Shown here: positions 1-64,000 of the stretch, piece after piece | Layout of the letters: the number at the start of each line of letters is the position of its first letter | How positions within the stretch are numbered: the stretch's first letter is position 1 | Assembly (NCBI GenBank): GCA_950295325.1 | Contig: OX485803.1 | Coordinates: 53,521,554 to 53,585,553, forward strand | Reading direction: 5' to 3' | Length of the DNA stretch: 64,000 nt | DNA from: Polytrichum commune | Taxonomy: Eukaryota > Streptophyta > Polytrichopsida > Polytrichales > Polytrichaceae | Position numbers and translations under genes: made by a program | Notes under the pieces: generated by a model | The model's input: only the letters and a program-made list of their open reading frames with translations | Database searches by the model: none | What the model was told of the DNA's origin: nothing

Positions 1-45
1 CATATGATGCAGCTGAGCGATGAAGTGTTGAAAAGCAATTCTTAC

Positions 46-2722
46 GGTGTCCAGGTCCACCACTGCTACTACAACTTCAACATCTTTCATAGAGAACTGT
101 GAACCTTGTGCCACAACATCTCCATTTACTATCACAGAGGCACATCCATCTGCCAAGATTTTGCCAACACCACATTGTTTAAACATCATACCAATGCTTT
201 GAAAGTCTTGAGTCAGGAAGAAAACTTGATCCAGTATGAACAATTTATTGGCAATCTGAACCAAACAAACCACCTCATGGCAGGAATTTTCAATAAGTAG
301 CACTGTCAGCCTTGTACATACAAGAAGCAGTAAGAACACTATCTCGACTGCAATAGATTAGGCCATCACGAAATAAATCGGAAGAACCTGCTGCAACTAT
401 ACAAGGGGACGGGCAAGATAAGAAACAGGAATATTCGATGTAAGAAGTATCACCAGCTTATGAACAACAGCACCAAGTGAGAGACATGCCACAATGAGCA
501 GGAGGTATGGATATAAGGTATGTGGGCCTTATACATGTGGTCACTCTCCTTAATTGGACACCTATATTTGAGCGGTACATGGCAAGGTTTGTAGTTAAGA
601 GCTCCTATAACTTTTACAAAATCCTATAACTCCTAATTCCTATAGGTCTCTCACTTTGGCCTCCTATAACTTTTGCATCTCAACTCCAATGAACCCCAAA
701 CTTGATATGACAAGTCTCAAGATTCATCACATTTGCTAACTTAATGAAACAATTCCCAAGTCAATCCAACGACCAAAATTCTGTGTGGAGTTGGAAGTAC
801 CCACAATAGACATGCTTTAACAATTAAAATCATCAGATTACCAAAAATAGAGAGGTACGGAAAATAACCATAATAAAGACGGCCTCCATCACAGCCCTGT
901 TGGTTTGCATAAAGGTAGACACCACCAGCCTTGGCGGTAGCATTTTGCATGAGCTCCAGCCTTGTATTAAGTTTTCGGAGCTGGTGATGGCTGCCACTCC
1001 CGTTTGCAATAATCTCAACACCATTCAAAGACAAACCTGTGTGAGGTGACGATGGCGTGAAAAGCTCCTCACATGTCTCTGAGGCCACATTCCTACATAA
1101 CACCAAATCTCCTCACAATGGTCAGGCCAAGAAAATTTGTTCACATCTCTATTCCCGATTGGATATGAGAAGGCGCATAATCACCTGTAATCGATGACCC
1201 TGCCATGGAATAACCACTACGTCCAGTGATGGTCATGTGTTGTCCTCCATCAGCTATAGTAAGCACCCAGTCCCTACCTCGAGCTAGATTGGGCACCTAC
1301 TACTACAGGCAAACCGTGACAGGGCTCCTCGGATCCATTAAGGTATGCGGGCCTTACTCAATTGCTTTTCTTAATCAGACACCTATATTTGAGTGGTGTG
1401 TGGTTAGGTGCAGATCTAAGAACGAACACCAAAAGGACATGTTTAAAAGAGATTGGACTATGTGCTCAAAATTTGTTAAAGCATCCAGGGCTCAATAGTC
1501 AACATCATTGGGGGGACCTATAATGGCTATTAGTAACGAGCTCAAGAATCTTCACTTTGATAATGAATAAAATATTCATATGAGCTACGAAAATTATGAG
1601 GAAAATGGCCACAGACACGATTGGAATTGGCAACCATCGCACTAATTGTGTGTTTTCCCATCCTACGAGAACTGGGTGCAGAGCTAAAACTGTCCATTTC
1701 AGGCCCCCTTACCTTATCTAGTTCATAGAAATCCCCATTCATAAATAAGAGGAGTTGGCATTTGATAAAAACCCTAAACCTTCTATTTGTCTCGGAGGTT
1801 TGCAAGATTCGATGCTGTAGAATTGATGTGGAGGGAAGTTTGAAGATTTGAAAGTATGAAAGCTTACGTATCCTCAAAGGCGAGGTATCCATCACCAAAT
1901 GGAACGAACTCCTGTCCAGTGACTTCTTTAATGATCTCTGGAAGCTGAAAACTCTCTAGCTGGCGGAGACGTTTCCAGCCTGAAAACCATCGCAGTTCAC
2001 GGTAATTCCCATCGTTGGCCAAATAGAGCTTCGGCCGTATCAAAAGGATTTGGCTGTTAAGGCAATAAGCTCTGCAATTGTAACGCACTCCACATTGCTC
2101 CACTGGTAAACCAATGTCGCACACCATGCCGTCGGTGAGGTCGGAGGCTAAGATTTCTGCCATGCACTCCCATCTGTGCCAGCCTGACGATTTTATTAGA
2201 AACCAGAAACCTCACCATCAATTCTCACACGGTGACTTCGGAATCTATCGTTTACTATTTCTTTTATGACATATAGACTAAGCTGCTTCTGAGTGCACCT
2301 AAAACTCATTATCAAATTGCAGTTCAAGCTCTACCACACACCCTCCGACACAAAATTCACAAAAATATATACAAAAAATCATTAAAAAATCACCAAAAAT
2401 CGGAAGAATAATCTTACGCGTGGGCAAGAGTCTCGGACTCCAGAAAATGATTTTGACGAACCCTCGGACATAAAATTCAGAAAAACCGAAAGGAAAAAAA
2501 AACGGGAAAAAAAAGAAAAAATCCTTACGCGTGGGCGAGAGTGTCGGACTCCAGAAAATGATCTTCACAGCCATATCCGGTGAGCTCGAGCTCCGGGCCG
2601 ACACGAAAAACCGCGCCTGCGTCCTTGGCTTCTCGCAACGACTGTTTGGTGCGGGTCAAGTTTCCCTCGAAGTCCATGGCCCATTGATTGAGGCTGCAGG
2701 TTGCTACTTTCACCAGCCTCAT
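46..2722 (-). CDS. NADS: Glutamine-dependent NAD+ synthetase, N-terminal part (gene continues past left edge)
   Basis: Catalyses the last step of NAD synthesis: ATP-dependent amidation of nicotinic acid adenine dinucleotide, using ammonia from glutamine; cytosolic in known plants. Four coding exons are visible: 2722-2529, 2173-1868, 1092-869 and 149-46, joined in frame to give 276 residues. The ATG at 2722 opens [14 protein letters not shown], the conserved start of the nitrilase-like glutaminase domain. The expected Glu-Lys-Cys triad is present: E44 in [11 protein letters not shown]113 in [16 protein letters not shown], and C174 in SETCEELF. Exon 4 carries [19 protein letters not shown] and ends at a GTAAG donor. 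The C-terminal synthetase domain is outside the window. Introns hold family A repeats (514-800, 1340-1690) and a duplicated copy of the exon 1 end. Family assignment is very secure; the start is supported by homology. Confidence 0.96.
514..800 (+). repeat. Dispersed repeat family A, copy 1 (in NAD synthetase intron 3)
   Basis: Starts with AAGGTATGTGGGCCTTAT, then TTAATTGGACACCTATATTT, and ends with GTGTGGAGTTGGAAGTACCC. The same ordered landmarks recur in about eleven other places in the window. There is no coding capacity. The ends are weakly inverted (AAGGTAT at the left, a GTGGGNACTTCC-type end at the right when read in reverse), as in a non-autonomous TIR element, but I cannot fix a target-site duplication. 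Confidence 0.75.
1340..1690 (+). repeat. Dispersed repeat family A, copy 2 (in NAD synthetase intron 2)
   Basis: Begins AAGGTATGCGGGCCTTAC and shares CAGACACCTATATTTGAG and a long 3' part with 17885-18200 and 46118-46470, including GACAATGAATAAGATAT-like and ACTAATTGTGTGTTTTC-like blocks. These three form a subfamily. The stretch at 1137-1270 resembles 46620-46740, so the full subfamily element may be longer. Confidence 0.75.
2341..2570. repeat. Tandem duplication spanning the NAD synthetase exon 1 splice donor
   Basis: Two units share a CCCTC[C/G]GACA start (2341 and 2461), followed by an A-rich stretch and then a block reading CTTACGCGTGGGC on the plus strand (2413 and 2524). The block at 2524 is the real end of exon 1 with its GTAAGG donor. 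The block at 2413 lies inside intron 1 and keeps a GTAAG donor-like site. Confidence 0.85.
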
Positions 2723-3949
2723 CGTGCCCCCCGCACAGTAAACCACCCCAGGACTTGGCCTTCTATTGCTTCTCTTCGTCTTCCTCTTCTTCGCTCTCCG
2801 AGGCTAGCGATCCGGAGTATGCCAGGAGGATTGTGGAACGAAACACTCAACAACCAAAACGAGATTCCCCGTGGCGCAATGTGAGTGGCAAATGTGTGTG
2901 CGAGAGGGAGAGAGGAAGAGCTGAGATTGTAGTCGAAGGAGACATGAATTCGCTAACAATCTCGCTCCGCCATCTCCAAGTTGTCTCTTCGGTAACTATA
3001 CTTATTTTCTCTCTCACACACACACAAACAAACCCTTGGAAGGCTTGGAGGGGTAAAGTATTTCTATTAAGATAAGTTATAATGAGATAGCCTCAAGAAT
3101 TGTCAGAAAAGAGGAGCTGGCAAGCATTAATTATCAAATGATAACATCACACAATATGGTTAAGAATGCTAAATTTTTGTTGGACACGGCCCATCCATTG
3201 ATAATTTTAGAAGTGAAAAGTCTGATAATTTGTCATACTTGATGATTACATCGTTTTCAACGAGACATCATGATATATGTCAGTTGGGTAGTAGATGGGT
3301 GGGAAGTTGGAAGCTCATAATATGATTTTAGAGGGATCAGATTGGCACAAGGTTACTTGAGATTTTGATGATCAAGCATTCAGAGGTGATAGATAAATGA
3401 GTGAAACAAGGTTGCTAGAAACTATTTGTTTATTAGCAGGATTTGATCGGTTGAAATTGAGAATCCCATTCTGAGATGTCTTGTGCCATTTAAAGCTGAA
3501 ATTGGTGATTATATATAAGCTTTATTTCAATGTGGGTCATGTGCAAGCCCAAATCAACCTATATTTCTTTTGTGCATATCTATATTGAGATCATAGTCTG
3601 CAATTGATAAACAGGTTCATTTAAAATGGGGATAACTACATCCAGCTAAATTTGAACAAATGCACACACCATCTTGAGGCCATAGTAAGCCTTTGAGGCC
3701 CTTACAAGTTAAGCATTTTTAATGTTTTCTTTATTCTGCTCCCCTCCTTATCCTTTATTGTCCAAGGATGTATGGAATTGAACTTGGAAATCTCATACCA
3801 CTCTTTGACATGAAGAGGCCACTTCCACCATCAAGAGACTGTTTCGTATGCATTCCTATGATATTTTTCTAGGACGCTATCAAAGAGCATGTCTTAAGGA
3901 ACATATTAGATAATGAGCCATATACTCTGGTGGGTGGTCATATTCCTAG

Positions 3950-4300
3950 TGTAGGCCTAAGGTCAGCGAGCCTTATGGTCTCTCCAGTCATAATTGAACG
4001 CCTATATTTAGGTGGTATATGCCAAGGCTTTGTAGTCAAGGATAGAACCCAAAAAGACATGTGCTTGATGACATTGGACTATGTGATAGACACCATTCAA
4101 AGTTCAATAACTCAACCCAATCGGGAGGACATGTGATCACCTAATGAGAAAAGAGAGTCATCACTTCGACATCACACAACATTTGTGTCTCTACATCGAA
4201 TCTAAAAATTGACAATCTGTGCTTCACAATTTCTGATCTGATCCAATGACAAAATTGTTTGTGGAGTTCGAAGTGCTCACAACAGGGTCACATACCTCAT
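3950..4300 (+). repeat. Dispersed repeat family A, copy 3
   Basis: Contains CGCCTATATTTAGGTGGTAT, CCCAAAAAGACATGTGCTTG and TTGTTTGTGGAGTTCGAAGT in the family order. The left end CCTAAGGTC and the right end GTATG...CCTCATTAGG are imperfectly inverted. Confidence 0.75.
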
Positions 4301-4689
4301 TAGGTACCATGCATGACTCTCTGATGCTCTCCTTGGGTGCACCTGACTTTGAAGTTAGTTGGGTTAAAATAAACTAGGTTTTTGAGGGCACACTGGACTT
4401 GGTTAGAATTAGTATCACAAAAGCATAACATAACCAAGCTTGTCTTCTAAATGTTAAACTTGCCAAGAGTTGAGTTAATTACCAGTCATATAAATGACCG
4501 TGTGAATCTACTGAAGAAAACTCCTTCCCATCATCATCACTTAATCTAGCATGTCTCATTAGCACTCCTCCAGAGTACATTGTGAATGTCCTATTTGATG
4601 AATTAAATAAGTGATCACAACAGGTAAATTGAAAGGGCCCCCATCATTACTAATTTCCTGATCCCGGAGTTTTAAATGTGCCAGTTGCA

Positions 4690-5035
4690 GGCTTACATTA
4701 GAATCAATTTCTGTAGTGAAGTCACAGTGCATCATAAGCCTTGATTGTTGCAATAGTGAATCAAGTGACCCAACAACCAATGAAGGATCTCCAAAGAGTA
4801 ACATCTTCAGGCCCTGCAAAAGAAGCTTTCTTATGTTCCTAGTTTGTATCAAAAGAACCCACAACATAGCTATTCAAGCTAAGTGATTCTATTAGAGTTG
4901 GGGTTTCTCTCCTGAAAGAAAAGTGATCAGTATCCTTTTCCCATCATTTAGAGCAGATGTGACAAGTGTCTTCTGGAGGAGAATCCCAAGAATGCCCGAA
5001 ATGAATTACCTCCAGCCGATTTCTTATCAAGGTAC
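4690..5035. other. Two unassigned exon-like segments
   Basis: On the minus strand, about 4817-4690 is open between a TTTTGCAG acceptor and an AAT|GTAAGC donor and would encode GLKMLLFGDPSLVVGSLDSL and following residues. On the plus strand, about 4952-5035 reads RCDKCLLEENPKN with a CxxC pair and remains open past a possible AG|GT donor at 5030. I do not recognise either peptide. They are on opposite strands, so they cannot belong to one transcript. They may be relics of another gene or chance. Confidence 0.25.
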
Positions 5036-5245
5036 AAGCTGCCATCAGTGTCTCCAGCTGCAGCTTGAAGGTGATGCCGAGTCACAGACCAATGCAGCTA
5101 TTAACAATTCTAAGTACTTAGACACACCCACTGGTTTGGCTGATCTTCAAGCAGAGAGATTGGATGGTTGAATGCTGACTAAATTACACAAACCCTTTAC
5201 AGAAGTCATCCGGCACCTCAAAGTGCAGACTTTGTTCTCATAAAA

Positions 5246-8200
5246 TCATTTAGCAAACCAGTATATAATGAGGAACAGTGTGCAACCAGTTATAACCCCT
5301 GCTAAAATCAGTGTATCCTTTGATCTTTTCCGCTTGATAGCACCTGCAGTCCAGAATATAATTCTCAATCAGTAGTAGCTACATTTGGCATGTCATCTTG
5401 AGAGTCCTCCCTGATATCTTGTTAGAATTGAATGAAAAAATTACAAAAATGAAAAACAAAATTGCCAACAGGTTCGCTTTCAAAGAGCAAAATGTATGTT
5501 ATTTAAACCAGTAAGCTTCACATGCTCCCCTCCAAAACAGCCTCACCTAACTGCCAAAAGTGTAACAACATGGGAAGCTAGCTGCAACTGCACCACCATA
5601 TCCCCACTCCATCTGCAGGCAACTGCAAGCTGTACAAGTAAACCAGATAGGAAAGTGTACCTAAAATGCCCCGTATTGCAGGGAATCGGTCACCCAATTG
5701 TTTTAATTTGCTTTGTACTTCCATGAAGGTCGAGCGTTGTGCTGCAAGTGCTCCTTTGGTAGCCTGGGCCTGATTGATTACCTCATCCAGCTGCACCACC
5801 ACATGATTGACTCACTACTTAGAACTGAGTGCTTGATTCATAATACCAGAACCAAAGAGACCTTGATTTGCACAAGTTGTGCAACTCAAAGACCTAGTCT
5901 AAAACCCATGACCAGTACAAAGGTAGTACATGGGCAGTGAGGGCAGGATTGAGTACCCTAGAGGCTTAGATCTCAAGAGACCTCAAGAGATAGAGACACT
6001 GGAAGACTTACAAGTATATACCAACTGAAAGTTACTATCCAAAAAACACTCACAACTACCATAGACAGGTAGACTCATAAATCCTACTGCAAAGGGATGC
6101 TACTCAACAATGGTGGACCATTTAGTTCATTAGCAGATTAACTACCTGAGCAATGTTTCCATGAATAGCTCCACGCTCTCTCAGCAAACTAGGTCCTGGA
6201 GATAGACTTCCTGATGCCTGAAACATAGTATCCACCATGTGTAAATGAGTTGAAGTCTGAAGTTGAAATCAAACATCTGATTTTAAAATTCCATCATAGT
6301 TACAGAAGAAAATTCAAGTGAGGAGGTGAATAAGTTATACCTTGTACTCACTAATGTCGTTGCGCACAGAAGTTAAGAGCTCTGCATGCTCCCTCATTGA
6401 GCTTATATTGTTCCTTGTCCGTCGGAACTCCTGACAATTAAACCCAAGTACAGACAAATAAGCTTGTTGATGTCAAAAATATATATGCAGTCAAATTAAG
6501 TTGATACAATATGAGGGTAATCAGAGAAATTATCCATCTTAGTACATGAACGACTGGTACTGAGGGAAATCAACTTGACATTAAGTTAAGCTGTACAGAG
6601 TAGCACTCACCGGTGCAGAAGTCAAACTTAATGCAGTCCTCAGCTTGCAAACTTTACTAAGCATATGTAAAGATTCAAGATGAAAAAACCAAAGTAGAAA
6701 TGCTACCTCTTATACTACCGTGTGATGGTCACCTTAAAAGAAAACCTAGTTATATGATTAATTTCAATGCTCATTGCCAGAATATACACAGAAATACTTA
6801 CACATGTATATGGTCCAAATATGTGTCATCCTTGACATCTACACCAACAAATAATTTCTCATGACAATGAAAAAAGTGTAACTAGTCATTTCGCATACTG
6901 AAGAGTCCAGATACAAACCTGTGTGAACTCATGCAGGATATCTCGATGTCGAGCAAGCTTCTGTGTCACTGACGTGGTTGAAGTAGCACCAGCTACACAG
7001 CGGCTCATTGCATCATTGACATCAACAAGCTTCTCCAGCAGAGATTCAATCTCCATCTCCATAGACTTCCATGACCCATCCCCTCCGACATCTCCTGAAA
7101 ATTCCACATGAAACAGTTGTGTTTGAAAGTCCAAGACTACCAAAGCCAAGTCTCCACAATGAAACAAGTACTCAGCTCACAGGTGGATGATTCCCAACCA
7201 AATGAAAACAAAATTACAACTTGGGATGAGTTTGTAAACTAACTTATGATGAAGTAAGGATCCTACATTGGACTTGAGGTGCATAAAGAGAGGATTTCTA
7301 ATCAGAAATTTCAGGTTCCCAATTAATTTGTCAGTCTGCTCAATATGACGCCTGAAGTAACTTGGAAGGTAATATAAAGACTAGAACCAAGTGAGCTAGT
7401 AACTTGTAGGATGATAACAGAGGGGCCCCTGCACTGCAAGCTATTGGGCTTTTGGCATGGGCATGCTCTCCACGTTCTTAATGTCAATCACTTTGTTTCT
7501 GAGGTCAATAATAATATACTGGCTCTACCCAATGAGGGACCTGAAAATGAAGTCTACTGCAAAATTGATCTCCACAATAAGTGGGGATCCCAAAGACTAA
7601 CAGCCATCAACAAGATGATAGTCTGCATGTTACCAGCTCCTTATGTCTTGCAGGGCGCAAATAAGTTCCTTACATCTCAGTCTCATTATTTCGCCATAGT
7701 TATTAGACTGCATACAGAAAGAATTGTCTTGACTGCTCTTTCAAAAGTAGTAGGTAAGCAGTCCAGCTGAATCTAAACAGCACCATAGCCACATTGTTAC
7801 CAAAATGCACGAGCACCGCTTCTCTAAATGGCCAGAGTATCAGGGGTTTGGTGGCATCAACAAGAATGGCAGTTTTCACATACTACCCCATCAGAAGCTG
7901 TACTTTTTTCCTGTACTTAGATTGAAACCTTCTTAGATGTGTGAAATGTTGCTGATCAAATGGCAGCTATCATTCGACACCTGCAGGCGTTGTTACCAAT
8001 AGTAGTAGGACAATAAGGGGAACATTATTTCGCCATAGTTATTAGAGTACATACAGAAAGAATTGACTTGACTGCTCTTTCAAAAGTAGTAGGCAAGTAC
8101 TCCAGTTGAATTCAAACAGCATAATAGTCACATTGCCACCGAAATGCACGAGCACCTCTCCTCTAAACGGCCAAAACATCAGGGATTTGGTGGCATCGAC

Positions 8201-8453
8201 AAGAATGGCAATTTTCACATACTACCCGATCAGAAAATGCACATTTCCCTGTACTTGAATTAAAGCCTGCTTAGGGTGTATGAAATGGGCCGATCAAGTG
8301 GCAGCTACCATTCAACATTGAGGGGGAGAACTGACCTCCATGTGCAAGCATGCCTCCAACTTTAGCATAGGAGGACAGTTTCACATCAAGATCTCCTTCA
8401 ATCTTCCGTGCTTCTTTCCGAAGGTCCTCCCAGCCACCATCACTCGCTTCCAT
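5246..8453 (-). CDS. GOS12: Golgi SNARE GOS12 (GOS28/GOSR1 family Qb-SNARE)
   Basis: A tail-anchored SNARE that drives vesicle fusion at the Golgi. Six exons: 8453-8336, 7094-6919, 6430-6341, 6217-6146, 5790-5661 and 5343-5246, summing to 684 nt (227 residues plus TGA) with all phases intact. The protein starts MEASDGGWEDLRKEARKIEG, then DLDVKLSSYAKVGG and WKSMEMEIESLLEKL, with helical N-terminal segments. The SNARE motif lies about 130-195 (LDEVINQAQATKGALAAQRS, LKQLGDRFPAIRGILG). The basic KRKRSK stretch is followed by one membrane segment at 206-225 and ends IIYWFAK. Length and ending match the plant family. The in-frame GTG seven codons upstream (8474) is not a plant start, so the ATG at 8453 is chosen. 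Confidence 0.97.
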
Positions 8454-9514
8454 TGCGGACGTCTCGATTCTCACCCTTCAAACCTCCTGTTCTTCTAATC
8501 CTCCAAATTGCAATACTGCTCCTCAATCCTCAATCTTCTCCTCCTACTACACTAGATCTGCCCCTCTATATGAGTCGTCTCCTCAACAACATCACCGAGC
8601 CCAAGATTCCTTGAGCATGATCCCCCAATGTGTGCTGTAGCCAAACGTCTCACATTGGACTTACACCAACCACAGCCTCGAAAAAAAACCCCTCTTTACA
8701 CAAATGGTGATGGCTTGTCGGAATGTCAAGAATATCTCCGGAATTTCAAAAACCATGCCCTAACCCCATACAGCATAGGCCCCTACAATACTCATGCAAT
8801 TCAAATTCCAAAGTGGCACATAATCAGCATCTGAAAAGTACATACACAACCTCAAGAAAGAACCCCTTTGTCCTCCCGATCGACTCAAAATCTCCCCATG
8901 GACACAGAACTTAGGACACCAAGATTGTTCCCAAGTTTTCCAAACTCCTCCACATCCACGGAATGCACCAACCACAATTCCAGCGAATGGCACAATCGTG
9001 ATGACTCAAAGATGACACATCCCCCGACAGCCAGCTGCGAGCTTCTCACCACTTAGGGTTCCTCGAGACCCTTGCGATGAACTTGTTGCATGGATCACCA
9101 TCTTCCATCGTTTGGAGATCTGTGGCAGCACCTTTATGCAGCGTTTTTTGTGGAGAGAGTGCCACGGCGATGTGGAATGGAATGCAAGTGCATTGGAACG
9201 GATCGGTGAGGATGTGCCTGCGATTGCGAAAGCAAGAGGAGCTTTGCGAGGGCGAGTGACGGAGGACAAATGCAAAGCTACTCTAGGGTTTCGGAAACAC
9301 GTTCTGCGTAGAATGGGATGTACATACGTGGCACAAGGACTGTTCTGAGATCCATCCACATTCATCCATGTTGGTCTTCATCATCCATCCCGACGACATA
9401 AGGTATGTTTTCATCCATCCACTAATCTCCCGTCCACATGGACTCAATGCCTGTTCTCATCCATCCACACACTGATCATCCAAGCTGAAATCAACAAAAA
9501 CTACTCAACTTTAT

Positions 9515-9660
9515 GTGCATAAGGTTTGTGGGCCTTTTAAGGTCGCTCATAAATGGCAAGGCTCGTAATTAAAAGCGGACACCAAAAAGATGTGTGTTAC
9601 AATGAGATTGAACTATGTTCTCAAACTATAAAGGCATGTTTTCATTCATCCAGACATTAA
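9515..9660 (+). repeat. Dispersed repeat family A, copy 4 (truncated)
   Basis: Short copy with AAGGTTTGTGGGCCTTTTAA, ATGGCAAGGCTCGTAATTAA and CGGACACCAAAAAGATGTGT. It lacks the 3' third and sits about 50 bp before a longer copy in the same orientation. Confidence 0.7.
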
Positions 9661-9707
9661 TCGTCAAAGTTGTAATCAACAAAGCTTTTACAAATTTATG
9701 TGCATTT

Positions 9708-10080
9708 GAAGGTATGAGGATTTTTCTTGGTCTTCATTTTCTAATTGGACACATGTATTTTAATGGTATATGGCAAGGCTCGTAGTTAAGAACAACCACC
9801 ATAAAGACACATGCTACAATGAGTTTGGCCTATGTTTTCAACCCATAGATATAAGTCTAGGTTCAATAATTAACACACTTGGGAGAATTTATGTGATTGA
9901 TTGAAGAGAAAGAGAATCTTCGCTTTGACTTCTTATAACTTATATATTTCAATTCGATTCTTGGCACGTGCTTGAAATGACAACCATCTTTACATGCAAT
10001 TGCTAGTTGGATGACAACCAAAGGACCAAATCTATTTGTGAAGTTGGAAGTGCCCACATTAGCCACATAATACCTTATGT
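9708..10080 (+). repeat. Dispersed repeat family A, copy 5 (nearly full length)
   Basis: Runs from GAAGGTATGAGG through ATATGGCAAGGCTCGTAGTT and TTTGTGAAGTTGGAAGTGCC to CACATAATACCTTATGTG. The ends AAGGTAT...ATACCTT are inverted, which supports a terminal-inverted-repeat element. Confidence 0.75.
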
Positions 10081-10945
10081 GTAATTATTGGATCTAAGTG
10101 TCCCCCACCATAAATTAACTGAACATTGGTGGCCCACATAACTTCAAAGAATGCTATCTCAAAGTTGGCATTTTTTGTGCATAACGGGAATGCTCTCATG
10201 GCACAAGGGAATCACACTACAAGCATATAATGACCTAGGCAACTTCTCTTGCATCAATGCATTTCCTTGCGAATCTACCAAAGTGGTAGATTTTTAGATT
10301 TTTCAATGACGCATGAGAATTCTTACCAACATAAGATGAGTTGCCTAGGTCTCATTTGCATGTAGTGAAGATTATGTATACTACTGTATTCAATCATCCA
10401 CTTGCAATCAAATGTTGAATGAACCGCAAGACAATCATGAGACCCAAAGGATTTCATGACCCTTAAACTAGAATTACATTATAGTTTGAGCCCAAGAGAA
10501 ATTCCGGGTCCAAAACCACTCCTTATTTTTTTCACCCAACTTTTGGACTTGAGAAGCTACTAGAATATAGGTATTAGTTCTGGTAGTGTACATGCTTTGA
10601 CCTATCCAAAGCCAATGCCCTTATTCATATCATCAAGAATCCACCCAAGGCTCACCCAATCTTTGAAAATGTATTCTAAAGTTGTTTTGCAACTCACATC
10701 AAGCAAGTGATGGAGGGTAAGTTATATTGTGCACACTTTCCAGATCTATCCAATGAGCTACCCCAACCCACAAAGAGAGAGAGATCACCTTGATTGTAGT
10801 TGCGAGCTAATATATCTCTTATCACAATTAGTGTCGTCATTTAAACACAATGGATTTTTAATGTTCATATTTTTACACTGGTCATGTCATGCTTACATGT
10901 AAATCAAGAATGTCAGATTTTATTGTGGAAATACACTAAACAATC

Positions 10946-11390
10946 GTATGATTGGGGGCCACAGTAATTTTCTACAACCCACATTAATTCTCATAATGAG
11001 AATTAACACATGCCACACTAATTTTCAACCCAAGCTGAATTTCTACTACATAAAGACGGTTGATTTACTTTTGTGCTACTTTTGATGTAAAGTGATTATT
11101 TAAAATTTTCTAAGGTGTTTAACGAAAGTCTCAAGGAATACAAAAGGGAAGATTCGGAGTCTTTGGACCCATATAATTTCCACCATGGCTAAACAATTAG
11201 GGGGGCCCATGTCAATTATTTTCATGCTAATCTTCCATCCCACAATAACATGATTGTTTATTGTACATACCCATACGTAATGAACCTTAAACAACTTCAT
11301 CATTGAGTATTTCATGAAATTGTGCATGGCATGATAGCATGGAGCACAATAACATGGCATGGCGAGGTAGAGTGCACTTTCATGGGGGTT
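10946..11390. repeat. Dispersed repeat family D, copy 1
   Basis: Shares CCCACATTAATTCTCAT, a CATGCCACA block, a TTTGTGCTACTT block and a later GGACCCATATAA-like region with 27538-27850 in the same order. No coding capacity is seen. Confidence 0.55.
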
Positions 11391-11695
11391 AAGGTATGTG
11401 GGGTCTTATGTGACTCTTCTTAATGGGTGTCTTTGGGGTTAAGGTATTTGGATACTCAAATAAAAGTGGTATAATATGGCAAGGCTTGTATATGATAAAG
11501 GACACCACAAAGAGAGATATTATGTTGAGATTTAGCTATGTGCTAGACACCATTCTAGGTTCGTTAGTGTAAGACAACTGAGAGGACATATGTGATCACT
11601 TAAAAGTAAAAATAATTATAAATTTGACCTTTTATTCGTGCATCACCGAAACCAGTCCAACAACCATATTTTTTGTGGAAGCAATGCACAAGTTC
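11390..11695 (+). repeat. Dispersed repeat family A, copy 6
   Basis: Has TTAAGGTATGTGGGGTCTTA, ATATGGCAAGGCTTGTATAT and GGACACCACAAAGAG. A second AAGGTATTTGG at about 11440 suggests a small internal duplication at the 5' end. Confidence 0.7.
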
Positions 11696-13029
11696 CAATG
11701 GGTTAAATATATGGGTGATCCCTAATGTCTCACTATTTTATTCACCTTTTGATGCCTAATATGGACCACATGGACTCATGGGAGCATGTCAAACACCAAA
11801 TATGTTGTGTTACATGGCTTCAAATTCTCAAATTTCAATGCTTCAATTTGATATATCTCATTTTCATGAGCTTCAAACGAACCTATGACTGCAAGAATGT
11901 ATTCTACTTACGATTCTTTACAACATAATTATAAATATTGTCAGTTCCATAAAACACTATTATGAATCTGAATAATGTTATGAACTTTGTACTCGAAGTA
12001 ATAAAAAAGAATTAAAGTGGTTTTGTGCTTTATTCTAGTGCACTAAGCAACACCTCAAGCTACTCCCTCGATGGTTCCAAATAAGACCTCCCCACAATTG
12101 CTTTGGAGATGGTGAAGGTTCAAACCCAAGCTTCCCCGCAATATGTAGATGCAAATACATGAGTGTCGTCCAGACCTATATGACTCTCATCATCAACTTG
12201 AAAATTCACTTTTACTCCTTCCGAATGCACATAACATTACTCAACACTTAGTGCTCATTCAATGGGCCCTCAAATTTTAACAGTCGGATGTTCGAAAAGT
12301 TGTGCAAGGAGACTCAACTTTTAACTGAGCTCCCGACATCCCATTGTTATATTACGAGGGCCCAGATCGACGAGTATTGTTATGCACTACTATAGTAATA
12401 ACTTAGATTAATTTTTGAATCTCAAAGGTATTGTGCCCTGTGTCACACAATGGCCTTTAGTTGGAATAGTTGAGAAAGATGATGAGACATGAGGAGGAAA
12501 AAAATCTCAACATGCAAAGTGGCTTAGAAACTGACAAGGTTGTTTCTTCTCCAAAAAGAAATAGGCAAGTGAGCTCTTAGATTGACGTGGTCAAAGCTAC
12601 TCATGAAATGAGGAGTCTTGATTGGAAGATAACTCAAAGGTCAAATAAAAACGTACCATGTGAGTGGGGATAAATGAAAATTAAATGCACAAAGTTGCAC
12701 AAACGTTCGTCCCCCTTTGGAGGAAACAACCCGGGAGCCTACAAGGCCATAGATGCATTGTTTTTTCTTTGGAGAATTTCCACGAAATTCCAACCTCGAT
12801 ATTGTTTAAGGAACGTCTAGTAGATATTCTTGATGTTTTCATGGATGAAATAACCAAATGACTACCCAAAATGGATGGGATCACCAAGTTTTGGATGAAC
12901 ACATTTGTTCTCATCTTTAAAATTCGTTCATGATCATAAAGCACTTCCTTGGAGATTTGAGGCATTTTGCTTGCCACCCTCTCACATGGACTCACTACAA
13001 ACAAGGAACGGGGAAAACTAAGCGCTAAT

Positions 13030-13200
13030 TACAAATGAACCTGTTGAGTTTGAGAAATAAGCTGTTGAACAAACTAGCCGATCATTTTAGAGGAATCTGT
13101 AGAATATTCCTCATACTAATAAAGAAAACCCGAAACATGTCAACTTGTAGTCCCGGTTGGACTCGGAAAGACTAGGACCTTGACCGATTAAGTCATGCCA
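13030..13200 (+). repeat. Dispersed repeat family B, copy 1
   Basis: Shares AATGAACC..GTTGAGTTTGAG, a TTTTAGAGGAATCTGTAGAA block, AATAAAGAAAACCCGAAA and GGTTGGACTCGGAAA with 30710-30895, 31312-31500 and 32700-32900. Here the first ACCGGTT motif has decayed to AGCTGTT. Confidence 0.7.
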
Positions 13201-14169
13201 AGAATCTTCCCTGGACGCTCACCTGACCCTTGTACTGTAATGATGGGAATGGCGACGTGGGATTGCATCACGCCTAGATTCGTCAGAATCAATAATTTTA
13301 AAATCTCATGTCGCTGGGATCTTTGGACCAAGAGTACTTCAAGTCTGATCCAAGAGTGGTGTCATGCGATACTTGCTTATGAGCTGAGGAGGAAAAGCTC
13401 CAAACCTTTGGGTGAGATCCAATCTGGCGAGCACGCGTCCATACCTCTTCGCACATGACGCAACAGGTGAATGGGGAAAATATCCCTGCAGAATCGTTGA
13501 AGAAGATCATGGAGAGGGACGCAGTCTAGGTTTATTGGTACTGAGAAGCGGTCCCCCACGGTCCAATTCTTCATATTGAGCTTTATCGATCGAGGTTAGT
13601 TGATTGTTCATCAGTTTCATTCCAAGAAGCGTGCCTCGTGTGGAAGAAATCTCGTACCAGGGGCACATTACATCGTCACCCTGTTATAATCATCTTTGCA
13701 AGAGAAGTCGTGTGACTCGAATGTGATACATCAACTCTAACCCAGAATCTTTGAGCTTGCATTGCCGTGTTTGAGTTCTTGTTTTCTTTCAGAATACCTC
13801 TGTCGTTGGGGAGATTGTTTTCTGTGAGCGGATCTTATGCATCTCACTCTACGTACTGTAGGTTATGTGCGCGCGTTTCTGACGCCATGGACCTTGCTTT
13901 TCGATGCAGAACGTCCTTCGGATACATCATAAGTGTACTGATCTTCACCAATTAATGTCATCAAGAGTGTGCAAGTGATCATGGAATGGTCGAGAGCCAC
14001 TTATTTGAGTCAACCATCTAGTGGTGATGAAATTTAATGCGGCTTGTTTTCACGAACTTACATGTAATCGATCGGTCAGTGTTTTAGTTTCCTCTGGCTA
14101 GGAGGCGAGGTAGATGAAACAGCTTCATAGATGCTTTCGATAACCAGCTGAAGAAGGACTCTGATAATA

Positions 14170-16619
14170 ATGTCAATTTATCATTCTTTGGAAATGGAGA
14201 CCCGAAGTGATCCACGGCCACACGCAGTGTTGTTTCCATTCCCAGCACTGGGCCATGTTCGGCCCATCATGCAGTTGGGGCAGCTCTTGTCCCATGTCCA
14301 CGGTTTCCGGGTCACCTTGGTCAACACCTCGTACATCCACAAGCGCTTGGGCTACCAAAATCACATGTGAGTTCTGTGTTGCATTCTTTCTTTCTACTTA
14401 GCATTTGGATTCGCAGATTGCTTCGAATGAATATAATTCGACGAAAATCCAAGGACATGGTTGACAGCAATTTAGGTATTTCAAAACACCCAAAGCTTGA
14501 TGCAGTATGAATCAATTGCTACAGATCAATCTCCTTGCAATTGAGAGATCGACTGTGATAGTCATTCTAAAGGCCCTGAAGAGTATGATTTATGGTCAGT
14601 CTGAGGTATAGAAGCCAAGATTCTACTTGTATCTGTATCTTCTGGACATATTTTCCAAGCCTCGGTACTCTGGTCTACTTAGTACTTGGATTCGCAGATT
14701 GCTTCGAAGGAATTTAACTCGAGAAGAATCCAGGTGCATTGTTGACAGCAGTTTAAGTATTTCAAAACAACTAAAGGTTGATGCAGCATGAATCTTTTGC
14801 TACAGAATCTCCTTGCATTCAGAGATCGGATTTGGTAGTCATTCTACAGGCCTCAAGAGTATGACATCAGACGGTCAACCTGAGGCAGAAAAGCCAATAT
14901 TCTACTTGTGTTTGCGTCTTCCCCAGTATTGAAACAAACAAAGATCGATGCAGTATAAAATGGTTAATTGCTACAGAATATCTCTTTGCAATTAAGAAGT
15001 CATCATTTAAAAAGGCCCTCAGAGTCTGATTGGTGTTCAATCTGAGGCAGAAAAGCCGAGATTCCACTTACGTTCGTGCCGTCTTGATATTTTTCCAGTA
15101 CTCTTTTTGGTCCACAATGCAACATACTGGAAGTGATTGAATCAAGTATGCATATCTGTCTATATATATAGTTTTATAATCTCTATACAATGGTGATTGC
15201 AGGGAACCCAGCGACAATGGCCTGCACTTTGTAGACATGCAAGAGGGCTTCCCCGACGAGTTCTACACTTTCACAAGAATCATGGCCCTGTTCGAGGCAT
15301 GTGGAACTTTAGGACCGGTGATCGAAAAGCTAGTGGGCAAACTGACCTTACTCGAGGCTCTGCCTATTACGTGTATCATATCTGATTTTAACATGGTCGA
15401 ACCTCACAAGGCAGCGATCCATCTCGGCCTCCCCACAGTGGCATTTTCCACCCAGAGTGCACTTGCCCTGAGTGCGAAGTACTATTGTCATCGGCTTGTT
15501 GGCGAAGGGCTTTTACCCTTACCCAAGCCAGCTCCAACGACAGACAGAACCTTAGCAAAAGATCGTGTGCGAACCTTGCACCAAATTCCCAGTGCGGAGG
15601 AATCTGCCGCGTTTGCACGAGAAGTGACATGTGTACCTGGAATGTACCCCGTACCCCTCGGAGACTACTTTTCAGCTCTCTTGGTTCATGATCTCTCCAA
15701 TTACTTGTTTCAATTTTTCTCATGTGTGCAGATGGAGAGTTTACGTAACCGAGACTGGATCCTTATGAACACATTTCACGAACTGGAAGCTCCCATCATC
15801 GATGCGTTCCAACAAGACACAGGTATAAATCTGACCACCATCGGTCCCCTCGTTGCCGTCGACATGATCAACCATCCTGAAGGAGGAGCCAATTCTGACA
15901 ACAACAACAACAACAACAACAACTCCTCAGATCTGACTCACACAGGCAGCTTTTGGCCGGTGGAGGAGAGCAAGTGCATGGCATGGCTGGACAAACATAA
16001 CCCTAAATCTGTCATTTATGTCTCCTTCGGTAGTTTGATGCATGTGACCATAGACAAACTCCAGGAATTTGTGCTTGGGCTGGAGGATTCTCAAGCGCCG
16101 TTCCTGCTCGTCCTCCGACCTAATGTGGTCGACGGAGGACGCCAAAATGCGGTCAGTGAAATTCTACCTCCGGGGTTTGAAGAGCGTACCAAATCACGGA
16201 GCTTGATTGTCTCATGGGCTCCTCAGCTCAGAGTTCTCGGTCACCCTGCAACAGCTGGGTTTGTAACCCACTGCGGGTGGAATTCCATGCTTGAGAGCAT
16301 CTATATGGGTATTCCGATGCTGGGATATCCCATCGCTGCCGATCAGCCCATAAACAACAGGTATAATGTGAGTGTGTGGAAGCTAGGGATAGAGTTTGAG
16401 AGGCAGCCTGGTGGGATCCTCGACAGGCACGAGGTGGCGGTTAAGGTGAAGGCTTTGTTGATGGCCAAAGAAGGAGGGTTGACAGCAAGAGCACTTGCTT
16501 GGAAAGAAGTTGCACAGAAAACGGTAAACAAAGGAGGCTCTTCCTACCATAACACAGCTGCATTTGTTGCAGACATGTTCCGAAGAGCTCAAGGAGCTTC
16601 ACTTTCAACTTCCAAGTAG
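14170..16619 (+). CDS. UDP-glycosyltransferase (GT1 family, PSPG box)
   Basis: Transfers a sugar from a UDP-sugar to a small acceptor; cytosolic, acceptor unknown. Two exons, 14170-14366 and 15203-16619 (AT|GTGAGT donor, TTGCAG acceptor), give 537 residues; the second ATG at 14194 is an equally possible start. H29 in [19 protein letters not shown] is the expected catalytic His. The PSPG donor-binding box spans about 404-447, beginning WAPQL, containing HCGWNS and ending AADQ, all key residues present. Glutamine at the last PSPG position is usual for UDP-glucose users. An Asn tract at about 298-306 comes from an (AAC)n run at 15900-15921 in the linker between the two lobes. Length is slightly above the usual 450-500. 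Several partial copies of its 3' end follow. Confidence 0.95.
14398..15110 (+). repeat. Three tandem repeats filling the glycosyltransferase intron
   Basis: Copy 1 is 14398-14677 and copy 2 is 14678-14925; both open with CTTAG..TTGGATTCGCAGATT. Copy 3 (14926-15110) is 5'-truncated and starts at the TTGATGCAGTATGAAT-like block. Shared landmarks include TTGCTACAGA, CTCCTTGCA and GAGGCAGAAAAGCC. The array makes up most of the 836 bp intron. Confidence 0.88.
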
Positions 16620-16819
16620 AGTTGAAGGTAACGCCATTGTTTAGATACATCTCTAGATGAAGGCATTGTCCAATTTCATATGTGTAAGAAGACCATCATC
16701 CAAAAAGGATTTGCTGCCTTCATACCTGCTCCGTTATAGAATTGATTAAACAATTCTGTTGTCACACAATTTTCTCATGGCGATTTCACATTTATTTCAT
16801 GTCTGTATTTGTTGAGCAT

Positions 16820-17320
16820 CTGCTTGAATTGAGGCTGCAAGGAGGGCGGTGGACAGGGGGAGTCTCTTCCTACCATAACACGGCCTTGTTGAGTTCAAGG
16901 AGCTGCACTTTCAACTTGCAATTAAGTTGAGGGTAAAGCCGTCCTCTAGATGAGGGCATTGTCCATCCTCATGTGTGTAAGAAGACCGACATTGGATGTC
17001 AGAAGTCAAAGCAGGATTTGCTGACTTCGTACCTGCTCCGTTGCAGAATTGATTACACAATTCTGTTCTCGCACAAAATTTTCATGGCGATACAGTATCA
17101 CACATGTTTTAAGCTGTTTGTCACACATGTTATCATTGCTATGCTTGTTGATCACTTGTGGAAAGAGGCTGGAAGGAGGGTGATGGACAGAGGATGCTCT
17201 TCCTACCATAACACGACCACATTTGTTAATCTAGACATGAAGGAGCTGGACTTTCACTTTCCAAGTAGTGTTGATGGTAAGGTATGTGATGTTGGCCTTG
17301 TTGTGGGCAATTTCACGCCA
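16820..17320 (+). pseudogene. Decayed tandem copies of the glycosyltransferase 3' end
   Basis: The end of the last exon, with its 3' flank, recurs at shifts of about 325 and 333 bp. The block CTCTTCCTACCATAACAC lies at 16539 (real gene), 16864 and 17197. Copy 3 still reads in frame as WKEAGRRVMDRGCSSYHNT, against [19 protein letters not shown] in the gene. Copy 2 has small insertions that break the frame. Flank landmarks (CCTGCTCCGTT, CAATTCTGTT, CATGGCGAT) are also repeated. None contains the PSPG box, so they cannot be functional enzymes. Confidence 0.88.
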
Positions 17321-17324
17321 TAGC

Positions 17325-17652
17325 TATTGTTGGCAGTTGCATTGGCCAGGGAGTCGTCTCATCCGGTTAGCACTTGCGAATCATGAAGATCCGGTTGTCA
17401 TTTCAAGTTTCAGAATTGGAGTGGAGATGTAAAAGTTAGACAAGTCTAAAGTGAAGATTTTTCTCTTTAAATGATCAAATTTGAAGCCCTCCCAAATATG
17501 TTACTGTTGAACCTAGAATGGTGCGTGCAAGTCCAATGTCATCTTCAAACATGTGTTTTGATGTCCCTTCTAAGCTATAAGCCTGGTCATATACCACTCG
17601 TATATAAGTGTCCAAGTAAGAAGAGTGACCACATAAGCCCCACATTTTAGAT
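17325..17652 (-). repeat. Dispersed repeat family A, copy 7 (inverted)
   Basis: Read on the minus strand it gives AATGTGGGGCTTATGTGGTC, TTACTTGGACACTTATATAC, GAGTGGTATATGACCAGGCT and CTTGAAATGACAACCGG, matching copy 5. It lies between the third glycosyltransferase 3' copy and a further fragment of that flank (17758-17840), so it probably inserted into the tandem array. Confidence 0.78.
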
Positions 17653-17757
17653 ACAACTCTACACAAAGGCATTTTTCCATCCCCAATTGTGGAATAGCCA
17701 GGTTAGGTGTCCTAGCTTGTGGTACGCCATGCCCTCATTTCATCCAAAATCCAAAAC

Positions 17758-17840
17758 GGATTTGCTGCCTTCATGCCTTATCAAATGCAGAGTTGATTAA
17801 ATACCAAGGCTCTGTTTTCAAATATTTCATGGCGATAGCA
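17758..17840 (+). repeat. Fourth fragment of the glycosyltransferase 3' flank
   Basis: GGATTTGCTGCCTTCATGCC, GAGTTGATTAAATACCAA and TTTCATGGCGAT match the sequence just after the glycosyltransferase stop (16707-16790) and its second copy. Confidence 0.7.
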
Positions 17841-17884
17841 TAAAGTAGATTGGTGTTAATCCAACATAACAATGATTTGGAGTC

Positions 17885-18200
17885 CTGTAGTTGAGAGGTA
17901 TGTGGTTAGGCGTGGTTTTAAAACGACACCAAAGAGTTAAATTGATTGGACTACTGCCCAGATTGTCCAATCATTTAGGCTACCCAAATTGTGCTCACCA
18001 TTTTAGGCTCAATAGTGAACAAGATTAGGGGAACCTGCATGACCACTTAATGGGCATGCAAATCTTCACTTGGACAATGACTAAGATATTCGTATGAACT
18101 CCGAAAATTATAATGCAAATGCCTACAGGCATGATTGTATTTGCTCATTGTCTCGCACTATTGTGTGTTACATATCCTCTAGAAGTGGCTGCAGAGAGAA
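17885..18200 (+). repeat. Dispersed repeat family A, copy 8
   Basis: Belongs to the same subfamily as 1340-1690. It shares GAGAGGTATGTGGTTAGGCG, GACAATGACTAAGATATTCG, GAACTCCGAAAATTATAATG and CACTATTGTGTGTTACAT. Confidence 0.72.
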
Positions 18201-19196
18201 CAGTATCTGAATAACACAACTGTATCTTAGGTAGAGAGATACTGAGGCATTAACAGTGACAAAGACCAGAAGTAAGCAATCAACCCAAAATTTCCAATCG
18301 CACATGCACAAATGCAATTGATAAAGCTAAATTTTCTGCACCTGCGAAGACTATGTTAGGATGATAAGGATATCTCCAAGTAACACATGCTTCATCCTCA
18401 TCTGCTTGAAAAGCTCAACAATAGATACTTCACAATTCTCTCTTTTACAGAATGCACAAAAGTGGTTGCGTTGTCCATGCTTGCTCTCTTCCTGGACTGG
18501 GAAAAAACCGAGACTATTTTTAGCGCATTTTCACAGCAATAACAGAAACAGACATAGTGAAGTGAGGCTGATGTAGATGTTTCAAATACATCTCGGTGCA
18601 AAAAGAAACATTGCATATATGCACAAAAAGAAGTAAGTCATACAGAATGTGAGACAAGGATGTGAGCCAAGATGATCATAGCCATTTATCCAGTGAACAG
18701 TCTCGAATGTTTTGAGTTCACTGCACATAATTGACGGTTTTCCCGTCATACATGTCTCTCTCTGCCTCCATCAATTCTACCTAGAAATCTAAGAATGAAG
18801 AAATAATTTGAAAATTCATCACAAAGTGTGTTTTGGAATCCCACAGCTCACCTGAACTCTCAGAAGCTGCTCACGGAGCAACTGATGCGAGCCGGATAAC
18901 CCACTTACCTCTCTGCAAGGATTGCTTCCCTTTTGTCATATCCATCACACTAACCAATATGTACAGTCAACCAACTGCATGAAATAATGTCAAAAAGGAA
19001 AAACCTTCTACAACAATGCCCACTTTTAGTGGAAAAGCATGCCAACCCTAAACTAAACGCTCTTGACTCTACAGCTGCCTCGTGTTTCCATCCCCCACTT
19101 TTGCAGGGAAAGGCTTCTCCTCATATTTTTTGAGCATTTGGTTTTTGAGAAAATACTCCCTGGAATACATTTCCACACCTACATGATGATGATACC
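18200..19196. other. Spacer downstream of the DOMON/b561 gene
   Basis: No coding signal recognised. As the gene to the right is on the minus strand and ends at 19197, the first few hundred bases here should be its 3' UTR. Confidence 0.5.
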
Positions 19197-22100
19197 TTAA
19201 ACATGATCAAATTTGTATTCCTCAGGTTGACCTGCACGGTTAACGCCGTTGGGGTGATCGAGCCTCTTTGGGGACACTTGACGCCTTCGGAACCATACAA
19301 TCCACGTGATGATCTCCATTACAAGGGAGATGGCAGCCAAGATCGCGATCACGATAATGTATATTTTCTTCCATTTCCTGTCTGGCTGCAACAGATGGAT
19401 GCCTTCGAAAATGTTGACGATAATGATAATGATTGTTGCGAAACCAATCGTGTGGTGGAACACGTTCCAGTAAATTCGGACTTTTGCATCTTTCTTGGGT
19501 CGTAAAAATCCCGACAAAACCTGGACATGGCATGCATTGTCAGTCAGGTGATGTTCTTGTACAATTTTCTTCCTTGGAGAGTTGACCACGTTTTTCAGAT
19601 TCTGGTTTATTGAATTACTGCAAGGTAATACCACATACTATAAGGCAAACATGAAACAAAAAGGGACACGAATGGTTTTATCCTATTATGTATTAGATAT
19701 GTACGCAAGGAGCCCTACTATAGTCTGTAGGATGGCAACACATGTATGATATCGAGCGTAACGATTCCTGTGTCGTGGGGATTGTTCACTAAGGTCTATG
19801 TTCCTAATGCTCATATTCAATGAAGACACCACACGTCATCGAGATATGAGATGGTGAACGCTATGAACTAGGCAATGAATGCAAGGAGCCATGCCAAGGT
19901 TGTAATCGATGCCAACCTACAAAGTCACATGAACAATGAGGCAGTTTCTAGATGCTTACTCCAATGGATGGCAAGGCCAAAGGTGTCCATTACCGAACAT
20001 AGTGGTCAATCCATAGCAAAGTCATCAACTACAGGTGATAATGTGTCATCTCGTATCAATCAGGAATAGACACATCAACAAATACGCTCAGCTTGACCAT
20101 TCTGGACTCTCTGTGACTGGACTCCCCAGGACATACACTGCTCTACACTCGCATCCACTGATAATCTTTTACATGTACACCCACTGACAAACTTTGACCC
20201 AGTCGCGATTATCAACAGCAAACATCTGGCTAATTTTTTTGGATTTACACTTCGTGATTACTTAAGGATAAGAGATTCTGGCCACAAATGAAACACTGAT
20301 CCCTACTTAAGCAATTGTGATTTGATTGTGGACTTTCGAAACTGGGAGTGAGTGGAAGGAACAAACGAGTGTACCTGAAGAGTGGCCAACGTAAAGATTG
20401 CGACACCAAGGTTCCGATGCCTGTACTGGATTGGATTAGCGTACTTTTGGAGCTGCATCCCCATCGCCCATCCGACAACACCCAAGATGTAGCCAGTGAG
20501 TTGGAAAGTGACGTGGATATACAACCAGAGAGGGTCGGCAAAGGCGAAAGGGCGCAGATAGCGAGCAGCCATGACTCCGATCGGTAGCAGGATGCCCCAT
20601 GACACCGCATTGATGATTCCATGTCTCTGGAGACACAAGTTTACACCCAACAGGTTCACGTTACTTCATTGCAACCTAAGAACTCATCACACAGCCTGTC
20701 ACTTTCTGGTTCCCACCTCTTGATCAAATTCGATCAACTTTCTGGAGAGGTGATCCCATGGGTTGGAAGAATGCATCAATTTTGCCATGTGTCATTCCTA
20801 CATCGGTTAAAACCCGCTTGAGTTCACGTGGAAACTCCACTCCACTGCGGTAGCACGAGCCTCAGGTCCAGAAGGAACTATTTAGGAATTTCACCAAGAT
20901 TTGCACCACCAGATATCCAAGAGCCGAGACAGGGCGAGTCGAAGATTTTCCTAAACCTCACAAACATCTCATCACACTCTGATTCCCGCCTCTTGATCAA
21001 ATTCGAATAACTTTAGATACGGCTACACAAGTGAGACACACACTACTTATTATGCGTTGGGGGGAACGTATCAAACATTATAGTAAGCCTTCAAAAAAAA
21101 TCTTATTTGCCCCCTTCATATGTTGTCATGTGTTTTTCCTACATTGGTTGAGACCACTTGAATCCTGCGTGGAGATCAATCCAGCACTACACTCTTTCGT
21201 CTCTTAAGTGTGGGCCTTGTTATTTCGAACTAATTTTGTAACAATCATTTTCTATCCACATATTCTTTTGGAAGCTAATCACTCTTTACAACCAGTTTCA
21301 ATTTCCAATGCTCGAATGGCGCATACCCCACCCACATTAACGAAGTACCCACACACTGAAGAGAAGAAAGAGTTAAGTGAAGATGAAACACAGCACTAGT
21401 AGGTTGAGGTCCAGAAGGAATTGAAATGTTTTGTAATTTTAACAACAGCGATATCCCTATGATAGGGAATATACTCACATTCTTGAGACTCTGGTGGGGC
21501 AAGGCGAAAGCTGTCGCAATACCCGAGGACATGTCGATTGTGGAGAAGCCTTGTAGATTATCATTCGAGATTGGGTGGGGAGCGAGCGTGGAGTTCGAAT
21601 TCACCGAGGGGCCTCGATTCCACACATGGTTGAGTGAGGTCGCCTTGCCAGCTCCCAGAGCCAGAGTTCCAAAGATGGTCATCGTGGTTCCACTCAACAC
21701 CGCCGAGATGTCTGTGTAATTCAAGCTCACTGGACCAGGCACTAAATTCGCTTGACCGATGAATACAGCTTGTGTCACATTGTACTCTTTTACTACAACC
21801 CCGCTGCTGTTCGAGAACGCAGCTAGAGCTTGCGTCCCGGGCATGTAGATCCCCGTTGGGTTGATTCCCCATGCTACCCAACCGGCTGTGTCTTGCAAAT
21901 CCTCTGCGAAATCCATCAACGAACCACCCCGTGTCAGTTCAAAGCGCTGACTAGTTTCCACGTCATCTTTTAACAGGTTCCATGAAATCCGGTAATGACA
22001 TGTGGCACTTTTGGCAAGAATAAATTAATCGATTAACGCCTAGTCTGACCTGCAGGTATACCTAGTTCAACGCCGAGAAAGTCTTGCTTTCAAGGTCAGT

Positions 22101-22428
22101 CATCTTTTAGGTTGAACTTCATCAACCAGAGCGTGACTGAAGAGCATGACAGAGAGGATCGATCGGAAATATGTGAGTGAGTAGCGAACAATAAGCTATG
22201 TTGTTGGAAATTCGTACCTGTGAATGCGAAGTTAATGGTGTTGGTAGCATTGATGAGAGTCCAGGCAAAAGAGGCCCCCAAAGATCGGAGCTCCTGGCAC
22301 TGCACAAAAGTCTTGCCTGAGACAGTGTTAGTGCAAGCGGCGTTGGCGAGCGATGGCGAGTTTCCCAAACATAACAGAGCAAGGATTGCTAGCACGATCC
22401 ACGCCCACGACCCCCGTGTAGGCGCCAT
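19197..22428 (-). CDS. Cytochrome b561 and DOMON domain-containing protein
   Basis: Predicted transmembrane electron carrier that passes electrons (usually from ascorbate) across the plasma membrane to apoplastic acceptors. Four exons, 22428-22218, 21966-21479, 20626-20375 and 19520-19197, total 1275 nt (424 residues). Residues 1-30 form a signal peptide (hydrophobic WIVLAILALLCLG, then ANA). Next come the cysteine-bearing CTNTVSGKTFVQCQEL and a DOMON domain with GWVAWGINPTGIYMPGTQAL. The b561 core starts near 234. Expected haem-ligand histidines are H235 (RHGIINAVSWG), H271 (LYIHVTFQLTG), H303 (YRHRNLG) and H339/H340 (FHHTIGF). Five or so membrane helices end in a basic tail. The intron 1 acceptor (AAAAG at 21967) has a weak pyrimidine tract but is the only one that keeps frame; the other junctions are strong. 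Confidence 0.93.
20670..21210. repeat. Tandem duplication in intron 2 of the DOMON/b561 gene
   Basis: Two copies, about 20670-20890 and 20955-21210, share CTCATCACAC, the block CTCTTGATCAAATTCGA, a CATGTGT-TTCCTACAT-GGTT block and a CGTGGA block in the same order. A further short match (AGGTCCAGAAGGAA) occurs at 20864 and 21409. Confidence 0.72.
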
Positions 22429-23870
22429 GGTTTTACAGCCTCTCCGCCTGCCTTGTCTGTCCCCCAAGGCTTCTGGATTACTTCGCAGGAAAATCTGAAC
22501 ATTCAAGCCACAACCTCTTATTCAACCCACCTCTTAGCTCCACACTCCAATTTCTCCCTCCTCTCATCCGCAACAACAAAACATGGACACCCCTCCACTC
22601 TTCTCAACTCGTGCAAGACCAAGAGGTTTTGAGTCCCAAGCTCCCCCAAACCTTATTTTTTTACGGAACAGGCCACAAACGCGCCGAGACCTTCAATGGG
22701 TGACATCACGCAAAACAAAACAAATTGGAACTACAGGAATCTGAATTATAGTCAAGAATTACTAGTGCAACAGACTAATTTAGTGGACACTTTCAAGGTT
22801 TATAGGGTGAGGAAGACAACAAAACCCAGAATGAGAAAGGAGCTGGACCAAGAACCAAATCCGATATCTCTAGCACAAACGTCGTTTCGTCAAACCATGC
22901 CAACAATTTAAACTGGAACAGTAGACTCTGAACTATAACCAAATTTTCTACTGTAACAGACTGATTCTTGTAAACCCCTCCAAAGCGTATAGGGTGAGGA
23001 AGACACCTAGAGACCACAACAACCCAGAATGAGAACGGAGCAAGATTGAGAAGAGCGAAGCAGCAGCGCTCATAAACAAACAAACAAACAAAGCGAAAAA
23101 AAATGAAGTTTCTTCACAACGATCGGAGTTGTTGAAGCCAAGTCACAGTGAGAGATTCTTCACCTACACTTGCTACAACGTCACAAATCAAACACACACA
23201 ACCTCCGCCTGCAAATCCCACGCGCAACAGAAACAGAACTCTAAACCACCTCTCCTCTCAGGACGTCAAAAACTAACCAGCGGTGGTGCTCGGTTGAGCT
23301 GCTCATCTACTGAGCAATTCCGCCACAGGTGCACCCGAGGCCGACAACCGTGGGTTCACTAATTTAGTCCAAACCTCGGATGGGTTAAGTTTACTGCTTC
23401 AAAACACAAACAGTGCTAATTCAAGTCGCCATTCTTGTTGCAACGGTTTTGAGGTCCAGGACTCATACTGGGGGGGGACCAATGTGTAGGTCCTAATTCC
23501 TGTAGTCGCTAACAATCCCGGTAAGAGTCCCGGCGATTGAGAGCGGGAGACGAGAGGAACGAAGGTGGGGCAGCCATATACTTATGATCCACACGCTTAG
23601 CACACGGTAAGCCCCCCTGACGCCACGCCACGAAGTCAAAGCAAGGTAGGACTCCAGGAAAGCTCCCCGACGATCCTCCCGGAAGACAGCCTGCAAGAGC
23701 GTGCCGACTTGGGGCCAGCGAGGCTCCCGCTGCTGTGCAAATAATGCGCAAAGTCGCACTTTTAGCACCCAAAAAGCTCAGTTTTTCCCTCCCGTTGGGG
23801 CACCGCAGCTCGATCGCGACAGCGCTTACTAAGTACCTTTCCTTTTTTATCATGCATCATCCTGGCTTGG
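22429..23870. other. Upstream region of the DOMON/b561 gene
   Basis: Should hold the promoter and leader. It includes the tandem pair at 22721-23060. 23490-23850 is GC-richer with open frames on the minus strand (up to 114 codons) that I do not recognise. No RNA gene could be supported. Confidence 0.5.
22721..23060. repeat. Tandem duplication upstream of the DOMON/b561 gene
   Basis: Two copies with a shift of about 189 bp: 22721-22908 and 22909-23060. Shared blocks are CTGAATTATAG/CTGAACTATA, CAACAGACTAATT/TAACAGACTGATT, TATAGGGTGAGGAAGAC and CCCAGAATGAGAA. Confidence 0.85.
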
Positions 23871-26764
23871 GTTTTTGAGGATCATCAATGATCACAACAT
23901 TAGATTCCTTCATACCTGGTGCGTACCTGAATTTGTGTATATAGGTCGGAGGTTGGCTTATTTCCGGTTAATCTTCGACACCGGAAGCGTCAGTTTTGAA
24001 AACTCTGAACTAAGTTTACTAGAGTCATACCTTACATACATTTGCACTTGGGAGTGAACCAGCCACAAAGTTAACCGTGGGTTGACCCCAATGTTTTAGA
24101 GTGGGAGCAAAACAACCCGTACATTGGAACCTTGGAGGCAGGGTTGCAGTCATCCAACAAGGAACTAGTCAACTCCCAAACCCTGAGTTTATGAGATATA
24201 GTCATCCCAAGTTTTGTTATTGCTTAGATTATCATACATAAAGAGTGGTGCCGGGCTCTTAACCCCTAAACCAATGAGAGACCCGAAATGATCAATTTAT
24301 GATGGTTTTTGATTCGAATGAGACCTTTGACTTTTTGGGGATGGAAGTGACAATAATGTTAGCATTAATGAATTTCATTTTGCATCCACTGCCCCAAATT
24401 TTATTGGATTTGGACTAAACCTCGGCCTTGTGGACTTTTTCAAAGTCATCCAACACCCCAATTTCCATTGGATTTGGACTAAACCTCATGATGCACTAGG
24501 AAATGTGTCGGATAGGAAAACAACATTGTTATTAACTTCAAAAGCTATGAAGTATTGCTTTTAGTTCATTTTATGTTTCAAATATCTATAGTTGGGATTG
24601 GTAAATGGAAATTTTTAAGTTACTTCAAAAAAATTATGTAAGATTGGATGTAAAATGGAGTGCTACACATTGTAAGGGCTCTCAAAAAATCACATTTGGT
24701 GCAAACCAGAGCCCTACATCGGGCGCCCATACCCATGCCCATGCCCATGGGTTTTGGGTGGGCATGGGTGCAATATTATTGTTCATGGGCGGGCATGGGT
24801 GGGCATGGTTGCGCTATTATTGCTCATGGGTGGGCATGGGTGGGCATGGGTGGGGCACAATTACACAATTACACAATACATATTACATAATTTTTGAATA
24901 CATGGGCGCAATTTGAATAGCATGGGTGGGCATGGGTGGGCATAGGTCGTTGCTGATGGGCATGGTCTGGGTATGGGTGCAATTAGAAAGGAAAATGTTG
25001 GGCTCTGGTGCAAACATAGAAATTTTAAGCCTCAAAGGTTCACACTTTAGATGGGAATCTTAAGCAAAAAGTTTCATCCCAGTTGGGTCTCCTCCTATCA
25101 CCCATTTGATGACGTCAGTAGGGTCAAAGTTTGTTTTCAACCATCTACCCCACCCATTCTACCTTCACATATGTACTAGTTTCTCATTCAAACTTGCCAT
25201 GTGGATGGTTGGTTTTTTTGTAGAGCTCATACAAACGCCAATATCGTAATTGTATGGTTGGATGCTAAAAAACACACACAAATTAGTCCTAAATAATATT
25301 TCTTGTAGACAATTATTTGAGGCCAATTTTGAGGAGAATGGTGCTTAGGGATTTAGGGGTTAACAAACGTCTTTCTAGCTTGTCCAACGTACTAGGATGG
25401 GTGGTCCAAGCTAGCCTTGCATAGGCCGATCTAGGATTTAGGACAATAGTTCCAATGCACATACCTTATTTTAGGTTTTAAAATTCTCTCAAAGTTTTTC
25501 AAGTGGAAAGAGGAAGTTCCAAAAGGGTTCACCCAACTTACAAATTACTCTTTGTTGCAGCAATGAACTAAGAACTCCCAATAGAAAGTTTCTCAAAGAA
25601 GGATCGAACTTATGGTTTTGTCCCTCTTTGAGAGATTTTGCAAATGGCTCGTTAGGGTCTAAGTCCAAGAAAGTATGGGGTCTAAACAGTCACCCCTTTA
25701 ATGGACCTTGCTATCAGACCAAGGTTGGACTCGAGCTCAAAGATTGGTACCTAAGAGTAGTAGGAATATTTGCTTGAGTACGGACCGATGACATTTGATG
25801 GGAAAGTGATGCCACATTATACTCACTTCATTGTTTCATGCCTTGGACCCATAGTCGAGTGTAAACCCCTTTATTCCATATTATTGTTGTTGACCAATAG
25901 GACTACTTGATTTTGAAGTTTCTTTAGTCTTGGACATTGGAATCATTTTATTTTAGTGTTTCCAAAATCAATTGGTGGGCCAAGTTTAGATAAAGGTCCA
26001 AGTCCAAGAAATTTGGGGTCCAAACCAATGTTGGTTAGCTATCTAGATCAAAAGATCTAAATGGTACACTTAGTTGAAATGAAAATGTTGTTTGAAGATT
26101 TACTTTCAACCCATACCCATTACCCTACCATTACAAGAACTGGTCAAGGGTATCCCCATTGCTACCTAGATGATTGTTTTTAATTACCCGTTCATGTTAG
26201 GGTAATCTTCCATCCAACATGATACTTGTTTCACTAGAGCTTTGCTTCCTTATGACAAATAGCTTGTCTTTGGTTTATATAGCGAGTACATCAAGAAGGC
26301 TTTGGTGATGTTGGAGAAGGTATTCTTGAAACTGTAGATGCAGAGTTTCCCAATGATGCAGATGCACACGTTGAAAAGACAATATAAGATTGGGATGATT
26401 ATGTTTAGGTTTGCATTTGTGTATTTTGACATTGATGCATGGACTTGTTTGAATATTTTTCAGATTGGCATTTGATCTTGACTTTGTGTTTGTAGACATT
26501 AAAAATGTTAAGCCATTTTGTTTCTTGTTTTGTTGCATAACGTTGTATTTTGTACATGGAAATAGTGAATGTTCTAATCATCCACCTTAAAGTATTTTTG
26601 AAGGTGTGCTATATGGGGGTTGCACGTGTATGTTGCACTCAAGGTTCTAGATGGAAGCATTTTTAAAAAAAAAGTTAAAGTGTTGTGAACATCTAAACAA
26701 TTATAATGGGTTTTCTTGTGTCAAAAATAAATATTTTATAAACCATGCTAAATGTTTACCAATT
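23871..26764. other. AT-rich intergenic DNA
   Basis: Apart from the minisatellite, no gene is recognisable. Parts of 25650-26030 (for example the TCCAAG and TTGGACCC phrases) loosely resemble 58450-58630 and 59050-59160 in inverted orientation, which suggests an old dispersed element. Confidence 0.45.
24728..24990 (+). repeat. Minisatellite of GGGCATGGGTG-like units
   Basis: Irregular tandem array of GGGCATGGGTG and GGGTGGGCATGG variants, preceded by ATGCCCATGCCCATGGG, so its left edge can fold on itself. Phrases such as ATTATTG..CATGGGTGGGC recur. It has no coding meaning. Confidence 0.85.
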
Positions 26765-26910
26765 TTTTTTTTTTGTGACATTCATCCTTTACCTTGACAT
26801 ATCCACCAAATATCAATACTTGACACATATTACAATTTTGATACCCACATGTAAGTTTATTTGATTCCATTATCGATGTTAATTGTTCATACATTTGGGG
26901 GTTCATCTAA
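26765..26910 (+). repeat. Fragment of foldback repeat family H
   Basis: Contains ACCTTGACATATCCACCAAA, TATCAATACTTGACACATAT and ATTATCGATGTTAATTGTTC, matching the right arm of the foldback element at 48021-48772 in the same order. Confidence 0.7.
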
Positions 26911-26954
26911 CATAACATTACTTAACATAGTAATGATGCACATTTTGTTCGATA

Positions 26955-27335
26955 GAGAGGCAAGAGGCAAGAGATATAAAGAATTGTGAGGCCATATAAG
27001 GTAGGGTCCAGTCAAATGGTGAAACCAAGTAAAATCGTGTCAATACCCACCAACGCGAAGGACATGAGAAGAGCCAACACACTAGGTAGGTGAAGCATGG
27101 TTCCATCTATATGTAAAATCAAAGTTACCAACCACAATAGTCAACCTAAAGCATACAAATTTATGAGGCCATAAGAGGTAGTGTCTAGTGAAACGGTTAA
27201 AACAAATAAACTGTGTCACTATCCAACAATGTGAAGGGCATGGGAAGAACCAACACAATGGGTAGGTTAAGCATGGTTTCATCTATCAGTTGAATTTGAG
27301 TTATCACCTACAATAATCAACCTAAATGTAACAAA
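26955..27335. repeat. Tandem duplication, unit about 177 bp
   Basis: Two copies share GAGGCCATA-AGGTAG, ACCAACACA, GGTAGGT-AAGCATGGTT and AGTCAACCTAAA-like blocks, at about 26988 and 27165. Confidence 0.85.
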
Positions 27336-27537
27336 AAAAAAATGGGGGCTCCTCTACACAAGTATTTGCGGACTTGCATAGCACCAAATAGTTCTTGAGT
27401 AATGTTACGATATACTAGTCCAATACTGGTGCACACCATTCTAGTCTCTCATACCATGGTAATACATGTCGGCAAACAACGGTGGCATTGATGAATTTCA
27501 TCACATGTCAGTACACTTAACAATCCTAGTACTGCGG

Positions 27538-27850
27538 ACCACAACAAGTCTCTAGAGCCCACACTAATTCTCATGATGAAATTTGATGCATGCCACATGA
27601 ATTCTCGACCCACGCTCACATGTTTACTAGAAAATCAGCGTGCACCATGTTAATTGTTTCGTTTTTTCTGATGAATTAATCTGGGTGGTTAAATTTTTAT
27701 TTTGTGCTACTTATATCCTATAATCGGACATTCAACATGTTGGTCAAAAATCCTCATGAAGACTTGGGGGAAGACCCGGGATCTTGGACTCACATCAATC
27801 CCACCTTGATGGGGAAATTAGCGTGCCCCATGCTACATTGTTTCCAAGTT
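27538..27850. repeat. Dispersed repeat family D, copy 2
   Basis: Matches 10946-11390: CCCACACTAATTCTCATGAT, GATGCATGCCACATGAATTC, TTGTGCTACTTATAT and AAGACTTGGGGGAAGA-like blocks in order. Confidence 0.55.
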
Positions 27851-28251
27851 ACTTTTCCGCCCACACTAATAAGTGTACTTCTTTTGTGGGACGTTGTGAG
27901 GAGTGTGTTAGTAGTACTAGTAGTACAATATATAATGTGTATATCATATTTGACTTCATTGCATTGGTAGTACGAGGCAATCTTGCTTGGAAGGTTCTTC
28001 TAAGGGAATTTTGTCTGTACTCGTTAAAGTGACCAGTCCACAGGCGGTCTCTTTTTACTTCTACCTTTTGTTCACTAGGGGCCACTTTTACATATGGACC
28101 AAGAATTGACCGTGCCTATGAAAATCTGAGGGCCCTTGAAACTCACCCAAAGGCTGGCACATGGGAAATAGAAATCCCATTTCGTAACCAACGGGCCCTC
28201 AAGCTCAATGTTGTGTGAAAGTGGACCATGTCGAGGGACTGCAACATATTG

Positions 28252-28656
28252 TATGAGTTTAGGGAGGCACCACGGGCCTTGGCTTGGTGGTTAGGGCTCA
28301 TGGCCCCCAATGAGGAGGTTGTGGGTTCTATTCCCCATGCCGGCGTGGTGCTCACCACCTTAGTCCACCCAACTATGCTGGGGGGTCCTTGGACCTTGTT
28401 GTATGGGTACCTCAAAGCCCTTTGGGGGGATACCATGTCCGGTATCTTCAAGGCACTAGTGGCTAGCTAGGAACTAGTATAGTGTGTCACTATAGTGCCC
28501 ATCCTCGAAAGGGGAGAGTAGTATTGCCCCAATGTCCCCTTGTCCGGTGGGCATCGGGTCATTGACATTACGAACGGACACTTTATTCACGCCGGCCCCT
28601 TGCTAAAAAGGGATCGGAGTTTCTATCTATCTTTCTATCTATCTATGAGTTTAGGG
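28252..28656 (+). mobile_element. tRNA-derived SINE, copy 1, with 13 bp target-site duplication
   Basis: The element is 28265-28643, flanked by the perfect duplication TATGAGTTTAGGG (28252-28264 and 28644-28656). The head carries RNA polymerase III promoter boxes: A-box-like TGGCTTGGTGG at 28280 and B-box-like GGTTCTATTCC at 28324. The body is unrelated to any gene. The 3' end is a TCTATC simple-repeat tail. A second, nearly identical copy is at 61882-62248. The reading frames inside are not expected to be genes. Length, internal promoter, tail and duplication together define a SINE. I do not know its family name. Confidence 0.93.
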
Positions 28657-28676
28657 TCCCCACTGTGGCACTGTAA

Positions 28677-29014
28677 TATCGTAGCTCTCTAGCAGCTCGG
28701 GTAGAAAACAATTAATTAGAAAGGTGCCTAAATTGATGGGAAATTGAATTCGTTGAGTGTCTAAAAAAAACATTTAAAGAGTGTTTAGAATCACAATAAT
28801 GCAAGTGACGTTCATCGTAGCCGCTATAGATGAAATTAGGTAAACCATCCATGAATTATAAAAACAACTTGGATGAATGTCTAACTTATTTTAAATTACT
28901 TCTTGAACCTGCCCAATTTTTGAATATTATTATTCTCCGGGTTGCCTAACTTACTTTCGCACATTAAATAATTATTAGGCAAAAAGGTGCCCAAGCTGCT
29001 AGAGAGTTCCGGTA
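28677..29014. mobile_element. MITE family E, copy 1
   Basis: Terminal inverted repeats: the left end reads TATCGTAGCTCTCTAGCAGC, and the right end read in reverse is TACCGGAACTCTCTAGCAGC. The interior of about 340 bp has no coding capacity. The ends fit a TA target-site duplication. It lies only 20 bp downstream of the SINE. The interior matches 61031-61448 in inverted orientation. Confidence 0.88.
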
Positions 29015-29631
29015 TTTCTAGGAGCCAATGGCAATTTGATATGTCATCATGGCCCCAACTTTTACAATATGCTCACCTCTTTCTGATGGGCCCCACACAA
29101 TGTCCGGTAGACCATGAAACATTATCCACTTGGTGCCATGTAGAATTTTCATCCATTCAAATTTCGTTGATTGATCGGACCTTCAAGGTCTAGTCTATAT
29201 AAAGTGAACTCGAACCATCCCCGATCACATAAGTTGTATATGACGGGTAAAGGGCTCTCAAGTTTCTACTGTAAAGTGGCCTTTTGCTGGGGTATTATTA
29301 CCAAGTTTCAAAGCATGTTCAATCCGGAACGTATGGAAGATATTAACTTGTCATCCAAATAATGGTGCCACCACATGAATTATTCATCCACTTTTCCATA
29401 TGTCGCCATGCAAGTCCTAGCCTTCAACCCCGGAAGCGGACTCTGCAGATGGCACCAACTCCTGCATTCCTCAAAAGTTCATTGTTTGTCTTTTTGAAAA
29501 AAATTAAAATATATATATATATGCTCATTGCTTTCAACTTTAAGATTATTTAGATGCGAGGCCCGTTCATTGGGGGTCCATGCATTGAAATTTAGGTATA
29601 CTTGGACAAATCGCATGTCAAACAACATGAA

Positions 29632-29790
29632 CAGAAGCAACAACACAACGACCATAACTTTGAATGTGTTGTATTTCGTGTTCGTCCTCCATTGAGTTTC
29701 ATGTTCAGTGTTGCGATCTAGTGTACGTCATATTGGTAGTTCGAATTGTCCAAAAGTCACGCCTAAATCCAACTAGACTTAAAACCCTAG
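29632..29790 (+). repeat. Direct repeat shared with 35735-35885
   Basis: Both copies contain AGCAACAACACA, ACTTTGAATGT, AGTGTTGCGATCTAGTGTAC and AAATTGTCCAAAA-like blocks in the same order and orientation, about 6.1 kb apart. Confidence 0.65.
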
Positions 29791-30709
29791 TTCCCACTTG
29801 TTGTCAACTTCCCACAATCATGTCTCGGGATTCACATCCAATAGACGCTCGGTCTGAATTTGAAACTTCCCCAAGGCGTTCATTGCCTACGATGCTCGGT
29901 GTCTTCCCCGTGTGTCAGTTTCCACCCACCCTGCAGATCTGGGCATTTGCAAGCACATGCTTGACTTGGAACCTACGGTATGTGCCCCACCTGCAACATA
30001 CAGATGTGACAGACCCATGATCACCATCATCTCTACCATCACATGTAAATGGAATCCAACGACCCATGAATGCACCGTTGGGCCCCATTATTGACGACCT
30101 ACCACTATGTCTCTCAAGGGGTTTAGGATGTGGTTGTTATGGGTAGAGGCATGCCATTGACATATGGATTGTCTAGCCATCATGATGCAAAAAAATACAT
30201 GTTAATTGGCATTATTTGAGACTCATAACGTATTCCACTGAACATAGTTGTTTGTTTAGTGGGCACCTCCAAACATGCCACATGATTCAATATTGTTAAT
30301 TGCTATTGAATCTCATCTTCCCGTAAATGTAATGTCTATTTTTCCATGTGCCATACATCAAGAGTCCATTGAATGGTGACCATGGTTTACGGTGTTATGT
30401 GGATGCATGTACTATATGAACCAAAATAATCGATATGTGTGTATTTGTTCCTATACGTTTCAATTCGTATTTTCCAAATCATGCTCCATCGTAAAGTGGA
30501 TTGCTAATCACGTCACTTTGATTATCGATACATGTTTGGGGTAAATGTATGAAATTTTGGTGCTTCTTGTAGAATATACGTAATCACCATACACAAATCA
30601 AAGACTTGGACTGAACATGACTTAAAATAATGGATGTCCCATGTGTCCCATGCAATAGCACTAGAAGAATACTTGTCCATTGCAGCCATTCATTGCAGCT
30701 TGGCCATTG

Positions 30710-30895
30710 CAGATGAACCAATTGAGTTTGAAAAATAACCGGTTGAATTTCAAGACTTCGAGAGAATTACCAAGCATTGTTGAGGAATATGTGGAATATA
30801 CTTTGAATCAATAAAGAAAACCCAAACAATGCAACCGGTTGGACTTGGAAACACTAGGATTTTGACTGAAGTTGCCCAATAACATCCTCGGAGAC
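30710..30895 (+). repeat. Dispersed repeat family B, copy 2
   Basis: Has ATTGAGTTTGAAAAATAACC, CCGGTTGAATTTCAAGAC, AATAAAGAAAACCCAAA, AACCGGTTGGACTTGGAAAC and ACTAGGATTTTGACTGA. The ACCGGTT motif occurs at both ends of the unit. Confidence 0.8.
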
Positions 30896-31311
30896 TACTT
30901 CAATTGGGGGGGGGGTTTATTTCCCCTGCCCCACAACTTGAAGATGCTTGGATTTAGTGGCACTTGGAAGCAATAACCGGAGAGAACCAACCACTACACT
31001 AAAAAGGATATTTAGTGTTTGATACACTAAATACGAACCCATACACTGAATGTCCATTACCCTATGAAAGCAAGTAACATCAAATGTAAACTCGAATACT
31101 AAACATCAACTATGGTAATATGTGGAAGTTACATGTTTGAATTTAGTGTTAATAAGGATATGAAAAAAGAAAAAAGAAAACTAACAATGATAAAAGGAGA
31201 ATTCCAGCGTATCTTCTAACACTAATTGTCATGGAATTGAAAATTAGTGTTGAGCAGGGTAGGGTGGTAACAACATTCAATATAATCAAACATTGAACAT
31301 CATATTTAGTG

Positions 31312-31500
31312 TAGTTACAAATGAACCAATCGAGTTTGAGAAATAGCTGGTTGAAGTTCAAGACTTTGGGAAAATTACCCATCGTTCTAGAGGAATCTAT
31401 AGAATATACCTCACATTTTATAAAGAAAAACCGAAAGATTCGAACACGTAACTGGTTGGACTGGAAAACACTGGGACTCAACCGATGATGCCCCAAAAAT
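31312..31500 (+). repeat. Dispersed repeat family B, copy 3
   Basis: Has AATGAACCAATCGAGTTTGA, TAGCTGGTTGAAGTTCAAGA, TCTAGAGGAATCTATAGAAT, TAACTGGTTGGACTGGAAAA and CAACCGATGATGCCCCAAAA. Confidence 0.8.
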
Positions 31501-31768
31501 CACTGGCTTGGAAGTTGGAAGTTGAGAAATTTGGGGGAAGTGAATCCCGGTAAGCTAGGTATGCCAAAGTCGGACTTCGTTTTTGACTTTGCTACCCATG
31601 GCCATGGTCAACAACAATTGCTCCGTCACCAACTTAACTTAGACAAAAACAAGCCTTCAATGTCACTTATAACAACAATAACTTAATGCCATCTATGCAT
31701 TGATGAGGTAGCTTTTTCTTCAACCCTTGGGTCCAAGTCGCTAAAGGCCACTACACTAAATAGTTCTA

Positions 31769-32321
31769 TTAGGGCCAAGTTCCATGTGCCGGTCCCGGTC
31801 CGTTTTTTAAATGGGTGAGGAATGGGTGACATCATCCAGAAAATGGGTGATGTCACCCATTTTATGGAGGGGTACTTCTATGTGGGGTGCCGGTTTTTTT
31901 CGATTTCCTACTTTCTAACTAAATTTGGTGAGTGATAAGACATGACACTTTATGAAGGTCACTGGCAATGAAGGTCATCTAGATTCTAAAAACATCATAA
32001 AATACACGTTCCCTAGGAATACTCCTCAAAAGAAGGGACTAGAAGAACAAAGTGGCCTTTAGTATCCAAGGGTGTACCCTAGGTGACCGGACGATCCGGT
32101 CACCGGAGCTTTCTAACTGGCACATGTCCTTCTTGTGACCGTTAGGACCGCCGGTCCTTTGGCACCCGTTCTTGCACAACACAAAATGTGGGACACCCAT
32201 CCATGGGGGTACCGGTCCTTGGGTGAGAAGGATGGGCACATGGCGCCACCCTCTTTTCACCGGCCCACCCATTTATTTTGAAAAAAACGGACCGGGACCA
32301 ACACATGGAACTTGGCCCTTA
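31769..32321. mobile_element. Tourist-like MITE with TTA target-site duplication
   Basis: The element is 31772-32318 (547 bp), flanked by TTA on both sides. Its inverted ends are long: the left begins GGGCCAAGTTCCATGTGCCG, and the right read in reverse begins GGGCCAAGTTCCATGTGTTG; the match continues through GGTCCCGGTCCGTTTTTT. A TTA duplication and GGG-starting ends are typical of the PIF/Harbinger superfamily, so I infer a non-autonomous Tourist-type element. There is no transposase. A smaller inner palindrome (GGGTGACATCATCC / GGGTGATGTCACCC) lies near 31815-31860. Confidence 0.9.
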
Positions 32322-32699
32322 CTGTGGGTGGAAGATCATCGTGGAAACAATCAATGTATGCCACTCTAAGTATTGATTGGTGAGTGTGTGTATGAAGGTT
32401 GCAATTTCTTCGCCTCCTTGGCAATTTTTCATAGGACAATTTCGGACGGGGCTTGCCGGTTTCACAAAAAAAAAAATGTTACTTTAAACCACAAATTTCA
32501 CATCGCATGACCCATATAAATGAGATTGATCAGCATGATAGGCTTCACACACACACACATACATACACATATTGGCTTGAACAAGGGACGTTTCATCTTG
32601 ATCATAGTTGCGAGATCATATGTGAACATGGATTGGGATTACCGAGCATGGAGGCTTAAGTATCGTAGTCATTGTCAACGATTGGGAAGAAATGGCAGT

Positions 32700-32900
32700 T
32701 AGTTATAAATGAGCCGGTTGAGTTTGAAAAATAACCGGTTGAAGTTCAAGACTGCAGGAAAATTATTGTTCATTTTAGAGGAATTTATAGAATATGCCCT
32801 AATTTGATAAAGGAAAACCGGAGGATGTCAACATATAACCGGTTGGACTTGCAAACATTAGGATCTCAACCAATTATGCCCAAAAATTCTCCCCGATCAC
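32700..32900 (+). repeat. Dispersed repeat family B, copy 4
   Basis: Has AATGAGCCGGTTGAGTTTGA, ATAACCGGTTGAAGTTCAAG, TTTTAGAGGAATTTATAGAA, ATATAACCGGTTGGACTTGC and CAACCAATTATGCCC. Confidence 0.8.
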
Positions 32901-35900
32901 TAGTCATTGTAAAGAAGACGCATTATTTTATCACCTCTCGTTAATATCATAGTGATGATGTTTGTCACTTGCAATGTTTTGGAATCTTGCAGCTTGAGTT
33001 AGTTGAACAAAGAAGAAGAAGAAACGCTGACCCCTGATGGGATCTGTTAGTTGAATAAAACTTATAGCGAATAAGTTGTGTGTTCAAATGACGACAATAT
33101 TTCAAATTCTGTTCACAACACTTACCCTCGTGGAGGATGAAACCGTTGAGAGCATTATGTAGAGCCTATATGTATGGATTGTTATATAAAGGCGTACTAA
33201 CACTTAACTTAAGTAAGAGGCCCCGAATTAGCCCATTAAGAGTACAATAAGACGAACCGATAATAACCCTATAGAGGCCATGTTTGAACCACCCGTAATG
33301 ATAGGTGTTGGAAAACGAAATCCGATGACTACACTATATGTGACCAAGGCAACTCTTACTATTGCTTTTGAGTTAGTTAACTTAAAGCAAGCATATCGTT
33401 ACGATGCTTATGATTTTCATATTCTAAAAGCCATGCCTTTAGGCAAGGAGGACTATGATGATAATCAGTGTCTAGGGATATTTTTGGGCATAATCAGTCA
33501 AGATTCTAGTGTTTTCAATATCAACCAGTTACATGTTGAGATCTGATGGTTTTCTTTATTAGATGGAGGAATATTTTGTGAATACCTCTAGTAGTTTTCT
33601 CATATTCTTGAATTTTAACGGATCGTTTCTCTAACTCAACTTGTTCATATGTAACTACACTAAATAGTGAGTTTAGTAACACTTACTATTTGAAATTACG
33701 CCATGTTATATCTATAAACTGTATATCTCATATTCTACCAACACATGTCAAATTGGTTGTTTAGACATCATAAGACATTAGCAACGTCACTTGGTAAAAC
33801 AAACACTTCACTAGTAAAAATATATAGCAATGTGTGAACCTCACTAAATAGCACCTTGCCAAATTGTAGAGCTGATATTCACAACGACTTTGATGTGCAA
33901 ACATAGCACCACGTTTATTGGACATACTTAAATAACATTCTTATGTTATGATGAATGAAAGACGGCGTGGAGATGTCTAAATGCTTCATTGTGTATCTCT
34001 CTATACGGTGGTCTCACCTATTCCTAACATTTTTGTGAGTTTGGGTACTTAGAGTAGTATGGTTCATGTGGCAATTGTTTTGACATGTTCACGTTTCAAA
34101 TCGTATTCATGTCTCACGGGATGAATCCAAATACTTGAGCAATACCTTGATTGCTTATGGAATTTCTAAGTGAAGTTATTCAAGGATCCATTATGATCAC
34201 ATAGGGACATACATTTGTGTTACCCATCTATGTCCAGCCCCACCTTTTGCATGGGACAAAATGAACCTTCGATGACTTATTTCATAATGGTTTGGCCTAA
34301 GACCTCGTGATTGTGAGAACGTGGGACCATAAGTGACATGCCAATCTTCATGTACTCAATGCTTTATATGATACATTTTAAGAAAGTTTAAATTGATAGT
34401 ATGTGGCCCTACCCATGTTGGAGTCTCCACTCACTTGTCTCCATCGTGATGTGCTAAGCAAGGGACTTGTTGTGTGTGCACACAGGTCAAGCTATGCCTC
34501 CACTTGGCTTTTATATTTTTCAAAACCATGTGAGATATCATGCACTCTGTCCACTTTAGACTTAATTACACTTGTTCATAATAGGTCACAACCAAAATAA
34601 ATGCACCCACATTGTACATGTTTTGGATCTTGTCGTTTTTGATGGGATTGAGAATCATTCACAGTAAGGTAGCTCAACCTCACACCAACGCCGAGCTTAT
34701 GACCGTGCAAACGAAGGGTGCGCCTTCATGTTGTAGCATTGATTCAATATCTCCAAAGATTTGGGTCATGATATGATAATTTATACTCAATATCGCTTCC
34801 ATTTTCATTATGTCTCAAAGCATAACCTTTTTGTTACTACACTTTGTTGGGCAGTGCCTTTAACCCCATAAGGTTTACCAAAGATTAATATTGGTTGGAG
34901 GTTTTTGCATATTGGGATTGTTGAACCATGGCTATTGTTGTTGGAATCACTCGTAGCTAGGAAAATGTGTGTATAGGTGCCACTTGTCCTCTATGTTTAT
35001 TAGGAAATGTAATTACTGAAAACCAACCTTGGGGCATTTTGAACATGCTAGGATTGTATGTACGAGGCCAACAATTCAGCTCGATCCATATGGAATGACA
35101 TGGACACATGTCAGTGCAATGACAAGCCGAGTCGGTCACATTTCACATCGTTGTTATGTGACTTACTCAAGTCTCCCTCTCACACCTTGGTGCCCTTGGG
35201 GTCGTTTTCACAGGCCATGGCTACATCATTGTTATTTTATGATATCATGGTCACCTTCCAAGCATGTGAAAATGCACTCATGCATCCATAATCATGTCGT
35301 TGTTCTTGCACCCAATGTAGAATGTTGCACATGCATGTGTAATGTCGCCCATGTATTAGTAACTTAGACTATTCCATCCATGATGGAAATGCTAAGGAAG
35401 AGGTTTTATCCTGAGGCCTAGCTAGGATCCTGTAGATTATGGGATGGCAAAGATCAAGTACTTATGGCCTTGCTCCTATGGCGAATGACTTACAAAAGAG
35501 ATGAAATGGCCCTTTACACGTGTCTTAAACTTATCTCTAATTGTATGCGAATAACATAATCATTTTAACATGCCATGCATTTCTCTGCATTCACATTGGG
35601 GATTGGCCCTTGGCCTTTGGCTTTTCGGGAGTCCCACCGCATAGAATTGACAATTTAGTATATTTAGATAAACTACTTGTAAAAAAAAAGGGAATCTGCA
35701 CTTGTGGGGGCAAAAACATCAAACGACGATAATAAAAAGCAACAACACATCAACCGCAACTTTGAATGTTTGTATTCCATGTTCACCAACCACCATGGTT
35801 CATGTATAGTGTTGCGATCTAGTGTACATCATAGTGCTGGTTGAAATTGTCCAAAATTCATGCATAAATCCACATACATTTAAGTCCTGGTTATAATGGA

Positions 35901-36190
35901 CTTACTACTTGTTTATACGTTGAGCGAGGCTATTACTAGCCATAGCATAGCAAGTTCCATTTCATGATGAACTTGCTAGTTGCTTCAACGTTGAGATCAC
36001 ATAGGTCAATCATTATTTCAAGCCGTACAACGACAAGGCTATAGCCTACTATCGCATCATGACCTTGTTATTGTAGTGGCACATACCTCAAGACTATCTT
36101 TAAACATTTCATAGCGATGTCACTCCTACAATGGCAATTACCTCATGTTTGCTTGCACCTTAAGGCAAAATAAAAAATTGTAAAAATGTG
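32901..36190. other. Intergenic DNA, no gene recognised
   Basis: The longest plausible frame (33280-33546 plus, 88 codons) matches nothing I know. 34900-35370 has overlapping frames of no recognisable origin. Only the repeat copy at 35735-35885 could be identified. Confidence 0.45.
35735..35885 (+). repeat. Direct repeat shared with 29632-29790
   Basis: Second copy of the AGTGTTGCGATCTAGTGTAC-containing repeat, in the same orientation. No TG...CA boundaries or retrotransposon proteins were found between the copies. Confidence 0.65.
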
Positions 36191-36197
36191 CCTTAGT

Positions 36198-36562
36198 ACA
36201 CTAAATATCGTATCTAGTATCATTTCGCATTTATATGTCATTGTGGTAGCTTTGTTAATGATACTTCTTATGATTAAGTTTGCCATCCCGACTCACTTTC
36301 AGTTCATCCGCTTTTGGTGTACTTTGCACCTAACAATCTATGTGATGAAATATCGTCGTGAATGATTGTTTTTTGGATGAAGAATTGCTTAGTAAGTGAT
36401 AATAATTGTAACATTGTATATCTATAATGCTCAAATTGTTTTTACAAGGAATGACAAATAATGGTAGGTTTACATTTAGCGTTGGTGACACTACACAAGG
36501 TTTTACAAATTAGTATTGAGTGAGGCAGTAAAATTGGTGACACCAAATACAATATTTAGTGT
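36198..36562. mobile_element. MITE family F, copy 1
   Basis: Inverted ends: left ACACTAAATATCGTATCTAG; right read in reverse ACACTAAATATTGTATTTGG. The ends are themselves nearly palindromic (CACTAAATA..TATTTAGTG). The interior, with no coding capacity, matches 58651-59037 in reverse and 60753-61030 in the same direction. Confidence 0.82.
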
Positions 36563-36837
36563 GGTTCAATTAGAATTTTGTGCAATGTGGGGAATATCTG
36601 AGAATACTACGTGAAATGTTGTCAGTCCCACAAAACATTGTTATGAATATGAATAACGTTATGTTTGTGGCATGGGAATCTTTGTGTGTCAATATGACCT
36701 TATTTTATATTTCATGGGGATTTCATTCTACTATTAATAAGATTTGAGTTTATAGTCATGTCAGTTTCTACACAACTACAAGCTACCCTACAACATCAAA
36801 GAAACACATACGAAATTGTGGTACCAAATTTGTATAT

Positions 36838-37010
36838 CATAAGGCATGCGGATGTTATTTGGTGACTTCTCTTAAGCGGACACCTATATTTGATTGATGC
36901 ATGTATGGTTAGGCGAGGATCAAAGAACAACATCATGAAGACACTGTTAAAAGTATACTGTTAAATAAATATTGGACTACATGTTCAAAATACATTAACT
37001 ACTGCATACT
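36838..37010 (+). repeat. Dispersed repeat family A, copy 9
   Basis: Has AAGGCATGCGGATGTTATTT, TTAAGCGGACACCTATATTT and TATGGTTAGGCGAGGATCAA, matching the 5' half of the 1340-1690 subfamily. Confidence 0.68.
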
Positions 37011-37699
37011 TAGATAATGAACACAAATAGAAGGACCGATGTATTCAGTTAAGGAAACAACAAGGAGACGCTTCCTATAACCATATACAAATAAAGTGAG
37101 GTCCAAAATTCAATATGTTTATTTTTTTTGGTTCGTGCAACACACATTTCAAAACATAAATCTGATCAATAGAATATGGGGAACAAGAGAGACTGGATGA
37201 ATAATATCACCAAACCTTAGTATCCAACTGGGTGTGCTTTCCACGTGTCACGCAATGGGTGGTGCGAACAAATGGAAAACGTGACGTGGATGAAAATAAA
37301 ATAAAATTCCGGCAAGCCAAGTTTACTTATGAACTCCAGGTTTCCTACATCCACCGTCACAGACATTCATCCATTTATTCATCAGCGAGAAATCATCCAT
37401 TCATCCCTTGTGCTGACGGAGCAAGCTCCCTCTTTCATGTCTGCACTTCGATCGCCGGGTTCTTCGATTGGATTGAAGGCACCACAATTGCGGCTTGAGA
37501 GCGAGGCCTGTAATTGAATTTGGGCGCAATTGCAAATTTCCCACACTGTCATTCAATCCTCAGAAATCATGGTCGAAGATCATTCTGCTTAAGGTGTGAG
37601 ACTGCACCGCATTTGTTGTTGACCTTGAATTTCGTGTCTTTCAGCAATCGGGACAGTGTTTGTCAATTATGCTATCTCAAATTGATAAAAAGAAGACGG

Positions 37700-38310
37700 A
37701 GAAGAAGAAGATCAGATTGAGGGGATTTTGAGGTGGTTTTCTTGTGGATTTTTAGGGTTTTAAGGTTACGCTCGAGGTGGATGATTGCTTCGATGTGAAT
37801 GAGTTGATGGATGCTCCCTAATTTCGTTTCTTTCAGCAATCGAGGCATTTTTTTTTTGGTTATCTAAATCATCCGAAAATGATCAATATGTCAAAATCCA
37901 GTATCGGCGTAAGTGTAATTTGAGGTGGTTAGGTTGGTGTGGATTTTTAGGGTTGAGGTTCTCAGGGTTTAAGATCGAGGAAATAAAGGAGATGAACGAG
38001 CTGTTAACAGCTTGGAGCTGAGCGATCAGATGGGAAAATTTGGAGAACTTCTTTGGAATATTGAAGAACATGTGCACATTTCTGGTTATGTGGGTCATGG
38101 GAAAATGATTAAAATGTCAGAACCCAATACATGATTGAGAGTAATTTGAGGTGGTCGGGTTGGGTGGATTTTTAGGGTTGAGATTCTCAGGGTTTAAGAT
38201 CGAGGAACAGCGGAGATGAATGGGCTGTTAACAGCTTGCTTGGGGTTGAGGCATTAGGAGGGAAAATTTGGAGAAGTGCTTTGGAGCATCGAAGAACATG
38301 TTGAGTAAGT
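37700..38310. repeat. Tandem duplication in the importin alpha-9 promoter/leader
   Basis: Two clear copies (about 37879-38092 and 38108-38305) share TAATTTGAGGTGGT, GGATTTTTAGGGTTGAG, CTCAGGGTTTAAGATCGAGG, GAGCTGTTAACAGCTTG/GGGCTGTTAACAGCTTG and GGAAAATTTGGAGAA. A third partial copy is at about 37700-37765. TTTAGGGTTTT at 37751 resembles a plant telo-box; the other copies have TTTAGGGTTGAG. Confidence 0.85.
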
Positions 38311-38335
38311 TCTGGTGACTCTTGAAGTGAGAGAA

Positions 38336-41300
38336 ATGAAGAGCAGCGGGAGCGAGGGATTGGCGGGGCACCCGCACCGCGATCCATTTAAAACCTCAGG
38401 TTAATATTCACAACGTCCTCACTCCTCCATGAAAATTGTCTGTGGTCAATTTCACCTCCCTTCTACACAATGTCACACAAAATACGTCGTGAGGACACAA
38501 ACAGAATTTGAGTAGATTTTGGACAAGTATCATAATTCTTTCTGGTTTACGATTCCTCAATATTACTGTTAAACGTGGGTTCTGGTATTGCCAACTATTT
38601 GAACCTATAAGAATCCCAGTATGTCTGGGTAGGTAGTGGAACTTCTGGCATGGTTGTGTGCCTTTACATATTAGCGATGCAGCGAACCCCAAGCATATTC
38701 TTATAAGTGCACAATCGGTCACGATTGTCGAGAAATATTATCTGCTTTCCAGATTTTCATACACTACACCTGATGTTAAAAAAAGTGGTTGCCTTCATCT
38801 GAAAATCTCCAGATTCTCTCTCTTCTTCTTGTCAACTCTTTCAACAAGAGTTCAGTGTTATGTCTAATACCTAAAGCAGTTGCAAATTTCTCTACCTTGA
38901 AACATTTGTTGTGAATGTGTGTTTCCTTATAACTGGGTGATGCGCTCTGACTTGCTTGTTTTGCTAAGGTGATTGCATTCGGTACTCTCAGTAACTTTTC
39001 AGTCCCCATAACTACAAAGTAATTTGATTTTTTACAGTTGGGAAGGTTGCTGGGCAAAGACGACGACAACAAGCTCTAACAGTAGGAAAGGACAGACGGG
39101 AGTCCGTGGTTCGGGCGAAGCGGTTACGAAGGGCAGACCCTGCAGAGCACGGGAACGACAGTGGTATCCAGCTTGGGGCTGTTGGCATAGATGACGATGC
39201 AGCATACAAAATTCTGGAAGAAAAAACTGTGGCTGCTGTCCACAATCTCAAGAACTTGTATGCTTACCTCTGGCCGTATTTTGGTCCAACTCAATCTAAC
39301 CTAAATATATTATGTTATTGTTGGTGACCTTATTTCTCTATAACATATTGTTGGTGACCTCTACAAGTCCAGACTGATTCACTTGAGAGAAGATCATTGG
39401 CTGCGTGGCTGCTAGTATTCAGGCCTCTCATTTCGAGTAATAGAAGCAATGGTTTTTAATTGATTCCTCCTTAGAAGGTATTCGTTGAGCATGTTTAAGA
39501 AGTTGCCATGCACCTTCTTGCAAGCACACTCTAGCCCTCCAAAACATTGTTTCTACACACGTCCTAGTTGAACAAGTTTGTGTGGACTTTAGGTTATTAA
39601 TGTCTTCAACAGCATTACTGATGAGGTCCACATCTAATTGACTCTCATTTTGGCTGATTTCCAGAGGGAAAGGGACCGCTGCAAAGAAAATAGAAGCATT
39701 GCAAAGTTTGAGGCAGCTTTTGTCATGCACCGCATTCCCGCCGGTCCATGTTGCTGTGCAGGCTGGTGTGGTGCCCCTTCTTGTTGATTGTCTGGCATTT
39801 GGTGCCTCTGATGATCAGGTTAACCTTTCAATCTTTAGCAAGGATACTTTCCCTGACTTATTTGTCTATTTATCTATTCAACTGGAGTTGTTGGTTAAAA
39901 ATGTCAGCTGTCCCCTGCTTTCCACTTCTTTCAAGACTGTGCTGTCTGTAGAATTTTGGGTCATAAATACATTTTTGGTATGAATGGCAGCTGTTTGAGG
40001 CAGCATGGTGCTTGACCAATATTGCATCCGGAGATCCAGAACAAACGTGTGCTGTTGTGCCAGCATTGCCACTCCTCATCCTTCATCTTGGAGGTCAGGG
40101 TTTTGCTGATTGGAACTTGGTGTGTCTAATTTGCAGTCTTTCAGAAAACTAGGCTAAGAAAGGATGTAATGCATGGCCCCTGTAGGCTGTGAAGTCCTTG
40201 TGCTTTTAAGCATGTTACTGCCCTTGTTGTTGCAAGAATGAAAGGAGGAAAAATTAAATAGAGATGTGATGTGAATATATGGTTTTTGTAAGGACAGGAA
40301 AAAGTGCTATTCATGTGGTTGAGCAGTGTGCTTGGGCACTTGGTAATGTTGCTGGAGAAGGTGAAGATCTTCGTGATGTTTTACTCCGACAAGGAGCACT
40401 GCCCCCATTAGCCCGCCACCTGGCGTCTTCCCAGCTTACTCTGGCTCGCACAGCTGCCTGGGCCTTGTCGAATATTATCAAAGTAATTCTCCCTCAATTA
40501 AGCCTTTCCATACAAGAGTCCTACGTATGGCAGTTTTAAAATATTTTGAAGCCTCCTATACGGTATCCTAGGTAAGGCAGACAATTTTGAAACGGTCACT
40601 TCAAGCGTTGTGTATAGCTATACTATCACTAGAATGCTACGTTTTAAAATGTTTCTTGTTATCAATTGAAACGGGTTTCCAACGCACCAAAGCATGCCTG
40701 CTTTGAATTCAGCATGCAAAAGTTATAAGGGTTCAAAGTTTTATTGGTAAATGACCCAAAACCATCAGGGGAGCCTGATGTTAAGGTGGTGGACATTCTC
40801 AAAATTAATATGTACTTATCATGCTAGATTTTAGAGTGTTGGTTTTGGGCAGGGCAATGGTTTTAGCATGCTCTTTATTAAGATTGAACATTTTTTTCTG
40901 AAGTTATGTGGTGAAATGTTTTCCCTGCATGAAAGCTCTTGATTGTCATTGAAATGCATTGAGTTATTCCTTGAATATGCATTCATGGCTATTCTTCAGG
41001 GTCCTAACCCAAAAGCAACAGTAGAGCTCATGAAGATGGATGGCATTATTGACACTATAGTTCGCCATGTATCTAAAGGGTAAGGATTCGAAACTTGACA
41101 CTCCTCTTTTCATTGGCTGTTTCATGCTGTTTTAATATCAACATCATCCTCACTAGAATGTCTGTTTGAAGATTTTATCTATATCCAAAGAGTAATTAGA
41201 TACGGGTGCTCTTTCTCTACTACTTCAGTGTTGAAAATTTTCACAGAAACAAACTATAAGAACGTGAAGGGTAACTGCACATGATTGATTCTTAACATTG

Positions 41301-44300
41301 CAAGAAGGCTCAATACTCGGTTAGAATTTTCTGTAAGGATGAAACTGTTCTCTTCATTACTTTGACAACAAACGAGCAAACATTTCTGACTGCCATACAT
41401 GTTCTTATACAAATATGTAATCCTCACGCAGGATAAACACTTCCCAGTGTAGAATAAACAAGAATCTAGAAAGAATAATGGGGAGAGGAAGAAAGATATT
41501 TGGATTTCAAAAGTGAGCTTTTGGTTACAACAAATAACTATATCACATGTTTAACTTCTCCAATCCATGTTTGGTTTGTGTACATGGTAGTTTCTTTAGA
41601 TTAGGCACAGACTGTACTTAATGAGCATATTGCAGCGATCCAGGCATCTTTGGAATAATTGCTGAATATGACTGTATGTTTTTGGAAGTTAACAATTGGC
41701 ACCAGTAGATTGACCTGGTTTTTTGGGGTGACTTATGGGTGGGGCACAGAGACGAAGAGTTGGTTGTAGAAGTTGCATGGGTTCTGGTGTATGTATCATC
41801 TATGTCTGATGTGCATACAAATCTCCTCATAAATGCAGGCATCCTCCCTCCACTTATTGCTCGCCTGGCCTCTTCAAGACATCTCCCTTTGTTGACACCG
41901 GTACATCTACATCAGAAATTTTCATAGGCATAATCATTATGTTTAAAGAATTTAGTATTGAAATAACATCATGTACTATCAATAATATTTATCTATCTAT
42001 CTATCTCTATATAATATGTCACAGTGTACTACTGCATAGCAATTTTTTATGTGAGAATCATAAACATTTTGTAACTAAATCACGTTGTCTACCACTATGT
42101 GTTATTTTAGTAGTAATATACGTGATAATTTCACACTTGGAAGTTTGTGATGCAGTATGCCTCACCTAGAATGTAGTATCATGCAGATGTTGGCATATTT
42201 TTTTGTTTAATGTCAACATCTTTACCTCCACCTCCATTTTTCTTCCTTGTTTGTGCTTGTTTTTGGTCCTGATTTTTGTCATCCTCCTCCTAGCTTGTTG
42301 ATGCGGCCTAGTGGGTGCGGGTGTGAACTCAATTTTTGTGACATTTCTGAAATGGGTGTATCAAACAGGTTCTACGAAGCATTGGCAACATAGTGGCCGC
42401 TGATAATATAAAGGTTGATGCTGTTTTGGCTGCTGGCCTATCTAACCCAGGTGAATTATTAAGGTTCTGAGAGGTTGTGCTGTCTTGATGTAGTCAGAAC
42501 TGCACTGCTTCAAAATTCCAATTCATGGATTTCAAAATATATCCGCATTGATATTAGAGTTATCCTCTAACTCAACCTGACTTTTGGTCAGGAGTTGGTT
42601 GTTTTGCATTTGGCATGTATGATCAGAATATGCGGAGTAAATACTGGATTCTTTGTCATGAGATTGTTTTTACCTCTTACATTAATGTTGCTGAAAGGTT
42701 ATGCCTTTGTTCTATTAAGAGATCTTCATACAGTGTCCGAAATGCAAATCATGATTATGCAAACGGCACTGCAATTCTGGATTTTCCACTCTGGTGACAA
42801 GCTACCGACCTGGGGATTCTTTTATCCTAGCTTATTATTGACGGCAGGTTATATTTGTGGTGACCAGGAGGAGTAATTGGTGCACTCGCAAGATGTCTTG
42901 AGAGTGAGCATCGTACTTTGCAGAAGGTGCATTTCTTGAACCACACTGCATCTCATGTTCACTTGTTCAGCTAACTTGTGCTCTTGTTGGGTGCTGCTGA
43001 TAATGGGGGCTAACGGCAATGGCAGTTCCTATATTTGAATTCCTAACCATGAATGATCATCTTTGACAAAAAAAAGATGGTTTGCTGGTTAGATTGAGTT
43101 TAGAGCTTAAACTTGAGAGTTTCAGGAGTGTGACACTGGCAAGCTTTCATTCAAAGCTCAAACTACTGAGAGCTTGACGAATCTTCAAGCTGTCAATAGT
43201 CTGAGCAAGTGGAAAGTGGCCATGGTCAAAGTGAGATGTCAAGGGGGCATGATACTGAACAAAGAAACATCCATGATGAGCCAAAGAACGCTTGAATGGC
43301 TATTGGCCTGGGGCTCAAGCTCTCGACATTCCTAAGTTACCTACCTCATGGAGGTAGCTTAAGATTTTGACCGAGAGCTTGTGGTAGTTGTTCCACATGA
43401 GATCCATCAGGCGCTGTCTAGGCATTGGAAGCCCAGTAGAATGCTCAAAGATCATGTGTAAAGTGGATTGGAGTGGACAAGCATGCACAAGAGGCTTCCC
43501 GTCAATGAATAGGCCTGTTATTTTGAGCTCTCAATTCGAGCTCTGGTGTAGTGGAGCCCAGAAGAACTCTATGTATAGCACTCGGGCCTCGAGAGTGTCA
43601 ATTTTTGTGTTCTAGGATATCATGTGTGATAGAATTTTGCTACCCTACATTAGGTAACAAGTACTTACAAAATCATGAAATTTCTTCTAGAGCAATTAAA
43701 CCATTGACATCATATTTGTGAATTGTTTTGAATGATATACTTATCATGATTTTCTTTAGTAATTTTTTTGGTTAATTTCTATGTCATTCTAGTTAGACAC
43801 GGTAGGTTTTTTAGACAAAAGAGAGGTCAACAAATCTTGTGACCATACTTTGATAAGTTTTCAACCAATTTTCTGATGCATATGTACTTTTATTTCTATC
43901 CAACAGGGTTTGAACTTGACAAGGGAATGGCCTGACTTGCTATTTTTGCTGTCTGCAGGAGGCTGCATGGGCAGTGTCAAACATAGCTGCAGGCTCCTTA
44001 TTACACAAGCAAGCTGTGTTTAATGGAGGCCCAGTGCCCCCTCTCCTACATTTACTAGCCACAGCTGCCTTTGATGTAAGAAAAGAGTCAGCTTATGCAC
44101 TCGGTAATTTGTGTATAATGCCACGTGAACAAGGAGCAGAGGGGACACCCATTTTGGAACATTTGACAGTACTCGTTGACCGAGGCTGCATTCCTGGATT
44201 CATTGCTTTGGTGAAGTCTCCTGATCTAGAAGCGGCAAGGTTGGGGCTTCAGTTCTTAGAGCTGGTGAGTGATGAATATATTTTGGGTAGGAAGTTTTAT

Positions 44301-45076
44301 TTCTAATTTTCCTATAACTAATCTCTAAGGTATTGGACTTAATCCTCTAACTCAACATGACTTTTGGTCTGGACTTGGTAGTTTTGTGTACAACACCTTT
44401 CATGTTCAGTAGGTTTCGGTGCATGCTTCGAGGTCATGTGGAGGTTTGAATGAATAGCCTTGTATATTGGTTCATCAGGGGTTAAACTCATTTGGGCATT
44501 CCAAGAGTTGCTAAAATGAGTTTGGCTTCCAATGAACTGAAATGGATTCCTCTTCATTCAACTTCAAACACTACCTCTGACCATGGACCACAAGTGGGAA
44601 GTAATCATTGAATTTCTATGCAAAACAACCAATGAGAAAGTATAGGGCACCAACTCCTATTGAAAAGTCCCATTGAAATAACGGAATATTCTATTATCCT
44701 GCATGGATCTAGGACTGCGTACATTGAGCTGTGCTGTTCGGGATGCTAATTTTCATTGCTATGCAAAACACACCACATTCAGAGTTTCCTCAGCTCAAAC
44801 TCATGATATTGGTCGGAATTTCAACAGGTTATGCGAGCATTACCTGATGGAATGGGTCCAAAACTTGTGGAGAAAGAGGATGGGATTGCTGCGATGGAAG
44901 AGCTCCAGTTTCATGACAACGAAGAGCTGCGAATTATGTCAAATACACTGGTTGACCAATACTTTGGCGAGGATTATGGCTTGGAAGAAGAATATGGACC
45001 TGGTGTTATGGATACCCTGAGGACCGAGGATGATACAGATTACCCCCCTTGGCGGAGAGGCGGGCTGATTGCTTAA
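38336..45076 (+). CDS. IMPA9: Importin subunit alpha-9 (armadillo-repeat nuclear import adaptor)
   Basis: Adaptor that binds nuclear localisation signals and links cargo to importin beta. Eleven exons: 38336-38399, 39038-39257, 39665-39818, 39991-40093, 40298-40482, 41000-41079, 41750-41900, 42369-42450, 42868-42926, 43959-44264 and 44828-45076, totalling 1653 nt (550 residues). The first exon is tiny (22 codons) and encodes MKSSGSEGLAGHPHRDPFKT; it joins to VGKVAGQRRRQQALTVGKDR, the basic importin-beta-binding region typical of the alpha-9 branch. Armadillo repeats follow, with conserved AAWCLTNIASG, CAWALGNVAGEGEDLRDVL, TAAWALSNIIKG and AAWAVSNIAAGS on the NLS-binding face. The tail is acidic (EDYGLEEEYGP, RTEDDTDYPPW). 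The close match to the plant alpha-9 class from exon 1 to the end makes this very secure. Confidence 0.97.
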
Positions 45077-46782
45077 CTATGCAGCAGATATTAGTTGGGG
45101 CTTTAAGCTGATGACATGTTCAACCAAGTTGAGTATGCACATACCTTGTGTGACTACTGAAAAGACATGGAAGTCTGTAAGCGTAAATTATGAACTTGGT
45201 GCTTCATTCAAAATTCTCGCCTGTCAGTTGTTCACGAGAATGTGGGAAGCAGGGAATATCCCATCCACATTATGAAGGCAGCTCAGAGCAGCCTGATTAT
45301 GTTAAAAAGCATATGGAGAGAGCACAATTGTGGAAGTTTCAACTGACATTCAAAGATGGTCAAAAGATTGAAGCACGAGTTAGCTGTTTATAGTTCTTGA
45401 GGAATACTGTATTCAAGAAATGGACTCCTCTTTTAATCTGGCTGCTTGTTCTTTGCTTCAAAGCAACACTTTGTTCATAGTTGTAAATTGTTTCGGTTTT
45501 CATCCTCTTCTTTGGTTCATATGTTTGATTGTCTGGTTATTATTTGACCAGAGGAGATTTTAGATGGCTTGAAATAGACCTCAGCAATATAATATTTCTA
45601 GTACATGGTCTTAGTTAAAAATTGCTGTGTAAGCTCATCAGGTGTTTCGTAATCATACCACACTGGTGTCTACATCTAGAACAGAATAAGCCCTTGGTTC
45701 TTCTTTTTGCAGAAGTTCAATTGATATCATTATATTACATATTCAACATCCTTTTGCGAACAGTGGTTTAATACGAAGTGACTATCCTGTCCTGATGTTG
45801 CACTCTTTCTCCAGGGTCCACTGGTTGTCTGCATACATTTCTGAAAAATCTAAATTGTTCTGAAATATAAGCTGTGTACGAAATCTGGTTTCCAACATTA
45901 CATAGGCATGTTCAAAATTTCATTTCAACTTCATGTGGTCCTCTGCTTGTCACAATGCTCCTCCTTGGCATCAATATTTGATTGACTGGGTCTGCAAGTT
46001 TCATTATCAAATTTATACTGGAATAGTGTACCCAACGAAGATAACCACTTACCTTACAATAGTGCTTACCTACCATTGTTGTTGAGTAAGAGGATTCTTG
46101 TAGAAAAGAACTACATTGGTAAGCAGGCCTAACTCAGTCACTCATCTCAAACAGACACATATATCTGAGTAGTCTGTGGTTAGGTCTGGATCTAAGAATG
46201 GACACCACAAAGACATTTGTTTGAAAGAGATTGCACTATGTGCTCCTAAGTTGGTAACCATTGTAGACTCAGTAGTCGACGTAATTTGGGGGCACCAATA
46301 TGATCATGTAATAACAAAGACAAGCTTCACTTTGACAATGAATAAGATATTGATATAAGCTCCAAAATATATGAAGAAAATGGCTACGGGTGCGATTTGG
46401 ATTTGCTAATCATCTGGCACTAATTGTGTGTTTTCATATCCTAGGAAAAGTGGGTGTAGAGGTAAGAGAGCTTGTTTAAGGTCCGCTTATCTTAGTTGTT
46501 GGTTGTTAAAAAATGCAGACCATGTGGCAAGATGTTATTTATATGGTAAATGAACATCTCAAAGGCTTGTTTAAAGTCTTGATGTGTCTCACACATGGTT
46601 AGATCAAGAGATTTGCTGACATGTCTATTTCTGATTGGATACAAGAAACCACATTAATACACGTAATCCATGACCTTACCATGATATGATCATCATGTCT
46701 AGTAATAGACATCCTATCACGGCTTGGCAAGTTGAACGCCTACTATAGTCCGTGACATGGCTCCTTGCATCCATTACTTAGT
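45077..46782. other. Spacer between two convergent genes
   Basis: Contains the 3' UTR of importin alpha-9 on the left and, on the right, a family A copy (46118-46470) and the 3' flank of the minus-strand gene. Open frames at 45069-45400 are downstream of the importin stop and match nothing. Confidence 0.5.
46118..46470 (+). repeat. Dispersed repeat family A, copy 10
   Basis: Closest to 1340-1690. It shares TGGTTAGGTCTGGATCTAAG, GGACACCACAAAGACAT, GACAATGAATAAGATATTGA and CACTAATTGTGTGTTTTCAT. Confidence 0.75.
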
Positions 46783-49700
46783 TTATGAAATGTACATGAA
46801 TATGGTCGGGATTGAATCAACGTACTGGATGAGATGCAAAGGGTTGTTGATGTGATCAACACCGTCCTTGTGAATGCCATGGCAGCCCAACATGGGAAGC
46901 ATGGGGCTATCCACCTCCTGTGACAGGATGATATTCTCAATGTCGGAATCTGGTAAGTCGTGTAGAGGACTGTGCCATTTTCCATATCCACGAATATTGT
47001 CGTCATCCAGCAAATTTTGTGGTGATTTCATGCCTTTGGGTTGGGCAATATTTCCAATTGATGCCTCATCAGACTCGAGCCCCATGTTTGTTGTTTGTGC
47101 TGAGGAGGGGTCAGCAAAGTAATCCATAGGGTTGCTTTTTGTGGTGATGATTGGGAATGCAGGCTTCACAAATGGGTCTGCTGGCCTATCTACTGCAATC
47201 ACAACAATCCAACTTATTAGATAGAAATTCGTTTCTGTTGGTATTGACGTGTATTCATCAACATTAGAAACATTTGGTCTTTCAGCAAGTACACCAGAGT
47301 TTTAGCTGGTACGAACACACTTTTTTAAGCTGCTCAAATACAACAAGCTGTCATCTAGGGCCAAAGTCAAACACCTCTGCTTCAATTCACCAAAATTGGG
47401 GGTTTCAATACCATTTCCATGTTTCTTAAACATTTATAAATTGTCAAAGGTAGGGCGAAACTCCCTACCAAAATATGAGGTTTTGAGAGGTTTTGAAGGA
47501 TGACTTCAATGTGACATTAGCATGAGATAGGTGTGCACCATTTGGTTGGGGAAATCAAAACTTCGTGAATCTTACAGGACAATGGAGTGATAGTAAGGGG
47601 AGGTAGCTTGGACTTCCGGGTTTCAACAAGGCTTGATGAACATTGGTTTATGTCAATCCCATGATGCCTACATTCGTGTTCGGATTGCTCAGTGAGCAAT
47701 TCTTTGGCTTGTTGTTCTACCGGTGCCGTAGAATCTGGTTCTTCCTGTGAACAAGAGAAGAACTTTATCATGTTTTCTGGACTATTAACCTTACCTCTCA
47801 CTTGTGACACTTATTCCTCATTTGAAACAAAACCTTGTGAGAATCAATCCACTAATACTGGCCATCATGTGTTAGCTTCCCCTTACCCCAAATCCCACAC
47901 CACTGTTCAAGATCTCTCCATGAGTTGTGACACTTTATTAGAGATTGCTCATTGTCTAACATTGCAAGCTTGAGATATGTGGAAGTAGCAAATGCTACAA
48001 TGTCTATTTGGGAGCCAATCTAACTAATGTTGGTTTGGTATATAGGTGAATGCATGTTATCAATAATCAAAATCAATAGTAGTATGAAAAAAAATCTACA
48101 TGTGGTATCAAAATTGTAATACGAATCCAATATTGGTATCTGGTAGGTACCTCAATGTGAGAGCATAGATTCTTTGTATACTTGAGTTAGTATTCGTGTC
48201 TATACCATTTTGAACCATATGGATACAAGGCCGATTTTGCCTAGGTATGTTGATTCTTGCTTGATAAATAGACCATAATGGTATCGAAAACAAAAAGACC
48301 ATCTAATGCACACACCCTACTGGTATCGAGAAGATGTGAAATCCTCACTATAGATACAAAAATGGTATCAAAGAATGATGATACCACACCACCACTGGTT
48401 AGAACCAATGTTGAATTGGTATTGTCTTTTTTTTTATACCATTTGGGTATCTATAATGAGGATTTCATACTTTCCAACGGGTACGGGTATTTGACTGTAT
48501 ATTTGTTTTCAGTACCATTCGGGTCTATCTATCATGCAAGAACTCTCATACCTAAGTAACATTACCCTAGTATCAATATGGTTTAGAATGGTATGACTTC
48601 AAATAATGACTTGGGTATACAAAAATTCTCTCACCTTGGCATACCCACCAAACATCAATATTTGACTGGTATCACAATTTTGATGTCCAGAGGTAGGTTC
48701 TTTGATACCATTATTGATGTTGATTATTGATACCATGCATTGACCTATACACCAGTCCAACATTGGTTGTAACCTCCTTCAAACAAACTAGAACTGACAT
48801 GACCGGTGACTGCAGCATTTACAGAACGTTTCCCATGAAACTGTGACCTTTGGTGAATCAAGTGCAGATATGGAATTCAAATGGGGAACTTCACACTGCA
48901 CGCCGTCAGTTGCAAAATGTTTACAGTGTGCTTGAACTTTGAGTTGAGCACAAGTACAGCTTACGTCCAGGTCAACAATCTCTGCGTTCCGTAGCGATGG
49001 CAAAGCTTGAACCTCGTCAAGCTCTGGAGCCGCACTCACATACCCGATCTGCACAGCAAATCATAATAATTAGGTATTGGATCCGCACCTGCTAATCCCC
49101 ATGCCTAGTGAGAAGTGGCGAGATTTCTATGATCCCTGACCACAATCGAGTTTATCTACTTTCTTACAATCAATCATCAGGACTGTTCAACTCGTATACG
49201 CTCCTAAGGCAAGGGGTTTCGATCCTCGTATCTAGGACGATGATGAAGTTGGGAGGCTACCATCAAGACTGTTCAAGCAGGATAGGCAAGTAGTCGGGCG
49301 ATGATGAAATTTGGAAGCTAACATAGCCAGAAAGTCAGCGCCAAACGTATATGCAAGGAATTTAGGATCCCTAGCCCAACCCACATTCGAGCTTTAGCGC
49401 AAGGATACTTTTTCACAATCTAAGATCGGTACTGTCTAACTTGTAAGTATAGGCAAGTGGTTCCAATGATCATCTCCAGGACGATGATGAAGTTGGGAGG
49501 CTACCATAGCCCAAATTTTTGTGATCCGTAGTCCAACCCGCAACCACTTTTAGCGCAATGATACTTCTCTTACGATCTACCATCAAGACTGTTAAATTGT
49601 ATAGACGAGTAGTGTCAAGCCTCCATCGGACGATGATGAGGAGGATGATGATGAAGTTGGGAGCCTAACTTAGCCGGGAAGTCAGCACCAAAAGTATGCA

Positions 49701-50419
49701 AAATTGTTATGATGCCTACGCAACTCTCAATCAATTGTAGCGCAAGGATATCTTCGTACAATCTACCACCAAGATCCAAGATTGTTCAACTCGTGTAGGC
49801 TAGTGCCAACCATCAAACTAGGAGGCTGCCATACCATAGCCGGGAAGTCACCACCGAAGGTATGCTTGGCGACTGATGCTTGGCCACTGCTCATAAGAGC
49901 ATCGAGAATCGCCGTTCCGGTGAAAATGCCAATGGCCGAAGTGGAGCATCCTTGATGATCCTCCAAGTCGCACACATCGCTCGCCAACATAGCCACCACT
50001 CTGCTACTGCCACCGACGTCATCCTCATCCACATTCGTTGGAGTTGTCGTCCCTCCTGTCAACACCGCCAATGCAGTGGCCCCATGTGCATCATCGACAT
50101 CCTCCGTCCTGGATGCCTTCAAACCTGAATCCGCCACAGTAGCCTTGATGTCCTCCTCTCTACCGGGCAGTTCAGAATCTGCACTGGAAGATGAAAGGCT
50201 ATCCCTGCCAGGGATTTTGTTGCAAATGCACTCTGAGAAATCAAAGTCGTGGCTACTTCCCACCGGGATGGCGTTCAATGCTTGTGCCGGGGGTGCGTTG
50301 CGGCTCTGTTGATGGACTATGGCGCCCACGGCACATGGCTCCGAGACGTCATCTTTGGAGACCCCACATCCAATTGATTTCAGCAGTTTCATAAACCTCC
50401 CAACCTTGCTGAGCGGCAT
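46783..50419 (-). CDS. Plant gene of unknown function, four-exon model
   Basis: I do not recognise this protein. The model uses exons 50419-49835, 49048-48848, 47744-47576 and 47192-46783 (1365 nt, 454 residues). All junctions are GT/AG and in frame. It starts MPLSKVGRFMKLLKSIGCGV. Residues 1-195 are rich in Ser, Asp and Glu with a GREEDIKATVADSG stretch and look disordered. Residues 196-262 hold scattered Cys/His (VSCTCAQLKVQAHCKHF); these do not fit a zinc finger I know. The C-terminal exon carries NPMDYFADPSS and WHSPLHDLPDSDIENI. No signal peptide or membrane helix is evident. Evidence for a real gene is open exons of 67-195 codons with consistent phases. The alternative exon 2 donor at 48823 creates a stop at the next junction, so 48848 was chosen. 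The 3' end is the least certain. Confidence 0.6.
48021..48772. mobile_element. Foldback element (near-complete inverted repeat), family H, in an intron
   Basis: Left arm 48021-48385 and right arm 48416-48772 are reverse complements with moderate divergence, separated by about 30 bp. The outer ends are AATGTTGG-TTGGTATATAGG on the left and, read in reverse, AATGTTGGACTGGTGTATAGG-like on the right. Inner landmarks GAAATCCTCACTATAGATAC and, in reverse, GAAATCCTCATTATAGATAC sit at the centre. An RNA copy would fold into a hairpin of roughly 360 bp. It lies in intron 2 (47745-48847) of the unknown gene. Partial relatives occur at 26765-26910 and 60040-60500. Confidence 0.9.
49098..49870. repeat. 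Decayed tandem array in intron 1 of the unknown gene, including exon 1 end
   Basis: Four units of about 170-220 bp share TTCTTACAATC-like, ACTGTTCAACTCGTATA-like, GACGATGATGAAGTTGGGAG and TTTAGCGCAAGGATAC blocks. The block GCCGGGAAGTCACCACCGAA near 49840-49862 is the end of exon 1; related forms are at 49317-49353 and 49660-49698. The array runs across most of the intron. Confidence 0.82.
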
Positions 50420-52554
50420 GATTGTTGCTGCACTCAAAATCTTCTTTCAAAACTGGGTAATAGGGGCAAATTTTGCAGTTTCTCCATGTGGATTGATGGT
50501 TCCAAAGCAGGGTGATGACGGCAGATCTGAGGAACAGAAGAGGAATGATGCCGTCGTATTGATATATCTCCACTTAGGGTGAGCTTATTTACGTAATGGC
50601 GGAGTACACTACCATCTCGAGAGAAGACATCATCGCGATTGCTTCCATCATTGTTGTCATGGTGGTGGTTTGAAGTTTCAGCGCTTCTTCCTTTCAAAGG
50701 TGTCCAGCTTTTCGAAGGATTTTTCTTATTGAAGGATTTTCACAAGAGGTTTGCGAAACTCCAAAGGACAGGGAACGTCGTTCGAAGTCCGTGAATGTGC
50801 GGGACCATCAATGTGAGGAGATTTGGGAGATGAATTGCAAATCTGTTCGGCCTCTTGTGACATCCATTCTCGTGTCAGTCACAAAGGCAAGTAACATTCA
50901 GCAGTTGTAAACAGAGTTTCATTAGAATCAGATGAGCTAACCCCATTTCTCATCAGGGACGAAACGCCATTTTCTTGCAAAGAAACGTATGGGCACGGCG
51001 AATGTTGGATTTCTATGTGCCTTGATTTCCTGTCAAGTAGCCGTCGGAGAAATGGCTTTACTCTCCAAATCCTACATGCGAATACCAGCATGCTTCCCTT
51101 TGTTCTATAGTTGGTGCTGAAGGATTAGGATTTCCGCAGTATGCAGAATCCACTCTGTAGTGACCGTGTTTGCAAAAAAACTGCATTTCCTTAAGAAATC
51201 CACTGCGCTGAATCACACAGGCTGATGAACATTGCGTTCACTTAACCCACTGCAGGCTGTAAGTGTGGCTGATGAATATACCTATTCAAGCCACCTGCAT
51301 ATAAAGCTTCAGAATTACATTCAGTGTCCAGTGGTTGGTTCGATCAAATATTTCACTTTGATTAACGGTATGAATCTTCGATACGAACTGCTTGAAGCGA
51401 TCCCAGAAAGTGCACTTAATATTTGGTCGGAATGGTGGAAATTAGGAGGGAGAGCTCGAAAGGTTGATGAGAGAGGTGTGTTACAATGATGAAGACGCTC
51501 CATGAAACCGTCCCAATTGCCAGTTATTGGTTACCCCTGAATAAGCACCCCATCACCCTCCTACGAGTGTACCCTTCCGCATTCTACTGAATTGTGTCTG
51601 AATCCAAATTTACAAAATGATTCACGAAAATGTCTCACATTGAGGAGTGTCAACTGTGATGATTTTTCGGAAATGGGAAACCCTGACGCACCTATTTCCC
51701 ACACCGAAGAGGATAGGATGGGAAGGGTTAGGTTAGCCGGAGTCAGTTGAAGGAGGTGCTGATGGTCAGCTGAAAGTTTTCAAAGGTCACCCCAGAAGGG
51801 TGGCCACTTAATTAGTTTGGTGTTAGCACAACCTTTGGAAAGTCAATGTCAACCCTTTGTGGAAACTGAAGTAAGTCTCTTAAACCACTTCTACCACAAC
51901 CAACATACGCATAACTGGCATTCCCATACATTGACAATAGTTGCGTTGCATTGCATTCTATTCCATGCGTTGCTTTTGTCACTAGTAGCTTGTTTGCGGG
52001 TGTTCTGGAGTTCTGTCTTCAGAGCTACAACACTACAACACTTTTGACGTCGTGTGATTGGTATTTTGAAATTCTCTCACCACAATCTAGAAACATACAC
52101 ATCTGTGAGAAATGCGGGACTGGATAAATTCCCCCAAGCTTAGCCATTTGGAATCTTACATTGATGATGCTGGCCGGTGAGTCACTGGGTCAGTGTGACA
52201 CTGTCCAGTTTGTTAATTATAGTGTTTTAGTTTGTTAGTAGTGTAAGTAGTGTGTTGAACAAGTTCTCTCACCAGAACTAACAAACATACACAAGTGTGG
52301 CAAATAGGGAACTGGATGCCAAATATATCCAAGGTTAGCCATTAATTGAATTCTCATTGATGATGATGGCTACCTAGTCATGCCTGGGTCAGTGAGTGAC
52401 TGTATAAAAAGAAACCCAGTTTGTTGTAGTGTTGGAGTTTGAAGGAGCACAGAGTAATGTACTGAATCACCCAAGTCATCTTGCTACACAGGTCAATCAA
52501 TCAATCAACCAATCGTTTGTTTGTCCTGATGCATGCTTGTTATCTGATTGTTAA
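50420..52554. other. Spacer upstream of the unknown gene and downstream of the protease gene
   Basis: Should hold the promoter of the unknown gene on the left and the protease 3' UTR on the right. Open frames at 50879-51091 (minus) and 51232-51489 (plus) match nothing I know. It includes the tandem pair at 52072-52450. Confidence 0.5.
52072..52450. repeat. Tandem duplication, unit about 192 bp, just downstream of the protease gene
   Basis: Copies at 52072-52263 and 52264-52450 share TTCTCTCACCA, AACATACACA, GGGAACTGGAT/GGGACTGGAT, TTAGCCATT, CATTGATGATG, TGGGTCAGTG and CAGTTTGTT blocks in order. Confidence 0.85.
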
Positions 52555-55500
52555 TTAAGCAGATTTACAATCTAAGGGTGCGAATCCAATTTGCTTGTTC
52601 TGCACGTCATAAACAATGTGGTAGTTCTGTTGCTGGATGTTCCCGAAGATGGCGAGGAACTGAGATGTGCTTTCCACTGCCAGGCACATGGTGTTGGCTT
52701 CCATGAGCACAAATGTGTTGGCCAATGGCAGAGCCAAGTTGACGCCGTCAAGATGGATTGTCAGGGTCGGGAAAGTTGGGGATGTGTCCTTGCTTGTGTT
52801 GAAACAAGTGCTCAGTCCCGAGCTTGAAGTTGTGGTAGGATATGTCACTTGGGCCTTGTATGCCTGCAGCATCACATCCGAGAACACGAAATATGAATGA
52901 AGGTATATAGCAAATCATCATTTCCAAATCTGCCCTAAATCTGCAATGGCGATGAATTACAAATCTAAGTAAGGCTTAAGTGAATTCCGCTCGCTGGCCT
53001 CATCTTTCCAAGAATATTTCTCCTCTTCGTGAAACAATATACCATCAATTCATTAGAAGCATGCTAAGAAGATGGATTGAATTTCACACACCGTCACAAC
53101 AGCGTTGTAGGCTGAGGATTGGAGGTAGGTGATGGTGGTCCCGGAGTCGATGATGGTGCCGCCGGAGCCAGAAGAGCTGATCTGGAACACTTTGGGGTCG
53201 ATGGACAGCTTCGTGGTGCCCACACTGAGACCCGTAATGCCAATGTAATAGTAGGTTGGGTAGTTGGCATTGGCGATGATTGGCGTGTATTTGATGCTCG
53301 ACGCCATAGCTGCGGGCACTGCAGCGTCGCCGAAGTACATTGAGCTCGTCGTTGTGGTGCCGGCAGATAGCCAGTCCACCATGCAGTAGGAGAATTTGTT
53401 CCCGTAGAGTGAGCCTAACTGTGAGTTGTAAGAAACTGGGCCTTGACCTAACCCCAGAATTCCTTCGCCTCCTGTCTGCCCGAATGTGCCCGTGTTGTAG
53501 TATCCGCATCCGAATGCAAACCCATTGATCTGCATTCACACAAACCAAAGGTGCGTAAATTCATTTAATTCCTCTCAACTTGTTCTTCGAAGTAGGATAT
53601 GGGGTAATTCTCTCAACTTCAAGAGTCGTTGCAGCCATGTGAGCAAAAAACATTCTGCGAGCACGATTCATGGCCATCTACATTCTAACTTCCTTCCTCC
53701 ATCCTCATACACGGATTACCTACAGCGTTGTCTCCCTATCTAATTGCTCCACAACTATAAAGCCTCTCTCCGCCTACAAACTGTATCTGGTAAGAAATTT
53801 ATGTAAAAGCCATCCTCTCAAAACTTTCCAAGCACCCCCACCCCATTCCACCCAAATTATGAAAGTATAATTCCCTACTGAGATTCAAGGCAGTGACAAA
53901 CAGTCCGACAAACTAACCTTGTGAAGTTTTTTTATTATTATTATTTAATTTTTAAATTTATTTAATTTTTAAAGTCAATGGTGTTCTGATACACATCTTC
54001 AATCCCACCCCACATCAATCAGGAACATGGTCTATCCAACAAGCTGTACATTCAACATGAACTGGGAGCTGGAAACAACCAATTTGCACAGGAGGAACGT
54101 GATTCCAGCAGATTACCTGGGATTTCATCAATCAGGCACAGAATTACTGAATTTAAAATGCACTGCGAACTGGAAACAATGAATGTGACACTGGAGCTTA
54201 TAATTTAGGGCATTATCGCAGCAGTAGTTTTACCGCAGATTTGCCACCGGTGGTAAGGGCCGCGGTGGTGGTCTCGGTGGAGAAGTAGCCTTGCGTCATG
54301 GAGCCATCGCCGTAAGCGTACCCGTAAGAGCAAGTGCTCGAAGAGCAGGTCTGGCCCAGCAAGTCTCGGCACCTGGCAGTGGAGCAAGAGAGGCGTTTGT
54401 AAGTGGAAGATTTGGAGGGATCAAAAACAGGGTCCGTCTGGGCGAAGCAGGAAGTGCAGGGCTGGCATTGCAGCCACGTCAGGTCACTGCCGGTGTCGAT
54501 GATGATGCTGGCCTTCTGTGGAGGAGTGCCCAGTTCTATGGGGACGATGAACTCTCCGTTTCCAGCTGACTCCGGAAACTGGTAGGAGGGTAGGGAGCTC
54601 CCGAACTTGATGGATTCCCCGGATGATACCGCCTCGTCATCATCCTGATGCAGTAACATCAAGATCATCTTATCAACGGTGTATGCTTAGAATTAAAACT
54701 GATCACTATTTGGCATACAAAGCAATGCAATCTTCAATCTTCCTCAACTTTCTTTATCCAAGTCTGGTTTGAGAAACGATTGTAAACATTGTCGCAAATA
54801 ACTTTTGTGTAAATTCCATTGCAAAACCCTTCAAAATCCGTTGGAAATTGGACACTTAGATTGCCAGCATGAGCGTTTATTTAGCTGATGCTGCCTTTGT
54901 GATCGGAGGCATTGCAACCCGGTTGTTGTAATCGACAACCTATTTGGCGTTAAGTGCAATGCAATCTTCAATCTTCAACAACTTTTTCCCTGTCCAAGTC
55001 TGGATGGAGAAACTGTTGTACCATTGTTGCAAATTAGGATTGAGTGAAAATTCCATTGCAAAAACCTTCAAAATCAGTGTAGAATTGGATGTTTTGAAAG
55101 CTGTAGGGGCGTTTGTTTAGCTGATGCCGTCTTCGTGATCGGAGAACATCGCAACACCAGATGTTGTACATAATTGCGGATCTATTTTGTGGCGACCATT
55201 GCAAAAACCAACATAGTTGTTACTACAGTTCTGTTGTTACTGTTGTCCAAGAGTGCGCTAGTCTAACTCCGAGTAAATGTTTCCAGAGGCTTCATGATGC
55301 CATCATTGTTGCAACTCCAGAGCTGACCCTTATCCAGGTTATGACAATCTATGCATCCAGCTTAAAGTGAGGTGAATTCCAAACTGCATGAAATTAGTGA
55401 AGAAACTGCAATACTATGCCTAACATTCATTAATTAGTGATTTATTATCATGCAAATGAATCAAATTTAACAACTTGAGTAATTAGGTTGCCATCAAGCG

Positions 55501-56099
55501 AATATATGCATGGGGACATACAGTAGTGTCAGCAGCAACGCTTCTGAGGAAGTTGGTACTGGAGTACTTCTCCCTAGCAAGTAGATGATTGAGCCTTCTG
55601 GCGCTCCTCTCCAGTGCACACTGGATGCGAAGAATGCGAGACTCGGGGCCGACCAAGGGAATTCCGGCGCAGCTTGAGTTCCTTGCAACCATCTCCAGCC
55701 TAATCCCTGCAGCTTCTGATGATGATCCAATGGGCTTCTCCTTCGGTTGATCCGTGATTGTGATTGTCAATCCTTGCGGCTCTACAGGTCATGTAACCAA
55801 CCATTATTTGAATACATACCCAAGTTAAGCAATTAGGAACAATGTAAGCCTGCATTCATATTGACATTGAAACAATATCAACACAGATTTTTTCTTGACT
55901 CTGGGCATGGTTATGTGCATCACAAATACATCAGGTGTTAAAGCTTACGTGAAAAGTGGGGTGAAGAATCTCGATCAGGAATTTTATTAGGTCCATCATA
56001 AGGAGTTTCTTCAAGACTCCACCCTTGCACTGAAATGCTCATACAGAGAGCTGCAGCTCCCACCATCATCAACACAAGCAATTGCGTCATTGCCGCCAT
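52555..56099 (-). CDS. Nepenthesin-type aspartic protease (A1B family), secreted
   Basis: Predicted extracellular or vacuolar endopeptidase; substrate unknown. Five exons, 56099-55949, 55781-55522, 54644-54234, 53529-53092 and 52863-52555, total 1569 nt (522 residues), all in frame. A signal peptide (LLVLMMVGAAALCMSISVQG) opens the protein. A long propeptide of roughly 110 residues follows and includes CALERSARRLNHLL. The first catalytic motif is DTGSD at 187 (GTPPQKASIIIDTGSDLTWL). Next comes the nepenthesin cysteine-rich insert (CQPCTSCFAQTDPVFDPSKS through YAYGDGS). The second catalytic motif is DSGT at 402 (GGTIIDSGTTITYL). The end includes IFGNIQQQNYHIVYDV, the family hallmark, and FAPLDC. 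No C-terminal membrane anchor. The ATG three codons later is an alternative start. Confidence 0.95.
54715..55190. repeat. Tandem duplication in protease intron 2, unit about 234 bp
   Basis: Copies at about 54715-54945 and 54949-55190 share GCAATGCAATCTTCAATCTT, TGTCCAAGTCTGG/TATCCAAGTCTGG, ATTCCATTGCAAAA, CCTTCAAAATC, TTTAGCTGATGC and GTGATCGGAG in order. Confidence 0.88.
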
Positions 56100-58640
56100 T
56101 GAATCTGAATAATTCGGCTCCAAACTGCACGAAAGACCACACTTCAACTTTTGCGCACCGGCTCACTATATGTGTGAATCTTCTATTAACCACAACATTA
56201 ATATCCTGGAATCCTACCACATTTCGTCACAAGCGAGTACCACCACCTAACTGTACCAAGATTTTCACCACAACAATATTGAGACATCTAAGTTACCAGA
56301 AGTCCGCTGCTGGCCAAGCCTAGCTCTCTAGGCTGCTTCCGATCTGCAAGGCTCCCTACAAGCTGCAGCAGATCCTGCACTGAAATTCCCAGCTTGGAGG
56401 ATAGGGTTAAATATGTCTGTCGATTGGTCGAAGGCATCAGCTTCTTGTGATGAGTTACTTTGATCATAATGCTGTATTATGATGATGATGACGATGAGGT
56501 GGAGGATGATTAGCAACGACGGATGCGTGAGTTGGTGATGTCGCTAAGTGTGCAAGCAACGCTGCCAACGCCGGAAGTGTGAAGCTGCCGCCTCCCTCCG
56601 GTCCCTTGATCTGCCTGTAGTTGATGCTACAACGTTTCTTTCCAACACAGACAGGGGCAGGCAGACAGATGGAGATGGCTCAAGTGGAAGAATCGAACAA
56701 TCCATCGCCCGAGCACCAACTTACTTCAACTAAAAAATGGGACAAAACTGCATTCTTGCTTGCCTCAAAATGGACATTGAAGTCCACATGCACATCATTA
56801 TGTTTGATTGTAAAGTGAGACAACCATGCTCAACATGAAACCCATGCATTTTAAATCTTTGCTCACCTATGGATGTTTAAGTTAGCTAGTGTTTGATTGT
56901 GAGGTTCAATTCTTGGACACCCATGCATGTTTCTCTAGTTGCCATGCTCAACATGGAAGGGATGGTGTCCACGCCCTTGGATGCTTGATCTAATAACGTA
57001 GGTGGGTGTTATTTGGTTAATTACCCATGATCTCCAACTTCTACCAATTAGATTTCCACAACAAAAACTCACGTCGCATTAGCAAATCTACAATGAAACA
57101 TATGCAACAAGCGGATTGAAAATCGGACCTCCCCTACTTTAGTTATGGTTATTGGAAGTGCATGTTTGTTGATTCCGTAACTGGATACATACGTCCTCCT
57201 GATTGTGTTCACTATTGAGTGTAGGGTAGTTATTAATATTTAAAGATGTAGTCCAATCTCCTTCAAAACATGTGCCTTTATGATGTTTGCTCTTTGGTCC
57301 TCACCGAACCACTCACCGATCATATACTAGGGGTTCGATTAAAAAAAGTAATTGTATAGCACCCACATACCTTAGGTATTTAGTCTTAACACTACAAGCA
57401 TAGGCATGTCTTGGACAATTGACACGCATCTCTTGGGCAATTGAAAACTTGTAAGAAATTTGCAAATCTAGCACATTGGTAATTTTTGCATTGTGCTTTC
57501 ACCGACATAGAACGATCTCAAGACAATTGTCTAAGACTCATATGTTGGTAGTGTAATGTGTGCTACATCTAAAACAAAATCACCACTTTGGTGTACAAAA
57601 GATGAGTTTTATAAGATTCACAACAATTGCTTCAGCACATTGCATTTGAAAGTCGACATGGAGAATGTGAGAAAGCAACAGTTTTTATGTTACCCTGAAA
57701 TGTTATGATCTCATGAGCATTTAACGCTTGCATGATGATGATTGGTGAGGTCTATGGTTGAATATCGTACAACTTTGAAGTCATTACTAATGTGGAGTAG
57801 TACCGTGAAGTAATGAAGGAATGGAGTCATTTAAATGATAAATAATGATCATCTTAACACATTTGGAATCAATTTTAGGATGCTATAAGGTTCTTGTGCA
57901 ATGTTTTAATTGCATGGATGTCTTATATGAGAGCTTACTTACAGATTTTGTTTTAGGGTTTAGGGTTTTTGGAGATGGAACCCATTTACGTCCAAATATT
58001 TTGTATTTTCGTTGCATTCAACTAGTGAAAGGGGACCACCGCTTGCACATAGATATTTGCACGTCAAGTATTCCCTTGCTTTTCAAAATGCAAATCTAGG
58101 AGCATCATATGTACTTTATTAACCATCTAAGAAAAAATTTCATTGTTATTTTTTATTAGTGTGGTGAGTGGTTGTAAATGAGTCTAGCATTGTCAACATA
58201 TTGCATTAAAATTATTAAAAAAAATAAAAAAATACACTTGTATCAGAATACCGGCATGAATGTGAGCATGTTGGCCTTGTGTTGATCACGGCGTGCCGTG
58301 ATGCAACATTAGGTTTTTGCCTCTTTTTGGAGGTGGGCTCTAGTAGCGTAATAGTTATCCTTTATCATTAGGGTGGGGGACATGTGTTTAGGGGGACAGA
58401 TATCAACATATAGATATCCGATTTGGCAAGATGAAAGTCATTGAGCTTTTACTGATCATGAGATTAGGGTGGGTTTTCACTAGGGTCCAAGATCAAAGGA
58501 ACACCAAACTCGAGCAACCCTATTGTTCAAGAGCAAAACTTTGGACCCAAGGCATTCACACTTAGATCCAAGTCTAAGGCATAAAAGAAATGATGTCGCA
58601 TTGCCACTTTCCGGTCGAATCTTTGTTACAAGTCCCAATT
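56100..58640. other. Protease promoter region and repeat-rich spacer
   Basis: 56100-56900 should hold the protease promoter; small open frames there match nothing. 57190-57390 is an inverted family A copy. No other feature could be recognised. Confidence 0.45.
57190..57390 (-). repeat. Dispersed repeat family A, copy 11 (inverted, truncated)
   Basis: In reverse it reads CCTAAGGTATGTGGGTGCTA, then GGACCAAAGAGCAAACATCA and GATTGGACTACATCTT, following the family order from the 5' end. Confidence 0.65.
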
Positions 58641-58650
58641 CAAGAAACTA

Positions 58651-59037
58651 CATTAAATATTATTGTATTTAGTGTCACCAATTCTATTTGTCTTGGTCAA
58701 TACTAAAATGTAAACCGCCTATGTAGTGACATATATGAACACTAAATGTAAACCTAGCATTATTTGTCATTCCTTGTAAAAAAAAATTGGGCATTGAAGA
58801 CTTACAATGTTGCAATTATTGTCACTTACTAAGTGATTTTTCATCCAAACTTCAATCATCAATGATAATACTTCATTACATAAATGTCAAGATGCAAAAT
58901 ACCGAAATAAAAGTGGATGGCTTAAAATTCAGTCGGGACGACAATAATTGTATACTTATTCATTAGAAGTGTTATTAGAAAAGTTACCACATCGACACAA
59001 AGTGCCATAATATGACACTAAATGCAATATTTAGCGC
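58651..59037. mobile_element. MITE family F, copy 2 (inverted relative to copy 1)
   Basis: Left end ATTAAATATTATTGTATTTA then GTGTCACC; right end in reverse GCGCTAAATATTGCATTTAG. The interior phrases TATTTGTCATTCCTTG and TCACTTACTAAGTGATTTTT match copy 1 in reverse. It interrupts a sequence whose halves (58450-58640 and 59050-59160) both carry GGACCC/CAAG phrases. Confidence 0.78.
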
Positions 59038-59454
59038 ACTCCACCCATAGTTTGAGAAACCAATCTTCAAGCTAGGGTCCACTCTTGAGCCGGGACGTAA
59101 GGCATGAAGGGGTGTTTTGGACCCCAAGTTTCATGGGACCCAGTCCATAGAACAAACGTTCCCTTAGTGATCTAACTTATTGTCCTTGTTAGTTGATGAC
59201 GAGTGATTTCAAAGGCATGTTTTACATGATACATCATGTGTAGGTGGCCGGGAATATGGATTATGAATGTGGAAAATGAATCGTTAAGTGGGTCATTTTC
59301 ATGCTCTCCAACTTCTACTAGGTTGATTTATGCAACAAAATTTATGTTGCATTAGCAAATCTACAATGAAACAACAACAAAAATCGGATCAGAATCGGGC
59401 TTCCCTTTAGTTAGTTATGTTTATTGAAAGTGCAGATGTGTTGATTCATTGAAT

Positions 59455-59915
59455 GATTACCTAGGTCACCCGTGGTTGTGTTGGTTATGGAGTGTAGAAC
59501 GGTTGACAAATTTTGAGCACATGGTCCAATTCTTTTACAAACGTTTGTTGGTTTTGTTCTTATATCTAACCTAACCACACACCACTAAAATATAGCTATC
59601 TAATTAAGATACATAACCAAATAAGGCATGCATACATGATTCATATCTTCATGTTTTGCTCCCAATCTAAACTTGTCCTCCACTAAACCTCACTAAGACT
59701 AAGGAATGTGGCCCCTATTGTGGCACTTCCAACCCCACAAACATTTATGGCTTGTGGATCAACTCAGGTCTTGTCTCATACATAGCTAGCAATGGTGTAT
59801 CTCACATATGGTCATTTCAAGTTTCAATAATGGAGTTGAGATACAAAGGTTGTAGGAGATCATAGTGAAGAGTCCCTTTCCTATGTAAGTGTTACATTAA
59901 CCTTGCCCACTGTGT
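59455..59915 (-). repeat. Dispersed repeat family A, copy 12 (inverted; possibly two fragments)
   Basis: In reverse, 59640-59455 reads AAGGCATGCCTTATTTGG-like, GTGGTTAGGTTAGATAT and GGACCATGTGCTCAAAATTT. 59900-59700 in reverse has GAAATGACCATATGTGAG and GTGGGGTTGGAAGTGCCACA. The order suggests two inverted fragments or a rearranged copy. Confidence 0.6.
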
Positions 59916-60039
59916 TTACAATTGGAAATCAAATGATTAATATATTCTGAGCACATAGTCCAATATATAGAGAGAGATATATAATGTCAAGGAGTGGTCT
60001 ACATATAGCATCTAAGAACCTTCATATCTAGGTAACATT

Positions 60040-60500
60040 ACCCTAGTGTCAATACATTGGTACTATGATAGTATTTTAATTCAAGTGGAATCGCCTTGTA
60101 ATACCCACCAAATCTTTCATATTGACTCATAATGCAATTTTGATATTGGTCGGACATGTTCTTTGAGGAGGGAAGGAATTATCATGGGTACGAGAATACC
60201 TCTCATCCATCCAACATAAGAACTTGATTCCTTATATATGTGTTGCTGATTCATCTGAAATGACCTCGAGTGGACTAATTCAGGGTTTGTAAAGCTAATT
60301 CCAGAGTCAAATCAATTGAACAAAGTAACATCCAGTCGCATACTGTTTCAAGTCTTTTATATCGGATGAATGACCGGTACACTTGTATATGATAATTCAC
60401 ACTCCCCATTCTTTGAGACCGGTGTTTTTATATAGTGTATTGATACCATGCATTTGCCTATATACCGGTCCAACATCGGTTTCCACCATTTTGCGGTCCC
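60040..60500. repeat. Family H foldback relative, interrupted
   Basis: 60040-60165 matches the right arm of 48021-48772 (ACATTACCCTAGTGTCAATA, TAATACCCACCAAAT, ACTCATAATGCAATTTTGAT). 60438-60500 matches its outer end (TTGATACCATGCATTTGCCT, ACCGGTCCAACATCGGTTTC). About 270 bp of unrelated sequence lies between them. Confidence 0.7.
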
Positions 60501-60752
60501 TATATAATAAAATCTCGTAACATACGTGAGCAAAAAGCCCGTGTGTTAAAATTACTTCGGGGTGAAGTAAGTGAGCTCCAGCCTTTGTGGAGTATTCTCT
60601 TAAAAGTCACAACAAAAGCCACTTGAAAGCGCCCTTTAATTGACTAACCTCCTTCTCTCCTTCTTTGGAAGTATACGATATTTAATTAATTGATTGATTA
60701 ATTAATGACCTTAAGTGCCCATGTTACTAAAGCTTTGGCAACCAACCTCGCT

Positions 60753-61492
60753 ACACTAAATATTGTATTTAGTGTAGTATGGTAGTTTATGTCACTGTGG
60801 TAACTTTCGTAATGACACTTCTTATGAATAAGTTTACGAATATTGTCATTCCAATTTACTCTTAGTTCATCCACGTTTGGTATGTTCTGCATGCTAACGA
60901 AGCACAGTCACGGATGAATGAAATTTGGATGAAAAAACCACTAAGGAAATGGCTGTAATTGCAACATTGTAAAGCTACAATGTCCGACAAATCTATAAGA
61001 TATGACAAATATTGTTAGGTTTACAATGAGTACCGTAGCTCTCTAGCAACTTGGGCACCATTCTGCCTAATAATAAAATTAAAGTGCAAAAGCAAGTTAA
61101 GCAGTCCATAAAATAATATTCTAGAATTGGGCAGATTCAAAAGTAATTTAGAATAAGTTAGACAATCATCCAAGTCATTTCTATAATCCATGGATGGTTT
61201 CTCTAATTTCATCTATGGCACCTACGATTAACCTAAACATTTCCCTCAACCAACCTCCCTTACCCTATGAATGCCATTGATGCTACTTTGTTGGATTCCA
61301 GCGAACGTCACTTGCATTATTGTGATTTTAGACACTCTTTGAATGTTACTTCTTTCTTTTTTGGACACGCAACGAAACTAATTTCCCAAAAATTCAAACA
61401 CCTTAAAAATTAATCATTTTCTGCCTAAGCTGCTGGAGAACTATGGTATTAAGCAAGACAAATGGAATTGGTGACACTAAATACAATATTCA
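60753..61492. mobile_element. MITE family F, copy 3, split by a nested family E MITE
   Basis: The left part, 60753-61030, starts ACACTAAATATTGTATTTAG and continues with TATGTCACTGTGGTAACTTT, matching copy 1. The right part, 61449-61492, carries AATTGGTGACACTAAATACA. The family E element (61031-61448) sits between them, so E inserted into F. Confidence 0.82.
61031..61448. mobile_element. MITE family E, copy 2, nested in family F
   Basis: Left end TACCGTAGCTCTCTAGCAAC; right end in reverse TACCATAGTTCTCCAGCAGC. Both are bounded by TA. The interior matches copy 1 (28677-29014) in reverse, including TTTCTATAATCCATGGATGG-like and AGTGACGTTC-like blocks. Confidence 0.88.
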
Positions 61493-61867
61493 TTATGGAG
61501 AAATGGAGAATGCAGTAAGTGATAACAAAAACATGTGAGGTTTGAAAGTGCTAAGTTTTTAGATAAAATAATGCGGTTGTGCCACAAAGCGCACGGAGGG
61601 AATGATATAACACTATGTAATGAGTCAAGTTTGTGGTGCTTGAAGTTGGCACGAACATTCCAAGTGACGTAAGACCCTCCCTCATGATGCAATCACAAAC
61701 AAATCTCGGAGAAAAGGAAGCAAAACGGAAGAATCTCTCTTTCATTGAATCTCACAAGTTCCAAAGCCAAAGATGACTCCAAGGGAGCCGCTTTTGGAAT
61801 CTTCCAATCGAGAGGACATTGTTGACATGGGTTGTGGAGTACGACAACCGCAACCGTTTCTATGGTG

Positions 61868-62262
61868 TACCGTAGAGGGTGAGGCACCAGGGGCCTTGGC
61901 TTGGTGGTTAGGGCTCATGGCCCCCAATGAGGAGGTTGTGGGTTCTATTCCCCATGCCGGCGTGGTGCTCACCACCTTAGTCCACCCAACTATGCTGGGG
62001 GGTCCTTGGACCTTGTTGTATGGGTACCTCAAAGCCCTTTGGGGGGATACCATGTCCGGTGTCTTCAAGGCACTAGTGGCTAGCTAGGAACTAGTATAGT
62101 GTGTCACTATAGTGCCCATCCTCGGAAGGGGAGAGTAGTATTGCCCCAATGTCCCCTTGTCCGGTGGGCATCGGGTCATTGACATTACGAACGGACACTT
62201 TATTCACGCCGGCCCCTTGCTAAAAAGAGACCGGAGTTTCTATCTATCTACCGTAGAGGGTG
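61868..62262 (+). mobile_element. tRNA-derived SINE, copy 2, with 14 bp target-site duplication
   Basis: The element is 61882-62248, flanked by the perfect duplication TACCGTAGAGGGTG (61868-61881 and 62249-62262). It is nearly identical to 28265-28643 over its whole length, with only a few substitutions seen by eye. It has the same A-box-like and B-box-like promoter and a shorter TCTATC tail. The duplications differ between the copies, so these are independent insertions. Confidence 0.93.
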
Positions 62263-64000
62263 CTCTTTCGCATTTTAATAGTGCTAGGAATATAGATTCC
62301 AAATGGGATTCAAGTGGTCTCAACCAATGTAGGAATGACATGTGGCATAGTCTCAGGAGGATGGAATCCATATATATAACGTACTTATTATGTTGATGAT
62401 GTCTAAAGTGATTATCATGTAATTTATTTTAGTTTTACGAAGCAATTTTCTTTGTAATAGTATACTATGACACTCAATAAAGGAGGACAACAAAGTTGTG
62501 TCATTATCATAATAACATGTTTTTCAAATCCTATAATGATGTGTCATCCAAAGTCATCAACTCAACTTTGACATTATTTGTTATCCACCAAAACAAATTG
62601 ATGCCTCAATAGCATGAGCTTCATATGTGTGCATCAAAGATTAACTAACACTCTCAAGTCTTCTTCATATTTTTTACTATTTCTCTAGCTTACTTAACCC
62701 CTAAATGCCCAAGACCCCCAAATGTGCCACACTGAATGAATTTTTCATGGATTTTGTTCATTGAATTTGATTAATATTTATGTAAATTCTAGTAAAATAG
62801 GTACTATGAAATATGGTACCCATTCATAGGTGAAATGTTTTCTATAAATTAGACCATATATGAGACATAGGGAATTTTCCAGATGTACATTGGTTGGGAT
62901 TTCTAGAGTGAGCCCCCCACCCCCCACCCCCCACCGACCCACCCATTTAACTAACCATCAAGATGTTGGTTGTTGGGGGCCATGTATCCCTCTAGTCTTC
63001 AGTTTTATTCACTCAATTGTTTTTAGACTTAATTAATATCCTATGTGCCATATTTACCATTGAGGTTTTGAGTTTGAGGTCCACATGTACCTCTATCAAC
63101 ATGATGGTTTTGATCCAACAATGTCTAGTCTCAATAGCAACGGCCCTCGAATGGTGGAAATTTTGCATATGTGGGGATTGTAAGCTGCACGGTTGGAGTT
63201 CCTTTCTAATGGTGTGTTACTACACTCACTACACTCAATCAAAGTATGGATCTCAATAAGAAACCAATGTGAAGGGGGGGGTGTTGAAACACCAACATAT
63301 AAACCTCATAATATTGAACTTAAAGATACTTGGACGACTTAGAATGTTTGAGGTATTCCTCACCTACACGTTTTAAACATCTATAATATGGATTGAACTA
63401 GAATTCACTTCATGTGGTCAAACATTGCATTTCGTAGAGTTAATAACATTTATAGGCGACAGATAGGTGGACATTTAAAGGTTAATATCGTACCTCAACA
63501 CAAATGCTCCATCTTGTTACAAGAGTTACATGTGTTTTGTTCTAGGAGGATTTATGGGTAGATAGTCAGTTCAAATTTATGGGTCACGGAAACATAATTG
63601 TATGAAATAAAAAATCAATTATTTGAAAGACAACATATACATATAAAGACTTATTAAACAACATGTGTCTAAATAAGTTACGAAATCAATGTTGGCCAAT
63701 TCATTGAAGGTGCATGTACCTAACCATAAGTACAACTAAATTGGAAGAGATTACTCTCTTAATAATGTTATGCACAAGATTAAATGACCACTTAGATGCT
63801 CATGCAATTCCCTAAGACCAACATCCTCTGCATACTTAGGGCCACTTCACACACGAGACTGAGAGCCCATGACCATTACACTTCAAGCACTCTCGTTGGT
63901 GTAAAAGGCGGAGCTGGTCCAAGTTCGCTTCACACTATGCTTGAGGGACCGCTAGTAGTAGAAAACTATGCCCAAAAAAATCGCAACCGAAATCAGTTGT
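62263..64000. other. AT-rich intergenic DNA with one C-rich run
   Basis: No gene recognised. 62912-62937 is a C-rich tract of CCCCCCA units. 63017-63259 has an 80-codon open frame that matches nothing. Confidence 0.5.
62912..62937 (-). other. G-quadruplex-prone tract
   Basis: The plus strand has three successive CCCCCCA units followed by CC; the minus strand therefore has three runs of six Gs and a GG. Runs of six can split, so four or more G-tracts of three are available. Confidence 0.7.

Follow-up and report, generated by a model that had tools for sequence, protein, structure and literature searches.

Two SINE copies in the window

The window, by which we mean the whole 64,000-nucleotide stretch of Polytrichum commune DNA analysed here, holds two copies of a SINE, each enclosed by a target-site duplication (TSD) of its own, and on the opposite strand a 5′-truncated copy of a LINE that we presume to be its partner (Table 1). 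An earlier note on this DNA had described the first copy as a TSD-bounded element of 379 bp with a perfect 13-bp duplication, and its coordinates proved exact. The near-identical second copy that it reported was likewise borne out: the two differ by five substitutions and in tail length, and the second carries a different TSD, of 14 bp. When up to 5 kb of flank was compared on either side, three local matches emerged: two belong to a dispersed repeat in inverted orientation and the third is 53 bp long. None was collinear around the elements. As the flanks are non-collinear, the two copies are not one segmental duplication, the origin that the same note had put forward as an objection to its own reading, and this candidate was rejected. 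The inverted dispersed repeat (77–83% identity) lies at about 28674–29014 and about 61031–61451 of the window, near both SINE copies and out of register.

Table 1 Positions of the SINE and LINE features within the window
Feature	Position	Strand	Basis or remark
5′ TSD of SINE copy 1, TATGAGTTTAGGG, 13 bp	28252–28264	+	exact repeat
SINE copy 1, type A, full length, 379 bp	28265–28643	+	
A-box-like motif TGGCTTGGTGGT, SINE copy 1	28280–28291	+	read from sequence; joint A+B test; modest support
B-box-like motif GGTTCTATTCC, SINE copy 1	28324–28334	+	10/11 consensus positions
3′ module A, SINE copy 1	28494–28623	+	predicted folding; sequence relation to module B and LINE 3′ UTR
H1, module A of SINE copy 1 (predicted)	28494–28500/28576–28582	+	one mismatch in copy 1; encloses H2 and H3
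H4, module A of SINE copy 1 (predicted)	about 28589–28620	+	3′ of H1–H3; predicted folding
TCTA-type tail of SINE copy 1	28624–28643	+	variable among copies
3′ TSD of SINE copy 1, TATGAGTTTAGGG	28644–28656	+	perfect match to 5′ TSD
5′-truncated copy of the presumed partner LINE	58217–58393, outer limits approximate	-	LINE covariance model match 58225–58340, 89.6 bits
5′ TSD of SINE copy 2, TACCGTAGAGGGTG, 14 bp	61868–61881	+	
SINE copy 2, type A, 367 bp	61882–62248	+	
3′ TSD of SINE copy 2, TACCGTAGAGGGTG	62249–62262	+	

A young and dispersed SINE family

Searches of the assembly, whose 64 contigs (seven large) total 408 Mb, support the assignment of the window element to a SINE family that is young and dispersed, its tails being TCTA-type and variable and its TSDs 8–14 bp long. 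A DNA search with the SINE yielded 41 matches, 40 at ≥98% identity and one partial at 96% (best 40 of 1747 candidates scored). A 23-mer around the B box had 846 genome matches at up to three mismatches, compared with one for its reversed control; at the same tolerance a 33-mer from the type-A 3′ end had 611 matches and a 34-mer from the alternative, type-B 3′ end had 167, with none for the control in either case. We sampled 60 copies, namely the 20 best DNA-search matches after copy 1 and 40 exact 23-mer matches among those listed, which covered chromosome 1 only; because best and exact matches were chosen, the sample is biased to young copies. Together with the two window copies the set comprised 62 rows, and 56 near-full-length copies were kept for length-based counts, L041, L042, L054, L058, L061 and L062 being dropped since their match was not longer than 330 bp.

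In this sample, which favours young copies, the 56 diverge from the SINE majority by 0–6.4%, two of them being identical to it, and the pairwise difference has a mean of 2.7% and a maximum of 9.5%. The same base marks the start of 45 of the 56 aligned copies. Their tails are mostly (TCTA)n, with some (TCTC)n, (TTTC)n or mixed, and vary in length; no poly(A) tail was seen among those read. The earlier note had named many copies with variable TCTA tails and duplications of 8–15 bp as an outcome that would support it, and the family conforms to this; its view of the element as young agrees with the low divergence, within a sample biased in that direction.

Exact TSDs directly adjoining the element (8–14 bp, median 12) were found in 51 of the 56 near-full-length copies, and all 51 are different. 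Among mismatched flank pairs used as a control, an exact repeat of at least 8 bp occurred in 29 of 3080. The TSD begins with T in 49 of the 51, and the base before it is G in 32. Truncated copies are also present. Outside its normal SINE context, GGAGTTTCTATCTATC was found at nine places in the genome. At seven of them (L084–L087 and L089–L091) the copies retain just 22–40 bp of the SINE 3′ end, and all seven are flanked by exact repeats of 10–14 bp; L083 and L088 are diverged type-A relatives (77–81% over 117–151 bp), around which no clear TSD was found. L139 and L140 are 5′-truncated type-A copies with flanking repeats of 12–13 bp. From 28 exact matches to the type-B 34-mer we drew 18 further loci, six of which reach the SINE 5′ end and 12 of which do not; an exact repeat of 9–14 bp flanks nine of the 12 truncated loci and is absent from the other three. 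At L144 (C2:8434653-8435336) a truncated type-B SINE was seen by eye to lie beside or inside an antisense copy of a LINE 3′ UTR.

The SINE head

The A-box-like motif is the weaker of the two; the B-box-like motif matches the consensus at 10 of 11 positions. At tRNA-like spacing the joint A+B box score is 20 of 23, a value reached by 37 of 2000 shuffles. TTTT is absent inside the two SINE copies checked, as it is in 472 of 2000 shuffles. No match to the Rfam tRNA family (RF00005) was found in copy 1 at E ≤ 5 or in two other copies at E ≤ 10, and ARAGORN found no tRNA in the window; given the lack of an RF00005 match, we describe the element as a SINE that has tRNA-like boxes and do not class it as tRNA-derived. 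These data lend modest support to a tRNA-like head and, likewise modestly, to transcription that would presumably be carried out by RNA polymerase III from the A/B-box region. A tRNA origin of the head is weaker than had been proposed.

Two alternative 3′ modules

Four of the copies set aside above (L041, L042, L058 and L062) have the common 5′ part of about 260–270 bp and then continue into another sequence, ending in AACGTTTC or AGCGTTTC and a simple repeat. Judged by alignment, the 3′ third of the SINE exists as two related modules, which we call A and B: their local score was reached by 0 of 2000 shuffles and their global score by 0 of 1000. Much of this sequence signal lies in the first 30–41 nt, comprising the 5′ arm of the predicted stem H1 and the predicted hairpin H2, where the modules are still alike. 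After this part the relation persists in weaker form, the global score being reached by 2–3 of 1000 shuffles and the local score by 10–14 of 1000. The predicted closing stem is AGTGTCC/GGACACT in module A and GTGCCC/GGGCAT in module B. In L061 (C1:45182147-45183047) the SINE similarity ends at element position 261 and is followed by unrelated C-rich sequence, which is neither type A nor type B.

The presumed partner LINE

A profile search for reverse transcriptase (RT, PF00078) gave at least 150 genome matches (best 150 of 2620 candidates scored), and the downstream stretches of 14 LINE-like RT matches were read. In an L1-like group, three of four copies terminate in poly(A), preceded by a different sequence, and the fourth is without a visible tail. 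Another set, L096–L101, is LINE-like, with long open basic-rich stretches after the RT and zf-RVT in the one scanned (L098); no readable 3′ end was found for it within 3.5 kb. The group L102–L105, with RT matches of about 804 bp, has a structured 3′ UTR and, beyond it, a T-rich repeat near (TTTTC)n, and it is this LINE that we presume to be the partner. Copies of it occur on each of the seven large contigs. The fragment in the window has a possible 9-bp TSD, ATATGTTGA, and another 5′-truncated copy, L121, has a TSD of 17 bp that begins with T and is preceded by G, as are most SINE TSDs.

The open reading frame of one copy, read across overlapping stretches, has 2372 codons and encodes an APE endonuclease domain (PF14529; E 2.1e-7, 31.2 bits, cut-off 27.4) before the RT (E 1.2e-31), as well as RNase H (PF00075; E 5.9e-15). 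Between RT and RNase H, at codons 527–615 of L104 (C5:33411200-33414700), there is a sub-threshold match to PCIF1_WW (PF12237; E 1.6e-6; 28.3 bits, cut-off 31.1). Among solved structures the RT is nearest to R2 (113.5 bits; best L1 71.1), and an L1-group LINE of the same genome, taken as a control, gave the reverse order (L1 184.6, R2 80.5). At the C-terminus a CCHC knuckle and the residues PD, E and K are invariant in four copies, one of which ends early at a stop. A profile of this region run against 177,635 chain sequences gave just two matches, at E 0.96, both of which we take to be R2, and the similarity to R2 next to the zinc knuckle is weak. The C-terminus may possibly hold a second, R2-type endonuclease of the PD-(D/E)xK kind. 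R2 elements insert into rDNA and are not known to carry APE or RNase H; unlike them, the LINE described here has both domains and is spread over all seven large contigs. The Dualen/RandI clade is defined by the combination of APE and a PD-(D/E)xK endonuclease (PMC3636483), and RNase H has been reported for it (PMC4640811). By domain design, with the second endonuclease putative, the presumed partner fits a Dualen/RandI-like LINE.

Relation of the SINE 3′ modules to the LINE 3′ UTR

We extracted 24 LINE 3′ UTRs and, leaving out L121 and L131, used 22. Their consensus has a predicted closing stem H1 (GAGCCC/GGGCTC) around H2 and H3, followed by H4, with double-sided changes in 6 of 26 pairs and in none of H1. 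The arrangement H1[H2][H3]-H4 was predicted for 18 of the 22 LINE ends, for six of six type-A and for two of four type-B modules; this rule was written after the folds had been seen, and 25 and 23 of 1500 shuffles also conformed to it. Modules A and B are predicted to share their fold with the LINE 3′ UTR.

A covariance model built from the 22 LINE sequences alone was run over 26 sources (114,299 bases) and gave six matches at E ≤ 10. These were the LINE copy of the window (89.6 bits), the locus L112 (21.2 bits), three of four type-B SINE copies (14.9–19.2 bits, E 0.03–0.3), in which the match ends at the tail in every case, and a weak match in antisense orientation (E 8.8). None of eight type-A loci and neither window copy was matched at E ≤ 10, nor were L083, L088, L113 and the type-B copy L041. 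A further model from LINE and type-B sequences with an automatic structure of seven pairs was uninformative, ranking the window LINE copy ahead of L092 (E 0.096, probably chance), the type-A relative L083 (E 0.2) and a chance-like rest. In global alignment to the LINE 3′ UTR the score of module B was reached by 0 of 500 shuffles and that of module A by 1 of 500; without the first 30–41 nt the corresponding counts were 5–13 of 300 for B and 1–2 of 300 for A. Local alignment was weak for type A (54 and 49 of 1000 shuffles), and for type B the counts were 6 and 5 of 1000. Homology of the SINE 3′ end to a LINE of the same genome, the mark of a SINE of the stringent type, is supported for type B by both model and alignment, and for type A by alignment, in part by way of type B.

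In the LINEs sampled, the tail resembles (TTTTC)n rather than (TCTA)n. Exclusion-pattern searches of the assembly gave no intact LINE with GGAGTTTC(TATC)n at its end. The first pattern gave nine places, consisting of the seven tiny truncated SINE copies and the two diverged relatives; the second gave three, two of which are 5′-truncated type-A copies with TSDs, while the third by its letters resembles a SINE with a one-base deletion. A further donor pattern returned three places (L111, L112 and L113) against nine for its reversed control. L112 is a degenerate LINE relative, with short stretches like the LINEs L102/L103 upstream of GTTTC(TATC)n, and L113 appears LINE-derived by eye and has no score with the LINE covariance model.

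A model for mobilisation of the SINE

We consider it probable that the SINE is non-autonomous and that its RNA is reverse-transcribed in trans by the endogenous Dualen/RandI-like LINE, which would recognise the structure at its 3′ end. The RNA would be made by RNA polymerase III from the tRNA-like A/B-box head. The LINE protein would then recognise a 3′ RNA in which the closing stem H1 surrounds H2 and H3, followed by a short linker, H4 and the simple-repeat tail. This tail may prime on a target nick with which it shares at least a T, the preferred site lying between G and T, and target-primed reverse transcription would generate TSDs of 8–14 bp and frequent 5′ truncation. Such a mechanism would account for the simple-repeat tail, for the TSDs with their T at the junction, and for copies that lack the 5′ end. 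Mobilisation in trans is probably the right reading of the shared 3′ end, on which it rests. More broadly, we lean towards the view that dual-endonuclease LINEs of Dualen/RandI type persist in one lineage of land plants and there drive a SINE that keeps its RNA architecture more than its sequence, exchanging 3′ modules between LINE subfamilies.

Another candidate origin is that the copies are the ends of a longer LINE or LTR element, which the earlier note had offered as another objection, or that they arose by segmental duplication. The 3′ third is indeed LINE-like, yet 45 of 56 aligned copies begin at the same base, so the SINE is not a terminal part of some larger element; with TSDs directly adjoining in 51 of 56 and the non-collinear flanks of the window copies, this origin was rejected and we regard it as wholly improbable. 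A LINE of L1 or RTE type could instead mobilise the SINE, as in the land-plant pairs listed in the literature (see below), its likeness to the Dualen-like 3′ UTR being convergent. L1-group LINEs are present in the genome, some shuffled modules conform to the folding rule, and the SINE–LINE sequence signal past the first 30–41 nt is modest. Against this, the L1-group 3′ ends that were read carry poly(A) after a different sequence in three of four copies and no SINE tail read is poly(A), on which grounds an L1 poly(A) LINE was rejected as the partner; moreover, none of 500 shuffles aligns to the Dualen-like 3′ UTR as well as module B does, and the LINE-only covariance model places three of four type-B copies correctly. 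We regard an L1 or RTE partner as unlikely.

A refinement of the preferred reading, trans-mobilisation by the Dualen-like LINE, has a stronger case. Type A may be moved by a second LINE subfamily of the same clade that ends in GTTTC(TATC)n, and type B by the sampled LINEs. The LINE-like stretches upstream of this ending in L112, together with its 21.2 bits, speak for it, as does the failure of the LINE covariance model to match type A; on the other hand, the assembly searches yielded no intact LINE with such an ending, and past the first 30–41 nt type A lies at least as close to the sampled LINEs as type B does. We regard this division of labour as a real possibility, although we would not yet expect it.

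Comparison with known SINE/LINE pairs

One survey lists Chlamydomonas SINEX-1, -2, -4 and -5/6_CR with RandI/Dualen LINE tails (PMC3747384). Like the moss element as we read it, these have a SINE 3′ end from a RandI/Dualen LINE and a simple-repeat tail other than poly(A); their tails are (ATT)n or (CTTT)n, and their heads are listed as unknown or tRNA (PMC3747384). Compared by description, the moss SINE differs from the green-algal ones in its (TCTA)n/(TTC)n-type tails and its two 3′ modules. The tobacco TS SINE and its LINE, in the same survey, also have a common 3′ end and a non-poly(A) tail, there (TTG)n (PMC3747384). The partner of TS is an RTE LINE and the shared stretch of about 100 bases is nearly identical, whereas the 3′ sequences of the moss SINE and LINE are strongly diverged and a predicted fold is what they share. 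Maize ZmSINE2 and ZmSINE3 are likewise listed with a partner LINE, and differ in that it is of the L1 clade, in the (T)n tail of ZmSINE2 and in having another structure; the survey also describes a conserved stem-loop at the 3′ ends of plant L1 elements (PMC3747384).

The land-plant SINE/LINE pairs listed in that survey have L1 or RTE partners only, and its table of LINE tails places the RandI families under green algae (PMC3747384). A second source describes plant LINEs as L1 and RTE, and the entry on SINEs in its table ends 'mainly found in Angiosperm' (PMC9033089). Among the results listed from searches of the openly searchable literature we found no Dualen/RandI SINE/LINE pair from a land plant, and an earlier description elsewhere is possible. 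If our reading is true, the moss pair would extend to land plants a RandI/Dualen SINE system known from algae. Since a common architecture seems to be retained in both SINE modules and in the LINE copies despite their widely differing sequences, the pair would make it testable which features of a 3′ end the LINE protein requires.

Host gene content

The gene content of the assembly is moss-like and not that of an angiosperm, a conclusion that is well supported. Dynein heavy-chain domains were found at 13 genome places, in 12 cases above the family cut-off, and flowering plants are not known to have any. For a host LHCII protein the best single-stretch solved relatives were 8HTU and 7XQP, and a fused multi-domain chain, 9VFJ, came first by summed score. 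7XQP is from the moss P. patens (PMC12965295) and 8HTU is named PpPSI-L (PMC10005731). On contig C5, at about 1.75–1.85 Mb, 14 LHCII-type genes lie clustered, with identical domain scores.
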